Origin: Rubellimicrobium rubrum | GTDB lineage: Bacteria > Pseudomonadota > Alphaproteobacteria > Rhodobacterales > Rhodobacteraceae | Direction: 5' to 3' | NCBI RefSeq assembly: GCF_006152115.1 | Contig: NZ_VDFU01000007.1 | Coordinates: 124,001-188,000, forward strand | Length of the DNA stretch: 64,000 bases | In this document: positions 1 through 64,000 of the stretch, one piece after another | Layout of the letters: the number at the start of each line of letters is the position of its first letter | How positions within the stretch are numbered: position 1 is the stretch's first letter | Program-made: the position numbers and the translations under genes | The notes under the pieces: generated by a model | What the model was told of the DNA's origin: nothing | What the model saw: only the letters and a program-made list of their open reading frames with translations | Database searches by the model: none

Positions 1-2
1 GC

Positions 3-1568
3 AAGGGCGACCGGGTCGTGATTTATCTGCCGATGATCCCCGAAGCAGCGTTCGCAATGCTAGCCTGTGCTCGGATCGGAGCCATCCATTCCGTCGTGTT
101 CGGAGGGTTCTCGCCGGACTCGCTGGCCAACCGCATCAACGACTCGGACGCGTCTGTGGTCATCACCGCTGACTTCGCGCCCCGTGGCGGCAAGACCACC
201 CCTCTCAAGTCGAACACCGACGCCGCGCTCCTGCACTGCTCGGACAAGGTCAAGTGCATGGTCGTCCGTCACACGGGTGGGCAGATTCACTGGACGGAAG
301 GGCGCGACATCGACCTGACCGAGGAGATGCGGAACGCCCCATCCTATTGCTCCTATGCCGAGATGGGAGCCGAGGATCCGCTGTTCATCCTTTACACCTC
401 CGGCTCCACCGGCAAGCCCAAGGGCGTGGTGCACACATCCGGGGGCTATCTCGCCTACACGTCCCTCACGCACGAGGTCTGCTTCGACTACCAGCCCGGA
501 GACATCTGGTGGTGCACGGCGGACGTGGGCTGGGTGACCGGGCACAGCTACATCGTCTATGGTCCACTCGCGAATGGCGCTACCGTCCTCATGTTCGAGG
601 GCATTCCCACCTGGCCCGATCCGGGCCGCTTCTGGGAGGTGGTGGACAAGCACAAAGTGACCCACTTCCATAGCGCCCCCACCGCGATCCGCTCCTTGAT
701 GGCGCAAGGCACGGAATGGGTGGACAAGCACGACCTGTCCTCGCTGAAGCTACTCGGCACGGTGGGCGAGCCCATCAACCCCGAAGCCTGGAACTGGTAT
801 CACCAGCATGTCGGCAAGGGTAAGCTGCCCGTGATCGACGCCTACTGGCAGACCGAGACCGGCGGCCACCTGATCTGCCCGCACCCCAAGGCGACGACGC
901 TCAAGCCCGGTTCGGCCACGACGCCGTTCTGGGGCATCAAGCCGGTCGTGGTTGACGCCTCCTCGGGCGAGGTCATCGAGGACACCAAGACCGAGGGCGT
1001 GCTCTGCATCGCGGACTCCTGGCCAGGGCAGATGCGCACCGTCTGGGGCGACCACAAGCGGTTCGAGGACACCTACTTCGCGCAGTACCCGGGCCTCTAC
1101 TTCACCGGCGACGGCTGCCGGCGCGATGAGGACGGTTATTATTGGATTACCGGCCGCGTGGACGACGTGCTCAACGTGTCCGGGCACCGGATGGGCACGG
1201 CCGAGATTGAAAGCGCCCTCGTGGCCCACGAAGTCGTGGCCGAGGCCGCGGTTGTGGGCTACCCGCACGACATCAAGGGCCAGGGCATCTACGCTTATGT
1301 CACCCTGATGCGTGGCGTGGAGCCGACCGAGGAGCTGCGCAAGCAGCTCGAAACCTGGGTCCGCCAGGAGATCGGGCCGATCGCCAAGCCCGACCTGATC
1401 CAGTGGGCGCCCGGCCTGCCCAAGACCCGGTCGGGCAAGATCATGCGCCGCATCCTGCGCAAGATCGCCGAGAATGACTTCGGCGCACTGGGCGACATCT
1501 CGACGCTCGCCGACCCCGGCGTCGTCGAGGAGCTCATCGAGAACCGCATGAACCGCGGCACGTCATGA
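3..1568 (+). CDS. acs: Acetyl-CoA synthetase, 5' end outside the window
   Basis: AMP-forming acetate:CoA ligase, which activates acetate to acetyl-CoA through an acetyl-adenylate. The reading frame is open to the left edge, so about 130 N-terminal residues of a ~650-residue protein are missing; 521 residues are visible. Seen directly: the phosphate-binding motif [14 protein letters not shown] near nt 390-430, the YWQTETGG adenylation motif near nt 842-866, the TGD...[13 protein letters not shown] hinge region, and the C-terminal [11 protein letters not shown] motif carrying the lysine that is acetylated in characterised Acs enzymes. The [15 protein letters not shown] segment is typical of true acetate-specific Acs. 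An MHS-family carboxylate symporter follows on the same strand, suggesting coupled acetate or propionate uptake and activation. Confidence 0.97.
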
Positions 1569-1575
1569 CTGACTG

Positions 1576-1603
1576 CCCCGGCCCGGACTGAACCGGGCCG
1601 GGG
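1576..1603 (+). terminator. Strong GC stem-loop between acs and the symporter
   Basis: Perfect 11-bp stem (CCCCGGCCCGG / CCGGGCCGGGG) with a six-base loop, beginning seven bases after the acs stop codon. No T-run follows, so it may act as an mRNA-stabilising or attenuating structure rather than a classical intrinsic terminator. Its position would lower expression of the downstream transporter relative to acs. Confidence 0.6.
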
Positions 1604-1719
1604 ATACCCAGCCAACGACCCGCGCCGGGCCCGTCCTTCCCAAGAGGAGGGGAAGCCGGAGCCATGCCAAGCGGCGCGGGAGGAGACGGCCGGCAACGAC
1701 CGGCATCAAGGAGGAAGGA

Positions 1720-3531
1720 ATGGCATCGATCGACGCAGGGACCGGCGTGAACCGCACGCGTCCCATGACCGCCGAGGAGAAGAAGGTCATCATGGCCTCC
1801 TCCGCCGGCACAATCTTCGAGTGGTACGACTTCTACCTTTACGGCTCGCTCGCCGCGATTATCGGCGCGCAGTTCTTCACGCCGTTCCCCGAGGCCACGC
1901 GGAACGTCTTCGCGCTCCTGGCGTTCGCGGCGGGCTTCATTGTCCGCCCGTTCGGCGCGCTGGTGTTCGGCTCGCTGGGTGACCTGGTCGGCCGGAAATA
2001 CACCTTCCTGATGACGATCCTTATCATGGGCCTGTCCACATTCCTTGTGGGTCTCCTGCCCAACTACTACCAATGGGGCGTGGCCGCGCCGATCATCCTG
2101 ATCGTGCTGCGGATGCTGCAGGGCCTCGCGCTCGGGGGCGAGTACGGCGGCGCCGCAGTCTATGTGGCCGAGCATGCACCCATCGGGCGTCGTGGCTACT
2201 ACACCGCATTCATCCAGACCACGGCGACGCTGGGCCTGCTGCTCTCGCTGATCGTGATCATCTCGGTGCAGGGTTACGTGAACGGAAACTGGCCCGACCA
2301 GCCCGTTCTTGACGCGGCGGGCGCTGCGATGACCAACCTCGACGGCTCGCCGATGATGCAGAAGGCGTTCAACGCTTGGGGCTGGCGGATCCCGTTCCTG
2401 GGCTCAGTCTTCCTGCTCCTGATCTCGCTCTACATCCGTCTGCAGATGAACGAATCGCCCGCCTTCAAAGCCATGAAGGAAGAAGGCTCGGCGTCCAAGG
2501 CGCCGCTGCGCGAAGCCTTCGGCAACTGGAGGAACGGCAAGTTTGCCCTGATCGCGCTGTTCGGCCTCACTGCCGGTCAGGCCGTGGTCTGGTACTCGGG
2601 CCAGTTCTACGCACTCTTCTTCCTCCAGAACGTCATCAAGGTGGACAGCTTCACCGCCAACGTCCTCGTGGCCTGGTCGCTGATCCTGGGCACCGGTGGC
2701 TTCCTGTTCTTCGGCTCGCTCTCGGACCGCATCGGCCGCAAGCCGATCATCCTCGCCGGCTGCCTTATCGCAGCCCTGACCTACTTCCCGGTCTTCGAGG
2801 CCCTGACCCGCGTCGCCAATCCGGCGCTGCATGCCGCCCACCAGACCCCGGTCACGGTGACGGCGAATCCCGAAGACTGCTCGTTCCAGTTCAACCCGAC
2901 CGGAACGGCCAAGTTCACCTCGTCCTGCGACATCGCCAAGGCCCAGCTTGCCCGGACCTCGGTCAACTACACCACCATCGAAGATCCGAATGCGACCGCC
3001 GCCGCCATCCAGATCGGTGACGCGGTCATCCCGTCCTACGACGCCGGGAACCTGGCGGGCGAAGAACTCGCAGCCGCCAAGTCCACCTTCGACACTAGCG
3101 TCGCTGACGCTCTCAAGGGCGCGGGCTACCCGCTCGTCGCGGCTGACAACACCTCGGTGGCGGTGGCCTCGAACTTCGTGGACATCTTCACCGGCCAGAA
3201 GCTCGCGATCATCGCGATCCTCACCTACCTGATCCTGCTCGTCACCATGGTGTATGGCCCGATCGCGGCCATGCTCTGCGAGATGTTCCCGACCCGGATC
3301 CGCTACTCGGGCCTGTCGCTGCCCTATCACATCGGCAACGGCTGGTTCGGCGGCCTGCTGCCCGCGACCGCCTTCGCGATCTCGGCGCAGACCGGAAACA
3401 TCTACTCGGGCCTGTGGTATGCCATCATCGTGGCGGCCATGACCGTCATCATCGGAGCGATCTTCGTTCCCGGCGGCACCCAGAACAAGTCGATGTTCAC
3501 CGACGATCCTGAGCACAAGATGCATCGCTGA
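1720..3531 (+). CDS. MHS-family MFS carboxylate:H+ symporter
   Basis: Inner-membrane transporter of the metabolite:H+ symporter branch of the major facilitator superfamily, 603 residues with about 12 membrane segments. Seen: the MHS N-terminal signature FEWYDFYLYGSLAA (about residues 30-43), the loop GSLGDLVGRK (~85-94), and the second-half loop LSDRIGRKPI. Unusually there is an insertion of about 120 residues (~370-490) between two membrane helices. It is hydrophilic and contains two cysteines (387 and 403), which would suit a periplasmic, disulfide-bonded loop. The start is set by a strong AAGGAGGAAGGA ribosome site. It lies 151 nt after acs, so acetate or a related short carboxylate is the inferred substrate; MHS members also carry citrate, proline or alpha-ketoglutarate. 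Confidence 0.85.
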   Translation: MASIDAGTGVNRTRPMTAEEKKVIMASSAGTIFEWYDFYLYGSLAAIIGAQFFTPFPEATRNVFALLAFAAGFIVRPFGALVFGSLGDLVGRKYTFLMTILIMGLSTFLVGLLPNYYQWGVAAPIILIVLRMLQGLALGGEYGGAAVYVAEHAPIGRRGYYTAFIQTTATLGLLLSLIVIISVQGYVNGNWPDQPVLDAAGAAMTNLDGSPMMQKAFNAWGWRIPFLGSVFLLLISLYIRLQMNESPAFKAMKEEGSASKAPLREAFGNWRNGKFALIALFGLTAGQAVVWYSGQFYALFFLQNVIKVDSFTANVLVAWSLILGTGGFLFFGSLSDRIGRKPIILAGCLIAALTYFPVFEALTRVANPALHAAHQTPVTVTANPEDCSFQFNPTGTAKFTSSCDIAKAQLARTSVNYTTIEDPNATAAAIQIGDAVIPSYDAGNLAGEELAAAKSTFDTSVADALKGAGYPLVAADNTSVAVASNFVDIFTGQKLAIIAILTYLILLVTMVYGPIAAMLCEMFPTRIRYSGLSLPYHIGNGWFGGLLPATAFAISAQTGNIYSGLWYAIIVAAMTVIIGAIFVPGGTQNKSMFTDDPEHKMHR

Positions 3532-3558
3532 TCGCCTGACATCATTGCGCCGATGCAG

Positions 3559-3584
3559 CCGCCCCGGAGATATCTCCGGGGCGG
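3559..3584. terminator. Bidirectional stem-loop terminator
   Basis: Perfect 13-bp inverted repeat (CCGCCCCGGAGAT and its complement, with no unpaired centre) placed between the convergent symporter gene and the small membrane protein gene. No long T-run on either side; it is called a terminator from its position and stability. Confidence 0.65.
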
Positions 3585-3592
3585 TTCGCATG

Positions 3593-3874
3593 TCAGGGCA
3601 TGATGCGCAGCACGACATGGCGGATCGCCATGACCACCGCGAGCAGCAGAACATTGGCGATCACGCCTGCAGCCACGAGTTGCCAGAACGGCGTGGCCGC
3701 GCCCTGCCCCATCGTGGCCGGGATGATGAAGGCCACGAAGAGCACGCCTGCGGCCAGTGGCAGCCATCGACCTGTGACGGCTTCTGTCCTGAGCATGGTG
3801 ACCACAAGAGCCACGATCAGCCCGAGGCGGAACGGGTCGGTCAGTTGAGTCGAAAGAAGTTCGGTCATGGTCAT
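3593..3874 (-). CDS. Small three-helix membrane protein, function unknown
   Basis: 93 residues, almost entirely hydrophobic, with three predicted membrane segments (about residues 16-28, 38-54 and 62-86) and no recognisable catalytic motif. The start has a good ribosome site (GGAGG, about seven bases upstream of ATG) and there is a terminator-like hairpin right after the stop. Both support a real gene. It is convergent with the symporter and has no obvious operon partner. Family not recognised. Confidence 0.6.
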   Translation of the reverse strand: MTMTELLSTQLTDPFRLGLIVALVVTMLRTEAVTGRWLPLAAGVLFVAFIIPATMGQGAATPFWQLVAAGVIANVLLLAVVMAIRHVVLRIMP

Positions 3875-3995
3875 GGGGCATCCTCCGCCTCCATGCTAGC
3901 CGAAGGGATGCCTCTTGCGAACACCTTGGCCAGGGGATGGCCCGACTTGGGTTACGTCATTGCGGGACCGTCAGGCTCAGGAAGGCGAACTGGCT

Positions 3996-5168
3996 TCAGG
4001 AACCCGCAAGCAGTTTACGGTCTGCCAAGTTCCGCATGAGAGCCCCAAGGCCGAATGTCCATGCCGGCACCTCTATCGCGAGCCGCACGGTATTCACAAG
4101 CGCGCCAAGCTCGGGCGCTGCAATTGTCACACGATCCCCCAGATGGTGGGTGAACCCCTGCCCCGGCCCGTCGCGATCCTCCACCGGCGCGAACAGGGTG
4201 CCGAGGTAGAGCATGAACCCATCGGGATACTGGTGGTGTTGGCCGCAGGTCTGCGCGGCAAGATCGACCGGGTCGCGGCTGATCTCGCGCATGGAGGACC
4301 GGCCTTCCATGCGGTAACCGCCGTCCCCCTCCACGACCAGCGTCAGCTCCAGTTGCCGTACATGGTCGATTGTGAATTTGTCGTCGAGAAGCCGGATGAA
4401 AGGCCCGATCGCGGCGCTCGCGTTGTTGTCCTTCGCCTTGCCCAAGAGCAGCGCCGAACGCCCCTCCACGTCGCGGAGGTTCACGTCGTTGCCGAGGGAT
4501 GCGCCACGAATGCGTCCTTGGCTGTCGCAGGCCAGCACGACCTCGGGCTCGGGATTGTTCCAGCGGGATATGGGGTGGAGACCGACGTCAGAACCCCAGC
4601 CCACCGCTGCCATCGGGGAGCACTTGGTGAAGACCTCGGCATCCGGACCGATGCCGACCTCGAGGTACTGCGACCACAGCCCCTCGGCTTGCAGGACGCG
4701 CTTGACCTCGGCTGCCGCGTCCGATCCCGGCACGAGGTCCCGCAGCCGCTCGCCTACCACCTCGCCCACGCGCACGCGAATGCCTTCGGCTCGCGCGGGG
4801 TCGCCGCCCGCGCGTTCCTCGATGACCCGCTCGATCATGGAACGGGCGAAGGTGACGCCGCAGGCTTTCACGGCCTGGAGATCGCAAGGCGCGAGGAAAC
4901 GCGTGGCATCGGGATCGCCCGACCGTGCAGCCGCCAGACTGGCCTCGGCCAACCGGTCCAGGGATCCCACCTCTTCAGCCGGGAGATCCCGCACAAGCGC
5001 AGGCAGATCGTCGCTCTCAAGGAGAGCACTGATGGTCGGGACGTGGGGCGAGGTGATGTCGAACACCGCCCCTGACCGCACAGTGACGACGCTCGGCCCT
5101 AGCCCCTTGCGCCAGATCCGTCCGACGAACAGCCCTTCGGCCGGAAGATCCGGAAATGAATGCACCAT
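3996..5168 (-). CDS. Fumarylacetoacetase-fold hydrolase/lyase (long form)
   Basis: 390-residue member of the fumarylacetoacetate hydrolase superfamily, metal-dependent enzymes acting on beta-diketo or 2-keto-3-deoxy acids. Seen: WNNPEPEVVLACD, which supplies the acidic metal ligands, then GNDVNLRDVEG and GKAKDNNASAAIGP in the C-terminal half. The N-terminal ~190 residues are longer than in the short (~280 aa) family members, as in the ~390 aa subgroup found in many alphaproteobacteria. The start chosen at 5168 follows an AGGGAGGAG site; an in-frame upstream start at 5195 lacks one. No pathway neighbours are adjacent, so the substrate is unknown. Confidence 0.8.
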   Translation of the reverse strand: MVHSFPDLPAEGLFVGRIWRKGLGPSVVTVRSGAVFDITSPHVPTISALLESDDLPALVRDLPAEEVGSLDRLAEASLAAARSGDPDATRFLAPCDLQAVKACGVTFARSMIERVIEERAGGDPARAEGIRVRVGEVVGERLRDLVPGSDAAAEVKRVLQAEGLWSQYLEVGIGPDAEVFTKCSPMAAVGWGSDVGLHPISRWNNPEPEVVLACDSQGRIRGASLGNDVNLRDVEGRSALLLGKAKDNNASAAIGPFIRLLDDKFTIDHVRQLELTLVVEGDGGYRMEGRSSMREISRDPVDLAAQTCGQHHQYPDGFMLYLGTLFAPVEDRDGPGQGFTHHLGDRVTIAAPELGALVNTVRLAIEVPAWTFGLGALMRNLADRKLLAGS

Positions 5169-5224
5169 GACGCTCCTCCCTTTCGCGGGCACCATGTCAG
5201 CCGCGCGCGAAGTCCGAAAGGGTC

Positions 5225-8200
5225 CTACTCGGCCGGTGCTCCGTGATCGGGCGGGGTCGGGAGCAGCCGGGCCACCCGTCGGCCTAGCCCGTCCACGAAG
5301 GTCAGCACCACGGGCACCACGACCAGGGTGAGCAGCGTGGACGAGATCAGGCCGCCGATCACCGCATGGGCCATCGGGGCGTTCTGCCCGCTGCCTTCGT
5401 GGATGTTGAGAGCCAGGGGCAGCATGCCGAAGATCATGGCCAGGGTCGTCATCACGATGGGCCGGAACCGGGTCTGCCCCGCCATCACCAGCGCGTCGTA
5501 CAGATTGACCCCTTCACGCACCCTATGATTCGCATTGTCCACCAGCAGGATAGCGTTCTTCACCACCAGGCCCATGAGCATGATGAACCCGATAGCCGAG
5601 AAGATGTTGAGGGTGCTGCCTCCGATCAGGAGCCCGAGGAGCACGCCGATCAGGGCCAGCGGCAGCGACATCATGATCGCCAGCGGCTGTAGAAAGCTTC
5701 CGAACTGGGAGGCCAGCACCAGATAAATGAACACCACAGCGAGGATGAGCGCGGTCAGCGCCGAGGCACCCGACTCCTGCAGTTGCTCGGCGTCGCCGCC
5801 TTGGCTCACCCGGTAGCCGGGCGGCAGATCCAGCGCTTCGGTCGCCGCGGTGACCTCGGGCAGCACCTCGCCAAGCGTCACACCCGAAAGGTTCGCGGAC
5901 ACCGAGACCGTCCGAGACAGATCCTGCCGGTTGATCTCGGACGGCCCGACCGAGGGCGCGAGTACGGCCACCTGATCCAGCCGGATGAGCTGGCCCCCGC
6001 TGTTCGCGATGGGAAGGGCACCAAGGCTGTCCGCATCGGTGCGAGCCTCATCGGGCAGTTGCACGTTCAAGGCGTAGTTCCGTCCGTCCGGCGCCGTCCA
6101 CTCACCGACATTCTGCCCACCGAGAAGTGTCGAAAGGGAGTCCCCCACCGCAGCGAGGCTCACGCCCAGATCGTTGGCCGCGTCTCGGTTGAGCCGGACG
6201 GCCAGGACAGGCTCGACTTCCTGAAGGCTGCTGGTGACATCGGCCAGACCTTCGATCTCCTCGAGCCGGGCCGATAGAACGTCCGCGAGGCGCTCCAGCT
6301 CGACGAAGCTGTCGCCAGACAAGGTCAACTCGACCGGAGCCTGAACGCCACCCAGACCACCCGCTGCTCCGATCGTGACCTCGATGCCGGGAATGACCGC
6401 CAACGCGTCCCGCACGGGTTCGGTCATGTCTTGCGGAGTCAATGCGCGCTCCTCGGCCGGGACCATGCTCACCTGGATCGTGGCTTGGGTCACGCCGTTG
6501 GCCGACGTGCCGGAATTGACGGTTGCGTAGGTGCGCGCCACCTCGGGGAATGCGGCCAGCACCGCGTCGGCTTGCCGGATCTTGGATGCCATGTGGTCGA
6601 GCGATGAACCAGGGGGGGTCTCGATCTCTACCTGGAACCGTCCGTCGTCCACGGCGGGGGCGAACTCCGCGCCGACCAGGGGCACCAGGGCGAAGCTGCC
6701 CACGAAAGTCAGCAGCGCCACGAGCAGAGTCGTGTAACGGTGGCGCAAGGTCAGCCGGATCAGCCTCCCGTACCCTCGGCCAAGCGCCTCGAAGGCGCGA
6801 TCGAAACGGTCCACGAGCCGCCAGACCGGCCCCTTGGGAGTTTGCGGGTCCGCCGATGGATCATACCAGACCGATGACAGCATGGGGTCGAGCGTGAAGG
6901 CCACGAACAGCGAGATCAGCACCGCGACGGATACGGTGACGCCGAACTGCAGGAAGAACCGGCCGATGATCCCCTCCATGAACGCCACGGGAAGGAACAC
7001 CGCGACGATGGAGAAGGTGGTCGCCAGAACGGCAAGCCCGATCTCGTCCGTGCCTTCCAGCGCCGCTTGCCGATGCGGCTTTCCCATGCGGAGGTGACGC
7101 ACGATGTTCTCACGCACGACGATGGCATCGTCGATCAGCAACCCGATAGCGAGGCTGAGCGCCAGCAGCGTCATGATGTTCAGCGTGAAGCCCAGCGCGT
7201 AGATCACCGTCATGGTGCCTATGACCGAGATGGGCAGCGTGAGACCGGTGATGAGCGTCGAACGCCAGGAGTTCAGGAACAGGAAGACGATCACCGTGGC
7301 CAGGACCGCCCCTTCGATCAGCATGGACTGCACGCTCGAGTAGCTTTCCTCGACCTCCACGGCGTTGTCGCTGACGATATCGATGGACACGCCTTCGGGC
7401 ATGTCGGTGGCGTTCATCTCCTCGACCGCCGCTCGGATCTGCCGGGCGACCTCGACCGTGTTGGCGCCCTGCTGCTTGACGACGTCGATCGCGAGGGCCT
7501 GCCCGCCGTCCAGGAGCGCCAGAGAGTTCGTGTTGCCAGAAGCGCTCTGCAAGGTGGCGACGTCGCCCAGCGTCACGGGCTGTCCTCCCTGCAGGCCGAC
7601 GGTAAGGTCGAGGAAGTCCTCGGCCCTTTCGACGCGGCCTTCCACCGTAACGGTCTGCACGGTCCGACCGGTATCGATCTCACCGGCGGGTTCATCTTGG
7701 TTCTCGGCCGCAAGGGCGGCAGTGACCTGGCCTACGCCGATCCCAAAGGCGTTCATCCGGTCGGGGTCGAGCAAGATATCGATCTGGCGCGGGGTTCCCC
7801 CCACGACCGACGCACGACCGACGCCCTGGATCGCCAGGAGCCGCCGGGAGATCACGTCTTCGGCCAAGGATGTCAGGTCCCGCGCGTCGAGCGTTCCGCT
7901 CACCGCGAGCGACATGATCGGCTGTTCGGCCGGGTCGAAGCGCAGGATCTGCGGGTCCTCGGCTCCGTCAGGAAGGGCGGCGCTCACCGTCGCGACCTTG
8001 TCCCGCACATCCTGCGCGGCATCGGCCGACTGCACGCCCAGGTCGAAGAACATGACGATAATGGCCTGACCGGCCTGCGCCGTGGACTGCACCTCGTCGA
8101 TCCCGGCGATGGTGCTGACCGACTCCTCGATCGGTTCGACCACGTCGGCCTCTACGGCCTCGGGGCTTGCGCCAGGATAGGACACTACGACCGCGACTAC

Positions 8201-8329
8201 CGGGAAGTCGACATCAGGCAGCTGCTCGATCGGCAGGCGGGAAAAGCTGACCAGCCCGAACACCATGATCGCCACCATCACCATGGTGGCGAACACCGGC
8301 TGGCTCACGCTGATGCGGGTCAGGAACAC
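5225..8329 (-). CDS. RND (HAE1/AcrB-type) efflux pump
   Basis: Proton-driven inner-membrane drug or solvent exporter of the resistance-nodulation-division family, 1034 residues, the usual size. Seen: the N-terminal cytoplasmic/TM1 start MFLTRISVSQPVFATM, PGASPEAVE of the porter domain, the proton-relay aspartate pair in GLLIDDAIVVRENI (TM4), and the partner lysine in LMGLVVKNAILLVDNAN (TM10). It starts with GTG one base after the stop of the fusion-protein gene, so the two are translationally coupled. No outer-membrane channel gene is present here, so a TolC-type channel must be encoded elsewhere. Substrate not predictable. Confidence 0.95.
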   Translation of the reverse strand: MFLTRISVSQPVFATMVMVAIMVFGLVSFSRLPIEQLPDVDFPVVAVVVSYPGASPEAVEADVVEPIEESVSTIAGIDEVQSTAQAGQAIIVMFFDLGVQSADAAQDVRDKVATVSAALPDGAEDPQILRFDPAEQPIMSLAVSGTLDARDLTSLAEDVISRRLLAIQGVGRASVVGGTPRQIDILLDPDRMNAFGIGVGQVTAALAAENQDEPAGEIDTGRTVQTVTVEGRVERAEDFLDLTVGLQGGQPVTLGDVATLQSASGNTNSLALLDGGQALAIDVVKQQGANTVEVARQIRAAVEEMNATDMPEGVSIDIVSDNAVEVEESYSSVQSMLIEGAVLATVIVFLFLNSWRSTLITGLTLPISVIGTMTVIYALGFTLNIMTLLALSLAIGLLIDDAIVVRENIVRHLRMGKPHRQAALEGTDEIGLAVLATTFSIVAVFLPVAFMEGIIGRFFLQFGVTVSVAVLISLFVAFTLDPMLSSVWYDPSADPQTPKGPVWRLVDRFDRAFEALGRGYGRLIRLTLRHRYTTLLVALLTFVGSFALVPLVGAEFAPAVDDGRFQVEIETPPGSSLDHMASKIRQADAVLAAFPEVARTYATVNSGTSANGVTQATIQVSMVPAEERALTPQDMTEPVRDALAVIPGIEVTIGAAGGLGGVQAPVELTLSGDSFVELERLADVLSARLEEIEGLADVTSSLQEVEPVLAVRLNRDAANDLGVSLAAVGDSLSTLLGGQNVGEWTAPDGRNYALNVQLPDEARTDADSLGALPIANSGGQLIRLDQVAVLAPSVGPSEINRQDLSRTVSVSANLSGVTLGEVLPEVTAATEALDLPPGYRVSQGGDAEQLQESGASALTALILAVVFIYLVLASQFGSFLQPLAIMMSLPLALIGVLLGLLIGGSTLNIFSAIGFIMLMGLVVKNAILLVDNANHRVREGVNLYDALVMAGQTRFRPIVMTTLAMIFGMLPLALNIHEGSGQNAPMAHAVIGGLISSTLLTLVVVPVVLTFVDGLGRRVARLLPTPPDHGAPAE

Positions 8330-8330
8330 G

Positions 8331-9569
8331 TCAGAAGTCCACGAGCTCGATAGCTTCCCCAGGCTCGAGGCCCTCCAGCGCCGTGGTCACGACCCGTTCG
8401 CCCCCCTCCAGCCCTTCGACTTGAAGCAACCCACCCGGCCACTCCTCGACCGGAGTCACGTCCCTTCGGGCCAGAGCCTCTCCTTCAACCAAGAGCACAT
8501 GAGTGCCGCCCTCCTCGCGGACGGCAGCTACCGGAACGGCTACCGCGTCGAGGGCCTCGGCGGTGACGATCTGGCCGCTGCCGAACATTCCACCCAGGAG
8601 CACACCGTCGTCGTTCGCCACCTCGACAAAGACCGGGAGCGTCCGCGTTCCCTCCTGGGCGACCGGGGCGATCCGTGCCACGGTGCCTTGGAAGATCCGA
8701 CCTTCGATCCCATCGACCCCGATCTCCACCGTCTGACCCACGCGCACCTGCGCGCCCGCACCGACAGGAGCGGAGGCCTGCATCTCCATCTGGCTCAGGT
8801 CCACGATCGTAAGCAACGGCGTCCCGGCTGCCACGACCGACCCTGGCTCCACAGAGCGCGACGCCACGATCCCAGAGAAGGGCGCTCGGACCGTCGCCCC
8901 CTCGAGCGCGAGTTCCGCCGCGCGGATCTGATCTTCCTGGGCCGCCACGTTCGCCCGCAACGCCTGCACGTTGGTCCGCAACTCGTTGACGGAGGTCTCG
9001 GCCGCGACCCCTCGCTCCACCAGTGCCTGCTGGCGCTGCAGTTGATCCTCGGCAAGGGCAAGCTGAGACCGGGTCGCTTCGGCGTTGCTGCGTGCCAGTT
9101 CCACCTCCAGCGTCAGGCGCTCCACGTCCAGTTGCACGAGGGTCTGCCCCTCGCTCACCGGATCGCCCGGACGGACCGCGACGCTCTCGACCCGCCCTCC
9201 GGTCTCGGCGGACAGGTCGGTACGGCGCGAGGGCTGGAACGTCCCGATCACCTTGACGGTCCGCCGAAGCGTCGAAGGCTCCACAAGAGTCCATTCATCA
9301 CGGTTGATCTGGGTCGCGCGCGTCGTCTCCGACTCGGCAACGGGCTGAGCATCCCCTGCTGCCGTCGTGGTCTGGCTTTGACGCCACTGCCAGACGCCGA
9401 GGGCGACAGCCGCAAGAGCCACAACAAGAAGGACCCAAGGCCAGATCCGCCGCTTTTTGGGAAGACTCTGCCGAACACGCTCCGCCGCAGCCTGCTCGCG
9501 CCGTGACATGGCCCAGTCGGGCTTGGCCGGCGGCTCTGCCGCCCTCACGTCCGATAGGTCCTTGGCCAT
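8331..9569 (-). CDS. RND efflux membrane fusion protein
   Basis: Periplasmic adaptor linking the RND pump to an outer-membrane channel. About 412 residues. One N-terminal membrane anchor (VLLVVALAAVALGVW, ~residues 46-60) follows a basic cytoplasmic stretch (SLPKKRRIWPW). A lipoyl/barrel-sandwich half is seen as LSAETGGRVESVAVRPGDPVSEGQTLVQLD, followed by an alpha-hairpin with heptad-like repeats (ARSNAEATRSQLALAEDQLQ) and the second lipoyl half VRAPFSGIVASR. The exact start is uncertain: ATG at 9569, with GTG at 9575 also possible. First gene of the pair with the downstream pump. Confidence 0.92.
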   Translation of the reverse strand: MAKDLSDVRAAEPPAKPDWAMSRREQAAAERVRQSLPKKRRIWPWVLLVVALAAVALGVWQWRQSQTTTAAGDAQPVAESETTRATQINRDEWTLVEPSTLRRTVKVIGTFQPSRRTDLSAETGGRVESVAVRPGDPVSEGQTLVQLDVERLTLEVELARSNAEATRSQLALAEDQLQRQQALVERGVAAETSVNELRTNVQALRANVAAQEDQIRAAELALEGATVRAPFSGIVASRSVEPGSVVAAGTPLLTIVDLSQMEMQASAPVGAGAQVRVGQTVEIGVDGIEGRIFQGTVARIAPVAQEGTRTLPVFVEVANDDGVLLGGMFGSGQIVTAEALDAVAVPVAAVREEGGTHVLLVEGEALARRDVTPVEEWPGGLLQVEGLEGGERVVTTALEGLEPGEAIELVDF

Positions 9570-9686
9570 GTCCACCGCTCTGGTACGCGGTCAGACGGGA
9601 CCGCCATTTCAAGGGTGGGAATGCCAATGCAAAGCGTCAAGGCCAACAGGACCTAGGGCGCTAAGAGGTGATGCCAGCGTGCGCTG

Positions 9687-10712
9687 TCATTCCGCCGCGA
9701 GTGGCGCCTGAACCGGGCGGCCGGACTCGTCGAAACGGTGCAGCAGTCCTGCCCGGGGCATGAGAGACACGGTCGATCCTTCCGGGATTGCCACCTTGCC
9801 GGGCTGGCGGACGATCACGGGCTCCTTGGCCCCGAGGTCCACGAACAGGTAATTGTCGCTCCCCAAATCCTCGGCGTGGATGACCGTGCCGGTCCACAGC
9901 CCCGCGCCTTGGGGCACGATGTCGATGTGCTCGGACCGGATGCCCAGCGTGGCGCAGCCATGCGGGGCAGCGAACTGCCCGTCCAGAAAGTTCATCTTGG
10001 GGCTGCCGATGAATCCGGCGACGAAGATCGAGTTCGGATGATCGTAAAGCTCGGTCGGCGTTCCCACCTGCTCCACGAGGCCGTCGCGGAGCACGCAGAT
10101 GCGGTCCGCCAGTGTCATCGCCTCCACCTGATCGTGGGTTACGTAGATCATGGTGACGTCGCGCATCTCGTGATGCAGCTTCGCGATCTCGAGCCTGGTC
10201 TGCACTCGCAGAGCCGCATCGAGATTGGACAGCGGCTCATCGAACAGGAACACCCGGGGATCACGCACGATGGCGCGCCCGATCGCCACTCGCTGCCGCT
10301 GGCCGCCCGACAGTTGCTTGGGCAGCCGGTCCAGAAGGTGGTCGATCTGCAGCATGGAGGCTGCGCGGCGAACCCGGGCTTCCATCTCCGACTTGCTGGA
10401 GCCCCCGAGCTTCATCCCGAAGGCCATGTTGTCGTACACGGTCATGTGGGGGTACAAAGCGTAGCTCTGGAACACCATTGCTATCCCGCGCTTCGACGGC
10501 ATGACGTTGTTCATCAACTCCCCGTCGAAATACATATCGCCGGTGCTGATGCTCTCGAGCCCCGAGATCAGGCGCAGCAGCGTGGATTTTCCGCAGCCCG
10601 ACGGACCGACGAAGACCATGAACTCGCCACGCCGGATCTCGAGGTCGATTCCCTTGATGACCGTGACGGCCCCGTAGGTCTTGGTGACGTTGCGAAGCTG
10701 GATGTTGGCCAT
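9687..10712 (-). CDS. Alpha-glucoside ABC importer, ATPase (ThuK/MsmK-like)
   Basis: ATP-hydrolysing subunit of a CUT1 sugar importer, 341 residues. Seen: Walker A GPSGCGKST (~37-45), ABC signature LSGGQRQR (~134), Walker B VFLFDEPLSNLDA (~155), the switch histidine in YVTHDQVEAMT, and a C-terminal TOBE/OB domain (~240-341). It is the last of four same-strand genes (binding protein, two permeases, ATPase) and starts three bases after the upstream permease stop. ATPases of this class are often shared between CUT1 systems, but the position here ties it to this transporter. Confidence 0.93.
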   Translation of the reverse strand: MANIQLRNVTKTYGAVTVIKGIDLEIRRGEFMVFVGPSGCGKSTLLRLISGLESISTGDMYFDGELMNNVMPSKRGIAMVFQSYALYPHMTVYDNMAFGMKLGGSSKSEMEARVRRAASMLQIDHLLDRLPKQLSGGQRQRVAIGRAIVRDPRVFLFDEPLSNLDAALRVQTRLEIAKLHHEMRDVTMIYVTHDQVEAMTLADRICVLRDGLVEQVGTPTELYDHPNSIFVAGFIGSPKMNFLDGQFAAPHGCATLGIRSEHIDIVPQGAGLWTGTVIHAEDLGSDNYLFVDLGAKEPVIVRQPGKVAIPEGSTVSLMPRAGLLHRFDESGRPVQAPLAAE

Positions 10713-10715
10713 GGC

Positions 10716-11549
10716 TTACCCCTTGACGCCGCCGGCGGTCAGGCCCGCCACGATCTTACGCTGGAAGATGAGGACGAGGACGATCAGCGGCACCGTCACG
10801 AGAACGGATGCCGCCATGATCGGGCCCCACGGGATCTCCTGAACGGAGGCGCCGGACAGGAGGGCGATCGCGACCGGAACCGTTCGCCGCGATTCATCCA
10901 CCGTGAAGGTGAGGGCGAACAGGAACTCGTTCCAAGCCCCAATGAACGCAAGGAGGCCCGTGGTGACAAGCGCCGGCCAGAGCAAAGGCAGGAAAACCCG
11001 CGAGATGATGATCCAGGGGCTCGCTCCATCCACGATGGCCGCTTCCTCAATCTCCACTGGCAGGTCGCGCATGAACGTGGTCAGCACCCAGACGGTGAAG
11101 GGCAGCGTGAAGATCGTGTAGCTCAGGATCAGGGACCACGGCGTGTTGTAGAGCCCCAGCCAGTTGATGAGTTCGAAAAGGCCCGACAGCACCGCGATCT
11201 GCGGGAACATGGACACCGCCAGAATCGTCATGAGCAGGAGCCCACGACCCCGGAACCGCACCCGCGCCAGAGCGTAGGAGGCCGTCACGGCAAGGAACAG
11301 GGCCGCGATCACCGTGACCGAGGCCACGAAGACCGAGTTCAGCACGCTCCGGCCAAAGGACCGCGCCGTCAGGACGCTCGTGTAGTTGCTGAGGTCGAAC
11401 GACTGCGGCAGGTAATTCGGGATGAACAGCTGCGTGCCCGTCTCAAAGCTCGAAAGCACGGCGTAGTAGAACGGGAAGACGGCAACCAGGACGATCAGCG
11501 CCACCCCGATATAGAACATGACGTTCCAGAAGATGGATGAAGCGGTCAT
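10716..11549 (-). CDS. Alpha-glucoside ABC importer, permease 2 (MalG/ThuG-like)
   Basis: 277-residue inner-membrane permease with six predicted helices. The cytoplasmic EAA loop that docks the ATPase is visible as EEAAIVDGASPWIIISRVFLP (~residues 168-188). The start ATG overlaps the stop of permease 1 (TGATG-type overlap), so the two are translationally coupled and would form a heterodimeric channel. Confidence 0.93.
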   Translation of the reverse strand: MTASSIFWNVMFYIGVALIVLVAVFPFYYAVLSSFETGTQLFIPNYLPQSFDLSNYTSVLTARSFGRSVLNSVFVASVTVIAALFLAVTASYALARVRFRGRGLLLMTILAVSMFPQIAVLSGLFELINWLGLYNTPWSLILSYTIFTLPFTVWVLTTFMRDLPVEIEEAAIVDGASPWIIISRVFLPLLWPALVTTGLLAFIGAWNEFLFALTFTVDESRRTVPVAIALLSGASVQEIPWGPIMAASVLVTVPLIVLVLIFQRKIVAGLTAGGVKG

Positions 11550-12529
11550 CAGCTGCGCTCCCCGCTCAAATCGACGCGGCCCAGCCAGATGTAGAGCACC
11601 ACGAACACCGCGATAATGAGGAACAGCAGCGTCGACTGGGCCGACCCCTCGCCGTAGTCGCCGAACTGCTGAAGATTCAGGTAGCTCAGCACCGACATGG
11701 TGACCGTTCCTTCGGATCGGGGGGTCAGCACGTAGATCAGGTCAAAGATCCGAAGAGCGTCCAGAAGACGGAAGATCACCGCCACCATCAGAGCAGGTCG
11801 AAGCAGCGGGAGCGTCACGCGGAAGAAAACTTTGACCGGGTGAATGCCGTCGATCTTGGCGCTTTCGTACATGTCGCGCGGAATCATCTGCAAACCTGCG
11901 AGCATCAGCAGGGCCATGAACGGCGTCGTCTTCCAGATGTCCACGATCAGCACGGCGATCATGGCCGTGTCCGGCCGTGCCGTCCACGCGATCGGAGAGT
12001 CGATCAGGTTCAGCTGCAAGAGCAGATCGTTGATGATGCCGAACTGGTCGTTCAGCATCCATCCCCACATCCGGGCAGAGACGATCGTCGGGATCGCCCA
12101 CGGGATCAGGATGGCCGCCCGGACAAAGCCGCGACCCTTGAATTCAGCGTTCAAGACCAATGCGACCAGAAGGCCGAGGACGGTCTCGAGCGTCACCGAG
12201 ACGAAGGCGAAGCGAACCGTGTTCCAGACGGCGTTCCACCAGTCGGGATCCGCGAGGACGCCCCTCCAGCGAATGTCACCGTTGTCGCGAACGCGCCATG
12301 TCAGGTAGTTGTCGAAGCCGACCCATTCAGACTGCCCGTTGAAGATCGTGTTCGCCGTCGCGTCGGTGAACGAGAACATGATCGACCGGAACAGCGGCCA
12401 GGCGGCGACGAAGAACAGCATCAGAAGCATCGGCGCCAGGAACCAGAAGGCGGCGCGGGCGCGCTGCTGCTGGAGGCCCGTCTCCTGCCGCGCGGCACGT
12501 AGGCCGGGGGCCGTTACGGTAGTGGTCAT
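11549..12529 (-). CDS. Alpha-glucoside ABC importer, permease 1 (MalF/ThuF-like)
   Basis: 326-residue permease of the CUT1 family. A basic N-terminal tail precedes helix 1 (FWFLAPMLLMLFFVAAWPLF). A periplasmic loop follows, containing GQSEWVGFDNYL, and the EAA loop reads MYESAKIDGIHPVKVFFRVTL. The sequence type (WAIPTIVSARMWGWMLNDQFGIIN) is that of trehalose/maltose (ThuF-like) systems rather than the long MalF of enterobacteria. It sits 116 nt after the binding-protein gene. Confidence 0.92.
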   Translation of the reverse strand: MTTTVTAPGLRAARQETGLQQQRARAAFWFLAPMLLMLFFVAAWPLFRSIMFSFTDATANTIFNGQSEWVGFDNYLTWRVRDNGDIRWRGVLADPDWWNAVWNTVRFAFVSVTLETVLGLLVALVLNAEFKGRGFVRAAILIPWAIPTIVSARMWGWMLNDQFGIINDLLLQLNLIDSPIAWTARPDTAMIAVLIVDIWKTTPFMALLMLAGLQMIPRDMYESAKIDGIHPVKVFFRVTLPLLRPALMVAVIFRLLDALRIFDLIYVLTPRSEGTVTMSVLSYLNLQQFGDYGEGSAQSTLLFLIIAVFVVLYIWLGRVDLSGERS

Positions 12530-12645
12530 GGTGACGGATCCTCCCTCGGGGGCGGGGCCGCTCGGACCTCCGTCTGCATCTCGGGACGGCCCGCAGCCCG
12601 GTCTGGTCCGGGCGGATCGCTCCGCCCGGGCCGAAGATCAGGAGA

Positions 12646-13935
12646 TCACTCCTGAAGCAGATCCTCGAGGTCGGCCTCGAGATCCTCGAGCGCCGTCGCG
12701 GCGTCCTCCTCGCCCGAGATGACGCTGTGGACGGCCGTGAAGAACATCGTCGAGACTTCGTTGTAGTTCTGCTGGGTCGGGGCCGACGGCCGCGGCACGG
12801 CTGTCTGGAACACTTCCTGCCACCGGGCGAAATAGGGGTAGGCCTCCAGGATCTCCGGGTCCTCGTAGAGCGACTGGATGGTGGGCAGGTTACCTTCGTT
12901 CAAGGCGCGCTGCTTCTGGGCCTCGGCAGACCCCAGATAAAGCGCGAGGTCGATCGCAACCTCCTGGTTGGCGCTGTACTTGGACACAGCCATGTTCCAG
13001 CCGCCCAGCGTCGCTGCCGACTGCGCGCCTTCGCCGGAGCCGGCGGGGAGCGGCGCGACGTCGAACTTGCCGGCAACCGCCGAGTCAGCACCGTTGCTCA
13101 GGAAATAGGCATAAGGCCAGTTCCGCATGAACACCGCGTTTCCAGTCTGCCAGAGACCGCGCGACTCCTCCTCTTGGTAGGCGAGAACGCCTTCGGGGGA
13201 TATGGTCCCGACCCAGCCGGCCGCCATGTCCAGCGCCGCAGCAGCCTGTTCGTTGTTCACGGAAATGGTCCCGTCGGGCTCGATGATCTGCCCGCCGCCA
13301 TTCGACTTGATCCATTCGAGCGCATCGCAGGTCAGCCCCTCATAGGCATTGCCCTGCCAGACGAAGCCCCAGATCTCCGAGTTGCCCTCGGCACGTTCGG
13401 CGTCCTGGATGGTCTGCGCGGTCTGCTGAAGCTCCTCCCAAGTGGTCGGGACGGACGCGCCATGCTTCTCGAGCAGGTCGGTGCGATAATACAGGGCGGG
13501 CGCGTCCGTGAACATCGGGATCGCGATCAGCTGTCCTTCGACCGTCTGCGACTCGATGATCGAGGGGAAGTTCTGCTCGATCAGGCCGGCTTCCTGCGCG
13601 GCCGGCATGAGATCGACGAAATGCTCGGCCAGCTGTGGCGCCCAGATAACGTCGGTCTGGTAAAGGTCGATGTCCCCGTTCTGCGCCGCCAGCCAAAGCC
13701 GATACTGACCGAACTGGTCGGTGGTGGACGCGGGCATGGGCACGAGCACGGCGTCGTTGCCGGTCCGCTCCTCCCAGGGCTTGACCAAGGCGTCGAAGTT
13801 CGCGACCGCCGCGCCCACGGCGCCGGACACGATCGTGACCTCCACACCCTGCGCGAAAGCGCCCGATGCGCCCAATGCCGCGACAGCGGCCAAGGCGGAC
13901 GACCGCAGAGCAATCGCCTTTGTCCTATGGATCAT
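12646..13935 (-). CDS. Alpha-glucoside ABC importer, periplasmic binding protein (ThuE-like)
   Basis: 429-residue extracellular solute-binding protein of the maltose/trehalose cluster. A signal peptide with hydrophobic core SSALAAVAALGASGAFA ends at AFA-QG. The mature start VEVTIVSGAVG and the segment QYRLWLAAQNGDIDLYQTDVIWAP resemble trehalose/maltose-binding proteins of the ThuE/TMBP type. ATG 13935 is preceded by GGGAGGACATCC. An in-frame upstream extension lacks a ribosome site and would spoil the signal peptide. First gene of the four-gene importer operon, behind a predicted promoter and LacI-type operator. Trehalose, maltose or sucrose is the likely ligand; the exact sugar cannot be read from sequence. 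Confidence 0.92.
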   Translation of the reverse strand: MIHRTKAIALRSSALAAVAALGASGAFAQGVEVTIVSGAVGAAVANFDALVKPWEERTGNDAVLVPMPASTTDQFGQYRLWLAAQNGDIDLYQTDVIWAPQLAEHFVDLMPAAQEAGLIEQNFPSIIESQTVEGQLIAIPMFTDAPALYYRTDLLEKHGASVPTTWEELQQTAQTIQDAERAEGNSEIWGFVWQGNAYEGLTCDALEWIKSNGGGQIIEPDGTISVNNEQAAAALDMAAGWVGTISPEGVLAYQEEESRGLWQTGNAVFMRNWPYAYFLSNGADSAVAGKFDVAPLPAGSGEGAQSAATLGGWNMAVSKYSANQEVAIDLALYLGSAEAQKQRALNEGNLPTIQSLYEDPEILEAYPYFARWQEVFQTAVPRPSAPTQQNYNEVSTMFFTAVHSVISGEEDAATALEDLEADLEDLLQE

Positions 13936-14001
13936 GGATGTCCTCCCGAATGCAGGCGGTAGTCCGCCCTCTTGTTCCCCCCGGACGCGGCTCACGACGT
14001 C

Positions 14002-14047
14002 ATCCGAAACGCTTTGGACGATAACGATTGCGTGCTTTGCACGTCAA
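14002..14047 (-). promoter_or_regulatory. Promoter plus LacI-type operator for the sugar importer operon
   Basis: Read on the minus strand, a -35 hexamer TTGACG (14047-14042) lies 17 bases before a -10 TTATCG (14024-14019). The 18-mer ATCCGAAACGCTTTGGAC (plus strand, 14002-14019) directly abuts and overlaps the -10 end. It is an imperfect palindrome with a central CG, as LacI-family operators have, and matches the operator at 15188-15205 in TCCGAA-CG-TT-GGA. A bound repressor would cover the transcription start. A second small inverted repeat (CGTGC TTT GCACG, 14031-14043) lies in the spacer. Confidence 0.75.
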
Positions 14048-14097
14048 CCATTTCGTGTTCATTCTAGTTCATTAACTTACGTCACCAGTTCTTTCCG

Positions 14098-15147
14098 TCA
14101 ACGAACGAGAACTGCTGGGACGTCACGGCAGACTGAGACGGAACCACGTTCGTTAAACTCTACATGCCCAAGGAGCTGCAGCGCCGATAGCTGCGCTCCG
14201 TCGACCGCCGCAACCAGGATCCGGGCCAGATGAGGCCAACTTTCTGCCAGCGGCGAGCAGGTTGCAGTGAGCGGAGGATCCATGGCCTCGCTCTTGAGCC
14301 CGGGCAGCTGATCATCGTGCACCACTACGGACACACCCGCAGGAACGGAGAGACCGATCGCCTGCAACGCCTGGAGAAGACCCTTGGCAAGGCGCGTGTT
14401 TCCGCACACCACCGCAGTCGGGCGCGGTCCACCCTCTCCGAACAGGCTGACCCCTGCGAGAAGGCCCTGAGCCTCGCTCATGGGACCGAACCGGTGCAGA
14501 TCACGTTCTTCCTCGATACCTGCCTCGGCCAAGGCCATGCGATAGCCTTGCCGCCTCGAGACGGCATAGGTCCTTGTCTTCGGCCCGTTCAGGAACGCGA
14601 TCCGACGATGGCCGGCGGCGACGAGGTGGCCGGTCAGCTGCTGGGCCACGCTCCGATTGTCGATGTCGTAGTAAGGGTAATCCTCCGGGTCCTCGACCCG
14701 CCCGTGGATCACGAACGGAACCCCGGCCTGCCGGAGGAACGCCACGCGCCGGTCCCTGATCTCGGGCTCCAGCAAGACGAAGCCGTCGATGGCCCCGCCT
14801 CCGATCAGACGACGGTACACCTCCACGATGTCGTCCTGGGGATCGGCGATATGAAGGACGAACTGCCGACCCAGCCGCGCCAGCCTTTGTGAAAGGCCGC
14901 CGACGATCTGAACGAACATTCCGTCCTCGGGCTCCTGCGGAATGTCGGGCAGCACCAGACCGAGCATGCCGGATCGGCCCGTGGCCAGCCGGCGTGCCGA
15001 TAGGTTTGGCTGGTAACCCAACTTCCGGGCGACCGCTTGGACGCGCTCGCGAGTTTCGGCAGATACATCGGCATGGTTGTTGAGCGCACGACTGACCTGC
15101 GTGACGGATAACCCGAGACGCTGGCTCAGATCTCTCAGCGTCGTCAT
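14098..15147 (-). CDS. LacI-family repressor of the alpha-glucoside locus
   Basis: 349-residue transcription regulator. Its N-terminal helix-turn-helix TLRDLSQRLGLSVTQVSRAL and hinge helix (NLSARRLATGRS) are followed by a type I periplasmic-binding-protein effector domain (LGLVLPDIPQEP onward; VVVHDDQLPG in the C-terminal lobe). ATG 15147 (GAGGG upstream) puts the HTH at the very N-terminus as in the family; a longer in-frame start is unlikely. It lies between the importer operon and the divergent alpha-glucosidase gene, with near-identical operators on both sides. It therefore most likely represses both arms and itself, with an alpha-glucoside or derived sugar as inducer. Confidence 0.93.
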   Translation of the reverse strand: MTTLRDLSQRLGLSVTQVSRALNNHADVSAETRERVQAVARKLGYQPNLSARRLATGRSGMLGLVLPDIPQEPEDGMFVQIVGGLSQRLARLGRQFVLHIADPQDDIVEVYRRLIGGGAIDGFVLLEPEIRDRRVAFLRQAGVPFVIHGRVEDPEDYPYYDIDNRSVAQQLTGHLVAAGHRRIAFLNGPKTRTYAVSRRQGYRMALAEAGIEEERDLHRFGPMSEAQGLLAGVSLFGEGGPRPTAVVCGNTRLAKGLLQALQAIGLSVPAGVSVVVHDDQLPGLKSEAMDPPLTATCSPLAESWPHLARILVAAVDGAQLSALQLLGHVEFNERGSVSVCRDVPAVLVR

Positions 15148-15187
15148 GAACCCTCGCCGCCATCGCCAGAACATCTCAACCTTGCCA

Positions 15188-15205
15188 GTCCGAAGCGTTT
15201 CGGAC
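15188..15205. promoter_or_regulatory. LacI-type operator between repressor and alpha-glucosidase
   Basis: GTCCGAAGCGTTTCGGAC, an 18-bp palindrome with eight of nine pairs perfect and a central CG. It lies 41 bp upstream of the repressor start and 35 bp upstream of the alpha-glucosidase start, in the divergent gap. It shares both half-sites with 14002-14019. No convincing -10 box was found for either gene, so which promoter it covers is not settled. Confidence 0.75.
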
Positions 15206-15239
15206 AAGTCTGCCTCGAAAGATTTTGGAGATGGACATC

Positions 15240-16820
15240 ATGGACGACTGGTGGCGTGGGTCGGTGACCTATCAGATCTATCCCCGAAGCTTTCAGGATT
15301 CGAACGGCGACGGTGTGGGCGATCTGGCGGGAATTACCAGACGCCTGCCCTTGATCGCCGACCTGGGAGTTGATGCGATCTGGCTGTCGCCTATCTGCCC
15401 CTCGCCCATGGTGGACATGGGTTACGACGTCAGCGACCATCGCGCCGTCGACCCGCTGTTCGGAACGATGGCCGACTTCGATGCCATGCTGGCCGAGGCG
15501 CATCGCCTGGGTCTCAGGGTTATCCTCGATCAGGTGCTGAATCACTGCTCGTCCGCGCATCCCCTGTTTCAGGAAAGCCGGCGAAGCCGGGACAATCCCA
15601 AGGCCGACTGGTTCGTGTGGTCGGACGCTCGCCCCGATGGGACACCGCCGAACAACTGGCAGTCCGTCTTTGGCGGCCCGGCCTGGGAGTGGGACGCCCG
15701 ACGTTTCCAGTACTATCTGCACAACTTCATGGTGTCGCAGCCCGACCTCAACTTCCACAATCCCGACGTGCAGGACTGGGCACTCGGGACCCTCCGGTTC
15801 TGGCTCGATCGGGGCGTGGACGGTTTCCGCTTCGATACAGTGAACTTCTACTTTCATGACCGGTTGCTGCGCGACGATGCCGCCGACTTCCGGGTGAAGG
15901 ACAGGCCGGCCTTCAAGACTTACGACATGCAGTACCACCTGTTTTCGAAGAACCAGCCCGAGAACCTGGCCTTCCTCGGGCGCATCCGGGGTCTCATGGA
16001 CAGCTACGGCGCGACCGTCACGGTGGGAGAGGTCGGAGAGGCCCACCACCCCATCCAGATGATGGGCGAGTACACCTCGGGGAACCGCCTCCACATGGCC
16101 TATTCGTTCGAGATGATGGAGGATCGCTTCTCTGCAGCCTTCTTCCGAGCGACCCTTGAAAGCTTTCGCCAGCTCGCGCCGGAGGGCTGGCCGTGCTGGG
16201 CCTTTTCCAACCACGACGTGCCACGACATGCCAGCCGCTGGGCCCGGTTCGCTGCCGACCCGGACCGCTTCGCCAAGCTGTGCGCCATGCTTCTCCTGTC
16301 CTTCGAAGGGTCGGTCTGCCTTTACCAGGGAGAGGAGCTAGGCCAGACGCAGACTGATCTGACGTTGGAGGAGGTCATCGATCCGCAGGGGATCGCGTTC
16401 TGGCCCGAGGACAAGGGACGGGACGGGTGCCGCACGCCCATGGTCTGGGACGGGCTTCACCCGCAGGGTGACTTCACCGAGGGCCGGCCCTGGCTTCCGA
16501 TCAAAGCTCCGCAGCGCCTGCACGCGATGGACGGGCAGGTGAACGACCCACAGTCGGTCCGCGCCACCTATAAGGCAATGCTGGACCTTCGCCGGCACGA
16601 ACCGGCGCTGCGTACGGCCGGCACCGCGTTTCTTGACACGCCCGAGCCCATCCTTGCCTTCCGGCGTGGCGACTTGCTTTGCGCCTTCAATCTTTCGCCG
16701 CAAGGGGTGGAGGCAGACCTGCCGGGCGAAGGCGAAACGCTCTTGGCACAGGATGGTCAGTGGACCGACGGCCGCGTGCGGCTGGGGCCGAACGGCGCGA
16801 TCGTGGCACGGGTCAGATAA
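15240..16820 (+). CDS. GH13 alpha-glucosidase
   Basis: 526-residue cytoplasmic glycoside hydrolase of the alpha-amylase family (oligo-1,6-glucosidase/AglA type), releasing glucose from imported alpha-glucosides. Seen: the N-terminus WWRGSVTYQIYPRSF, the calcium-type loop DSNGDGVGDL, region I DQVLNH, the nucleophile Asp199 in GFRFDTVN, the acid/base Glu264 in TVGEV, and Asp326 in FSNHDVPR. No signal peptide. Two in-frame starts lie upstream (15225 TTG, 15231 ATG); ATG 15240 is best spaced from TTGGAG. Divergent from the LacI gene and sharing its operator region; its 3' end lies 9 bp from a convergent MFS gene. Confidence 0.95.
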   Translation: MDDWWRGSVTYQIYPRSFQDSNGDGVGDLAGITRRLPLIADLGVDAIWLSPICPSPMVDMGYDVSDHRAVDPLFGTMADFDAMLAEAHRLGLRVILDQVLNHCSSAHPLFQESRRSRDNPKADWFVWSDARPDGTPPNNWQSVFGGPAWEWDARRFQYYLHNFMVSQPDLNFHNPDVQDWALGTLRFWLDRGVDGFRFDTVNFYFHDRLLRDDAADFRVKDRPAFKTYDMQYHLFSKNQPENLAFLGRIRGLMDSYGATVTVGEVGEAHHPIQMMGEYTSGNRLHMAYSFEMMEDRFSAAFFRATLESFRQLAPEGWPCWAFSNHDVPRHASRWARFAADPDRFAKLCAMLLLSFEGSVCLYQGEELGQTQTDLTLEEVIDPQGIAFWPEDKGRDGCRTPMVWDGLHPQGDFTEGRPWLPIKAPQRLHAMDGQVNDPQSVRATYKAMLDLRRHEPALRTAGTAFLDTPEPILAFRRGDLLCAFNLSPQGVEADLPGEGETLLAQDGQWTDGRVRLGPNGAIVARVR

Positions 16821-16829
16821 CGCTTGGCG

Positions 16830-18047
16830 TCAAAGACGACGGGTGCCGAACACGCCGCGCGGGAGGAAGATGGTCAGCAAACCCAGAGCCGGCAGCCAGG
16901 CGCAGACCTGATAGACGTACTCGATCCCCCTCGCATCGGCCAGCGCTCCGAGCCCTGCCGCAGCGATGCCCCCCATCCCGAAGGCCAGTCCGAAAAAGAT
17001 CCCATTGATGAGACCCACCCGCCCCGGGACGAGTTCCTGGGCAAAGACGAGGATGGCTGGAAAGGCGGACGAGATGACCACGCCGATCACGGCAGTTAGC
17101 ACGACAGATCCCCAAAGACTGGCAAAGGGCAGCGCCAACGTGAACGGCAGTACGCCGAGGATCGAGAACCAGATCACCGCCAGCGGGCCGAACCGGTCTC
17201 CCATCGGTCCGCCGATCAGGACGCCAGCCGCCATGGCCCCCAGGAAGACGAACAGCATGAGTTGGGATTGCTGGGCCGACAGGCCGAAGCGCTCGATGAC
17301 GTAGAAGGTGTAGAACGACGACAGCGACGAGGTGTAGGCGTTCTTGGTGAACACGAGGATGCCGAGCACGATCAGAGCGCCCATCACGCGGCTGCGCGAC
17401 AAGGACGCCACGCCCTGATCCCGCGTCGCCCTCGGTGGCGCGGGCGGGCGCTTTCTGTACCAGTCGGCCACCCGCCACAGGACGGTGATGCCCAGCATTG
17501 TCCCGAGGGTGAAGTACAGAAGGCTCGACCGCCCGAAGGGCGCGACGATGAATGCGGCCAGCAGCGGACCGGCCGCATGCCCCACGTTTCCTCCGACCTG
17601 GAAGACGCTTTGGGCCGTGCCGAAACGCCCGCCCGAGGCGGCCCGCGCAACGCGGGATGCCTCGGGGTGGAAGATGGCGGACCCCAGACCGATGAGCATC
17701 GCCCCCGACACCAGCACGGCATAGCTTGGCGCGAAGGCGAGCGTCACGATGCCAAGCAGCGTCGCACCCATTCCGAGCGGAAGCGCCAGAGGCAGGGGCC
17801 GCTTGTCGGTCACGACCCCCACGAGCGGCTGCAGAACCGATGCCGTCACCGTGAAGGCAAAGGTGAGGAAGCCGATCTGCGCATAGGAGAGCGCGAACTC
17901 TTCCTCGAGCAGTGGATAAATCGCCGACACCAGGGATTGCATGATGTCGTTGATGCAGTGGCAGAGGGCCACTCCGCCCAGAACGGCCCAGACCGTTCCC
18001 TGGGCGCCGGCGAATGATCCGCCCGCGCCCCGCGCCGTCGTCGTCAT
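16830..18047 (-). CDS. MFS exporter, fosmidomycin-resistance (Fsr) type
   Basis: 405-residue, 12-helix major facilitator protein. The N-terminal helix segment CHCINDIMQSLVSAIYP, the loop LVGVVTDKRPLPLALP and GSAIFHPEASRVAR (conserved IFHPE of Fsr proteins) place it in the Fsr-like drug/metabolite efflux subfamily. No regulator is adjacent. It is convergent with the alpha-glucosidase and probably unrelated to sugar use. ATG 18047 chosen because the 19 in-frame residues upstream are hydrophilic and precede the usual family start; its ribosome site (GGTGAAG) is weak. Actual substrate unknown. Confidence 0.82.
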   Translation of the reverse strand: MTTTARGAGGSFAGAQGTVWAVLGGVALCHCINDIMQSLVSAIYPLLEEEFALSYAQIGFLTFAFTVTASVLQPLVGVVTDKRPLPLALPLGMGATLLGIVTLAFAPSYAVLVSGAMLIGLGSAIFHPEASRVARAASGGRFGTAQSVFQVGGNVGHAAGPLLAAFIVAPFGRSSLLYFTLGTMLGITVLWRVADWYRKRPPAPPRATRDQGVASLSRSRVMGALIVLGILVFTKNAYTSSLSSFYTFYVIERFGLSAQQSQLMLFVFLGAMAAGVLIGGPMGDRFGPLAVIWFSILGVLPFTLALPFASLWGSVVLTAVIGVVISSAFPAILVFAQELVPGRVGLINGIFFGLAFGMGGIAAAGLGALADARGIEYVYQVCAWLPALGLLTIFLPRGVFGTRRL

Positions 18048-18140
18048 GGCTTCACCCCGCCCCAAAACCGGAGGAGGGCTACGCCCCTCGGTATTTGCAT
18101 GCAAGGGGGAAGAGCGCTCTCGCCCTCCCCCCTGGTCCGA

Positions 18141-18371
18141 TCACGCCTGGCCGCCCTTGCGACCGGCCTCGGCCGCACGCGCGCGGTCGTTGGCGAAGTT
18201 GCCACCCGACGACTCGCCGCCCTTTCGACCGGCCGCCGCCGCACGCTTGGGATCGTTCCGGAAGTTCCCGCCCGAAGCCTTGCCGCCCTTGCTGGCGATG
18301 GCCCGCTGCTTTTCCGGATCCATGGCTGCAAAGCCGCGCGGAGGTGTGCTGGTGCCTTCTTGGTTGGCCAT
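18141..18371 (-). CDS. KGG-repeat stress protein (YciG-like)
   Basis: 76-residue, highly hydrophilic protein. It begins MANQEGTSTPPRGFAAMDPE and carries repeats of the KGG type: SKGGKASGGNF, RKGGESSGGNF and a final RKGG, separated by N/D-rich linkers. This is the general-stress/KGG family, thought to be disordered and induced by desiccation, osmotic or stationary stress. Good ribosome site (ACAGGAGG). An EcfG-type promoter lies just upstream (18408-18432), which gives independent support for stress regulation. Molecular role not known. Confidence 0.9.
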   Translation of the reverse strand: MANQEGTSTPPRGFAAMDPEKQRAIASKGGKASGGNFRNDPKRAAAAGRKGGESSGGNFANDRARAAEAGRKGGQA

Positions 18372-18407
18372 CGTGGCCTCCTGTCCGTTGACTCATGCGG
18401 CCCACCG

Positions 18408-18432
18408 AACCGGGATCGGTCGCGAATGTTCC
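18408..18432 (-). promoter_or_regulatory. EcfG-type general-stress promoter of the KGG gene
   Basis: On the minus strand GGAAC (18432-18428) is followed by 17 bases and then GTT (18410-18408), matching the alphaproteobacterial EcfG sigma consensus GGAAC-N16/17-(C)GTT. Transcription would start near 18400, about 30 nt ahead of the KGG start codon. The position in front of a stress-family gene makes a chance match less likely. Confidence 0.7.
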
Positions 18433-18538
18433 ACGCTCGTTTCGCAAAGTTCGCTTCCCCGCCATCGTTGGTCCCGGCTGGCCTTTTCCGTTCAGGTCGG
18501 GCTTTCTGTCCTTGGGCGGCTGGCATGGGTGGGCAGCA

Positions 18539-19987
18539 ATGAGCTACGACGACCACGACGCGACCGGTCTGGCCGAACTCGTGGAAGCGGGCCGTGCAAG
18601 CCCGGACGAACTGCTGGACGAGGCGCTGACCCGCGTGCAATCCCGAAACCCTGCCATCAACGCAGTGGTTCTGGTTCAAGAGGACCGTGCGCGCGAGGCA
18701 ATCCGTAAGGGCCTGCCTCGCGGGCCTTTCCAAGGAGTGCCGTTCCTGCTCAAGGATCTCGGTGCCGAAGCGGTGGGATTTCCAAGCCATTCCGGGTCGC
18801 GGCTGCACGCCGACACCGTATGGCCAGAGGATTCGGCCCTTGTGGCACGGCTCCGGGCTGCGGGGCTCGTCATCTTCGGGCGCACCACCTCGCCCGAAGG
18901 GGGGATCGGGCCTGCCACCGAAGCCGCCGTCTACCGTGGGCCGACCCGCAATCCTTGGAACCTCGATCATACGCCAGGGGGGTCCTCGGGCGGGGCTGGT
19001 GCAGCCGTCGCCGCAGGGATCGTGCCCGCGGCGCACGGGTCGGACGGGGGCGGATCGATCCGGATCCCCGCCTCGAACTGCGGTTTGTTCGGTTTCAAGG
19101 CCACCCGTGCCCGTTTCCCGGATGGGCCTTATGCCGGCGAGGGCTGGGGCGGCATGGCGATCGACGGTTTCCTGACCCGAACCGTTCGCGACTCTGCGGC
19201 GTTGATGGACGCCTGCGAAGGCGCTGATGCTGGCGCGCCCTACGTGGCCCCCCCGCTGGTCAAGGGCTATATGGCAGCCATCGCCCGCCCTCCCGAGCGA
19301 CTCCGGATCGGCGTCTGCGACACGACCTTCACAGGGGACCCTGTGGACAAGGACTGTGCCGAAGCGGTCCATGAAGCGGCGAAGCTTCTCGATGCGCTGG
19401 GTCACGAAATCCGGCCCTATCGCCCCAAAGCGGACCACGACGGCATGATCCGGGCCTGGGTTGACATCGTGGCCTGCGGAACCGCGCTGGGGATCCGGTC
19501 GGCGCTTGCAGGCCGCCCGGCCGAGGACTGGATCGAGCCAGTTTCACGCGGGGCGCTGGCGCATGCGGCCACTTTGTCCGGCGAAGACTATCTCGATGCG
19601 ATAGGTCGCATCCATGCCTATGGCCGCCAGATGGCGGAAGCTTTCGAGCCGATCGACATTCTCCTGTCCCCAGTTATGGCCGAACCGCCTGCTCGGATCG
19701 GTCGCTTCGCCCACCGATCGGACGACTACGTGGACTATCGGCTCGGGCCCCACGGCGTGTGGCCCTACTCGCCGTTCTGCACCGCCTTCAACGCCAGTGG
19801 GCAGCCCGCTGCCTCCCTTCCGCTTCATTGGACGGCCGGTGGCCTTCCGGTCGGCGTTCAACTCGCCGCCCCCTTCGGCAAGGATGAGACGCTGATCGCC
19901 TTGTGCCGCGAGGTCGAGATGGCCCGGCCCTGGTTCCACCGCAGGTCGCCCCCGCTGGACAAGCCGGAGCGCCCCGATGCAGCATGA
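18539..19987 (+). CDS. Amidase (amidase-signature family) of the polyamine locus
   Basis: 482-residue amidase-signature hydrolase, cytoplasmic, no signal peptide. Seen: the catalytic lysine region FLLKDLGAE, the glycine/serine stretch [16 protein letters not shown] and the nucleophile region [13 protein letters not shown] that complete the Ser-Ser-Lys triad, and a C-terminal [16 protein letters not shown]. Overall similarity is to 6-aminohexanoate-cyclic-dimer-hydrolase-like amidases. The last 11 nt overlap the potA start, so it is the first gene of the polyamine importer operon. An amide derivative of a polyamine is therefore a reasonable but unproven substrate. ATG 18539 chosen because the upstream in-frame segment looks non-homologous; its ribosome site is weak. 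Confidence 0.85.
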
Positions 19988-21074
19988 CCCCAACAACCAT
20001 GGGGGACAGCACGTGAGCGCAAGGCCGGCGGTTTCCGCAGAAAGGGTCACCAAGCGGTTCGGCCAAGGCACCGCCGACGTGCGCGCCTTGGACGAGGTTT
20101 CGGTCAGCGTCGCCAGAGGCGAGTTCTTCACGTTGCTCGGGCCGTCCGGCTGCGGCAAGACCACCCTCCTGCGCTGCATCGCGGGCTTCGAAACTCCAAG
20201 TGCGGGCCGTATCCATCTGAACGGAAAGGACATCACCGACGAACCTCCGAACCGGAGGCGCGTGAACACGGTGTTCCAGTCCTATGCCCTGTTCCCGCAT
20301 CTCACCGTGGCACAGAATGTGGCGTTCGGGCTGGAGATGATGGGCAAGCCACGCGCGGAGGTCAGCCGGACCGTTGACCGTATGCTGGCGCTCGTCCGGC
20401 TCGACCAACTGGCTGCCCGCCGACCCGAGGCACTGTCTGGTGGACAGCAGCAGCGCGTGGCCTTGGCTCGCGCGCTCGCGCCGCAGCCCGAAGTCCTGCT
20501 TCTCGACGAACCCTTGTCGGCTCTCGACCTCAAACTCCGCAAGGAGATGCAATCCGAGCTGAAACGGCTCCAGCACGAGACGGGGATCACCTTCGTCTTC
20601 GTGACGCACGATCAGGAAGAGGCCCTGACCATGTCGGACCGGATCGGCGTGATGTCGACCGGACGGCTCCTGCAGGTCGGCCCGCCGCGCGAGATCTACA
20701 ACAGGCCGGTGAACCGCTTCGTCGCCGACTTCATCGGTGAGACCAACTTCATCCCCGCTATGGCTCAGGGTGGCCAGGTCCGCCTCGCCTCGGGCGAGGT
20801 GGTGGGCGAAAGCGCGCAGGCCGGCCCCGTCACCGTGGCGATTCGGCCCGAGCAGATCCGCCTATCCGAGCCCGGCGAAGTCGGAGGCATCCCGGCGACC
20901 GTAGAGGGCGCGACCTACTTGGGGACAGACAGCCACATCCATCTGCGCCTCAAGGACGGGTCGCCCGTGGTGGCGCGGGTGCCCTCCCTGCCCTCGGCTG
21001 AACCCGGCCCAGCGCCGGGCAGCTCGGTCGGGTTGCGCGTGGCACCCGGGGCAGTTCAGGTGCTGGAGGACTGA
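19977..21074 (+). CDS. potA: Polyamine ABC importer, ATPase
   Basis: 365-residue ATPase of the spermidine/putrescine (POPT) class. Walker [12 protein letters not shown] (~52-62), signature LSGGQQQR (~151), Walker [15 protein letters not shown]-loop VTHDQEEA, and a C-terminal TOBE domain. The start ATG lies inside the end of the amidase gene. A GTG at 20013 with a GGGGGA site is an alternative start, which would give 353 residues. Followed after three bases by the first permease gene. Confidence 0.92.
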
Positions 21075-21077
21075 GGC

Positions 21078-21992
21078 ATGACGTCAGGAGCCGCCGAAGC
21101 GGCTGGCCTGCGGCGCCGGACCCGAGCCGGATGGCTCCTGTCCACGCCCGCGCTGGTTCTTCTGGCCGCGGGTGCGGCCGGCCCCCTGCTCGTGGTGCTG
21201 GTCTTTTCGTTCCTGAGCCAAGGCGAGTATGGAGGCGTGTCCCTCCCCTTCTCTGGCGAGGCTTGGTTTCGCATCTTCCTGCAACGCGACATCTTCGACG
21301 GAACGGTCAGCGCCGCCGACGCTCACCTGGCGATCTTTTGGCGCTCGGTCTGGATCTCCCTGGCGACCACCCTCATCACCTTCGCGATGGGGCTGCCGAC
21401 GGCATGGTTCATCGCGACGCGACCGCCCGGGCAGCGGAGCCTTTGGCTCTTCCTCATCACCATCCCGTTCTGGACCAATCTCCTGATCCGGACCTTTGCG
21501 ATCATGGAGGTGATCCGGAACGAGGGGCTACTGAACACGGCGCTCCTCAGCCTCGGCGTCATCGATCAGCCGATCCAGATCCTGTTCACCGATTGGGCCA
21601 CCCTCATCGGCACCACCTACGTCTACCTGCCGCTCATGGTGCTACCGCTTTACGCCGCCATCGATCGCTTCGACATGCGCCTGCTCGAAGCCGGCTACGA
21701 CCTTTATGCCAGCCGCTGGAGCGTGCTGAGACGCGTGATCCTGCCGCTCGTGCGGCCAGGCATCGTGGCGGGCTGCATCCTGGTCTTCATCCCGTCGCTC
21801 GGCGCCTATGTGACGCCCCGGATCTTGGGCGGAGGGAAGAACATGATGATCGGCAACTTCATCGAGTTGCAGTTCGGCCAAGCCCGCAATTGGCCGCTTG
21901 GCGCTGCCCTGTCGATGGCCTTGATGGTGGTCGTGATGGCCGCCCTGCTGGTCTATGTGCGCGTGTCGGCGCGGGAGGGACGGGATGACTGA
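21078..21992 (+). CDS. potB: Polyamine ABC importer, permease 1
   Basis: 304-residue PotB-type permease with six predicted helices. The first, after a basic tail, is WLLSTPALVLLAAGAAGPLLVVLVFSF by position 20-46. The EAA-type loop reads LLEAGYDLYASRWSVLRRVI. The conserved segment FWTNLLIRTFA is characteristic of PotB/PotH proteins. Its end overlaps the start of permease 2 by eight bases. Confidence 0.92.
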   Translation: MTSGAAEAAGLRRRTRAGWLLSTPALVLLAAGAAGPLLVVLVFSFLSQGEYGGVSLPFSGEAWFRIFLQRDIFDGTVSAADAHLAIFWRSVWISLATTLITFAMGLPTAWFIATRPPGQRSLWLFLITIPFWTNLLIRTFAIMEVIRNEGLLNTALLSLGVIDQPIQILFTDWATLIGTTYVYLPLMVLPLYAAIDRFDMRLLEAGYDLYASRWSVLRRVILPLVRPGIVAGCILVFIPSLGAYVTPRILGGGKNMMIGNFIELQFGQARNWPLGAALSMALMVVVMAALLVYVRVSAREGRDD

Positions 21993-22854
21993 GATTCGCG
22001 TTGCCGCTGCACCGGATGCTCCACCCCTTGCAGCCACCCGTACGGCGCCCCCGTTTTCGGTCACCCGAATGCCGGGGTTCGGGCTGGTGGCCGTGGCGTC
22101 GTTCGCCGTCCTTTACCTGCCTATCATCACTCTTGTGATTTTCTCCTTCAACGCCTCCACTTCGATGTCATCCTGGGGCGGCTTGTCGCTCGACTGGTAT
22201 CGGGCAGCTTGGCGAAACGAGGTGGTGCAAGAGGCGACGGTCCGGTCGCTGATCCTGGCCACTTCGGCTGCGGTCATCTCGACGACCGTGGCGACCCTGG
22301 CGGCCCTTGGCACGACGCGTCAGGGCCGCTTCCCGGGCCGGACCGCTATCTATGCCATGGTCAACCAGCCCCTGATGGTGCCCGAGATCGTCACGGCGGT
22401 GTCGCTGCTGATCGTGTTCGGCTTCGTTCGTAGCCTGACCGGCTATCAAGGGCTCGGTTATCTGATCCTGGCTCATTCGGCGTTCTGCGTGCCCTTCGCC
22501 TATCTTCCGATCCGGGCCCGGCTGGAGGGCATGGACCGGACATTGGAGCTTGCGGCCGCCGACCTTTACGCCTCGCCAGTCCAGGCGTTCCGCCGGATCA
22601 CTCTGCCGCTTCTGGCGCCGGGCATCATGGCGGGCGCGATGCTGGCCTTCGTGGTGTCTCTCGATGACGTAGTCATCACGGAGTTCGTCAAATCGGCCGG
22701 CCAGGACACATTGGCCACCTACATGCTGGGCCAGTTTCGCCGAACCCTTACGCCCGAAGTCAACGCGATCTCGACGGCACTCCTGGGGTTTACGCTGGTG
22801 CTGCTGACTGGCTTCTTCCTCATCACGCGAAAGCGGGCCCGAGACCCGCGATAA
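21985..22854 (+). CDS. potC: Polyamine ABC importer, permease 2
   Basis: 289-residue PotC/PotI-type permease, six helices. Family marks: LYLPIITLVIFSFNAS in helix 1, SLDWYRAAW in the first periplasmic loop, EAA loop LELAAADLYASPVQAFRRITL, and SLDDVVITEFVKS before the fifth helix. ATG 21985 has a GGGAGGGAC site; a longer start would read deep into potB. Confidence 0.92.
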   Translation: MTEIRVAAAPDAPPLAATRTAPPFSVTRMPGFGLVAVASFAVLYLPIITLVIFSFNASTSMSSWGGLSLDWYRAAWRNEVVQEATVRSLILATSAAVISTTVATLAALGTTRQGRFPGRTAIYAMVNQPLMVPEIVTAVSLLIVFGFVRSLTGYQGLGYLILAHSAFCVPFAYLPIRARLEGMDRTLELAAADLYASPVQAFRRITLPLLAPGIMAGAMLAFVVSLDDVVITEFVKSAGQDTLATYMLGQFRRTLTPEVNAISTALLGFTLVLLTGFFLITRKRARDPR

Positions 22855-22868
22855 CTCAGGGAGTCCTC

Positions 22869-23894
22869 ATGAAGACGCTTTACCTCAGCGCGGCGCTCGG
22901 CCTGCTCACCACCGCTGCGGCGGCGCAGGACCGGCAGCTCCAGCTCTACAACTGGGGCGACTACACCTCGCCCGAGATGATCGAGAAGTTCGAAGGCGAG
23001 ACCGGCATCGACGTCACGATCACCGATTACGACAGCAACGACACGGCTTTGGCCAAGGTGCAGGCAGGCGGACACGGCTTCGACCTCGTGGTTCCGTCGG
23101 CCAACTATGTGCAGATCTGGGTCGAGCAGGGCCTCCTGCAAGAACTGGATCATGCGCGCCTGACCAACATCGGCAACATCGCCCCCGAATGGGTCGATGT
23201 CGCTTGGGATCCCGGCCGCCGTTACACCATTCCATGGCAGTGGGGCTCTACCGGCGTGTCGGTCAACACCTCGGTCTATTCAGGCGACATCAACACGTCG
23301 AACATCTTCCTCGACCCGCCGCCCGAGTTGCACGGCAAAATCAACGTCGTGCCCGAGATGAACGACATCATCTCCCTAACCATCATGAATGTCGGGGGCG
23401 AGCCCTGCACCGAGGACTTGGAGGTCCTGCGCCAGGTCCGCGACAAGCTCATGAACGCCAAGCAGTACTGGCTGTCCATGGACTACGATTCAGAGGCCAA
23501 GCTGTCGGCCAACGACATCATGGCGGCAGCCACTTGGAACGGGCCGTCGATGCGCGCCAGGCTCAACAACCCGCCGGTGCAGTTCGGCTATCCCAAGGAA
23601 GGCTATCCGCTCTGGATGGACTCGGTGGCGCTGCTTGCGGACGCGCAGAACGTGGACGAAGCCTATGAATTCCTCGACTTCATTATGGCCCCCGAGAACG
23701 CGGCCATGATCTCCAACTATGCGCGCTATGGCAACGGCATCGCTGGGTCCGAAGAGTTCATGGATGCGGAGATGCGCACCGCACCCGAGATCGCCATCCC
23801 GGAGGAGCACCGCGCCGCCGGCGTGTTCCTGCCAAGCTGCCCGGCCTCGGCGGTCAACATCTACTCGCAGATCTGGACCGAGCTTCAGAGCTAA
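22869..23894 (+). CDS. potD: Polyamine ABC importer, periplasmic binding protein
   Basis: 341-residue PotD/PotF-type binding protein. A short signal peptide ends at AAAA-QD (~residue 20). The mature N-terminus LQLYNWGDYTSPEMIEKFE is the hallmark of polyamine-binding proteins, and IPWQWGSTGVSVNTSVY follows near residue 118. Which polyamine it binds (putrescine, spermidine or an acylated form) cannot be told without aligning pocket residues. Last gene of the plus-strand operon, closed by a hairpin terminator. Confidence 0.92.
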   Translation: MKTLYLSAALGLLTTAAAAQDRQLQLYNWGDYTSPEMIEKFEGETGIDVTITDYDSNDTALAKVQAGGHGFDLVVPSANYVQIWVEQGLLQELDHARLTNIGNIAPEWVDVAWDPGRRYTIPWQWGSTGVSVNTSVYSGDINTSNIFLDPPPELHGKINVVPEMNDIISLTIMNVGGEPCTEDLEVLRQVRDKLMNAKQYWLSMDYDSEAKLSANDIMAAATWNGPSMRARLNNPPVQFGYPKEGYPLWMDSVALLADAQNVDEAYEFLDFIMAPENAAMISNYARYGNGIAGSEEFMDAEMRTAPEIAIPEEHRAAGVFLPSCPASAVNIYSQIWTELQS

Positions 23895-23904
23895 CCCAGC
23901 AGGC

Positions 23905-23923
23905 GGGCACCTAGACGGTGCCC
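23905..23923. terminator. Hairpin between convergent potD and aguB
   Basis: Seven-bp perfect stem GGGCACC/GGTGCCC with a five-base loop, 11 nt after the potD stop and seven nt before the aguB stop. Only AATTCCT follows on the plus strand, so it is a weak T-run but well placed for bidirectional termination. Confidence 0.6.
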
Positions 23924-23929
23924 AATTCC

Positions 23930-24787
23930 TCAGAGTGCGTTCAGGCGGCCATAAAGAGCCGGCCGCCTGTCGCGGAACAAGCCCCATTCCCGGCGTAGCG
24001 CGGCGCATCGATCAAGATCGATGGTGGCGAGTACGATCTCCTCGTGCTCGCGCGAACCTTTGGCCAGAGTCTCGCCCGTCGCGCCGGCGACGAAGGATGA
24101 TCCGTAGAAGGCCACCTTGCGCCCGCCCTGGACCTCCGCGCCGATGCGGTTGGAGGCGACCAGCGGCATGAGGTTGGCGGCCGCATGACCGCGCATCACC
24201 GTTTCCCAATGGGGCTGGCTGTCATAACCCGGAGCTTCGGGCTCGCTGCCGATGGCGCTGGGGTAGAGCAGGACCTCGGCCCCCATGAGCGCCATGGCCC
24301 GTGCCGCCTCGGGAAACCACTGGTCCCAGCAGATGCCAATACCGATCCGTCCGACGACCGTGTCCCAGACCTGGAACCCCGTGTCGCCGGGCGAGAAGAA
24401 GAACTTCTCCTCATATCCCGGGTTCTGCGGGATGTGGCTCTTGCGGTAGACGCCCAGCACACGGCCGTCAGCGTCCACCACCGCCACGGAGTTGAAGTGG
24501 GCCTGCCCCGCGCGTTCGAAGAACGGCACTGGCAGCACGATCCCCAGTTCTCTCGCGAGATCGGCAAAGCGTGCGATCAGCGGGTGGCTGTCGACAGGCT
24601 GGGCCAGCGCCAGGAACCGAGGGTCCTGGGTGATGCAGAAGTACCGCGACTCGAACAGTTCCTGCAGCAGGACGAGCCGCGCACCCCGCGCCGCGGCCTC
24701 CCGAACCATCGCCTCGGCCTTGTCCGCGTTGTCGGCCAGGGTCTCGGAGGCTGCAAACTGGAGGGCAGCGACCGTAACCTCACGCAT
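23930..24787 (-). CDS. aguB: N-carbamoylputrescine amidase
   Basis: 285-residue nitrilase-superfamily enzyme that hydrolyses N-carbamoylputrescine to putrescine, CO2 and ammonia. The catalytic triad is visible: Glu43 in LLQELFESRYF, Lys116 in YRKSHIP, Cys153 in GICWDQWFPE. The RYFCITQDP and NPGYEEKFFFSPGDTGF segments are typical of AguB. The start ATG 24787 overlaps the stop of the upstream deacetylase gene (ATGCGTGA), so the two are translationally coupled. No agmatine deiminase (AguA) lies in the window, so this enzyme may serve carbamoyl- or amide-polyamines brought in by the adjacent importer. Confidence 0.92.
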   Translation of the reverse strand: MREVTVAALQFAASETLADNADKAEAMVREAAARGARLVLLQELFESRYFCITQDPRFLALAQPVDSHPLIARFADLARELGIVLPVPFFERAGQAHFNSVAVVDADGRVLGVYRKSHIPQNPGYEEKFFFSPGDTGFQVWDTVVGRIGIGICWDQWFPEAARAMALMGAEVLLYPSAIGSEPEAPGYDSQPHWETVMRGHAAANLMPLVASNRIGAEVQGGRKVAFYGSSFVAGATGETLAKGSREHEEIVLATIDLDRCAALRREWGLFRDRRPALYGRLNAL

Positions 24788-25811
24788 CCTCGAAGCCTTC
24801 CAGAACATTCACCGTGTTGAGGCCTACTTGTTCAATGGCATAGCCGCCCTCCATGCAGAACACGGTCGGCAGGCCCATGCGGCCGATTCGCCGGCCGCAA
24901 TCCAGGAAATCGGGGCTGTCCAGCTTGAAGAAGCTGATCGGATCGTCCTTGTAGGCATCCACGCCCAGCGACACGACCAACGCCTCCGCGCCCCAGTTCG
25001 TGATGCGGCGGACCACACCATCCAGCGCCTCGGCCCACGGCCCATAAGCCGTGCCGGGTCCGAATGGGACGTTGATGTTGGCCCCCTCGCCTTCGCCCTC
25101 GCCCATCTCATCGGCAAAGCCCGCGAAGTAAGGATAAGCGTCCAGCGGGTCGCCATGGATCGACGCGAACAGCACGTCACCCCGGCGATAGAAGATGTCC
25201 TGCGTCCCGTTCCCATGATGGAAGTCCACATCGAGGATCGCCACCCGCCCGGCGCCCTGATCGCGGAACATCTGGGCCACGACCGCAGCGTTGTTCAGGA
25301 AGCAGTAGCCGCCGTACTGGTCCGATGTCGCGTGGTGCCCGGGCGGGCGGCACAGGGCGAATGCCGCTCGCGCCCCGTTCGCTACTTCGCGCTGCGCCGC
25401 CTGAGCCGAAGCCATGGAAGATTGGGCGGCCCGCCAAGTGCCTCCCGTGATGGCGGTCTCGCTGGCGTGGCAGTAGTATTCGACCTTGCCGTCGATGTTG
25501 CGGGGGATGCGGTCATGCCGCTGCCGCCGTGTCGGCATCCCGGCCGCGATCACCTCCCCGCCCTGCCCGGCCGCCTTCCATTCGTCGTAGGCGGTTTCCA
25601 GGAACGCAAGGAACCCAGGATCGAGCAGCGTGCGAACAGGCCCCATGTCGATCGGACCAGGCGCAACGATCTCTCCGAACTTGCGCTCCTTGAGCCGGGC
25701 TAGCACGTACTCGATCCGGGAGGGGCGCTCGTAGGGGGTGACGAACTCGCCCCCCGACAACTCGGCCTGCGGAAAGTGCAGGCGGTGATCCTCGCTGAAA
25801 AACGTCTTCAT
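24780..25811 (-). CDS. Acetylpolyamine deacetylase (class II HDAC-like)
   Basis: 343-residue zinc amidohydrolase of the histone-deacetylase family. Length, N-terminus and motif spacing are those of bacterial acetylpolyamine aminohydrolases. Seen: the His159-His160 charge-relay pair in RPPGHHAT, zinc ligands Asp196 and His198 in LDVDFHHGNGT, Asp285 in LGVDAYKDDP, and the transition-state tyrosine Tyr324 in EGGYA. It would remove acetyl groups from N-acetylputrescine, -cadaverine or -spermidine. Good GGAGAG ribosome site. First gene of a two-gene unit with aguB, converging on the importer operon; together they look like import and deblocking of modified polyamines. Confidence 0.92.
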   Translation of the reverse strand: MKTFFSEDHRLHFPQAELSGGEFVTPYERPSRIEYVLARLKERKFGEIVAPGPIDMGPVRTLLDPGFLAFLETAYDEWKAAGQGGEVIAAGMPTRRQRHDRIPRNIDGKVEYYCHASETAITGGTWRAAQSSMASAQAAQREVANGARAAFALCRPPGHHATSDQYGGYCFLNNAAVVAQMFRDQGAGRVAILDVDFHHGNGTQDIFYRRGDVLFASIHGDPLDAYPYFAGFADEMGEGEGEGANINVPFGPGTAYGPWAEALDGVVRRITNWGAEALVVSLGVDAYKDDPISFFKLDSPDFLDCGRRIGRMGLPTVFCMEGGYAIEQVGLNTVNVLEGFEDA

Positions 25812-25860
25812 TCGACTCTCCGGGCCTTATGCAGAGTAGAGCCTGCCCGACCGGGTCCGA

Positions 25861-25894
25861 AAGAAAAAGGCCCGCGACTGACCGGCGCGAGCCT
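25861..25894 (-). terminator. Rho-independent terminator of ndk
   Basis: On the minus strand the stem AGGCTCGCG / CGCGGGCCT (eight of nine pairs) encloses a nine-base loop and is followed by TTTTCTTTC. It lies 22 nt after the ndk stop codon. Confidence 0.8.
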
Positions 25895-25915
25895 CTCGAT
25901 CTCTTACTGGCTGGA

Positions 25916-26338
25916 TCAGCCGACCAGTTCGGTGCCAGCGAAGAAGAACGCGATCTCTTGCGCGGCGGTCTCGGGGGCGTCCGAGCCGTGGACCGAGTTC
26001 TCGCCGACCGACTCCGCGAACTCGGCGCGGATGGTGCCCGGCGCGGCGTCCTTCGGATTCGTTGCGCCCATCACTTCACGGTTCTTGAGCACTGCGCCTT
26101 CGCCTTCGAGCACCTGGACCACAACCGGGCCGGACGCCATGAACTCGGTCAGCTCACCAAAGAACGGACGGGCCGAGTGGACGGCGTAGAACTGCTGGGC
26201 CTGCTCGATGCTGAGCTTCATGCGCTTCTGGGCAACGATGCGAAGACCCGCATCCTCGAACTTCGCGTTGATCTTGCCCGTGAGGTTGCGGCGGGTCGCG
26301 TCGGGCTTGATGATCGAAAGGGTGCGCTCGATGGCCAT
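25916..26338 (-). CDS. ndk: Nucleoside diphosphate kinase
   Basis: 140-residue kinase that balances NTP pools through a phosphohistidine. Seen: [13 protein letters not shown] at the N-terminus, [14 protein letters not shown] near residue 91-104, and the active histidine His117 in [16 protein letters not shown] 26338 has an AAGGACGAG site and gives the standard length; 13 extra upstream residues are not conserved in the family. Single-gene unit with its own terminator. Confidence 0.97.
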
Positions 26339-26695
26339 GATCTCGTCCTTGCAGGCCCGGGCCCCTTGCCCAGGCATTCCGGCGCGCGCCTAGCACGGGC
26401 TGCCCGGCCTGAAAAGAGTGGCAGCCTTGGCCGGGATTGTGCTCAGGCAGCCGCGATCCCGCGACGGGCTCGACCCTTGACCCGCGCCGGTTCGCCGGCG
26501 AGCAGCCAGCGAGGTGCGCCTAAGGGCGGGATGTACTGCGCTTCACACGCTTCTCGGGGAGGTCCAACCCGCCGCAACCCTGTGCATGCCCGAAGGGAAT
26601 GGCCGAAGGCGAAGCGAGTTCCCGAGCGCTCTGGTTGACGCACTGTCTCTGTTGCGGCAGGAAACCGCGTCCACGCCACCCCGGAAGGTTCCGCG
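26339..26695. other. Intergenic gap between ndk and the ABC-F gene
   Basis: About 357 bp carrying the divergent upstream regions of both genes. A TTGACG at 26635-26640 could be a -35 box for the ABC-F gene but has no good -10 partner. A small GCCGG-TTC-GCCGGC-type hairpin lies near 26488-26502. No tRNA cloverleaf or small gene was recognised. Confidence 0.5.
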
Positions 26696-28546
26696 ATGCT
26701 CCGCCTCGACGATATCTCCTACTCGGTCGAAGGCCGCCCCTTGATCGAACACGCCTCGGCCACCATCCCGACGGGCCACAAAGTTGGCTTGGTCGGCCGC
26801 AACGGCACGGGCAAAACCACCTTGTTCCGCCTCATCCGAGGTGAGCTGACCCTGGACACTGGCACCATCGAGGTGCCCAGGGGCGCGCGGATCGGGGGCG
26901 TCGCGCAGGAGGTTCCGGGCAACGACATGTCCCTGCTCGACACCGTGCTGGCCGCCGACACAGAGCGCGCCTCTCTCCTCGAAGAGTCGCACACCGCCAC
27001 GGACCCGCACCGGATCGCCGACATCCAGACCCGTCTTGCCGACATCGACGCCTGGTCCGGCGAGGCGCGGGCGACCGGGATCCTCAAGGGCCTGGGCTTC
27101 ACCGACGAGGAAACGCGCCAGCCCTGCTCTGACTTCTCGGGTGGCTGGCGGATGCGCGTGGCCCTTGCTGCCGTCCTGTTCGCACAGCCGGACCTGCTGC
27201 TTCTTGACGAGCCCACGAACTACCTCGATCTGGAAGGCGCGCTCTGGCTGGAGTCCTACCTCGTCAAGTATCCCCACACTGTCCTGATCGTCTCGCACGA
27301 CCGCGAGCTTCTGAACCGCTCTGTCACGGGCATCCTGCACCTGTCGGAGAAGAAGCTCACCTACTGGAACGGCCCTTACGACCAGTTTGCTAGGCAGAGG
27401 GCCGAGCAGCGGGCCAACCTTGTCGCCCAAAGCAAGAAGCAGGAGGACCGCCGAGCCCACCTCCAGGCCTTCGTGGACAGGTTCAAGGCCAAGGCTTCCA
27501 AGGCCAAGCAGGCCCAGTCCCGTGTCAAGATGCTTGCCAAGATGGAGACGATCCGCCTCCCCGAGGATGACGCCCGCACTGTCTTCACCTTTCCCGAGCC
27601 CGAAGAGCTGTCGCCGCCGATCATCACGACCGAGGACGCAGCGGTGGGCTATGGCAACCACATCGTCCTGCATTCGCTCAACCTGCGGATCGATCAGGAT
27701 GACAGGATCGCGCTCCTGGGTCGCAACGGCGAGGGAAAGACCACGCTTGCCAAGATGCTGTCCGACCGACTGGCCGTCGCGCGTGGCCGGCTTACCCGAT
27801 CCAACAAGCTCCGCATCGGCTTCTTCGCCCAGCATCAGGTGGATGAGCTTCATGTCGACGAGACGCCGTTGCAGCACCTTCAGCGCCTCCGGCCCGACGA
27901 TCATCAGTCGAAGCTTCGTGCCCGCCTTGCCGGTTTCGGCCTTCTGGCCGCACAGGCCGAGACGGTCGTCGGCCGCCTCTCCGGCGGTCAGAAGGCGCGC
28001 CTGTCCCTGCTCTTGGCGACGATCGACGCACCCCAGCTTCTCATCCTCGACGAGCCGACGAACCACCTCGATATCGAGAGTCGCGAAGCTTTGGTCGAGG
28101 CGCTGAGCGCCTATAACGGCGCGGTGATCCTCGTCAGCCACGACATGCACCTGCTGTCGATGGTCGCCGACCGTCTCTGGTTGGTGAAGGGTGGCCGTGT
28201 GCGGCCGTATGACGACGACCTTGATGCCTATCGCAGCATGCTCCTCGCCGGGGACAGGCCCGTCGAGAAGCCGGTCGAGAAGCCCAAGGCCGCCCGCCCC
28301 TCGCGCGAGGCGCTCCTGTCGCTGCGGGCCGAGGTGCGGAAGTGCGAGGAGCGGCTCGCCAAGATCAACGATATGCGCGACAAGCTTGCGAAAAAGTTGT
28401 CCGATCCAGAGCTTTACGAGGACGCCCGCAAGGGGGAGCTGGAGACTTGGAACAAGAAGTATGCCGAGGTCATGGACGGTTTGCGCCGGGCGGAAGCGCT
28501 CTGGATGGCAGCCCAGGGAAAACTTGAAGAGGCCGAGACAGCCTGA
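26696..28546 (+). CDS. ABC-F family ATPase (Uup/YheS-like)
   Basis: 616-residue cytoplasmic protein with two ABC ATPase domains and no membrane segments, as in ribosome-associated ABC-F factors. Domain 1: Walker A GRNGTGKTT (~35-43), signature DFSGGWRMR, Walker B LLLLDEPTNYLD. A linker of charged helices (~230-300, QSKKQEDRRAHLQAFVDRFK) corresponds to the P-site tRNA-interaction motif region. Domain 2: GRNGEGKTT, RLSGGQKAR and LLILDEPTNHLD. The C-terminal ~80 residues are a basic coiled coil (EVRKCEERLAKINDMRDKLAKKL). It probably helps stalled ribosomes. Clear GGAAGG ribosome site. Confidence 0.93.
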   Translation: MLRLDDISYSVEGRPLIEHASATIPTGHKVGLVGRNGTGKTTLFRLIRGELTLDTGTIEVPRGARIGGVAQEVPGNDMSLLDTVLAADTERASLLEESHTATDPHRIADIQTRLADIDAWSGEARATGILKGLGFTDEETRQPCSDFSGGWRMRVALAAVLFAQPDLLLLDEPTNYLDLEGALWLESYLVKYPHTVLIVSHDRELLNRSVTGILHLSEKKLTYWNGPYDQFARQRAEQRANLVAQSKKQEDRRAHLQAFVDRFKAKASKAKQAQSRVKMLAKMETIRLPEDDARTVFTFPEPEELSPPIITTEDAAVGYGNHIVLHSLNLRIDQDDRIALLGRNGEGKTTLAKMLSDRLAVARGRLTRSNKLRIGFFAQHQVDELHVDETPLQHLQRLRPDDHQSKLRARLAGFGLLAAQAETVVGRLSGGQKARLSLLLATIDAPQLLILDEPTNHLDIESREALVEALSAYNGAVILVSHDMHLLSMVADRLWLVKGGRVRPYDDDLDAYRSMLLAGDRPVEKPVEKPKAARPSREALLSLRAEVRKCEERLAKINDMRDKLAKKLSDPELYEDARKGELETWNKKYAEVMDGLRRAEALWMAAQGKLEEAETA

Positions 28547-28605
28547 CCTCGTGTCGCAGCGGTCCAGCCCTTTCTTCCGCGCCTCCGTCGCCCCATATCT
28601 GGGGC

Positions 28606-29193
28606 ATGAGCGCGGATGACACGGCAAGCCTTCTTTACCTTGGACTTCTGTTCCTGCTGGTCACGGGATCCTACTTGATCGCTTCGCGGGGGCGCATGGG
28701 TCAGATCCTGACCCAGGCCGCCATTTGGACCCTGATCTTCCTGGGCGTGATCGCTGCGTTCGGCCTTTGGCCAGAGATCCGTTCGGCGGTGATCCCGACA
28801 CAGGCGGCGCTCGTGACGCCAAGCGGACAGGCCGTCGCGGTGCCGCGGGCCATGAACGGCCATTACTACCTGACGCTGGAGATCAATGACGAGCCGATCG
28901 TGTTCACGGTGGACACGGGCGCGACGGATCTGGTCTTGTCCCGCGCCGACGCGCGGACGGCAGGGATCGATCCGGACGACTTGGCTTATCTCGGCGTTGC
29001 CGGAACCGCCAACGGACAGGTTCGCACGGCTCGGGTGACACTGGACGAGGTGGAGTTGGAAGGGATCGTGGATCGAGATCTTTCGGCAGTTGTCACCGAT
29101 GGCGAGTTGGACTCGTCGCTGCTCGGGATGAGCTATCTGCACCGGTTCTCGCGGATCGAGATCGCGGACGGGGAGCTGGTCCTTACGCGCTGA
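28606..29193 (+). CDS. Membrane-anchored retropepsin-like aspartic protease (TIGR02281 type)
   Basis: 195-residue protein with two N-terminal membrane helices (~8-25 and ~37-55), then one aspartic protease lobe with the active-site motif FTVDTGATDLVLS (Asp103). The C-terminal LGMSYLHRFSRIEIADGELVL is typical of the clan AA TIGR02281 family found throughout alphaproteobacteria. The protease lobe probably faces the periplasm and works as a dimer. Physiological substrate unknown. Its last 11 nt overlap the convergent PIN-domain gene. Confidence 0.88.
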   Translation: MSADDTASLLYLGLLFLLVTGSYLIASRGRMGQILTQAAIWTLIFLGVIAAFGLWPEIRSAVIPTQAALVTPSGQAVAVPRAMNGHYYLTLEINDEPIVFTVDTGATDLVLSRADARTAGIDPDDLAYLGVAGTANGQVRTARVTLDEVELEGIVDRDLSAVVTDGELDSSLLGMSYLHRFSRIEIADGELVLTR

Positions 29194-29743
29194 GCCGCGC
29201 GAGCGTCTTGGACAAGACGTTCAGCCGGGCCTTTCTGAGCAGCGTCCGTGTGGTCCACTCCTCGCCAGACAGCTGCGTGGCCTTGGCGACCGACTCCGAC
29301 ACGACCTGGTTCATGACCCCCGGCGATGCCTGCGCAAGTCCGGCCAGGAAGTGGTCGGGATCCAGGCGCTGAAGCCCTTCCTCGGCCAGGACACCCCGTG
29401 GGAAATCCTTGGCGTTCATCGTGAGGATGGCGTCAGCGGACCCCACGACGGCCGCCGCAAGCACATGAACGTCATCCGGGTCGGGAAGCCACAGGCGCCG
29501 TTCCTGCCCTTCCGCGCCTGTGACCATCGCCTGAGGCCAGCGCGCCTGAAGGGACGCGATCTCGGCTCGAGCCACCGCCTCCCCCTCTGGGCCGAGCCGA
29601 GCCGCGGCCCGCGCCCATTCCTCGAGAAGACGCGAGGACCAGAGCGGCTCGTACAGCCCTTCGGACGCGGCTCCCATCAGGATCTCGCGCAGGACGGTCG
29701 GATACAGGACGTTGGCATCCAGAAGGACGCGGAGCCGCTTCAC
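29183..29743 (-). CDS. PIN-domain protein
   Basis: 186-residue predicted Mg-dependent ribonuclease fold. Acidic residues are seen in RVLLDANVLYPT (Asp9) and the later LPDPDDVHVLAAAV and ILTMNAKDFP segments. It has the size and C-terminal extension of the standalone PIN family (RSP_2614-like) common in Rhodobacterales. A GTG start overlaps the stop of the upstream RlmI-like gene (GTGA), so translation is coupled. No antitoxin gene is adjacent, so it need not be a toxin; a housekeeping RNA-processing role next to an rRNA methyltransferase is equally possible. Confidence 0.8.
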   Translation of the reverse strand: MKRLRVLLDANVLYPTVLREILMGAASEGLYEPLWSSRLLEEWARAAARLGPEGEAVARAEIASLQARWPQAMVTGAEGQERRLWLPDPDDVHVLAAAVVGSADAILTMNAKDFPRGVLAEEGLQRLDPDHFLAGLAQASPGVMNQVVSESVAKATQLSGEEWTTRTLLRKARLNVLSKTLARLSA

Positions 29744-30951
29744 AGCCGGAAGAACAGCGTCTTGAGATAGCCGCTTTCGGCAAGATGCGGCAGCGTCGGA
29801 TGGTCTGGCCCGGCAAAGCCGGTCCAGATGATCTGTCCGCGCCGTCCGGCTCGCCCGATCCCGCGGGCGCTGGCCGCACGGAACTTGGAAAGATCGGCCG
29901 CATGAGAGCAGGAGCAAAGGCCAAGATACCCGCCATCCTTGACGAGCGGTGCGGCCAAGCGCGCGATCCGCTCATAGGCGCGGAGCCCCGCGTCCAGCGC
30001 GTTCTTGGACGGCGCGAATGCCGGCGGGTCGCAGACCACGACGTCGAAGCGCTGGCCCTCCGCCGCCAGGCGCTCCAGTTCTTCGAAGGCATCGCCCTTC
30101 CGGCGTTCGAAGCGCTCCCAGACGCCCATGTTCTCGGCGCCGGCGCGGGCAAGGCTCAGGGCCGAGTCAGAGGCATCGACGCACAGCGCGAACTCGGCAC
30201 CGTTCGCGAGGGCTGCGAGCCCAAAGCCCCCCACATGGCTGAACACGTCCAGGATGCGCCCCCCGCGGGCGAGCTTGGCCGCGAAGGCGTGGTTGGGGCG
30301 CTGGTCGAAAAACAGCCCGGTCTTCTGGCCGCCCATCACATCCGCGAAGTAGGTAGCTCCGTTCATCGGCACCTCAATCGGCCCGTCCGGAGCGGTGCCA
30401 AGCGCCATCACGATCTCTTCAGTCAGGCCCTCGAGAGCGCGCGCGCGTCCGGAGCCATTCTTGACCACCTGGGAGATGCCAGTGACCCGCGTCAGCGCGG
30501 CGACAAGGACGCCCAGCATGGCCTCGGACCAGGCCGCGTTCGGCTGGACGACGGCCAGATCGCCCATCCGGTCGATCACGACACCTGGCAAGCCGTCGGC
30601 CTCTGCGTGGACAAGACGGTAGAACGGCCGGTCGTACAACGCCTCACGGTGCGCCAAGGCGCGCGACAGCCGCGCTGCGATCCAGCTTTCGTCAATGACG
30701 GCGGCGGGGTCCTGATCCAGCACCCGCGCCACGATCTTGGATTGCGGATTGACGGTCACCACGCCCATGGGCCGACGTTCGCTGTCCTCGAGTACGGCGA
30801 AGCTGCCCGGCAGGAGACTGGAGGTGCGGCGGTCCATGACCATCTCGCCGGCGTAGATCCAGGGGAAGCCGTGCCGGATGGCCCTCGCCTCGGCCTTGGG
30901 GCTCAGGCGCACGACAGGGTATGGCGGTTCGAAGAATTGGGGTAGAGTCAT
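29740..30951 (-). CDS. rlmI: 23S rRNA cytosine-C5 methyltransferase, RlmI/RlmK-like
   Basis: 403-residue SAM-dependent methyltransferase. N-terminal PUA-like RNA-binding part (~14-90, SPKAEARAIRHGFPWIYAGE), a central EEHEE-like region, then a Rossmann fold with SAM loop ILDVFSHVGGFGLAAL (~235-250) and the catalytic VVVCDPPAFAPSK motif. The length is that of RlmI. Upstream partner of the PIN gene through a 4-nt overlap and divergent from edd. The exact methylated base is not determinable here. Confidence 0.85.
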   Translation of the reverse strand: MTLPQFFEPPYPVVRLSPKAEARAIRHGFPWIYAGEMVMDRRTSSLLPGSFAVLEDSERRPMGVVTVNPQSKIVARVLDQDPAAVIDESWIAARLSRALAHREALYDRPFYRLVHAEADGLPGVVIDRMGDLAVVQPNAAWSEAMLGVLVAALTRVTGISQVVKNGSGRARALEGLTEEIVMALGTAPDGPIEVPMNGATYFADVMGGQKTGLFFDQRPNHAFAAKLARGGRILDVFSHVGGFGLAALANGAEFALCVDASDSALSLARAGAENMGVWERFERRKGDAFEELERLAAEGQRFDVVVCDPPAFAPSKNALDAGLRAYERIARLAAPLVKDGGYLGLCSCSHAADLSKFRAASARGIGRAGRRGQIIWTGFAGPDHPTLPHLAESGYLKTLFFRL

Positions 30952-31047
30952 GCCGTCCCATTAGCGCCGGGGGCTTGGGTCCGAAAGACCAAAGTTCCGG
31001 GACCACATTGGATCAAATGCGCCCCTCTGGCGCAGCTCACGGGCATT

Positions 31048-31059
31048 GTTAGCGCTAAC
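31048..31059. promoter_or_regulatory. LacI-type operator upstream of edd
   Basis: GTTAGCGCTAAC, a perfect 12-bp palindrome with a central GC, 39 bp before the edd start codon in the divergent rlmI-edd gap. TGTTAGCGCTAAC-type sequences are established binding sites of LacI-family sugar-acid regulators (GntR-like). The regulator gene is not in this window. The sequence differs from the operators of the alpha-glucoside locus. Confidence 0.7.
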
Positions 31060-31098
31060 GGCTGATGCTACATGACAGGCGCCCGCAGGAGAACGTCC

Positions 31099-32901
31099 AT
31101 GCCCCTCGACTCTCACATCGCTTCCGTAACCGACCGGATCCGGGAACGTTCCCGGACCGCCCGCACGCGCTATCGGGACAAGATCGCCCGCGCGCAGGAA
31201 GCCGGAACCCGCCGCGCGCATTTGACCTGTGGTAACCAGGCCCACGCCTATGCGGCGATGGGACCCCAAAAGGATGCGCTGGTCGAGGGTCGGGTTCCGA
31301 ACGTCGGCATCGTGACGGCCTACAACGACATGCTCTCGGCCCATCAGCCCTACGAGACCTACCCGCCGATGCTTAGGGCCGCCATCAACCGCGCGGGCGG
31401 CACGGCCCAGGTGGCAGGCGGCGTTCCCGCCATGTGCGATGGGGTCACGCAGGGCCAGATCGGGATGGAGTTGTCGCTCTTCTCTCGCGACGTAATCGCG
31501 CTGGCAGCCGGGGTATCGCTGTCGCACAACACTTTCGATGCGGCGATTTATCTTGGGATCTGCGACAAGATCGTCCCCGGCCTCGTGATGGCGGCGGCGT
31601 CATTCGGGCATCTTCCCGGCATCTTCATCCCGGCCGGCCCGATGACATCGGGCATTCCGAACGAAGAAAAGTCCAAGGTCCGCCAAAGGTTCGCGACAGG
31701 CGATGCGACCCGCAGCGAACTGATGGCGGCCGAGATGGCCTCGTATCACGGTCCGGGAACCTGCACGTTCTACGGCACCGCGAACAGCAATCAGATGCTC
31801 ATGGAATTCATGGGCCTGCATCTGCCCGGCGCGAGCTTCGTGAACCCGAACACCCCCCTGCGCGAGGCCCTGACCACTGCGGCCGCCGAACGGTCCGTCG
31901 CCATCACGGCGCTGGGGAACGAATACCGCCCCGTCGCCGACATCCTGGATGAGCGGGCCTTCGTGAACGGCATCGTCGGCCTGATGGCGACAGGTGGCTC
32001 CACCAACCTTGTGCTTCACCTCCCGGCGATGGCGCGGGCAGCGGGGGTGCTTCTCGACCTTCAGGACTTTGCCGACATCTCGGCCCGGATCCCGCTGATG
32101 GCCAAGGTGTATCCGAACGGCCTGGCGGACGTGAACCACTTCCACGCGGCAGGCGGGCTGCAGTTCATGATCGGCGAACTGCTGGATGCGGGTCTCTTGC
32201 ACGATGACGTGGTGACCGTGGCTGGCGATGGGCTGCACCATTATACCAAGGAACCCCGGCTGACCGAGGCCGGCCTCGTCTGGGCTGACGGCCCCAAAGC
32301 GACCGAGAACGACAGGATCCTCCGCCCGGCCCAAGATCCGTTCCAGCCTCAGGGCGGGCTCGTGCAATTGTCCGGCAATCTTGGCCGGTCCGTCATCAAG
32401 GTTTCCGCCGTCGCGCCCGAACGGCAGGTGATCGAGGCTCCGGCCCGCGTCTTCCACTCCCAAGAGGCCGTCAAGGACGCCTTCAAGGCCGGGGAGTTCA
32501 CGGGCGACACGATTGTTGTCGTGCGCTACCAGGGCCCCAAGGCCAACGGCATGCCCGAGCTTCATGCCCTGACGCCGGTCCTCGCGGTGCTTCAGGACCG
32601 GGGTTACAAGGTCGCCTTGGTCACCGATGGACGGATGTCAGGGGCCTCCGGCAAGGTTCCCGCCGCCATTCACGTCTCCCCCGAGGCGGCCGATGGCGGC
32701 CCCATCGCCCTGATCCGGGACGGCGACATGCTGCGCCTGGACGCCCGTATCGGACGGCTCGACGTCTTTGCGGACATGACGGGGCGCACGCCCGATCCGG
32801 TGGACCTGTCGGACAACGAGGATGGGCTGGGGCGCGATCTCTTCGCGGTCTTCCGCCGGAACGTCGGCTCCGCTACGGAAGGCGCGGCCGTGGTGCTATA
32901 G
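31099..32901 (+). CDS. edd: 6-phosphogluconate dehydratase
   Basis: 600-residue Fe-S dehydratase making 2-keto-3-deoxy-6-phosphogluconate, the first committed step of the Entner-Doudoroff pathway. Cysteines expected to ligate the cluster are seen in [23 protein letters not shown] and [15 protein letters not shown]. The C-terminal [21 protein letters not shown] is the IlvD/Edd signature. ATG 31099 (MPLDSH) has a GGAGAACGTCC site; a start nine codons upstream looks non-native. Followed by eda 70 bp downstream and preceded by a LacI-type palindrome, so an inducible edd-eda operon is likely. Confidence 0.96.
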
Positions 32902-32971
32902 GCCAAGCTTTCCACCTTCTTCGACAACCCGGTCGGTGATCCCTTTCCGCCCGGCGCAACAAGGATCGACC

Positions 32972-33622
32972 ATGACCCCCGACCACGCTTCCGAGCTGAC
33001 GGCCCGCGTCTGTGGACTGGCGCCCGTCATTCCCGTGCTGGTGATCGATGACGCTGCCAGCGCGGCGGATCTAGCCCGCGCACTGGTGGCCGGAGGGCTT
33101 CCGGCTCTGGAGGTGACGCTCCGCACTCCTGCGGCCCTGGAGGCCATCCGGGAGATGTCCCAGGTCGAGGGCGGAGTCGTCGGCGCGGGCACGCTGCTGA
33201 CCGAAAAGGACGTCGAAGCTGCCAAGGAGGCTGGCGCGAACTTCGGGGTCTCGCCCGGCTTCACGCGACGCCTTCTTGATGCCGCCGAAGCCAACGACCT
33301 GCCCATGCTGCCCGGAGCCGCAACCCCCTCCGAGGCGATGTACCTTTTCCAGCGCGGGTACCGCATCCAGAAGTTCTTCCCGGCCGAGGCGAACGGCGGC
33401 GTCCCCGTGCTCAAGGCTTGGGGTGCCCCGATTCCGCAGGTGCGGTTCTGCCCGACCGGGGGGGTCTCGCTCCAGAACGCGCCGACCTATCTTGCGCTGT
33501 CGAACGTGGCCTGTGTGGGCGGTTCGTGGGTGGCCCCCGCGGCGCTGGTCCGTTCGGGTGACTGGGCGGGAGTCGCCCGCCTAGCTGCCGAAGCGGCCAG
33601 TCTTCCCCGCGCCTCAAGCTGA
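32972..33622 (+). CDS. eda: KDPG aldolase
   Basis: 216-residue class I aldolase splitting 2-keto-3-deoxy-6-phosphogluconate into pyruvate and glyceraldehyde 3-phosphate. Schiff-base lysine Lys134 in RIQKFFPAE and Glu47 in ALEVTLRTP are in the expected places; RFCPTGGVS is the phosphate-binding loop. An AAGGATCG ribosome site sets the start; a long in-frame extension into edd is not coding. Second gene of the edd-eda operon. Confidence 0.96.
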
Positions 33623-33629
33623 CAGGGTC

Positions 33630-33658
33630 TTGTGCGCGAACACCGCGCACACTATCTA
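33630..33658 (+). promoter_or_regulatory. Promoter of ssrA
   Basis: TTGTGC (33630-33635), a 17-bp spacer, then TATCTA (33653-33658), giving a predicted start near 33664-33666. Directly there, GTCCGG-GCAA-CCGGAC (33665-33680) forms a hairpin with a GNRA tetraloop. The distance to the first conserved tmRNA element fits the 5' end of the acceptor piece. Confidence 0.6.
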
Positions 33659-33660
33659 GA

Positions 33661-33990
33661 GGGCGTCCGGGCAACCGGACTATGGACATAAACGCGCTCG
33701 TAATAAGCGGATCGGACCCGGGGGCGGTACCCGGCGACTCCACCAAACAACCCTTCGTTGGGGGCAAATGGGGTCGAAACAGGATCGACGAACGTGTAAA
33801 GGGGTTTTTGCTTTGTCCCGGTGAGGTACCACCGTTATCGGTCCGAAAAGTACAGTTGCCAACGACAACCGTGCTCCGGCGATGGCTCTGGCTGCGTAAG
33901 CAGTCCGGGTATCCCGAACCTAAGTCCTAAGGGGTAGCACCTTTAGGCGGGGTCCGCAGGCACCTGGCAACAGAAGCCTGCACCTTCCCC
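33661..33990 (+). ncRNA. ssrA: Circularly permuted (two-piece) tmRNA, alphaproteobacterial type
   Basis: Ribosome-rescue RNA. The tRNA-like 3' end CGACTCC-ACCA (33735-33745) comes before the 5' end GGGGTCG (33770-33776). The two form a 7-bp acceptor stem with one G-U pair, so the gene is permuted and the 24-nt spacer 33746-33769 should be excised. The conserved AGGATCGACG follows at the same distance from the 5' end as in one-piece tmRNA. The tag frame is at 33858-33899, and a GCAGGC...GCCTGC stem with CACCTGGCAACAG lies near 33957-33980, as in alphaproteobacterial tmRNAs. The outer ends are approximate. It lies 38 nt after eda but has its own promoter. Confidence 0.93.
33858..33899 (+). other. 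tmRNA tag reading frame
   Basis: GCC AAC GAC AAC ... GCG TAA encodes ANDNRAPAMALAA and a stop. With the alanine carried by the tRNA-like domain the appended tag would be A-ANDNRAPAMALAA. The LAA end is the ClpX recognition signal and the AND N-terminus is the SspB-binding side. Confidence 0.95.
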
Positions 33991-34285
33991 CTTCCCTAAG
34001 CCGGCTCATCCCAATGCGATAGGACAACGGGCTCGGTCTGACGCTGATCCTTCACCCGCAGGTCTTGGTGCGTGACTGCAGGGAAACGAAAGGCCCTCGT
34101 TCGTGTCCTTGGGGCTGAAATCGCCTCACAAGAACAGTTCTGCCAGGACGGCCATCACGACAGGCGTAACGCCTTTGACTGGTGTTCCCTGCCTGTTCTG
34201 TCCTGCGCTGCGCCCGATGCAAGCCGCACCATCATCGCGGCATCGAGTTCTGGCGAACGATCAGGCTTGATCGGAGCGGGTGCCA
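33991..34285. other. Intergenic region after ssrA
   Basis: About 300 bp with no convincing gene. It contains a small perfect inverted repeat AGGCGT-A-ACGCCT (34162-34174). The rest is unremarkable and ends at the large palindrome over the next start codon. Confidence 0.4.
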
Positions 34286-34311
34286 CACGCAGCATGGCGC
34301 CATGCTGCGTG
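34286..34311. repeat. 26-bp perfect palindrome spanning a start codon
   Basis: Two 13-base arms (left arm CACGCAGCATGGC, 34286-34298) complement each other exactly with no spacer. The start codon of the DUF1194 gene (34302) lies in the right arm. In mRNA this would fold into a hairpin hiding the start codon; in DNA it could be a dimeric regulator site. Confidence 0.85.
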
Positions 34312-34970
34312 CTTGCCTCAGCGCCCTCGCGGGCTTGCTTGCGTTCTCGGCCTTGGCCGGAACCGTTGACGGCCGTTGCGACACCGCGCTGGTCCTGGCC
34401 ATCGATGTCTCCAATTCGGTCGAAGAGGCGGAATTCCGGCTCCAGATCGATGGCCTTGTGGAAGCCCTTGAGGACCCCGTGATCACTGATGCACTGGTCG
34501 AAGGGCAGGTCGCGCTCGCAGTCATGCAGTGGTCGGGCGCTCGCGAACAACGAGTCTCAGTTCCGTGGCGACGCATGGCCACCCAAGCGGATGTCGCCAT
34601 CCTTGCGGGTACGATTCGCTCGCTGCCGCGCGCGTACATCCGGTCGGGGACTGCTCCGGCTGACGCCATACGGCGCGGCTTGGCTCTCCTGTCGGAGGTG
34701 CCGGAATGCAGGCGCCATGTGATCGACCTCTCGGGCGACGGTCAGCGCAACATGGGGCTCAACGTCTCCCGTGCCCGAGACGCGGCTGTCGCGGAGGGCG
34801 TGACCATCAACGCCATCGCCATCGAGACGACCGGAACCGCCATCTCCGATTTTTATCGCAGCGAAATGGTGACCCCGGACGGCTTTGTCATGTCGGCGCG
34901 CGGGCATCGCGATTATCCACGTGCGATCCGCCGCAAGATCCAGCGAGAGCTGAGCCCGCCAGTCGGCTGA
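34302..34970 (+). CDS. Secreted VWA-like protein (DUF1194)
   Basis: 222-residue protein with an N-terminal signal peptide (hydrophobic LRACLSALAGLLAFSALAG). The von Willebrand A-type domain begins ALVLAIDVSNSVEEAEF, with the metal-binding DxSxS at Asp35-Ser37-Ser39, and continues with HVIDLSGDGQRN. This matches the DUF1194 family of Rhodobacterales. Likely periplasmic and Mg-binding; partner unknown. The ribosome site is poor and the start codon sits in a 26-bp palindrome, suggesting translational or transcriptional control. chrA follows 24 bp downstream on the same strand. Confidence 0.82.
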   Translation: MLRACLSALAGLLAFSALAGTVDGRCDTALVLAIDVSNSVEEAEFRLQIDGLVEALEDPVITDALVEGQVALAVMQWSGAREQRVSVPWRRMATQADVAILAGTIRSLPRAYIRSGTAPADAIRRGLALLSEVPECRRHVIDLSGDGQRNMGLNVSRARDAAVAEGVTINAIAIETTGTAISDFYRSEMVTPDGFVMSARGHRDYPRAIRRKIQRELSPPVG

Positions 34971-34994
34971 CCCTTCCACCCAAGGACTCCCCGA

Positions 34995-36263
34995 ATGATG
35001 CCATCTAAGCCCACTCTTGGCGAACTCACGCGCGTGTTCCTGCGGATTGGCCTTCTCAGCTTTGGCGGCCCGGCGGCTCAGATCGCGCTGATGCATCGCG
35101 AGTTGGTCGAGGAACGGCCGTGGCTCGAAGAACAGGAGTTCCTGCGCGCGCTCAGCTTCTGCATGCTGCTGCCAGGCCCCGAGGCCATGCAGTTGGCGAC
35201 CTTCGCGGGATGGCGGTTGCACGGCTTGCCCGGAGGACTGGTCGCCGGGGGTTTGTTCGTGCTGCCGGGGATGTTGGTCATCTTCACCCTGGCTTTCGTC
35301 TATGGTGCCCTGATCGACATGGCTCTGGTCCAGGCGCTGTTCCTAGGCGTCAAGGCCACCGTCGTGGTGATCGTGATCGAGGCCATCCTCCGCGTGGCCA
35401 AGCGGGCCCTTGGGTCGACCGACCAATGGGTTCTTGCGGGTCTTGCCTTTGTGGCCCTGTTCGCCTTCGCCGTTCCGTTCCCGCTGGTTGTGATCACCGC
35501 AGGGCTCTGGGGTGGGCTGACGGCGGGGTCGGCTCCGCGTGATCTGGCTCTCCCTCGGATCCGGCCGGGAACCCTCGCCACCACGCTGGCTCTGGGACTG
35601 GCGCTGTGGTGGGCGCCCGTGGTGCTTGTGGCCCTAGCAGGGCAGGACTTCCTGACGGATCTTGGGCTTTTCTTCTCGAAACTCGCGGTTGTGACGTTCG
35701 GCGGCGCCTACGCCGTGCTCAGCTACATGGCGCAAGAGGTCGTATCCGGCTACCGCTGGGTCTCGACCGAGCAACTGATGGATGCGTTGGGCCTTGCCGA
35801 GACGACGCCGGGACCGCTTATCCTCGTTACCGCGTTCGTGGCCATCGTTGCAGGACTTAATCAGGGCAGCGCCCTACTGGGCCTCGCGGGTGGTCTGATC
35901 GCCGTATGGGTCACCTTCGTGCCCTGTTTCTTGTGGATCTTCGCTGGCGCTCCGCTGGTGGACTGGCTCGCCGGGCAGCCCCGGCTCCGCGCGGCCCTGT
36001 CGGCCATTACGGCGGCCGTGGTGGGCGTTATCCTTAACCTGTCCGTATGGTTCGCCCTTCATGTCCTCTTTGCCGAGGTCGCTCCGCTCCAGATGGGACC
36101 TATCCAGACGCTCCGACCCGTGTGGGCAAGTTTTCAGCCCGTGGCCGCCCTGCTCGCGCTTGCCGCGGGCTGGCTCCTGCTGAAACGCCATGTTTCCATG
36201 CCGCTGACGTTGGCCATCATAACGGCCGTGGCAGGAGCAATCCATCTGGCCGGGCTGGCCTGA
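34995..36263 (+). CDS. chrA: Chromate transporter ChrA
   Basis: 422-residue inner-membrane exporter of the CHR family, with the two homologous halves of a long-chain ChrA. The N half holds LSFGGPAAQIALMHREL (~20-36) and MLLPGPEAMQLA; the C half holds VVTFGGAYAVLSYMAQE and GLAETTPGPLILV. It confers chromate resistance in characterised members, though many chromosomal homologues have unknown anion substrates. No chrB regulator is adjacent. Possibly co-transcribed with the preceding VWA-like gene. Confidence 0.93.
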   Translation: MMPSKPTLGELTRVFLRIGLLSFGGPAAQIALMHRELVEERPWLEEQEFLRALSFCMLLPGPEAMQLATFAGWRLHGLPGGLVAGGLFVLPGMLVIFTLAFVYGALIDMALVQALFLGVKATVVVIVIEAILRVAKRALGSTDQWVLAGLAFVALFAFAVPFPLVVITAGLWGGLTAGSAPRDLALPRIRPGTLATTLALGLALWWAPVVLVALAGQDFLTDLGLFFSKLAVVTFGGAYAVLSYMAQEVVSGYRWVSTEQLMDALGLAETTPGPLILVTAFVAIVAGLNQGSALLGLAGGLIAVWVTFVPCFLWIFAGAPLVDWLAGQPRLRAALSAITAAVVGVILNLSVWFALHVLFAEVAPLQMGPIQTLRPVWASFQPVAALLALAAGWLLLKRHVSMPLTLAIITAVAGAIHLAGLA

Positions 36264-36331
36264 TGCACCCTCTTCCGCCCGGCAAGGAATTCCCTATGCT
36301 TACCACGGTGAGACTAGGGAGGGCTGGGCCC

Positions 36332-36811
36332 GTGACGCGTTCCATTGATTACGGACACCTCATGCATCGCCACATGCGGCACCTGATCCACGAAGTCCTT
36401 GACGATGTGGCCGCCCATGGTCTCCCGGGGAAGCACCACTTCTTCATCACCTTCGATACGCAGCACCCCGATGTAGAGATCGCCGACTGGCTGTCCGACC
36501 GCTATCCGGGCGAGATGACGATCGTGCTCCAGCACTGGTTCGCCGATCTGGAGACGAGCGAGGAAGGCTTCTCCATCACGCTCAACTTCGGCGACAACCC
36601 CGAACCACTGTACATCCCGTGGGATGCGATCCGGACGTTTGTCGATCCGTCGGTCGAGTTCGGCCTCCGCTTCGAGTTGCAGGGTGCCGCCGCTCAGCCG
36701 ACCGAGCCCGAGTCTCCGCCACCCGGCAAGGACAAGGAAGGCGAGGATCGGCCGGACGCTGGCAATCGCGCGGCAGCTCAGGTCGTGAGCCTCGACAAGT
36801 TTCGCAAGTAG
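36332..36811 (+). CDS. sspB: ClpXP adaptor SspB (alphaproteobacterial type)
   Basis: 159-residue adaptor that binds tmRNA-tagged proteins and hands them to ClpXP. The family N-terminus TRSIDYGHLMHRHMRHLI is followed by HHFFITFDTQHPDVEIADWL and the peptide-binding fold EGFSITLNFGDNPEPLYIPW. An acidic/proline-rich linker leads to a short C-terminal tail VVSLDKFRK, the ClpX-docking tail. The GTG start at 36332 has a GGGAGGG site. The tmRNA gene lies 2.3 kb upstream; fumC follows 64 bp downstream. Confidence 0.92.
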   Translation: MTRSIDYGHLMHRHMRHLIHEVLDDVAAHGLPGKHHFFITFDTQHPDVEIADWLSDRYPGEMTIVLQHWFADLETSEEGFSITLNFGDNPEPLYIPWDAIRTFVDPSVEFGLRFELQGAAAQPTEPESPPPGKDKEGEDRPDAGNRAAAQVVSLDKFRK

Positions 36812-36875
36812 GCCCGTTGCCCGCCTGCCCGCGTGACGCTAAAGCGCATGCGACGGTATACCGAGGGGGCCACCG

Positions 36876-38263
<1,388 letters not shown>

Positions 38264-38267
<4 letters not shown>

Positions 38268-38446
38268 CCGGTCAGGTGGTCAACCTGAACAAGGCCCGGA
38301 AGGTACGCGCGCGCACCGAGGACAAGGCTCGCGCGGACGCCAACGCCTTCAAGCACGGCCGGACCAAGGCCCAGCGGATTCTCGAGGCGACACAGGCCGA
38401 GAAGGTCCGACGTGCCCTCGATCAAGCAAAGATCGAAGACGATTGA
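38264..38446 (+). CDS. DUF4169 small basic protein
   Basis: 60 residues, rich in Lys/Arg/Ala and helical ([18 protein letters not shown], then [11 protein letters not shown]). Matches the DUF4169 family found after fumC in Rhodobacterales. Function unknown. Four-base overlaps with fumC upstream and the RHH gene downstream indicate one translational unit. Confidence 0.85.
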
Positions 38447-38661
38447 GCGGCCGACCCGTCAAACGGTCGCTCAGCCTGCACGGCCATCGCACAAGCGTGT
38501 CTCTGGAGGATGCTTTCTGGCAGGAATTCCGACGCCTAGCAGCCCGTGACGGCCTGCCCTTGAACCAACTGGCCGAACGCATTGATGAGGCGCGGGGCGA
38601 TGTCGGTCTCGCCTCGGCCATCCGGGTCTTTGTGCTCCAGCAGGCTTTGGCGGAACGCTAG
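38443..38661 (+). CDS. Ribbon-helix-helix domain protein
   Basis: 72 residues with an RHH-type fold (KRSLSLHGHRTSVSLEDAFWQEFRRLA), as in the RHH_4/COG4321 family. It could bind DNA or act as a small regulator. TTG start within the stop of DUF4169 (TTGA overlap). No toxin gene follows, so an antitoxin role is not suggested; it travels with fumC instead. Confidence 0.82.
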   Translation: MSGRPVKRSLSLHGHRTSVSLEDAFWQEFRRLAARDGLPLNQLAERIDEARGDVGLASAIRVFVLQQALAER

Positions 38662-38698
38662 CGCCCTATCGGTCGTTCGGTCGGCAAGGAGCCGCTGC

Positions 38699-39370
38699 AT
38701 GACCGCCTCGCCACTTCGTGCCTCGACGCGCCCATTGCCCGGCGCTTCGATCGACGCCAGGATCTGGCTCACCCTGTCCTGGTGGGGGGTCGGTCTTTTC
38801 GCCACGAGCCTGGCGGCACTCCTCACCTTGGCACGCTGGGCGGAACTGCAGATCGCCGTCTGCTTCTTCGCACCGTTGCTCGGCATCAAGCTCGCGCCTC
38901 ACGGCCTGCCGAACCTTCTAACTTCGCTTATCACGGCCTGTTTCCTGGTCAGCGCAGCAGGATGGGCCTGGGACTGGTATGGGCGGTTCTGGTGGTTTGA
39001 CGTGGTTCTCCATGCGTTGAACCCGCTGGTCATCATGTCCGCCTCCATGTTCATGATCTGGAAGGCGGACCTCCTGACCCCTGCCCCGTATCAGGGCCAT
39101 TTCGTCCTTTGGTCCACTCTGGGCGGCCTGGGACTTGGGATCGCCTGGGAGTTGTTCGAGTACACCTACCTGCCGTTGACCTGGCCCGACACGATCCTGG
39201 ACCTCGTGATGGATGGAGCCGGCGCGGCCCTGGGCGGCTGGCTCGCCATCTGGCTCATCGACCAGCGCGGGTTGCCTCCCGTTGGACACCATCGGCTGAC
39301 GCATCTTCGGTCCTGGACGGCACGGCGGGTTCCCTTGCCCGTCCGCATCCCCCGGCAATCCCGGCGCTGA
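38699..39370 (+). CDS. Polytopic membrane protein, DUF2238/YjdF-like
   Basis: 223 residues with about six membrane helices. The block WWFDVVLHALNPLVIMSAS, then GIAWELFEYTYLP and LDLVMDGAGAALGGWLA, has the aromatic-D..H / E.. / D....G pattern of DUF2238 (YjdF) proteins. A basic C-terminal tail is cytoplasmic. AAGGAG seven bases before ATG 38699 fixes the start; longer in-frame starts overlap the RHH gene. Function unknown. Confidence 0.65.
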   Translation: MTASPLRASTRPLPGASIDARIWLTLSWWGVGLFATSLAALLTLARWAELQIAVCFFAPLLGIKLAPHGLPNLLTSLITACFLVSAAGWAWDWYGRFWWFDVVLHALNPLVIMSASMFMIWKADLLTPAPYQGHFVLWSTLGGLGLGIAWELFEYTYLPLTWPDTILDLVMDGAGAALGGWLAIWLIDQRGLPPVGHHRLTHLRSWTARRVPLPVRIPRQSRR

Positions 39371-39377
39371 ACCGGCA

Positions 39378-40133
39378 TCAGCCGATCGCGGCCAGGGCGG
39401 GAAAGGTCTCGAGCAGCCACCAGGAAAAGGCCGTGAACTGGCCCGTCAGCATAAGAAGCCCGACGGTCCAAAGCAGCAGGCCTGAGAAACGCTCGATCCA
39501 ACCCATGTTGCGCTTCATGGCAGCCATGACCGGCCGGAGGCGCGGAAAGAAGGCCGCGACCAGCAGGAACGGCAACCCCAGTCCAAAGGCATAGGTCGCA
39601 AGGAGAGCCATGCCCCGGAGCACATCAGCCTCGGTTGCGGCAAGCCCCAGGATGGTGCCAAGGACAGGTCCGAGACAGGGGGTCCAACCAAAGGCGAACG
39701 CCAAGCCGAGCACGTAGGCTCCGAAGGCCGAGCCCCCCTGATCCCCGGCATCGAGCCGCGCCTCGCGCGAAAGGAACGGGATCCGGAGCACCCCCAGAAA
39801 GTGCGCGCCGAACACCATGATCACCACGCCAGCGACCGTGACGAACCATCCCTGGTACTGGAGCAACGCTCGGCCGGCGGCCGAAGCGGCGGCCCCCAGC
39901 AGCAGGAACACGGTGGACAGCCCCAGGACGAAGAAGACCGCAGCCAGTAACGCACGCCGGCGCGCGGCGCGCTCCTCCGACATCTCTCCCACCGACACGC
40001 CGCCCATATAGGCCAGGTACGGGGGAACGATCGGAAGCACGCAGGGGCTGAGGAACGACAGCACCCCGGCGAGGAGCGCCACCGCCATTGCCGGGAGCAG
40101 CGTCGCGTCGAGGATCATGTCCGAGGAGAACAT
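39378..40133 (-). CDS. ccdA: Cytochrome c biogenesis protein CcdA
   Basis: About 251 residues, six-helix thiol transporter passing reductant from cytoplasmic thioredoxin to periplasmic apocytochrome c or thioredoxin-like proteins. The redox cysteines are seen in FLSPCVLPIVPPYLAYMGG and FGWTPCLGPVLG. The start is uncertain: ATG 40133 gives an N-terminus of family length, ATG 40118 is also possible, and neither has a strong ribosome site. Convergent with the DUF2238-like gene, eight bp apart. Confidence 0.9.
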   Translation of the reverse strand: MFSSDMILDATLLPAMAVALLAGVLSFLSPCVLPIVPPYLAYMGGVSVGEMSEERAARRRALLAAVFFVLGLSTVFLLLGAAASAAGRALLQYQGWFVTVAGVVIMVFGAHFLGVLRIPFLSREARLDAGDQGGSAFGAYVLGLAFAFGWTPCLGPVLGTILGLAATEADVLRGMALLATYAFGLGLPFLLVAAFFPRLRPVMAAMKRNMGWIERFSGLLLWTVGLLMLTGQFTAFSWWLLETFPALAAIG

Positions 40134-40345
40134 CAGAAGGCATCCGGCATTGGCGTCATCGCGGAAAGCCTTATCGCGCAGCGCGCCGGACGTCACCGGG
40201 ACAGGGCGTCACAACTGCGGAAGCGAGGTTTGCCGTGTCCGGGGAGGCCGCTCGCTCTCCGGACCGGCCTCCGCGGGCTTCTCGGAGTCTTCCCCTTCGG
40301 ACTGAACATGCCTAACCCAAGCAGCGACCCTAGCAGGAGCCTGAC

Positions 40346-41179
40346 ATGGCCGACGTACTCGCCGATCTCCTGACCGAGGTGACTCCCATGCTGGTGGCCC
40401 TGCTCGTCGCCGGCACCGTGATCGGCTTTCTGGCCGGGATGTTCGGGATCGGGGGAGGCGCGATCTCGGTCCCAGTGTTCTATCAGGTGTTCGGCGTTCT
40501 GGGGATCAGCGACGAGGTCCGCATGCCTCTCGCGGTCGGAACGTCGCTGGCGGTCATCATCCCGACATCCTTTGTCTCCGCACGTGCGCACCTTAAGAAA
40601 GGCACCGTCGACACCCAGCTCCTTCGGCTCTGGATCGTCCCGGTGCTGGTGGGGGTTGTTTTGGGCTCGATCATTGCCCGCTACGCCGATCCTTGGGTCT
40701 TCAAGGTCGTGTTCGTCGCTGTCGCCGGCATCAACGCCGCCAAGCTGCTGTTCGGCGGTCAAGGCTGGCGGTTGCGGGACGGCCTTCCGGGGCGGGCGGC
40801 CCTCCGGGCCTATGGGGTGATTACTGGTCTACTTTCGGCCCTCATGGGGATCGGGGGCGGCGCCATCACCAACCTGATCCTGACCCTGCACGGCGTCTCG
40901 ATCCACCGTGCAGTCTCGACCGGGGCGGGAGCGGGCGTGCTGATCGCACTGCCCGCGACTTTGGGCTATGTCTTCGCAGGCTGGGGCAAGCCAGGGCTGC
41001 CCATCGATGCCACGGGATACGTATCCTGGCTCACTTTCGCTGCAACCATGCCCACGACTTTGCTGACCGCCCGTTTGGGCGTCGCGGTGGCCCACAGGCT
41101 GTCGCGACGTGCCCTCGAAACGGCATTCGGACTCTTCCTGCTCTTTGTATCAGCCCGCTTCCTCTGGGACTTGCTCTAG
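40346..41179 (+). CDS. TauE/SafE-family permease
   Basis: 277 residues, about eight helices in two repeats: GFLAGMFGIGGGAISVPVF in the first half and GLLSALMGIGGGAITNLIL in the second, the defining GIGGG motifs of the TauE/SafE (DUF81) family. Members export sulfite, sulfoacetate or other small anions. An AGGAG site precedes the ATG. No sulfur-metabolism genes are adjacent, so the substrate is open. Confidence 0.9.
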   Translation: MADVLADLLTEVTPMLVALLVAGTVIGFLAGMFGIGGGAISVPVFYQVFGVLGISDEVRMPLAVGTSLAVIIPTSFVSARAHLKKGTVDTQLLRLWIVPVLVGVVLGSIIARYADPWVFKVVFVAVAGINAAKLLFGGQGWRLRDGLPGRAALRAYGVITGLLSALMGIGGGAITNLILTLHGVSIHRAVSTGAGAGVLIALPATLGYVFAGWGKPGLPIDATGYVSWLTFAATMPTTLLTARLGVAVAHRLSRRALETAFGLFLLFVSARFLWDLL

Positions 41180-41180
41180 C

Positions 41181-42479
41181 TTAGGTCCGGGCAGGGCGCA
41201 GCGCGCCCGTTGGGGATGAAGATCCCCGCGCGTACCGCGCGATGCCAAGGTCGGTAGTCTCGATGTCTGTCCTGCGCCCGGACACGATGTCGGCCAGCAC
41301 TCGACCGGACCCGGCGGCCATGGTCCAGCCCAGCGTACCGTGCCCGGTGTTGAGAAGCAGGCCCGGGACCGGCGTCCGTCCGATCACGGGGGTTCCATCC
41401 GGCGTCATGGGACGGAGCCCGCACCAGAACGCCGCCTGTTGCACGTCGCCTGCCCCGTCGAACAGGCCCTGCACGGAATGGAGAAGCGTCGCGCGGCGCG
41501 ACGGGGGCAGCGACAGGTCGAAGCCCGCGATCTCGGCCAAGCCCCCTACCCGAATCCGCTCGCCAAGCCGGGTGATCGCGACCTTGTAGGTTTCATCCAT
41601 GACCGTGGACACAGGCGCCCGATTCTCGTTGATGATGGGCAGGGTGAGCGAGTAGCCCTTGACCGGGTAGACCGGCAAGGCGATCCCCAGAGGCCTGACC
41701 AGTGCCGGGGAGTAGCTGCCCAAGGCCACCACGACCGCATCGGCCCTGTGCTGTCCGTCCGCTGTCACAACGCCACGCACCCGACCGTCCTCAAGCAAGA
41801 GGCGGTCCACGGTCACGCCGTAGCGGAACTCCACACCCGTGGCTGCCGCCAGGTGGGCCAGCGCCGTCGTGAACTTGAAGCAATCGCCGGTCTCGTCCCC
41901 GGGCAGCCGAAGGCCCCCGGCTATGGGGGCCTGGGCTCCGGCGAGGCCGGGTTCCGCCCTAAGGCAGCCTTCCTCGTCCAGCACCTCGAAGGGAACGCCG
42001 CCGTCGCGGAGCACGGCGATGTCCTTTTCGGCCGCTTCGACCTGCGCCTGCGTGCGGAACAACTGAAGCGTGCCCTGCGTGCGCTCATCATAGGCCATAC
42101 CCGTTTCTTCGCGGAGGGCGGCAAGGCTGTCGCGCGAGTATTCGGCAAGCCTGACCATGCGGGCTTTGTTGACCGCATAGGCGTCCGGCGTGCAGTTGGC
42201 CAGCATCTTGGCAAGCCAGCTCAGTTTGGCGAGATCCGGCTTCGGCTGAACCACCAGCGGCGCATGACGCTGGAACATCCACTTGAGCGCCTTGAGCGGG
42301 ATGCCGGGTGCGGCCCATGGTGCGGAGTACCCGGGGCTGACTTCACCAGCGTTGGCGTAGCTCGTCTCACGTCCGGGTGCAGGCTGCCGGTCCATCACGA
42401 CGACATCGTGACCGGCCTTGGCCAGGTACCACGCCGAGGTGACCCCAATCACACCCGCTCCAACGACGATGATCTTCAT
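41181..42479 (-). CDS. dadA: D-amino acid dehydrogenase (small subunit type)
   Basis: 432-residue FAD enzyme oxidising D-alanine and other D-amino acids to keto acids, passing electrons to the respiratory chain. N-terminal dinucleotide fold [19 protein letters not shown] and [17 protein letters not shown], the substrate-domain segment [10 protein letters not shown], and a C-terminal GTPVIGRTP...[11 protein letters not shown]. Full length. Divergent from the gcv operon, with an Lrp-like palindrome ~95 bp upstream of its start. No alanine racemase is adjacent. Confidence 0.95.
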
Positions 42480-42569
42480 GACGCGCTCCGCAGCGACAAC
42501 CGATTCCTGCGCAAGCCTATCCCGGGGCGAGAAGAAGGAGGTCGCGATTGCTCCTGCTTCTCAAGCAAT

Positions 42570-42604
42570 GATCAGGAGATTCTCCTACGTGAAAGCTCCT
42601 GATC
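42570..42604. promoter_or_regulatory. Lrp-like box and nested inverted repeats between dadA and gcvT
   Basis: CAGGAGATTCTCCTA (42573-42587) is palindromic around ATT and matches 11 of 15 positions of the Lrp consensus YAGHAWATTWTDCTR. It is nested in a 9-bp inverted repeat GATCAGGAG (42570-42578) / CTCCTGATC (42596-42604), and CTCCT also occurs at 42551-42555, so alternative hairpins are possible. Lrp/AsnC proteins commonly control dadA and gcv genes, which makes the location meaningful. Confidence 0.55.
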
Positions 42605-42752
42605 GGCAGTAGCTTGTTAGAACAGGCCCGTTGCCGGTAGAATCCATCCTATCACGCGCGCTTGCTGCGCGGCGTGGCTCAGGCCACTTGCCAGCGGAGG
42701 TGCCACGGCGCTACGCCTAGGGAAGAAGCGGCCGCCAACGAGGGAGACGCGC

Positions 42753-43883
42753 GTGGACGACGGTCAGGCGATACCGCTCAGGCGTTTGCCACTGCACGAC
42801 CTGCATGTCGGCCAGGGCGGGCGCATGGTGCCCTTCGCCGGATGGGAGATGCCGGTGCACTACCCGGCGGGCGTGATGGCCGAGCATCTGCACACGCGCT
42901 CGGCCGCGAGCCTGTTCGATGTGAGCCATATGGGCCAGGTTCTCCTCCGCCCCAGGAACGGGCTGGACCACTTGGCATCCTGCGTCGAAGCGCTGGTGCC
43001 AGCGGACATTCTGGGGCTACCCCGAGGCCGGCAGCGTTACGCCCTGTTGACAGACGATGCCGGCGGAATCCGGGATGACGTCATGATGGCGAACCGGGGC
43101 GACCATCTGTTCGTGGTCGTGAATGCGTCGACGCGCGATGCGGACTTGGCCCACTTTCGCGAATCCCTCGGGCATGCCGAGGTCGAGGAAGCCGCCGATC
43201 GCGCGCTGCTGGCCCTTCAGGGTCCGACAGCAGAACACGCGCTGGGCCGCCTTGTTCCTGCGGTCAGCGGAATGCGCTTCATGGACGTGGCGATCGTCCC
43301 GTGGGGCGGCATGGACCTTTGGCTGTCCCGCTCCGGCTATACCGGCGAGGATGGTTTCGAGATTTCGGTTCCTGCCACAGGCGCCCAGACCTTGGCCGAG
43401 GCGCTGCTGGCTGGTGGGGAGGTCAAGCTGGCCGGCCTTGGGGCGCGCGACTCCCTCAGGCTTGAGGCCGGGCTCTGCCTTTATGGCAACGACATTGATC
43501 GCACGACCAGCCCCGTGGAGGCGGGTCTGTCCTGGTCGATCGGCAAGGCGCGTCGGATCGGCGGATCGCGCGCCGGTGGCTTTCCTGGCGCGGACCGTAT
43601 CTTGCGGCAACTGGAACTCGGTCCGCGCCGACAGCGGGTGGGCCTGCAGCCCGAAGGTCGCGCGCCCATGCGTGCCGGCACCGCGATCACCAGCCCCGAA
43701 GGCCATGTCGGGCACGTGACCTCGGGTGGGTTCGGACCTACCCTGCAAGCGCCGATTGCCATGGGCTATGTCGATGCCAAGCTGGCGCAGCCGGGCACCC
43801 GGCTCAACGGCGACGTCAGGGGCCGATCCCTTCCGGTCAGCGTCGTCCCGCTCCCCTTTGTGGCTCCGTCTTTCAAGCGTTGA
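42753..43883 (+). CDS. gcvT: Glycine cleavage system T protein (aminomethyltransferase)
   Basis: 376-residue tetrahydrofolate-dependent subunit releasing ammonia from the aminomethyl-lipoyl arm. Seen: [53 protein letters not shown], the folate-site region [22 protein letters not shown], and [24 protein letters not shown] start with GGGAGA upstream. First gene of gcvT-gcvH-gcvP. Confidence 0.96.
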
Positions 43884-43892
43884 GGAATTCGA

Positions 43893-44252
43893 ATGAAGTT
43901 CACCGAAGATCATGAATGGCTCCGTCCCGAAGGCGACCTGATCGTCGTCGGCATCACCGAACACGCAGCCAAGGAACTGGGCGACATCGTCTTTGTCGAA
44001 CTTCCCGAAATCGAGGCCATGGTGGCTCAGGGCGACGAGGTCGTGGTGATCGAGAGCGTCAAAGCCGCCTCTGACATCCTGGCCCCTGTCGATGGCGAGA
44101 TCGTCGAAGTGAACAGCAAGCTGGCCGACAACCCGGGGCTCGTGAACGAGGATCCGCTCGGGGCTGGCTGGTTCTTCAAGGTCCGCGTGGATGATATGGC
44201 GGTTCTCGACGACTTCATGGATGAAGACGAATACCAGGACTCGATCGGGTGA
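43893..44252 (+). CDS. gcvH: Glycine cleavage system H protein
   Basis: 119-residue lipoyl carrier shuttling the aminomethyl group between P, T and L proteins. The lipoylated lysine is Lys57 in [21 protein letters not shown] and GAGWFFKV are conserved family blocks. Starts nine bases after gcvT with a GAGGAAT site. Confidence 0.97.
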
Positions 44253-44256
44253 CGTG

Positions 44257-47094
44257 ATGCCTTGGACTCCGACGGCCTATGATCCGGATGATTTCGCCAA
44301 TCGTCGCCATATCGGTCCATCCCCGAGCGAGATGGAGGAGATGCTGGCGGCCGTCGGGGCAGTCAGTCTCGATGACCTTATCGACGAGACCGTGCCGGCC
44401 TCGATCCGGCAAACCACACCCCTGTCCTGGAGCCCGCTGACGGAAGCGGGTCTGCTGGCCCGCATGCGCGCGGTCGCGGGCAGGAACAAGGTGATGACCT
44501 CGCTTATCGGGCAAGGTTACTACGGCACGGTAACTCCGCCCGCCATCCAGCGGAACATACTGGAAAATCCGGCTTGGTACACGGCTTATACGCCTTATCA
44601 GCCCGAGATCGCGCAGGGTCGGCTCGAGGCTCTGCTGAACTACCAAACCATGGTCGCGGACCTGACCGGCCTGCCGGTGGCCAACGCCTCTCTCCTCGAC
44701 GAGGCGACCGCGGCGGCGGAAGCCATGACGATGGCCGAGCGGACGGCCAAGTCCAAGGCGCGCGCCTTCTTCGTGGCGGATGACCTGCATCCACAAACGG
44801 CAGCCGTGATCGAAACGCGGGCCCTTCCCCTGGGCATTGAGATCATCAGGGGATCGGTGGATTCCCTCGATCCTTCCAAGGTTTTCGCAGCGATCTTTCA
44901 GTATCCCGGCACATATGGCCACCTGCACGACCTGACCGACGACATTGCGCAACTGCACCGGCACGGAGCCATTGCGATCGTGGCGACGGACCTCCTGGCC
45001 CTCACCCTCATCAAAGAGCCGGGCGCTATGGGGGCCGATATCGCCGTTGGCTCGGCGCAACGGTTCGGCGTGCCGATGGGCTATGGCGGCCCTCATGCGG
45101 CCTTCCTGTCGTGCCGCGATTCGATCAAGCGTGCGATGCCGGGACGCATCGTGGGCGTTTCGGTGGACGCGCGTGGCAACAGGGCCTACCGTCTGGCCCT
45201 CCAGACCCGTGAGCAACACATACGCCGCGAGAAAGCCACCTCCAACGTCTGCACGGCACAGGCCCTGCTCGCGGTCATGGCTGGATTCTATGCTGTGTTC
45301 CATGGACCCAAGGGTCTCCGGGCAATCGCCGAGCGGGTTCACTTGAGTACCCAACGGCTGGCGCGTGCGCTCCGGGCCGCTGGCGCCACGGTCTCCCCCG
45401 AAGCGTTTTTCGACACGATCACGGTCGAGGTCGGCGTCGGTCAGGCGGGGATCCTCGCGGCGGCCCGCGCCGAGGGGCTTAACTTTCGGAAGATCGGGGT
45501 GGACCGCGTCGGCATCTCCCTGGACGAGACGACGGACGAGTCCGTCCTGCTTCGCATTCTTCGCGCCTTTGGCATCGATGCGGCGCCGCCGCACCGGGGA
45601 GGCCTTGCCGTTCCGGACTCCTTGGTCCGCAGCTCCGACTACCTGACCCATCCGGTGTTCCAGATGAACCGGGCCGAGTCCGAGATGATGCGGTACATGC
45701 GCCGGCTGTCGGATCGGGATCTGGCGCTCGACCGCGCGATGATCCCTCTCGGCTCCTGCACCATGAAGCTGAACGCGGCTGCGGAAATGATGCCGCTGAC
45801 CTGGCCCGAATTCGGGGGCCTGCATCCGTTCGCCCCGCGCGATCAGGCTCAGGGGTACACCGAAGCGATCGAGGATCTTTCGAGAAAGCTCTGCGAGATA
45901 ACTGGTTATGACGCGTTCTCGATGCAGCCCAACAGCGGCGCGCAAGGCGAGTATGCCGGTCTGCTGACCATCCAGGCGTTCCACCGGGCCAACGGGGACC
46001 ATGATCGCAAGGTGTGCCTGATCCCCGTCTCGGCCCATGGCACAAACCCGGCCTCGGCGCAGATGGTGGGCATGGAGGTGGTGGTGGTCCGGACCGCCCC
46101 CAACGGGGACATCGATCTGGAAGACTTCCGAGACAAGGCCAATGCCGCTGGCGCACGGCTTGCTGCCTGCATGATCACCTATCCTTCGACGCATGGCGTG
46201 TTCGAGGATACGCTGCGTGAGGTCTGTCGTGTGACCCATGACCATGGCGGGCAGGTGTACCTTGATGGGGCGAACATGAACGCCCTCGTGGGTCTGGTGA
46301 AGCCCGGCGAGGTCGGAGCAGATGTGAGCCATCTCAACCTGCACAAGACCTTTGCCATCCCCCATGGCGGTGGCGGGCCGGGCATGGGGCCGATCGGGGT
46401 GAAGGCGCATCTGGCGCCTTACCTGCCTGGTCACCCGGAGTCCGGCGGGAGCGGCGCGGTATCGGCTGCCCCGTTCGGCTCGGCGTCCATCCTGCTGATT
46501 TCTTGGGCTTATTGCCTCCTCATGGGAGGGGCTGGCCTGACACAGGCCACCAAGGTTGCCATTCTGAACGCAAACTATATCGCGGCGCGCCTCCGAGGGG
46601 CTTACGATATCCTGTTTGCGGGCAATCGGGGGCGGGTAGCCCATGAATGCATCCTGGATACGAGGCCCTTTGCCGCGCATGGGGTCACGGTGGATGATCT
46701 GGCCAAGCGGCTGGTGGACAACGGGTTCCACGCGCCAACCATGAGCTGGCCTGTTGCGGGCACCCTGATGGTCGAACCTACCGAAAGCGAGACCAAAGGC
46801 GAAATCGACCGGTTCATCACCGCGCTTCTTTCGATCCGCGATGAGATCGCCGCAGTGCAGAAAGGCGAGATCGCGGCCGAGCAGAGCCCTCTCCGGCGTG
46901 CGCCCCATACGGTGGAGGATCTCGTCGCCGAGTGGGACCGCCCCTATACCCGCGAACAGGGCTGCTTCCCGCCCGGTGCGTTCCGCGTGGACAAGTACTG
47001 GCCGCCCGTGGGCCGTGTGGACAACGCCTTTGGCGATCGGAACCTGATCTGCACCTGTCCGCCGTTGGAGCAATACGCCGAGGCTGCCGAGTGA
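44257..47094 (+). CDS. gcvP: Glycine dehydrogenase (decarboxylating), P protein
   Basis: 945-residue PLP enzyme that decarboxylates glycine and loads the H protein. This is the single-chain form (not split into PA/PB). Seen: [15 protein letters not shown] at the N-terminus, [21 protein letters not shown], the PLP lysine in [21 protein letters not shown], and a C-terminal [14 protein letters not shown]. Starts four bases after the gcvH stop; the L protein is not here and is probably shared with 2-oxoacid dehydrogenases. The operon closes with a strong hairpin. Confidence 0.97.
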
Positions 47095-47095
47095 T

Positions 47096-47117
47096 GGGGG
47101 CGCATCAGAGCGCCCCC
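47096..47117. terminator. Terminator between gcvP and the amidohydrolase gene
   Basis: Perfect 8-bp stem GGGGGCGC/GCGCCCCC with a six-base loop, directly after the gcvP stop and seven nt before the stop of the convergent gene. Positioned for both directions. Confidence 0.7.
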
Positions 47118-47124
47118 GATCCCC

Positions 47125-47967
47125 TCATGTGAGGCCGGTGTTGACCTTGTAGATCCGCTCGGCGTTCCGCCATCCGATCATGGCCTGCTCGTCCGGGCTG
47201 AACTCGCCCAGCACCCGATCCGTGATATCCAGCCAGCTTGGCAGGCCCGAGCCCAAGTTGACCACGGGCCAGTCGCTCCCCCAAACCATGCGAGCCGGAC
47301 CGAAGGCGTCCACGACGTGGTCGATCCAGGGCCGCAGGGTGGAAAGATCCCAATCGCCGGGTGCGGTATAGGCGGTGATGCCCGAAAGCTTCACGTTCAC
47401 ATGAGGCAGGCTCGCAAGGCGGGTGATCCCTGCACGCCAAGGGTCCATGTCGCCGCCTGCAATGTCAGGCGTTCCGCAATGATCGAGAACGAAGACCATG
47501 TCCGGGCAACTCGCGGCAAGGTCATACGCGGTGGGCAGGGTTCGTCCGAGGAAGTTCATGTCGAACGGTAGGCCGCGTTGTCCGATCCGACGAACATTCG
47601 CGCGGAACGCCTCGGTCGTGGATACGTCGTCGGGCACCGTGTGGAGGATGCGGCGAAGGCCCACGACGCCAAGCTCCGCGCATACGTCAAGCCAGGCCTC
47701 GAAACCGGCGTCCTGCTCCGGTCGGCAATTGGCGATCTGCCCAAGAAGATCGCCGCTGCGGATGAGCCCGGCGATCCACCGCGACTCGGCCTGGAAGTCG
47801 TCAGCGTCCACTTCCATGAAGATGGAGCCCCGGACGCGCCCGCCATACAACCGACGGGCATCGTCCAGAGAGAAGTCGGCACCCGCGAGCGTAGGCACCT
47901 CGCGGGTCCAGCCATGTCCGGTCACCTCGCGCCGGATCAGATGGAGATGGGTGTCGATCAGATCCAT
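47125..47967 (-). CDS. Amidohydrolase-2 family lactonase (L-fuconolactonase-like)
   Basis: 280-residue TIM-barrel hydrolase of COG3618. Metal/active residues: DTHLHL at the N-terminus, VLDHCGTPDI mid-protein, and VWGSDWPV near the end. This subfamily includes L-fucono-1,5-lactonase and related sugar lactonases. Downstream of, and in line with, the FAH-type hydrolase (20-nt gap) and the SDR, which is the enzyme set of the non-phosphorylating L-fucose/L-rhamnose routes. The exact sugar is inferred from context only. Confidence 0.82.
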   Translation of the reverse strand: MDLIDTHLHLIRREVTGHGWTREVPTLAGADFSLDDARRLYGGRVRGSIFMEVDADDFQAESRWIAGLIRSGDLLGQIANCRPEQDAGFEAWLDVCAELGVVGLRRILHTVPDDVSTTEAFRANVRRIGQRGLPFDMNFLGRTLPTAYDLAASCPDMVFVLDHCGTPDIAGGDMDPWRAGITRLASLPHVNVKLSGITAYTAPGDWDLSTLRPWIDHVVDAFGPARMVWGSDWPVVNLGSGLPSWLDITDRVLGEFSPDEQAMIGWRNAERIYKVNTGLT

Positions 47968-47987
47968 GCGCGCGGCTCCGTGTTCTG

Positions 47988-48833
47988 TTATTCGTCGTTG
48001 ACGCAGACCTGCCGCTGGTCGCCGAGGCCCTGGATCCCGAGCTCCACGACCTCCCCCGACCTCAGGTAGCGCGGAGGCTTCATGCCAAGGCCCACGCCCG
48101 GCGGCGTGCCGGTCGAGATCACGTCGCCCGGATGCAAGGACATGAACTGGCTGAGATAGCTCACCAGATGCGCGACCCCGTAGACCATTGTGCGGGTCGA
48201 GCCGTTCTGCATCGTCTCGCCGTTGACACGGCAGTACATGTTCAGATCTTGCGGATCGGAAACCTCGTCGCGGGTCACGAGCCATGGTCCGAGCGGGCCG
48301 AAATTGTCGCAGCTCTTGCCTTTGGTCCACTGCCCAGCACGTTCGGCCTGGAAGGCGCGTTCCGAGACGTCGTTGGCCACGGCATAACCGGCGACATAGG
48401 ACAGGGCATCGGCCTCGGTCACGTATTTGGCGTGCCGTCCGATGATGACGGCAAGTTCGACCTCCCAGTCGGTCTTTTCGCTGCCACGCGGGATGATGAT
48501 GGGGTCATTGGGTCCGCAGATCGCCGAGGTGGCCTTCATGAAGATCACCGGCTCGGGCGGCACTGGCAGGTTCGACTCCGCTGCATGGTCGGCGTAATTG
48601 AGCCCGATGCAGATGAACTTGCCGGTGCCGCCCACGCAGGCGCCAAGCCGGGTGCCTGCATCCACCTGCGGCAGACCCGAGGGGTCTACCGCACGGATCG
48701 CGTCCAGTCCCTCGTCGCCAAGCACCGCTCCGGCGATGTCGGGCACGATGCCCGAAAGGTCACGGATCGTGCCGTCCTCATGCAGCAGACCGGGCTTCTC
48801 CGACCCTCGCTCGCCATGGCGCAAAAGCTTCAT
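47988..48833 (-). CDS. FAH-family hydrolase (2,4-diketo-3-deoxy-L-fuconate hydrolase-like)
   Basis: 281-residue short-form fumarylacetoacetase-fold enzyme. Seen: GKFICIGLNYADHAAES, PVIFMKATSAICGPNDPI, the metal-site acids in EKTDWEVELAVIIG, GYAVANDVSERAFQ, and VISTGTPPGVGLGMKPP. This type cleaves acylpyruvates such as 2,4-diketo-3-deoxy-sugar acids. Flanked by an SDR (upstream) and a lactonase (downstream) on the same strand. GAGAGGAG ribosome site. The substrate is an inference from the neighbours. Confidence 0.85.
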   Translation of the reverse strand: MKLLRHGERGSEKPGLLHEDGTIRDLSGIVPDIAGAVLGDEGLDAIRAVDPSGLPQVDAGTRLGACVGGTGKFICIGLNYADHAAESNLPVPPEPVIFMKATSAICGPNDPIIIPRGSEKTDWEVELAVIIGRHAKYVTEADALSYVAGYAVANDVSERAFQAERAGQWTKGKSCDNFGPLGPWLVTRDEVSDPQDLNMYCRVNGETMQNGSTRTMVYGVAHLVSYLSQFMSLHPGDVISTGTPPGVGLGMKPPRYLRSGEVVELGIQGLGDQRQVCVNDE

Positions 48834-48891
48834 GTTCCACTCCTCTCAGGCATCGGGTGCTGCACGGCACTGGGCCGACAGCTCTCATGGG

Positions 48892-49674
48892 TCAAGTGTT
48901 GGTCCAGCCGCCATCGATGACATGCTCGGTGCCGGTGGTATAGCTCGACTCGTCGGAGGCAAGGTAAACGACAAGGGCCGCGATCTCCTCCGGGCGGCCC
49001 AGCCGGTTCATCGGCTGGCGGGCCACGAAGGCGCGCCGCGCGGCCTCATAGTCGTCCGTGCGGCGCATGCGCTCCTCGAGCGAGGGGCTTTCCACGGTGC
49101 CGGGGCAGATCGCGTTGGCCCGGATGCCCTGACCGATGAAGTCGCAGGCGATCGCCTTGGTCAGGCCGATCACGCCGGCCTTGGTCGCGCCATAGACGAA
49201 ACGGTTCGGTGCGGCGATGACCGATGAGGCCACGGAAGCCATGTTGACGATCGAGCCGCCGCCGCCCGCGATCATGTCCGGCAGGACGGCACGGCACATC
49301 CGGTACATGGCCGTCATGTTCAACCGCACCGATAGATCCCACTGCTCCTCGTCGCAGTCGAGGATGGTTCCGTGCGCGACAATGCCCGCGCAGTTGAATA
49401 GGACTTGGACCGCCCCCACGGCCTGAACGGCCTCGGTGATGCTCTCCAGGTCGAGGACGTCGAGCCGGCGGGTCACGATTTGCCCGAGAGCGTCCCCCTG
49501 TGGAGACTCGGTCCGCAGCCGCGCCCATGCCTCCGACAGGCTCTCAAGGGCAGCGTCGTTCACATCGGTAGCGATCACCTCCGCACCTTCTCGAGCCATG
49601 GCGATGACCGAGGCGCGCCCGATTCCTTGCCCCGCCGCCGTGGCCAGCGCGCGTTTTCCGGTGAGCCGTCCCAA
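48892..49674 (-). CDS. SDR dehydrogenase (2-keto-3-deoxy-L-fuconate dehydrogenase-like)
   Basis: 260-residue NAD(P)-dependent short-chain dehydrogenase. Cofactor motif TAAGQGIGRAS, an N-x-A-like FNCAGIV, the catalytic Tyr/Lys in YGATKAG, and ICPGTVESPSL, which is characteristic of the 2-keto-3-deoxy-fuconate/rhamnonate dehydrogenase group. TTG start at 49674 chosen because AGGGAGG sits seven bases upstream and it gives the family N-terminus LGRLTGKRAL. First gene of the three-gene sugar-acid unit. Confidence 0.87.
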   Translation of the reverse strand: MGRLTGKRALATAAGQGIGRASVIAMAREGAEVIATDVNDAALESLSEAWARLRTESPQGDALGQIVTRRLDVLDLESITEAVQAVGAVQVLFNCAGIVAHGTILDCDEEQWDLSVRLNMTAMYRMCRAVLPDMIAGGGGSIVNMASVASSVIAAPNRFVYGATKAGVIGLTKAIACDFIGQGIRANAICPGTVESPSLEERMRRTDDYEAARRAFVARQPMNRLGRPEEIAALVVYLASDESSYTTGTEHVIDGGWTNT

Positions 49675-49909
49675 ACCGTGCCTCCCTGCCCCATCCTCAC
49701 GGGTCTGTGTCGCAGGCTTACGAAAGCGATGCAACGGGCCGCGCGCCTATGGCAGGCGTGCCACCATGCTCGGCAAGTTGGTCGCCACCCAGGTGCATCG
49801 GGACGTCGAATCGTGACACATTGCTAACCAAGGTCATGGAATGGACCTTGCCAAGAAACGGTCAATCCGGAGAGCCCACTCCGGCATCATCGAGCAAAGG
49901 ACCAATCCC

Positions 49910-50080
49910 ATGGCAAGCCAGCAATCCGGCTCCCCACACGACGCTCAACTGGGGACAGCGTCTCAGGTCAGGACACCCCAGATGGAGGCGTCCCAATCCA
50001 CCCGATCCGTTCAGGCACAGGCCAGCATGAATGGCGGGACAGGCACCGCCCCCGTCATCCGCGACTACGCGAGCATCTGA
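49910..50080 (+). CDS. Small hydrophilic protein, possible gene
   Basis: 56 residues, rich in Gln, Ser, Ala and Gly (MASQQSGSPHDAQLGTASQ..., ending VIRDYASI), with low complexity and no membrane segment. Support: AAGGACC ahead of the ATG and a terminator-like hairpin 20 nt after the stop. The frame also stays open upstream to 49841. No family recognised; could be a stress or structural small protein, or chance. Confidence 0.45.
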   Translation: MASQQSGSPHDAQLGTASQVRTPQMEASQSTRSVQAQASMNGGTGTAPVIRDYASI

Positions 50081-50100
50081 GTTTCCGTCCCGGATCAGCC

Positions 50101-50127
50101 AACGGCCCGCATCTCCCACGGGCCGTT
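50101..50127 (+). terminator. Hairpin after the small gene
   Basis: Perfect 9-bp stem AACGGCCCG/CGGGCCGTT with a nine-base loop. No T-run follows. Confidence 0.5.
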
Positions 50128-50221
50128 CCGGGATACCTGTGGGCCAGAGGACCAAGGCGCATACTACCCCGGCCGCCAAGATCCTCTGGCCCCCTTTTCC
50201 ATTGCTGCTAAGGTGAACGGC

Positions 50222-50548
50222 ATGGCTCCGATCTCCTCACTGCGAAACCTGGGACCGGCGACGAATGCCGCGTTCCGCAAGGTCGGGATACGCACGGCCG
50301 AGCAACTGCGCGAGATGGGGGCCGACGAGGCCTATGCGCGCCTGCTCGAGGCAGGGCAGCGGCCCCACTTCATCGGCTACTATGTGCTCCACATGGCGCT
50401 GCAGAATCGGCCTTGGAACGACTGCAAGGGAGACGAGAAGGCCGCCTTGCGCCGGCGATTCGACGAGCTGAAGGCCAGCCACTTCGACAGCGGCCTCGCT
50501 GGCCTGGAGGCCGAGCTCGATGCGCTGGGCGTGGGACTTCGTCGCTGA
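50222..50548 (+). CDS. TfoX C-terminal-domain protein
   Basis: 108 residues. Matches the C-terminal helix-hairpin part of TfoX/Sxy: ISSLRNLGPATNAAFRKVGIRTAEQLREMGADEAYARL by order (~3-40), then GYYVLHMALQNRPWNDCKGDEKAALRRRFDEL. The N-terminal TfoX domain is absent, as in many alphaproteobacterial standalone versions. Role in DNA-uptake control is established for full-length TfoX, not for this short form. ATG 50222 has AAGGTGA upstream. Confidence 0.83.
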   Translation: MAPISSLRNLGPATNAAFRKVGIRTAEQLREMGADEAYARLLEAGQRPHFIGYYVLHMALQNRPWNDCKGDEKAALRRRFDELKASHFDSGLAGLEAELDALGVGLRR

Positions 50549-50608
50549 AGCGTTGCGTCTGCCGTAGGTTTCGGTAGGACGTCGCGCAACCGTTAGCGGA
50601 GTTCGCGT

Positions 50609-51103
50609 ATGTCAGCCTCCCTGTCCCGTGTCACTCGCCGGGCGCTCCTTGCCTTCGCTCTGGTGCCCATCGCGGGATGTAGCCTGTTCGGTGGACGCAG
50701 CCTGGATACCCCGTCCGGGACCTATGCGGGCAACACGCCGCAGATGCAGGCCATGATCCGGCGTCATGCCCGCTCCCTGAGACTTCCGCCCGAACTCCTC
50801 GACCATGTGGTCCGGGTGGAAAGCGGCTACAACGCCCGGGCACGCAATGGCTCCTATTACGGCCTGATGCAGGTGAGCCCTGACACGGCCCGCAGCATGG
50901 GCTACCGCGGACCCGAGTCCGGCCTCCTGGACGCAGAGACGAATCTGCGCTTCGCCGGAGCGTATCTCCGCGGAGCCTACATCGTAGCCAATGGCAACCA
51001 GCGGCGCGCCTACGACCTGTACAAGAAAGGCTACTATTACGAAGCCCGCGACCGGGGCCTGCTGGAGGAAACCGGGCTGAGGCGCGGGTTTCTGGAGGGT
51101 TAG
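50609..51103 (+). CDS. Lipoprotein lytic transglycosylase (SLT domain)
   Basis: 164 residues. A lipoprotein signal with lipobox PIAGC (Cys24) is followed by a compact SLT domain with catalytic Glu71 in VVRVESGYN, GLMQVSPDTARSMGY and NLRFAGAYLRG. It would cleave peptidoglycan glycan strands from a membrane anchor. Short compared with MltC/Slt enzymes; the YDLYKKGYYYEARDRG C-terminus is typical of Rhodobacterales small SLT proteins. GGAG ribosome site. Confidence 0.9.
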   Translation: MSASLSRVTRRALLAFALVPIAGCSLFGGRSLDTPSGTYAGNTPQMQAMIRRHARSLRLPPELLDHVVRVESGYNARARNGSYYGLMQVSPDTARSMGYRGPESGLLDAETNLRFAGAYLRGAYIVANGNQRRAYDLYKKGYYYEARDRGLLEETGLRRGFLEG

Positions 51104-51421
51104 CCGCCCGAGGTTGCCGGGACAGGTGTTTGCGTCGACCAGCCGTCGGACACCGGCCTTCGAGGGTGCAGAACGGCCAGCGACCATAAGAGGGATCGTT
51201 CGGCCACGAGTTGGCCATTCGCTGGCTAGGTTGATGGGTGGGCTGAGGGCTTTGACTGCTCCTTTACCCTACCAGGAGAACGCTTGGCGATCACCCGTGC
51301 TGAGGTCGGATGAACCGAGGCGCGTGCTACCGGCCGATCGCTCCGGAGCGAAAGGCGGCAGGGCAAGATATCCAGGACAACCACGGAGGTCCGGTGCGCC
51401 TGCCGGCTTCCACCAAATGGG
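51104..51421. other. Intergenic gap without a recognisable gene
   Basis: About 318 bp between the transglycosylase and the convergent dehydrogenase gene. Open frames exist but show no family resemblance or ribosome sites. No clear hairpin terminator was found. Confidence 0.4.
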
Positions 51422-52750
51422 TCAAGGAGAAGGTTGATCGTCAGGAACGGCTGCAGCAGCCTGGGACTGGGGCGGCGTGACCCTCCAGATCGTGTTGGAC
51501 AGGTCATCCGCGACCAGCAAGGCGCCACGCGGATCCACTGCAACGCCCACCGGTCTCCCGCGGGCGTTGCCTTCGTCCAAAAGGAAGCCTGACACCACAT
51601 CGATCGGATCGCCCGAGGGCCTGCCATCGGCAAAGGGCACGAAGACCACACGGTAGCCCACCGGATCGCTGCGGTTCCAACTGCCATGCTCGCCCACGAA
51701 CACGCCGTCCGAGAACTCAGGCCCCATCGCTGGGGTGGAGAAGGCCACGCCAAGCGCCGCGACATGCGCCCCTAGGGCATAGTCCGGCTCAATCGCCGAG
51801 GCCACCATATCGGGATCCTGGGGCTGGGCCCGCGGGTCGACGATCTGTCCCCAGTAGCTGTACGGCCATCCGTAGAAGCCGCCCTCCTGGACCGCCGTCA
51901 GGTAGTCCGGCACGAGGCCGGGGCCGATCTCGTCGCGCTCGTTGACGACGGCCCAAAGCTGACCCGTCTCGGGCTGGATGGTGAGGGCTGTAGGGTTCCG
52001 CAAGCCGGTCGCATAGGGGCGGTGCGCTCCGGTCTCCACGTCGATCTCCCAGATCATGGCCCGGTCCTCCTCGACCTCGATGCCACGCTCGGTGATGTTG
52101 CTGTTCGATCCGATGCCGACGTAAAGGGTGCGACCGTCGGCGCTGGCGGTCATCGACTTGGTCCAGTGATGGTTGATCTCGGATGGCAGCTCGGTGAGCG
52201 TGACGGGCTCCCCGCTCGCCTCGGTCTGCCCATCCGAGTAATCGAAACGGACTACCGCATCCTGGTTGGCCACATAGATCGCGTCGTCGATCAATGCGAG
52301 CCCGTATGGCGCGTTCAGACCCTCGGCGAAGATGCCCTGACTCTCATAGGTGCCGTCGCCATCCCCGTCGCGCAGCAGCGTCAGCCGGTTGCCGCCCTTG
52401 ACCGAACTCTTGCCGAGGCTCTTGATGAAGCCGGCGATCAGGTCCTTGGGCCGGAGCACAGGCGCCCCGCCCCCAGACCCTTCGGCGACCAGGATATCGC
52501 CGTTAGGGAGAACAAGAAGCTGGCGCGGGATCATGAGATCCGTGGCGATGGGCGCGATCGTGTACCCCTCCGGCACGGTTGGCAGATCGTCGCCCCAAGC
52601 TGCGGGCCGTGGGACCGCCATGGACGGCAGGAGGCCACGCTGGGGGTCAGGCAGTTCGGGGTCTGAGCCGTACTGCGAGGAAGCGGTCTGACCAGACGCG
52701 ACGAAAGGGACCACCGCCATGGCGCCGGCCAGCAGATGCATGCGCATCAT
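51422..52750 (-). CDS. Secreted PQQ-type sugar dehydrogenase (L-sorbosone dehydrogenase-like)
   Basis: 442 residues with a signal peptide (MRMHLLAGAMAVVPFVASGQ) and a six-bladed beta-propeller of the glucose/sorbosone dehydrogenase family: IPRQLLVLPNGDILVAEGSGG, LNAPYGLALIDDAIYVAN, the NHHWTKSM segment, GLRNPTALTIQPETGQLWAVVNERDEIG, GWPYSYWG and VFVGEHGSWNRS. It would oxidise sugars or aldehydes in the periplasm. ATG 52750 follows AAGGAGTATTG and overlaps the stop of the DUF2231 gene. Quinone cofactor inferred from family. Confidence 0.88.
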   Translation of the reverse strand: MMRMHLLAGAMAVVPFVASGQTASSQYGSDPELPDPQRGLLPSMAVPRPAAWGDDLPTVPEGYTIAPIATDLMIPRQLLVLPNGDILVAEGSGGGAPVLRPKDLIAGFIKSLGKSSVKGGNRLTLLRDGDGDGTYESQGIFAEGLNAPYGLALIDDAIYVANQDAVVRFDYSDGQTEASGEPVTLTELPSEINHHWTKSMTASADGRTLYVGIGSNSNITERGIEVEEDRAMIWEIDVETGAHRPYATGLRNPTALTIQPETGQLWAVVNERDEIGPGLVPDYLTAVQEGGFYGWPYSYWGQIVDPRAQPQDPDMVASAIEPDYALGAHVAALGVAFSTPAMGPEFSDGVFVGEHGSWNRSDPVGYRVVFVPFADGRPSGDPIDVVSGFLLDEGNARGRPVGVAVDPRGALLVADDLSNTIWRVTPPQSQAAAAVPDDQPSP

Positions 52751-53178
52751 CAATACTCCTTGGCGTGGAATCCGGAAAAGCCGATCCAGGTCGCAACCAG
52801 CGCCAAGGCTGCTGCGATGGCCGACATGTAGAGAGCCTCGGGCATGGTGGCCCAGGCGTCCTTGGCATGAACAAGGGCATTGATGAAACCGACGACCCAC
52901 GTCGCGAGCACCACCACAAAGTAGAAAACCGGGCGCCTGTCGCCCCGCGCATGGCCACCGAACAGGTTCACAAAGGCCCAAAGCAGGGCGAAACCTCCAC
53001 CCAGCAGCCCACCCGCGTTGAGCCATGAGGCAAAGTTGGCCCACTGAATCTCCATGGTTCGCCAGTAGGCGATGTCACTGACCAGCGCGCCCAGAAACAA
53101 AGGGAACAGGAATGCGAGGAGGATGGAGTGAAGGGGATGGAGCGGTCTGGGATGGGACGGCGCAAATGTGGCGAACAC
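52750..53178 (-). CDS. DUF2231 membrane protein
   Basis: 142 residues with four predicted helices. HPLHSILLAFLFPLFLGALVSD is the DUF2231 N-terminal signature; the C-terminus is FSGFHAKEY. GTG 53178 with AAAGGAG upstream; a much longer in-frame frame upstream is not family-like. Coupled by a one-base TGATG overlap to the PQQ-type dehydrogenase, so the pair likely works together, the membrane protein perhaps taking electrons or anchoring the enzyme (inference). Confidence 0.83.
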   Translation of the reverse strand: MFATFAPSHPRPLHPLHSILLAFLFPLFLGALVSDIAYWRTMEIQWANFASWLNAGGLLGGGFALLWAFVNLFGGHARGDRRPVFYFVVVLATWVVGFINALVHAKDAWATMPEALYMSAIAAALALVATWIGFSGFHAKEY

Positions 53179-53432
53179 ATCGGCTCCTTTCGTTGCTGGA
53201 CATGGCTGTGCGACAACCGCCAGGCGGTATCTATGACGGATGAATGCGCCGGCCACTCGCAGGTTCCGGGTTCCCGGCCGAATGGAGCGGATCAAGATGG
53301 ACACCCTGACCCAGCGGCACGTGCTGAACCACGCCTGCGCCGCCTGACCCCGCACCCAGATGGACCAGGCCCTCCGAAGCGCCATCGGTCTCGAATCACG
53401 TCACGACGGACAGCCGACCAGTTCTGCCGAAA

Positions 53433-54310
53433 TCATGCCCCTCCACCATTCGGCACCACTTCACACGCGTCGGTCACAAGGTTGAGGAGGGGCGCTTCAA
53501 GCTGCCCTGGACCGGCCCAGACCGCCGGAAAATCCGGCGGCCCGTCAAAGCGCAGTACGATCATGTTCCCCAGCGTACGACCAGTCAGGTCCTGCATGCC
53601 TTGATCATCCCGCAGGGCTGACCGGCGCGGGCCGATGGGCCTGCCCTCGGACAAAGCTGAGCAGCCGTTGCATCATCGTGGCATTGCGTTCCGCCAATTT
53701 CAGCGCCCGCGTAATCACCCGCTGCAAAGGCTCGTCCGGCAGTCGTCGCCGCACGATGCCCGGCCCGGCCACGAGAGGGGTGGGCAGCTCGGCGAAGTCA
53801 GCCGCGAAGCCGCCAGTCACCCGACCCATCAGGCTCAGACGCTCCATCGACTGGCCGTGACCGTGCGCCTGCTGTCCCAGGTCCGCGTCAGGCACCGCGC
53901 CGCCCTCGAAGACCCTCGCCAGCAGCCCGGCGGGCCGCCATCCTCTCCTATGACGGGCATGTAGTTCAGATCCACCTCACTCCGCTCGGGGCGGCGATAG
54001 GGATGCATGGTGATTCGCATGCCGCGAAACGGAATCGCTCCTCCGGTCAGGCCGCGCGTCAGCACCACGCGGAGGAAGTTGGCGGCTTCAGCACGGGCAT
54101 GCCGAGGATGCCCGGATTCAGACCGGGCGCTACCTGGGCACAGCCATCATTGTAGATGGGGATGCCCCGTTCACCCCACATGAGAGACATGGGCAAGGGT
54201 GCACAGAGCATGACCCCAGCCGCCGTTCAGACATTCTGCGGCCAGTTCTCGACTGGCCCCGGCAGATGGGTCGACCAGTCGCACGCTGCGATCAGGTCGG
54301 CATTTTCTCC
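53433..54310 (-). pseudogene. Decayed PAS-type sensor histidine kinase
   Basis: Reading the minus strand from about 54310, fragments in three frames line up with one sensor kinase. DWSTHLPGPVENWPQNV is followed by an in-frame stop. Next come PLPMSLMWGERGIPIYNDG (PAS start) and, after a shift, EAANFLRVVLTRG and PYRRPERSEVDLNYMPVIG. After another shift follow MGRVTGGFAADFAELPTP (dimerisation region, where active kinases have GGVAHDFNN) and LLSFVRGQ; after a third, PGQLEAPLLNLVTDACEVV (start of the ATPase domain). The phospho-histidine is gone and the ATPase domain is cut off at 53433. At least three frameshifts and one stop. Confidence 0.85.
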
Positions 54311-54871
54311 CTCAGTTATCGGGAGGCTGGGCCCCGCGCCTTCGAGCCGTGCCTGCGGGTAAGGGTCACTTCGCTAGTGGCTCGCTCCGCCGATGACAGG
54401 CCGTCCCGTGTACATCCTGACGAAGAAGCGAGCAGGCAGGACCTCGGCGGCTAGCGAGCAATGCCCCGCGCCCCGCCCGATAGAACAAGGCCCGCGCAGG
54501 GCACCAGGTCGGGAAGGGGACTTCAGCTTGGGCACGGTTAGCCACCCTGTGGGCGCTTCTACCGCCCAGCAACGCTGGCTAGGGTGCGCGACAGGGTGCA
54601 AGCAGGCCTCAGACCGCTCTTTCCTTTCTCGTGCGTGAGCAGGCTGGACCAGCGAGGGACAGACGGCGGTCCACCGAACCTCATCTCGATATGATCGCTC
54701 ATAGAACTAGGCTGATATCCATCCTCCACACCGCGGATACCGCCTCTCCCGCCATCGATGAGGCGACACCGACGAACGGAGCGCTGGTCGCACGCCAGAG
54801 CGGGCCTTCGTCGCTCAGAGCCCGATCTCGGGCCGGCGCCACACGGACGCTGGATAGCACCCTGCCCCGCC
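54311..54871. other. Gene-poor stretch beyond the kinase pseudogene
   Basis: About 560 bp with no recognisable protein on either strand. It may hold further debris of the decayed kinase or of a lost neighbour. No repeats bounding an insertion element were seen. Confidence 0.4.
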
Positions 54872-55687
54872 CTAGAAGCCGAGCGTCCGCATGAGAGCCC
54901 GGTTCGTCGCAACGGCAGTCGCAGGATCGGCTGCCGCCTCGTCCGACTCTTCCTCGACCACGACCCAGTGATTGAAGCGCGGGGCTTCGTTCAGCACCTC
55001 GAGCACGGCCCCGATGTCGCACCCTCCCTGCCCCAGCATGGCCCATCGTCCCCGGGCGTCGGCATCCTTGAGGTGAAGGTATCGGATCCGGTCCCGATGG
55101 GCCCGCAAGGTGTCGAAAATGTCCGCGTGACCCCGCAGAATATGCCCTGTGTCCGGAACCCATCCCACACTATCCCTGTCCAGAAGCGAGAACATCCGGT
55201 CATAGTCAGCCCGATCAAACAGAAGCGTGTTGCGATGGGAGCTTGGATGAATCGCCACTTCGACACCCACTGTCGCTCCCAACATGGCCGTCCGATTGTA
55301 GATCTCGGCGGCCACCGCGAGCTTGTCATCCCTGGGTCCGCCAGTCACGGCAGTCGCCGATCCGAGCGAGATTACGGCACCCGGGAAGTGCGCGACGAAG
55401 TCGAGCCAGTGCCGCAGGCCTTCCAGGTCCCCCTCCGCTCGGTCCCGCTCAGTGAAGCCGCTTGCCGACGACACGGCGACCGCGACCAGCTCGAGTCGAT
55501 GGCGGTCCAGAGTGCAGGCTAACCCGCCCGGATCATCGCTGTAGCAGCCGAGCATCGCGTCGCTGATCTCGATCCCGGCGTAGCCTGCGGCAGCGATCGC
55601 CCCAATCACGTCATCGGGCCTGTCCCGCCATGCCGGCCCGAGCATTTCCCAGGTGTAGGTCTGGCAGGCTATCCTAAGGTCCTTCAA
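54872..55687 (-). CDS. Sugar isomerase/epimerase (xylose isomerase-like TIM barrel)
   Basis: 271-residue AP-endonuclease-2/IolE-type TIM barrel. Seen: IACQTYTWEMLGPAW at the N-terminus, GYAGIEISDAMLG, GVEVAIHPSSHRNTLL (Glu/His metal region), VGWVPDTGHILRG, RYLHLKDADARG and VVEEESDEAA. This fits a metal-dependent isomerase, epimerase or inosose-dehydratase-like enzyme. TTG start with GAGGGA upstream. No operon partner adjacent; substrate unknown. Confidence 0.85.
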   Translation of the reverse strand: MKDLRIACQTYTWEMLGPAWRDRPDDVIGAIAAAGYAGIEISDAMLGCYSDDPGGLACTLDRHRLELVAVAVSSASGFTERDRAEGDLEGLRHWLDFVAHFPGAVISLGSATAVTGGPRDDKLAVAAEIYNRTAMLGATVGVEVAIHPSSHRNTLLFDRADYDRMFSLLDRDSVGWVPDTGHILRGHADIFDTLRAHRDRIRYLHLKDADARGRWAMLGQGGCDIGAVLEVLNEAPRFNHWVVVEEESDEAAADPATAVATNRALMRTLGF

Positions 55688-56252
55688 GGCATCCCTCGTG
55701 CGCTTACGCGGAAGATGAGCACCGATCCGACAACCTGTCCATCCAACGGCGGGTTTGAAGCCATCTTGATTCCGCCCGTCTGACCATGGCAGCCCGTCCT
55801 GACGATGCCGGGTCCCTGGGACGTCGCATCCGATTGCCCGTTGCGACGGGCGCCGAACCCGTCACCACTCGCCCTGCTCTGGTAGAGGCGAATGGTTCAG
55901 TCTGGGACTCAGGCGGCGCGGGTAGACGAAGTCTACGATCATCAAAATCGGTCGGAAGCAGATCACGTGGGTCAGTCGGCCCCGGGCACCGGCGCAAATC
56001 GATACCAGGCAGTCAGGCCAAATCTCATTAACGTTGATGAGTAAATCAGGACGTATCTTCAAACTCTGGTAGGACACATAGAGTAGGTCAGTGGTTGACG
56101 TGAGGGTCAGAAGACCCCCGAGCCATCGTCCAGCCCTGCGGCGTGAGCCGGCGGTAGGGCGGACCGGGGGGTACGTCCCGATACCCCAGTCGACGCTCGG
56201 AAATCCGTTCAACAACAATTGTGCCGCGCTGGCCGCGGCAGGAGTTCGTGTC
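55688..56252. other. Divergent intergenic region with an 18-bp palindrome
   Basis: About 565 bp between the isomerase gene (minus) and the chemoreceptor (plus). It contains CTCATTAACGTTGATGAG (56024-56041), symmetric except for one pair and with a central CG like LacI-family operators. No gene recognised. Confidence 0.45.
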
Positions 56253-57935
56253 GTGCCCGATACCTCCACTCGCCGCAGGAGCCGACTGCAGAGCATCGTC
56301 GTCCGCATCATCCTCATCCAAGGGCTGAGTTTCATCGCCATGATCGCGATCACGGCTGCGAGTTTCTGGGGCAACAACGAGATCGCGTGGCGCATGAAGT
56401 CGGTGCATCAGGATCGGGTGGTGCCACTCGTCCAGATCCGCAACGTGGCCGACACCTACGCCGTCGAGGCTCCGCTCGCCCTGAGGACCGCCTTCACGGA
56501 AACACCGGACTGGCCCGAGATCCAACGGCGACTGTCAGAGGCGCGGCAGGTCGGCTCGACTAATTGGGACGCCTATCTCGCGACTTACCTGACGGAGGAC
56601 GAGAAGCGTCTGATCGCGGAGGTGGCTGTCACCAAGGTGGATGCCGATGCCGCGCTGGACAGATTGCAACGAATTGCCGAGGCGCGCGATCCGGCGAAGG
56701 CACGGCAGATCCTCGAGGACATCTACTTTCCCCAGATCGCCCCGCTGCGCGAAACGCTCGGACGTCTTTCGGGCTATCAGGAGGCAGAGGCCGAACGTCT
56801 CACCAGGACCGGGCTTGCGCTCTCCGAAACGATAGCAAAAGGCACCGCGGCCCTGAGCGTCACTATGATCGTGCTGTCGCTGGTGTTGGTGCTCGTTTTC
56901 GGCGCGCGGCTTCGGCGGAGGCTTGGCACGGCGGTGGACCTGGCCGAACGGGTTGCGTCTGGCGACCTTCGCACATTGGCTGCCATTTCTCGGGACGAGG
57001 TAGGCGACGTCTGCGCTGCGCTGAACCGGATGGTCGAGCAACTACGGGGCGTGGTCGGTCAGGTGACCGAAGCCTCCGAGCGGATGGCCGCAGGATCAGA
57101 CGAACTCGCCGCCACCGCGCAGCAGCTGAGCCAAGGCGCCACCGAGCAGGCGGCCTCGACCGAAGAGGCCTCTGCGACCGTGGAACAGATGGCCGCAAGC
57201 ATCCGGCAAACGGCCCACAGCGCCGAGGCCAGCAAAGCCATGGCCCGGCAATCACTGGAGAGCGCTCGAGAGGTGGGCCGGTTGGCTGCAGGATCACTGG
57301 ACAGCTCCGAGGCGATCGCGAAGCAGATCCTCGTCATCCAGGAGATCGCGCGGCAGACCGACCTCCTTGCCCTCAACGCCGCCGTAGAGGCCGCCCGGGC
57401 CGGGGAACACGGGCGCGGCTTCGCCGTCGTGGCCTCCGAGGTCCGCAAGCTGGCGGAGCGCAGCCGGACCGCGGCCGTCGAGGCGGCACAACTCTCGGCC
57501 CGAACCATGGCCGGCACACGGGAAACAGGGCCGAAGCTGCAGGTCCTGATGAATGACATGGAGCAGACGGCCCAGTACGTCGCCCAGATCTCGAACGCCA
57601 ACCACGAGATGGCGGGCGGCGCTGGGCAGATGGTTCAAGCGATCGAGCAACTGAACGACGTCACCCAGCAGAACACCGCGGCCTCTGAACAGGTGTCCGG
57701 GACGGCTGTCAATCTGGCCAGCCGAGCGCATGGCCTCCTGACCGCGATGAGCTTTTTTCGTTTGGAAGCCAAACCGGAGCTGGCGCCCGGTCAGCGCAAC
57801 CACCGAGTGCAGCCCCAGGCCAGGTCCCAACCCGTGACTAACTCGATGAGGCCGGCCCAGAAACTACTGGAGCTGGAGCACGGAAGTGTACCTCGACGAG
57901 CTTCGCCGTCGATCCGCCAAGTCGGGGCCGTTTGA
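56253..57935 (+). CDS. Methyl-accepting chemotaxis protein
   Basis: 560-residue chemoreceptor. TM1 (~16-38, [21 protein letters not shown]), a periplasmic four-helix-bundle sensor (~40-215), TM2 (~220-240), a HAMP domain, then a signalling hairpin whose tip reads [33 protein letters not shown] 56253 with GGAG eight bases upstream; an in-frame extension of 54 residues is not receptor-like. No C-terminal CheR-docking pentapeptide and no che genes nearby, so it signals to a distant array. Ligand unknown. Confidence 0.92.
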
Positions 57936-59025
57936 GCCACAGCTTGACTGATCAGGCCGATCCTCCAACGCCTGCTCGGCACGTCTCGAGGACAGTGCAA
58001 GAGGATCTTGCACCCTGGCCGAAGAGGGCGAGCCAAATGGAGGCATGTCGGTCCACGCCGACCATCAGCAGTCAAGTCTACAAGGCTTGTGGGCTGAACC
58101 TGTGGAAACGAGGGGTCGTTCAACCTTGCGCGGACGCTCGACTCGCGACGCTGCAAGCTGTCTTGTTGATCTTCGGGTGCCGGCGGTCGCCCATCCTTCT
58201 GCGATGGGCAAGATCCACCTATCGACGGGTCATCCCACCTTTGCGACCGCGCCAGATCGACGTCGTGCTAGCCCTGCCTTAACGAGGCCATTTCTGCCGA
58301 TCACACTGTCGCTGAACGAAGAATCAGAATTCCAGCACGCTGCCGGCGCCAATCGACCCGAGCCATTGTAGCAATTGCGGCCCGGTGCAAGGAGATGGAA
58401 GTGCCCGCTTTGGCCCTAGGGACCTAGGCCGATCCAGCCGCTAGGCCTGGGCAGGACCTTACCGATCCAGCAGGCCTCTGACGTCAGACGGTTTCGGCGA
58501 GCGACGCACAGAGCGTCGAACACCGCCGCTGCCCTTCCATGCGCCACGGTTCAGGGCTTTTGATCCGTCGCGAGCGACTCCTCAAAAGGGGATCCGATGT
58601 CGACTGTCTGCGCGTCGGCGTCAAGGCTGGGATCAGAGGCGATCATGAGAGGTTGATGCATCCGATACCGGAGGTGGTAGTGCCACCCTCCTTCAGGGTG
58701 ACACGATTCAGATGGTACTAGCCGACTACGGGAACGAGGCGAGGGCCCTCGGACCGGGCGGAGACCGTGAAATCGATGGTCACTGGTTGTGAACGATTCC
58801 TGACGTTCGTCGAAGCGCCTGAAGCAAGGATTCTGACCCTGCGCGCCAACTTGGAAACCACTCAGTTCGGGCAAGCCCGCCGCAGGAGTGAGGGAGCCAA
58901 GGCCGGCGCCTGTCCGCCGGCTCCCGCCCGCCAGCACGACCGCCAGGGAACCGTCACGCCTATCCTCGATTAAGCCGAACATAAAGCCGGCGTCAAAGGC
59001 CGCGAGATGGAGAGGCAGGTAGCCC
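57936..59025. other. 1.1-kb gene-poor region
   Basis: No protein family recognised on either strand. Contains a hairpin GTGCCACCCT-CCTTC-AGGGTGACAC (about 58682-58706, stem with one mismatch). Just before the next gene, GGAAC (58947-58951) is followed by N17-ATT, a weak near-match to an EcfG promoter. Possibly decayed sequence. Confidence 0.4.
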
Positions 59026-60030
59026 ATGGACGACATTGACACCTCACGACGTGCGTTCGTTACCACGGCAGGCGTTGCGCTGGCTGCAGGCGCTGCGGCC
59101 ACAGCGGCTGGACCCGCCCGGGCACAGGAGCAGAACGCCCCGGGCGCGCCGACCGCGCCGCGCGCAGCCAACTACCCGAAGCCGCCCTTCCCCGAGCAAA
59201 GCCAGCCCTGGCCGGGCCTCGCGTCGCGCATGGAGCCGCGACCCGACCATGGCGAAGAGAGCTATCGCGGCTCGGGCCGGCTTGCGGGCAAGCGCGCGCT
59301 CATCACCGGTGGCGACAGCGGAATCGGGCGGGCAGCCGCCATCGCCTACGCGCGCGAAGGCGCCGCGGTGGTGATCAACCACCTTCCGGAGGAGGAGCCC
59401 GACGCTGCCGAGGTCCGCGACCTCCTGACCAGCGAAGGCCACACCGTCATTTCCATGCCCGGCGACCTGCGCGACGAGGCGTTTTGCCGCCAGTTGGTGG
59501 AGGACGCAGCGCGCGAGTTGGGCGGCCTCGACATCCTCGTCAACAACGCCGCCCGCCAGCAGGCGCTAGCCACCTTTGAGGAGATCTCGCCCGAGGAGTT
59601 CGACGCCCATTTCAAGACCAACGTCTACGCCCCCTTCTGGCTCACCCAGGCAGCGGTCCCGCTCATGGGCCAAGGCAGCGCGATCGTGTTCACCTCGTCC
59701 GAACAGGCGGCCAATCCATCGCCCGAGATCCTGCATTACGCCATGACGCGCGCTGCGGTACTGAACTTCGCCAAAGGGCTCGCCAAGAGCCTCGCGCCGC
59801 GCGGCATCCGCGTGAACGCGGTGGCGCCTGGGCCATTCTGGACCCCGCTACAGGTGTCGGGTGGCGCCCTGCCCGAGAAACTGGTCACCTTCGGCTCCCA
59901 AACCCCGCTTGGCCGTCCTGGCCAGCCTGCCGAGATCGCGGGGCTTTACGTGGCTGCGGTCGACCCGGCCCTCAGCTACTCGACGGGGCAGATCTTCGGC
60001 GCAACAGGGGGTGGAGGCCAGCCGGCCTGA
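59026..60030 (+). CDS. Tat-exported SDR oxidoreductase with Arg in place of catalytic Lys
   Basis: 334 residues. A twin-arginine signal (TSRRAFVTTAGVALAAG) ends at ARA-Q, then a proline-rich spacer with PFPEQSQPWPG, typical of YghA-like SDRs, then a Rossmann domain: ITGGDSGIGRAAA, LVNNAARQ and VFTSSEQA (catalytic Ser region). The usual YxxxK reads Tyr238-A-M-T-Arg242, so the lysine that lowers the tyrosine pKa is an arginine. ATG 59026 with a GGCAGG site. Either an altered enzyme exported with bound cofactor or a non-catalytic binding protein. Confidence 0.87.
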   Translation: MDDIDTSRRAFVTTAGVALAAGAAATAAGPARAQEQNAPGAPTAPRAANYPKPPFPEQSQPWPGLASRMEPRPDHGEESYRGSGRLAGKRALITGGDSGIGRAAAIAYAREGAAVVINHLPEEEPDAAEVRDLLTSEGHTVISMPGDLRDEAFCRQLVEDAARELGGLDILVNNAARQQALATFEEISPEEFDAHFKTNVYAPFWLTQAAVPLMGQGSAIVFTSSEQAANPSPEILHYAMTRAAVLNFAKGLAKSLAPRGIRVNAVAPGPFWTPLQVSGGALPEKLVTFGSQTPLGRPGQPAEIAGLYVAAVDPALSYSTGQIFGATGGGGQPA

Positions 60031-60880
60031 GGTCGAAGGAGCGCCCCAACCACATGGTCGGGTGATTTGTGGACGCTCCCTGATGCCCGGTGCGCCTGAT
60101 CGTGCCAGGTGGACCCGGGAAGCCGGGACCTGGGCCGGATCGTCCTTCTGAGTAACCGCGGACACCGCAGACGCGGTCCAGGCCAACAGCAAGCCGTCGC
60201 GCGCGGCTTGCCGTGCCGCGCCCGCTACTGCCCCGGCAGCACCACGGAGTATGAGAGTATTGCCAAGATCCAGCGCGAGCCGATCACATTCCGCATGGCA
60301 GTACGTTCGTATGCTGGACATCCCCAGTAGGCTCCATTGTCGGGGCCTAACTCCATTCGCAGTGTGCCCGCCCGAGAGGAGGGGCAACGTCAGGTCTTCT
60401 GAACCTTACCTGCAAGCCGCGTTCTGCTGAACCCGATTGCCATTATCGTGCGTGCCAGCTGGGATGGCCGATCAGGTCTACAAAGGCGGAGTGGTTGCAA
60501 GCGCAAGATCCAGCTCAGCGCACCGGTAGGTCTCATGGCCTGCACACTGGCTACAGTGGGACCGTGGCCCGCAACGAGATGGCCTGTTCGGACACGGCTA
60601 CCCTGTCCTGGGGCGAAAGGCCCGCGGGTTGTGTTCCGGAGCGGATGACGGATGAGACTTGCAGATCACGTCCATAGGCAGATGCGTTTGGCCGAGGGAT
60701 GTGACGACCAAGTCCCGCCCTCACCTGGATTCCCGAGACGGGACTTCTCCCATTAGCACCCCACATTCGGGAACCCCGAATGAGTGGTAGTCTTGCGCAC
60801 TGGCACCTCGGGTCAGGTAAGGGCTTTGCAGGGACATTTCAGATCACGGCACCGCTGTCTGTCCGCCGGGTTCGTCCTTC
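60031..60880. other. 850-bp gene-poor region
   Basis: No recognisable gene or RNA. Two hairpins: AGTCCCG...CGGGACT (about 60710-60745) and a perfect 8-bp stem CATTCGGG-AAC-CCCGAATG (60764-60782). These lie about 100-170 bp beyond the stop of the minus-strand unknown gene and may help terminate it. Confidence 0.4.
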
Positions 60881-61306
60881 TCAGGCCGTCCAGGGGCGAA
60901 CGGATGCACCTATTGCGCCCAAGGCTGGCTCGTCCCGGGCCAACTCGGCGAACAGCGCCTGCAACCACTGGAATGGGACGACGGCGATGTGGCCCAGCTC
61001 CGCGCGAAGGTCGGCAGAGCCAGCATAGGCCAGTGCGGCGACTTGCAATTGGCGGTAAGCGCGCGCGTCCTCGGCCTTCAGTCGGCGAAGGACACGCGCG
61101 GTCAGGCCGAGCCGGGGCAACGACAAGGCGATACTCATGCAGGCTGCAATGTCCATAAGGATATAGTCGCCATCGCACTGGCAGGTCAGCCCCAAGGGCG
61201 TCATGGCCAGCAACCGCATCCGCTGGGCATGTTCGTCATAGGCCAGCTGAAAGGCTCGCGAGAGGCGGCGGGCTTGATGAACCGTGAAGTCGGCGATGAC
61301 CGCCAT
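60881..61306 (-). CDS. Conserved-looking hypothetical protein
   Basis: 141 residues, mostly helical, no signal peptide. Starts MAVIADFTVHQARRLSRAF and contains GDYILMDIAACMSIALSLPRLGL and ELGHIAVVPFQWLQALFAEL. Cysteines are few and no catalytic motif is visible. ATG 61306 has AGGAA eight bases upstream; 25 further in-frame residues upstream look non-coding. Next to a DUF1127 gene on the same strand. Family not recognised. Confidence 0.55.
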   Translation of the reverse strand: MAVIADFTVHQARRLSRAFQLAYDEHAQRMRLLAMTPLGLTCQCDGDYILMDIAACMSIALSLPRLGLTARVLRRLKAEDARAYRQLQVAALAYAGSADLRAELGHIAVVPFQWLQALFAELARDEPALGAIGASVRPWTA

Positions 61307-61390
61307 TCTCAGCGTTCCTGTCGGACATGGCACTGGGCTCGGTTTGGACCCGGAGGGAGGGTGAGTGAGGCTGGATTGCACCCCACCCGG

Positions 61391-61594
61391 TCAGCGCCGC
61401 TCAAGATGCTCGGTCGCCTGCAATAGGCCGATGTCGTCCAGCAGGTAAGGCGGCAGATCCCGCAGTTGGCGGGACGAACGGCGCTTGTCCTGGCGCGCCG
61501 CCCACCAGCGCACCAGTGATGCCGGCTGGAACCGGAGTGCCGAGACTGCCCGCTCTTCCGGAGAGCGCCTGCTGAAGGAGACCACGTCGGACAT
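61391..61594 (-). CDS. DUF1127 small protein (YjiS-like)
   Basis: 67 residues. The C-terminal RRSSRQLRDLPPYLLDDIGLL is the DUF1127 motif (L..L....L.DIG). Longer DUF1127 proteins have been linked to RNA and carbon/phosphate regulation in alphaproteobacteria. Lies upstream of the 141-residue unknown gene with an 84-bp gap. Ribosome site weak. Confidence 0.8.
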   Translation of the reverse strand: MSDVVSFSRRSPEERAVSALRFQPASLVRWWAARQDKRRSSRQLRDLPPYLLDDIGLLQATEHLERR

Positions 61595-62172
61595 GAGATC
61601 TGCACCCCTGGTCTTGCCGGCCAGTCCAAGGCGGAGCGGCTCGGTTGGCGGGCTGCTACAGGCCTGCTATCACAACTCCCTGACAAATCCCTGACGGTTC
61701 GGTGACATGAAACCGGATTCGACGCGGTGCAGGGCCGGACAGAGGCGGGCCATCCGCGGGTCCCGGTCCGATGCCCCAGTTCGCACGGAGAGCGGGCGGG
61801 CGGCCCGAAGGATGGCGGTCAAGGTGCTAGCCGGTGGCGCCGTGCTGGCCACCGGGCTGTCTGCTGCCGGGCAAAGCCGAATGAAGGACGTGACGGGCAT
61901 GGTCCGCGAGGCGTTCGAGAGGAGTGCTCGATTTGCGCGAGCCGGACTTGGCAGAGACCGCCAGATCGAAGAGGACCGGAAACGCGGTGCCCTGAACGGA
62001 GGCTGACCCGTTGACCGAGGGCGACCACAGGGCCGATCGGCTTCACGAGCCTGGCTCAACTCTTCACGCGCCCGATACAAACGTCCGTGAGGATGAGCTC
62101 GGAGCGACCGTCGTCATCGGCCCGTTACATGTAGTGCTCAGGCCTGATCCATCATCAGCCGGAGACGTAATC
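61595..62172. other. Gap with one doubtful small frame
   Basis: About 580 bp. A plus-strand frame 61707-62006 (99 residues; from 61812 it reads MAVKVLAGGAVLATGLSAAG, hydrophobic then charged) could encode a small membrane-anchored protein. It lacks a good ribosome site and any family match, so it is not called as a gene. Confidence 0.3.
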
Positions 62173-62418
62173 ATGGACCAGTGCCGAACCTGCCGAGAGG
62201 TGGTTCCGCAAGGCGCCAAGACCTGCGGCGACTGCGCCGATTACGAGAGGGCAACCCGCATCGCCTGCCGCGTCCTTGACGACTGCGACGTGCACAGCGG
62301 AGTTCTGGCCGCCTCCATTGGGGCCGAGATCGTCAAAGAAGTCTTGGTGCGTCGTCGTCTTAAGGCTGAGCCCTCCCCGTTGGCCCCTTCCGAGCCTCAG
62401 GCAAGCCACGCGGCCTGA
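62173..62418 (+). CDS. Small zinc-ribbon-like protein
   Basis: 81 residues. The N-terminus MDQCRTCREVVPQGAKTCGDC has two CxxC knuckles 12 residues apart, a probable zinc ribbon. A helical part (GVLAASIGAEIVKEVLVRRRL) and a Pro/Ser-rich tail follow. GGAGA eight bases before ATG 62173. Convergent with ppk2, six bp apart. Function unknown. Confidence 0.6.
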   Translation: MDQCRTCREVVPQGAKTCGDCADYERATRIACRVLDDCDVHSGVLAASIGAEIVKEVLVRRRLKAEPSPLAPSEPQASHAA

Positions 62419-62424
62419 TGCGGC

Positions 62425-63600
62425 TCAGCTCTTGAGGATCGACCGGAGGCGGGCCCGCCAGCCTTTCCGGGAGGCCGACTTGCCCGGCGGAGGATTGGAC
62501 AGGGCCTCGGAGGGACCGAGCGCCGGATTGCGCTCGGCCACGAGGCGGACAAGCTCTGCGGGCACTTCCGGCTCTTCCCTCGGGGCCTGTTGCTCTCCTA
62601 ACGGTTCAAGAGCGCCGGCCATGGGTCTGGGATTGGAGACCACCCCTGTCGGACGTGGGTACCGCTCCGGCACGTACAACTCGCGGGGCAGCACGGCGCG
62701 CTCGTAGTCTGCGTTGTAGACGCGCTCGGGCAGCGCGATCTCCTCGTGGGTGACCTCTCCGTAGGGGATCAGGGTCAGCAGGTGGGAGATGCAGTTGAGG
62801 CGCGCTCGCTTCTTGTCGTTGCCCTCCACGATGTACCAGGGCGCCTCGGGGATGTTGGTGCGGGCAAACATGTCCTCCTTGGCCTTGGTGTAGTCCTCCC
62901 AGCGGACGCGGGACTGCAGGTCCATGGGCGAAAGCTTCCACTGCTTCAAAGGATCGTGGATGCGCACGAGGAAGCGCAGTTGCTGCTCCTGGTCGGTGAT
63001 CGAGAACCAGTACTTCACGACCCGGATGCCCGATCGGACCAGCATGCGCTCGAACTCGGGCACGTCGCGGAAGAACTCCTCGACCTGATCCTCGGAAGCG
63101 AAGCCCATCACGCGCTCCACGCCGGCGCGGTTGTACCATGAGCGGTCAAAGAGCACGATCTCGCCGCCTGCGGGCAGGTGCGGCACGTAGCGCTGGAAGT
63201 ACCACTGCGTCCGCTCGCGGTCCGAGGGGGCGGGCAGCGCCACGGTGCGCACCACGCGGGGGTTCAGGCGCTGGGTGATGCGCTTGATCACGCCCCCTTT
63301 GCCCGCGCTGTCGCGGCCCTCGAACAGGATGACGACCTTCTCCTTGTTGGCCACCACCCAGTCCTGCAGCTTGATCAGCTCGGCTTGCAGGCGCAGAAGC
63401 TCGGGAAAGTAGATCGATCCCGGCAGTTCGTCGGGGTGGGCGCGCCGGTAGAGTTCCGCGATGCGCCGCGACAGGACCGCGTCATCCAACTCCAACTCCG
63501 GATCGTCGTCGGCTCCGTCCGCTGCCTCGGCCAACTCATCAAGAAGCCAGTCCTCGGGCTTGCCCTTCCAGAGATCGGCAAGGGCACGGCGGTCAGGCAT
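62425..63600 (-). CDS. ppk2: Polyphosphate kinase 2
   Basis: 391-residue PPK2 family kinase using polyphosphate to phosphorylate nucleotides (or the reverse). Walker A ILFEGRDSAGKGG (~91-103), GEIVLFDRSWYNRAGVE (Walker B, ~147-162), the lid segment WKLSPMDLQSRVRWEDYTKAKE, and PWYIVEGNDKKRARLNCI. An acidic N-terminal ~60 residues and a ~90-residue Pro/Glu-rich C-terminal tail ending in basic SRKGWRARLRSIL flank the core; the tail is longer than in many PPK2s. ATG 63600 has GGAG upstream. One-domain class I type. Confidence 0.94.
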   Translation of the reverse strand: MPDRRALADLWKGKPEDWLLDELAEAADGADDDPELELDDAVLSRRIAELYRRAHPDELPGSIYFPELLRLQAELIKLQDWVVANKEKVVILFEGRDSAGKGGVIKRITQRLNPRVVRTVALPAPSDRERTQWYFQRYVPHLPAGGEIVLFDRSWYNRAGVERVMGFASEDQVEEFFRDVPEFERMLVRSGIRVVKYWFSITDQEQQLRFLVRIHDPLKQWKLSPMDLQSRVRWEDYTKAKEDMFARTNIPEAPWYIVEGNDKKRARLNCISHLLTLIPYGEVTHEEIALPERVYNADYERAVLPRELYVPERYPRPTGVVSNPRPMAGALEPLGEQQAPREEPEVPAELVRLVAERNPALGPSEALSNPPPGKSASRKGWRARLRSILKS

Positions 63601-63674
63601 GAGAGGCTCCGGGGGCAATCAGGTTTGATGGGCACGAGTTGGTTCGGATCATGGACGACCCCGACGGCCGGACC

Positions 63675-64000
63675 TTGGGTAAGGTGGCGGATGACGGTGC
63701 CTCCAGTCCTTCCCTGGCGCCCTCGAGCAGCGCAAGGCCCAGGATGCGATCGGGGTTGGTGAGAGGCGGCATGACCACACCGTCGAGCTTCTGAAGCCCG
63801 AAGCGGCGGCAGTAGCGCAGGTTCTCCGCCAGCAGTACCAGGCTCCAGCCCTCCTCGCGCGCGCTCGATGACTAGCAGAGTCAGCATGGCGCCAGCCCGT
63901 CGCCCTGGTGGGTGAGATGCACCGGCAGCGGGCCGAGGAGCAAGGCCCACCTCCGATCCGAGCCCTGGTCGATGTGGACGGGCCAGTTGCGGATCACTCC
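63675..64000 (-). pseudogene. Broken GNAT N-acetyltransferase, 5' end outside window
   Basis: From the right edge the minus strand reads VIRNWPVHIDQGSDRRWALL and LGPLPVHLTHQGDGLAP then a stop. A shift gives MLTLLVIERA, another gives REEGWSLVLLAENLRYCRRF and GLQKLDGVVMPPLTNPDRIL, and a third GTVIRHL. Joined, these follow the order of a GNAT acetyltransferase (acetyl-CoA loop VH..HQG.GL, then YYRRFGF-like). At least three frameshifts in ~300 bp. Confidence 0.75.

Follow-up and report, generated by a model that had tools for sequence, protein, structure and literature searches.

Acetylpolyamine amidohydrolases (APAHs) have been proven in Pseudomonas aeruginosa, where PA0321 and PA1409 remove the acetyl group from acetylputrescine and acetylcadaverine and allow growth on both compounds (PMC4784309). 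The text of that account available to us names no dedicated importer of the acetyl forms, and the word amidase has 0 occurrences in the main text. The usual annotation of a polyamine importer is uptake of free putrescine or spermidine, and the four-part PotABCD and PotFGHI systems of E. coli are described in the accessible parts of PMC8666671 and PMC11414716. There, D39 of the binding protein PotF is part of the proximal N1 site, is at least 96% conserved among 250 hits of polyamine systems, and has also been connected with a water network and a salt bridge between the lobes (PMC8666671). The nylon-oligomer hydrolases NylA and NylB form a third comparison; their natural context is usually argued from laboratory nylon by-products. 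The engineered P. putida module NYLON-B combines a putative polyamine ABC transporter, PP_0411-4, with cytosolic NylB, so that a polyamine-type importer delivers omega-amino amide oligomers to the hydrolase; the module is laboratory-built, and the available text of PMC11879879 holds no description of natural potABCD-NylB operons. Among the literature matches listed, no title or abstract opening places these hydrolases in the same operon as an ABC importer of the polyamine type.

The locus compared here with these systems lies in a stretch of 64,000 nucleotides from Rubellimicrobium rubrum (the window). Its features are as follows.

18539..19987, plus strand: amidase-signature hydrolase (AMD), first gene of the operon; PF01425, 3.2e-92
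19977..21074, plus strand: potA, PotA-like ATPase; TIGR01187, 371.9 bits against a cut-off of 355.6
21078..21992, plus strand: potB, PotB-like permease; PRK09497, 238 bits, below the cut-off of 348
21955..22854, plus strand: potC, PotC-like permease, start possibly the ATG at 21985; PRK09500, 197 bits, below the cut-off of 326
22869..23894, plus strand: potD, PotD/PotF-like binding protein; PDB matches headed by putrescine/spermidine-binding proteins
23905..23923, no strand: 7-bp inverted repeat GGGCACC-N5-GGTGCCC between the converging stop codons, found in the sequence
23930..24808, minus strand: aguB, N-carbamoylputrescine amidase; TIGR03381, 438.3 against 410.25 bits; PDB 5h8i, 4.4e-108
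24780..25811, minus strand: APAH; PF00850; PDB 3q9b, 1.2e-128, residues 1-340

All seven reading frames are open, and the arrangement given by the first-pass annotation, amidase-potABCD converging on aguB and the deacetylase gene, was confirmed in its genes, order and families. The amidase gene overlaps potA by 11 bp and aguB overlaps the APAH gene by up to 29 bp. The annotation also had both operons meet at one shared hairpin. The 35-bp gap between the stops of potD and aguB does contain a perfect 7-bp stem, GGGCACC/GGTGCCC, but the fold of this region (z = -1.0) was equalled by 25 of 200 shuffles, so the hairpin is weak evidence and was dropped as a sign of shared regulation. Rubellimicrobium sp. 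CFH 75288 (L097) has kept all seven genes as well as the MFS and ndk flanks, with an insertion of about 2.4 kb separating potD from aguB.

The deacetylase is an HDAC-fold protein of the same enzyme family as PA0321 and PA1409. It matches the solved APAH 3q9b over its full length, and each of its five closest solved relatives bears the name acetylpolyamine amidohydrolase or aminohydrolase. Residues H159, H160, D196, H198, D285 and Y324, which we take to be the zinc ligands and the catalytic His and Tyr, are identical letters in the aligned 3q9b. AguB passes its equivalog cut-off, and its E50, K123 and C160 lie in Glu/Lys/Cys motifs, presumably those of the nitrilase family. The amidase belongs to PF01425 and reaches none of the NCBIfam amidase equivalog cut-offs (best, 321 of 418 bits). 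Its K72, S149 and S173, presumably the positions of a Lys/cis-Ser/Ser triad, are invariant in the alignment of group A1 (13 sequences), and its nearest relative among solved structures is NylA (3a2p, 277 bits, with a different protein next at 160 bits). Elsewhere in the genome another amidase adjoins an ATPase resembling PotA (L186); it was set aside, its neighbours being read from sequence as a sulfate/thiosulfate-type ABC operon.

PotA clears the cut-off of the polyamine subfamily. PotB, PotC and PotD all fall under their equivalog cut-offs, PotD with 153-154 of the 582-636 bits asked by the PotD/PotF profiles, and the importer is thus a relative of the known systems rather than an equivalog. 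D31, E163, D166 and D251 of the window PotD correspond to PotD positions 36, 168, 171 and 257, and all four are acidic. A supposed loss of the acid at E171 was rejected, since the alignments show Asp there, a conservative change. When the PotD clade of the window was compared with its siblings, Asn stood at position 36 (D39 of PotF) in 38 of 46 clade proteins, with Asp in 7 and Glu in 1; among the 16 sibling proteins, 15 have Glu there and 1 has Asp. Asp occupies positions 171 and 257 in 46/46 clade proteins; the clade shares distal acidic positions with the E. coli importers, position 171 being Glu in PotD, and differs from them in its mostly Asn position 36/39 and in operons that mostly include amide hydrolases. 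Because D39 of PotF also takes part in the salt bridge and water network, Asn at this position need not imply an uncharged ligand end. The window PotD itself has Asp there, like PotF, which makes its substrate less certain.

The first-pass annotation had offered, as its own refuting test, a comparison showing no link between amidase and transporter in other genomes. This refutation fails: the two are linked, and more broadly than was supposed. Our survey covered 149 Rhodobacteraceae genomes, in which the PotD clade has 47 members. An amide hydrolase (AMD, AMD2, AMD3, NylB-like or PF07969) was found in 41/47 clade operons and 0/16 sibling operons, a comparison of 300-bp chains that applies the same labels to both groups, is biased because those labels came from clade loci, ignores shared ancestry, and includes 3/16 sibling stretches (G036b, G030b, G146) and some clade stretches that stop within 1.2 kb past potD. 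Other C-N hydrolases occur in 4/16 sibling operons (APAH in G105 and G072; nitrilase-like in G056 and G104b), and one of the 6/47 clade operons that have no labelled hydrolase is cut by a contig end. The partner is an amidase-signature enzyme, a NylB-like serine hydrolase or a PF07969 metallo-amidohydrolase according to subclade, and partner types track the PotD tree (25 changes; mean of shuffles, 44.9), as inheritance also predicts.

When the best 10 candidates per genome were taken, at least 32 homologues of the window amidase (55% identity or more) were found in the 149 genomes; 15 immediately precede potA, and another 2 adjoin APAH or AguB. Close homologues in G093, G024, G106 and G141 do not adjoin pot genes. 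In 5 genomes a homologue of 56-61% identity instead precedes genes for an ABC ATPase and a large FtsX-like permease, joined in 4/5 by one for a HlyD-like protein, and this exporter-like operon argues against an exclusive role of the amidase with the importer. The ATPase (38-41% identity to PotA) was rejected as a Pot protein, since the next genes in G110 encode the FtsX-like permease and the HlyD-like protein; the reading was made in G110, and the other genomes were assigned as relatives by cluster.

The locus is probably a salvage system whose importer would take up polyamines with an amide cap, or omega-amino amides, for uncapping in the cytosol by exchangeable hydrolases. The cargo, the direction of transport and all enzyme activities are predicted here from homology. 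PotD would capture N-acetyl-, N-carbamoyl- or N-acyl-polyamines or omega-amino amides, whose free ammonium would sit in the distal acidic site and whose capped end would occupy the proximal one; PotABC would carry them inward. APAH would then take off acetyl groups, AguB carbamoyl groups and the amidase a third acyl group, and the freed putrescine-type amine would enter normal catabolism. Across the family the importer would stay constant while the uncapping enzyme is swapped among a NylA-like amidase, two other amidase groups, NylB-like and PF07969 proteins. The import of blocked polyamines with release of the amine, as first proposed, gains strong comparative support from the operon counts, the position-36 pattern and the replication outside the family described below; the polyamine-type Asp kept by the window PotD counts against it. 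If the proposal is right, dozens of genomes would carry a wrong annotation for a whole importer clade, and the nitrogen supply of bacteria would extend to acetylated and carbamoylated polyamines and to conjugates made by other organisms.

An ordinary putrescine/spermidine importer, with no transport of capped polyamines and sharing operons by chance with nitrogen-scavenging amide hydrolases, seems unlikely. The four acidic positions of the window PotD, the PotA score and the commonness of amidases (6 PF01425 matches in this genome) agree with such an importer, but it would not lead one to expect several unrelated hydrolase families in the clade operons and none of these families in the sibling ones, the change of E36 to N in most clade proteins, or the same association in two further genera.

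The wider search, in 385 genomes of the class Alphaproteobacteria, gave 5 non-self clade members from two genera, and all five have NylB-like genes together with an APAH gene inside the row or beside it. Four genomes from one genus of a second family carry potABCD-NylB-NylB-AMD3-APAH on a single strand, and one genome of a third family has potABCD-NylB with a divergent APAH-AguB pair beside it. The predicted linkage is thus upheld outside the family. These rows also make it quite unlikely that the clade imports some other amide-bearing cation (an opine, lactam, small peptide or omega-amino acid amide) with APAH and AguB as accidental neighbours, as does the naming of the top PDB relatives of PotD as polyamine- or putrescine-binding. 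In favour of such a cargo, position 36 is neutral in most clade PotDs, APAH or AguB occurs in the operon or within 6 kb at only 6/47 clade loci (APAH in G000, G004, G010, G013 and G057; the sixth locus is G129), and the P. putida putative polyamine ABC transporter takes in 6-aminohexanoate dimers and trimers, according to the available text of PMC11879879. The five loci with APAH nevertheless tie the clade to polyamines, as do more distant potABCD rows (L073, L074) that carry APAH with a class-III transaminase.

The first-pass annotation saw no agmatine deiminase nearby, and this extends to the genome: PF04371 gave 0 matches (E <= 0.001) in an assembly 99.98% complete, and the same search was positive in 5/14 control genomes. 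That AguB works in the classical route from arginine through agmatine to putrescine, alongside an unrecognised agmatine deiminase, in a branch for biosynthesis and not salvage, is decidedly improbable: its equivalog score and the adjacent AguA and AguB of two family genomes (G113, G148) speak for this, but the AguB of those pairs is more distant (50-51% identity), AguA was not found in 14/21 AguB-bearing family genomes, some of them incomplete, and three decarboxylase-fold proteins in the window's genome are other putative routes to putrescine. A citrulline-decarboxylase route to N-carbamoylputrescine was set aside; the literature matches listed are, by title or abstract opening, plant papers or reviews.

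The most interesting consequence of the importer and uncapping reading is its link to the nylon hydrolases. NylB is the best solved relative of the pot-linked serine hydrolase of G057 (217 bits), as NylA is of the window amidase; this likeness is one of sequence only, and the pot-locus genes differ from NylA and NylB in adjoining an importer and polyamine enzymes. Tentatively, the window operon could belong to a distinct importer clade for omega-amino amides, for example N-acylpolyamines, with loci of this kind a natural home of NylA/NylB-type hydrolases. The breakdown of nylon fragments would then be an off-shoot of capped-polyamine salvage, and both families would acquire a natural setting and a small set of candidate substrates. 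Ser, Lys and Tyr are present in all NylB-like copies read, at residue numbers that we assign to the triad. Position 181, whose Asp in NylB presumably holds the ammonium of the substrate, is acidic in 21/21 NylB-like proteins encoded directly downstream in potABCD rows (D 19, E 2) against 3/17 homologues whose visible surroundings, mostly about 1.5 kb of flank, contain no pot gene, in a comparison that leaves out four further matches without a locus and is confounded with phylogeny. The type of triad is that given in the accessible part of PMC10858056. Exceptions with Arg at position 181 are a pair of NYLB2-type copies, of which the L272 copy lies upstream of potA and the L067 copy beside APAH.

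All the genes that the first-pass annotation had placed in the locus were found by sequence and family matches, in the order it described. In the window the amidase and potA share 11 bp, the genes from potA to potD either overlap or are separated by gaps of 3 to 14 bp, and aguB and the deacetylase overlap one another on the opposite strand. The hairpin that the two operons were said to share survived in part: a 7-bp stem is present at 23905-23923, but many shuffles of the region fold at least as well. AguB scores above its equivalog cut-off (438.3 against 410.25 bits) and the deacetylase (APAH) aligns over residues 1-340 to the acetylpolyamine amidohydrolase 3q9b (1.2e-128), with the active-site motifs aligned. 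PotA is above the polyamine subfamily cut-off, and PotB, PotC and PotD are each under their own equivalog cut-off. The amidase has K72, S149 and S173 at the amidase-signature triad positions, and its best solved relative is NylA, the 6-aminohexanoate-cyclic-dimer hydrolase (277 bits; the next protein, 160 bits). A small ORF precedes the amidase on the opposite strand:

window 18079-18465, minus strand, small ORF with repeated KGG-containing stretches

The product of this ORF presumably resembles small proteins induced by stress.

So that the count would not rest on hand-picked loci, the window PotD was used as query on the 149 genomes of the family (E <= 1e-85), of which 53 yielded 63 matches in all. 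Of these, 47 form a clade (46 at 47-100% identity and a partial match in G129) and the other 16, at 40-43%, are siblings. In a maximum-likelihood tree of 62 PotDs a starred branch parts the two. A stretch was scored for each match, with labelled genes chained to pot by gaps of less than 300 bp; some stretches are cut by contig ends, and that of G129 stops before its own potD. With labels drawn from clade loci, at least one amide hydrolase was found in 41/47 clade operons against 0/16 sibling operons, three sibling stretches stopping less than 1.2 kb past potD (Fisher p = 2e-10, uncorrected for ancestry). The hydrolases are of several types: the amidase-signature groups AMD (NylA-like, 13), AMD2 (9) and AMD3 (12), the serine hydrolases NylB-like (12) and NYLB2 (1), and the metallo-amidohydrolases PF07969 (11). 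Partner types track the PotD subclades, with 25 changes against 44.9 in shuffles (0/200 as low), which is what inheritance in each subclade would give and shows only that the hydrolases differ by subclade. According to a preprint (PMC13081902), PF07969 takes in a new bile salt hydrolase class as well as the amide hydrolases NfdA and AtzC; the solved relatives of the one member scanned here are all uncharacterised.

Six of the 47 clade loci are without a labelled amide hydrolase (G093, G010, G030, G083, G024 and G031b). APAH and AguB adjoin the operon in G010, the G030 locus is cut by a contig end with an amidase-potA piece at the end of another contig, and G083 has a transaminase and a glutamine-synthetase-type protein in place of the hydrolase. 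G031b carries an 844-aa DAO-GcvT fusion 5' of potA (L345:2266-4800), hinting at a methylated amine. Partners in the 16 sibling operons include APAH (2), class-III transaminase (2) and FMN oxidoreductase (4), with nitrilase-like genes in G056 and G104b. The FMN oxidoreductase downstream of potABCD in sibling loci L346 and L353, another kind of transporter-enzyme pairing, is of about 700 aa; PF00724 was scanned in the former, and the latter is 56% identical.

Outside the family, a class-level PotD search (385 genomes, E <= 1e-105, up to five candidates scored per genome) gave at least five non-self matches. Amide hydrolases are present in 5/5 of these loci, each with an APAH in its row or adjoining; the loci come from two genera and are not five independent cases. 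In four genomes of one genus (L364, L365, L366 and L368) potABCD, two NylB-like genes, AMD3 and APAH lie on one strand, followed by a gene of about 450 aa, and in another family (L367) potABCD-NylB precedes a regulator-like gene and then divergent APAH-AguB.

The adjacency of amidase and transporter, which the first-pass annotation had proposed checking elsewhere, recurs. In the 149 genomes (E <= 1e-90, up to ten first-look candidates scored per genome) the window amidase has at least 37 homologues in at least 36 genomes, at least 32 of them at 55% identity or more; among the matches listed, 15/32 of the latter are directly 5' of potA on the same strand (G000, G147, G077, G121, G012, G030, G013, G091, G018, G034, G111, G021, G051, G104 and G022). 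The homologue is convergent with AguB-APAH in G057, follows APAH by about 15 bp in G140, and has APAH just 5', about 37 bp away, in a Neomegalonema MAG (L108). Amidase-potABCD was also found in Nisaea denitrificans (L103), a Xanthobacteraceae MAG (L166) and Ancylobacter defluvii (L111), the last with a PF07969-type gene in between on the other strand. In a relative, Rubellimicrobium sp. CFH 75288 (L097), all seven genes are conserved (amidase 78%), as are the flanking MFS and ndk genes; a transposase-like ORF (L097:14452-15423), which we take to be IS1595-like, parts potD from aguB there and separates the two operons. A role of the amidase exclusive to pot is argued against by close homologues away from pot (G093, G024, G106 and G141) and by others (56-61%) 5' of an ABC ATPase and a large permease in G005, G044, G087, G110 and G138, which we read as an exporter. 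The exporter-like loci L052, L054, L056, L060 and L096 have permeases of 725-795 aa and, in 4/5, an HlyD-like protein of about 412 aa; the G110 permease appears FtsX-like on reading its sequence.

The G057 locus also encodes a serine hydrolase of 410 aa; among solved structures its best match is NylB, the 6-aminohexanoate-dimer hydrolase (217 bits). NylB-like genes gave 35 matches in 30 of the 149 genomes; among the 30 matches with a locus, 12 are immediately 3' of potD, and G129 has its copy between aguB and potA. A further copy (G004) adjoins APAH, and the remaining four matches came without a locus. According to PMC11879879, linear 6-aminohexanoate dimers and trimers reach NylB in the cytosol of Pseudomonas putida through a putative polyamine ABC transporter, PP_0411-4, whose deletion lowered growth on both without abolishing it. 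In its kinds of parts this laboratory pairing matches the natural potABCD-NylB operons of the present survey.

It is very probable that importer and hydrolases work together as one functional unit. On our best reading its likelier substrates are omega-amino amides or polyamines with an amide cap.

In the printed alignments, window D31, E163, D166 and D251 fall at PotD positions 36, 168, 171 and 257. According to PMC11414716, PotD contacts spermidine ionically through E36, D168, E171 and D257; in PMC8666671, PotF D39, which matches position 36, is in the proximal-amine site, shows at least 96% conservation over 250 hits and also forms an interlobe salt bridge. Among the clade PotDs (n = 46, G129 being left out since its PotD is outside the fetched stretch), 38 have N at position 36, 7 have D and 1 has E; among the siblings (n = 16), 15 have E there and 1 has D. 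Position 36 is N in 5/5 out-of-family PotDs, and N in 8 and D in 4 of the 12 named-genome loci; positions 171 and 257 are D in 46/46 clade PotDs. As judged from these residues, a neutral proximal and an acidic distal site would fit a ligand carrying a free ammonium at one end and a cap at the other. Asn at position 36 could possibly mean altered closure instead. The window PotD and L097 keep Asp there, so the capped-ligand argument from the pocket is weaker for the window itself.

The lack of an agmatine deiminase near the locus, stated in the first pass, holds for the whole R. rubrum genome (4.6 Mb, 99.98% complete), which has no PF04371 match at E <= 0.001; it has matches to ureohydrolase (3), decarboxylase-fold (3), amidase-signature (6) and HDAC-type (3) families. 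AguB was found in 21/149 family genomes (E <= 1e-70), PF04371 in 20/149 and both in only 7, some of these genomes being incomplete (G147, for example, is 73% complete). The AguB of the adjacent AguA-AguB pairs (G113 and G148) is less closely related (50-51%), and the amidase co-occurs in 9/11 genomes with window-type AguB (>= 64%). Both observations fit an AguB whose substrate does not come from AguA of the same cell. In L233, L235 and L237, from genomes where the PF04371 search found no AguA, the surroundings of an AguB at 69-70% include an Orn/DAP/Arg-decarboxylase-like gene (PF02784 by a scan of L235) and a gene of about 143 aa, Lrp/AsnC-like as read in the L233 copy; a PF09994 protein stands between the genes in L233.
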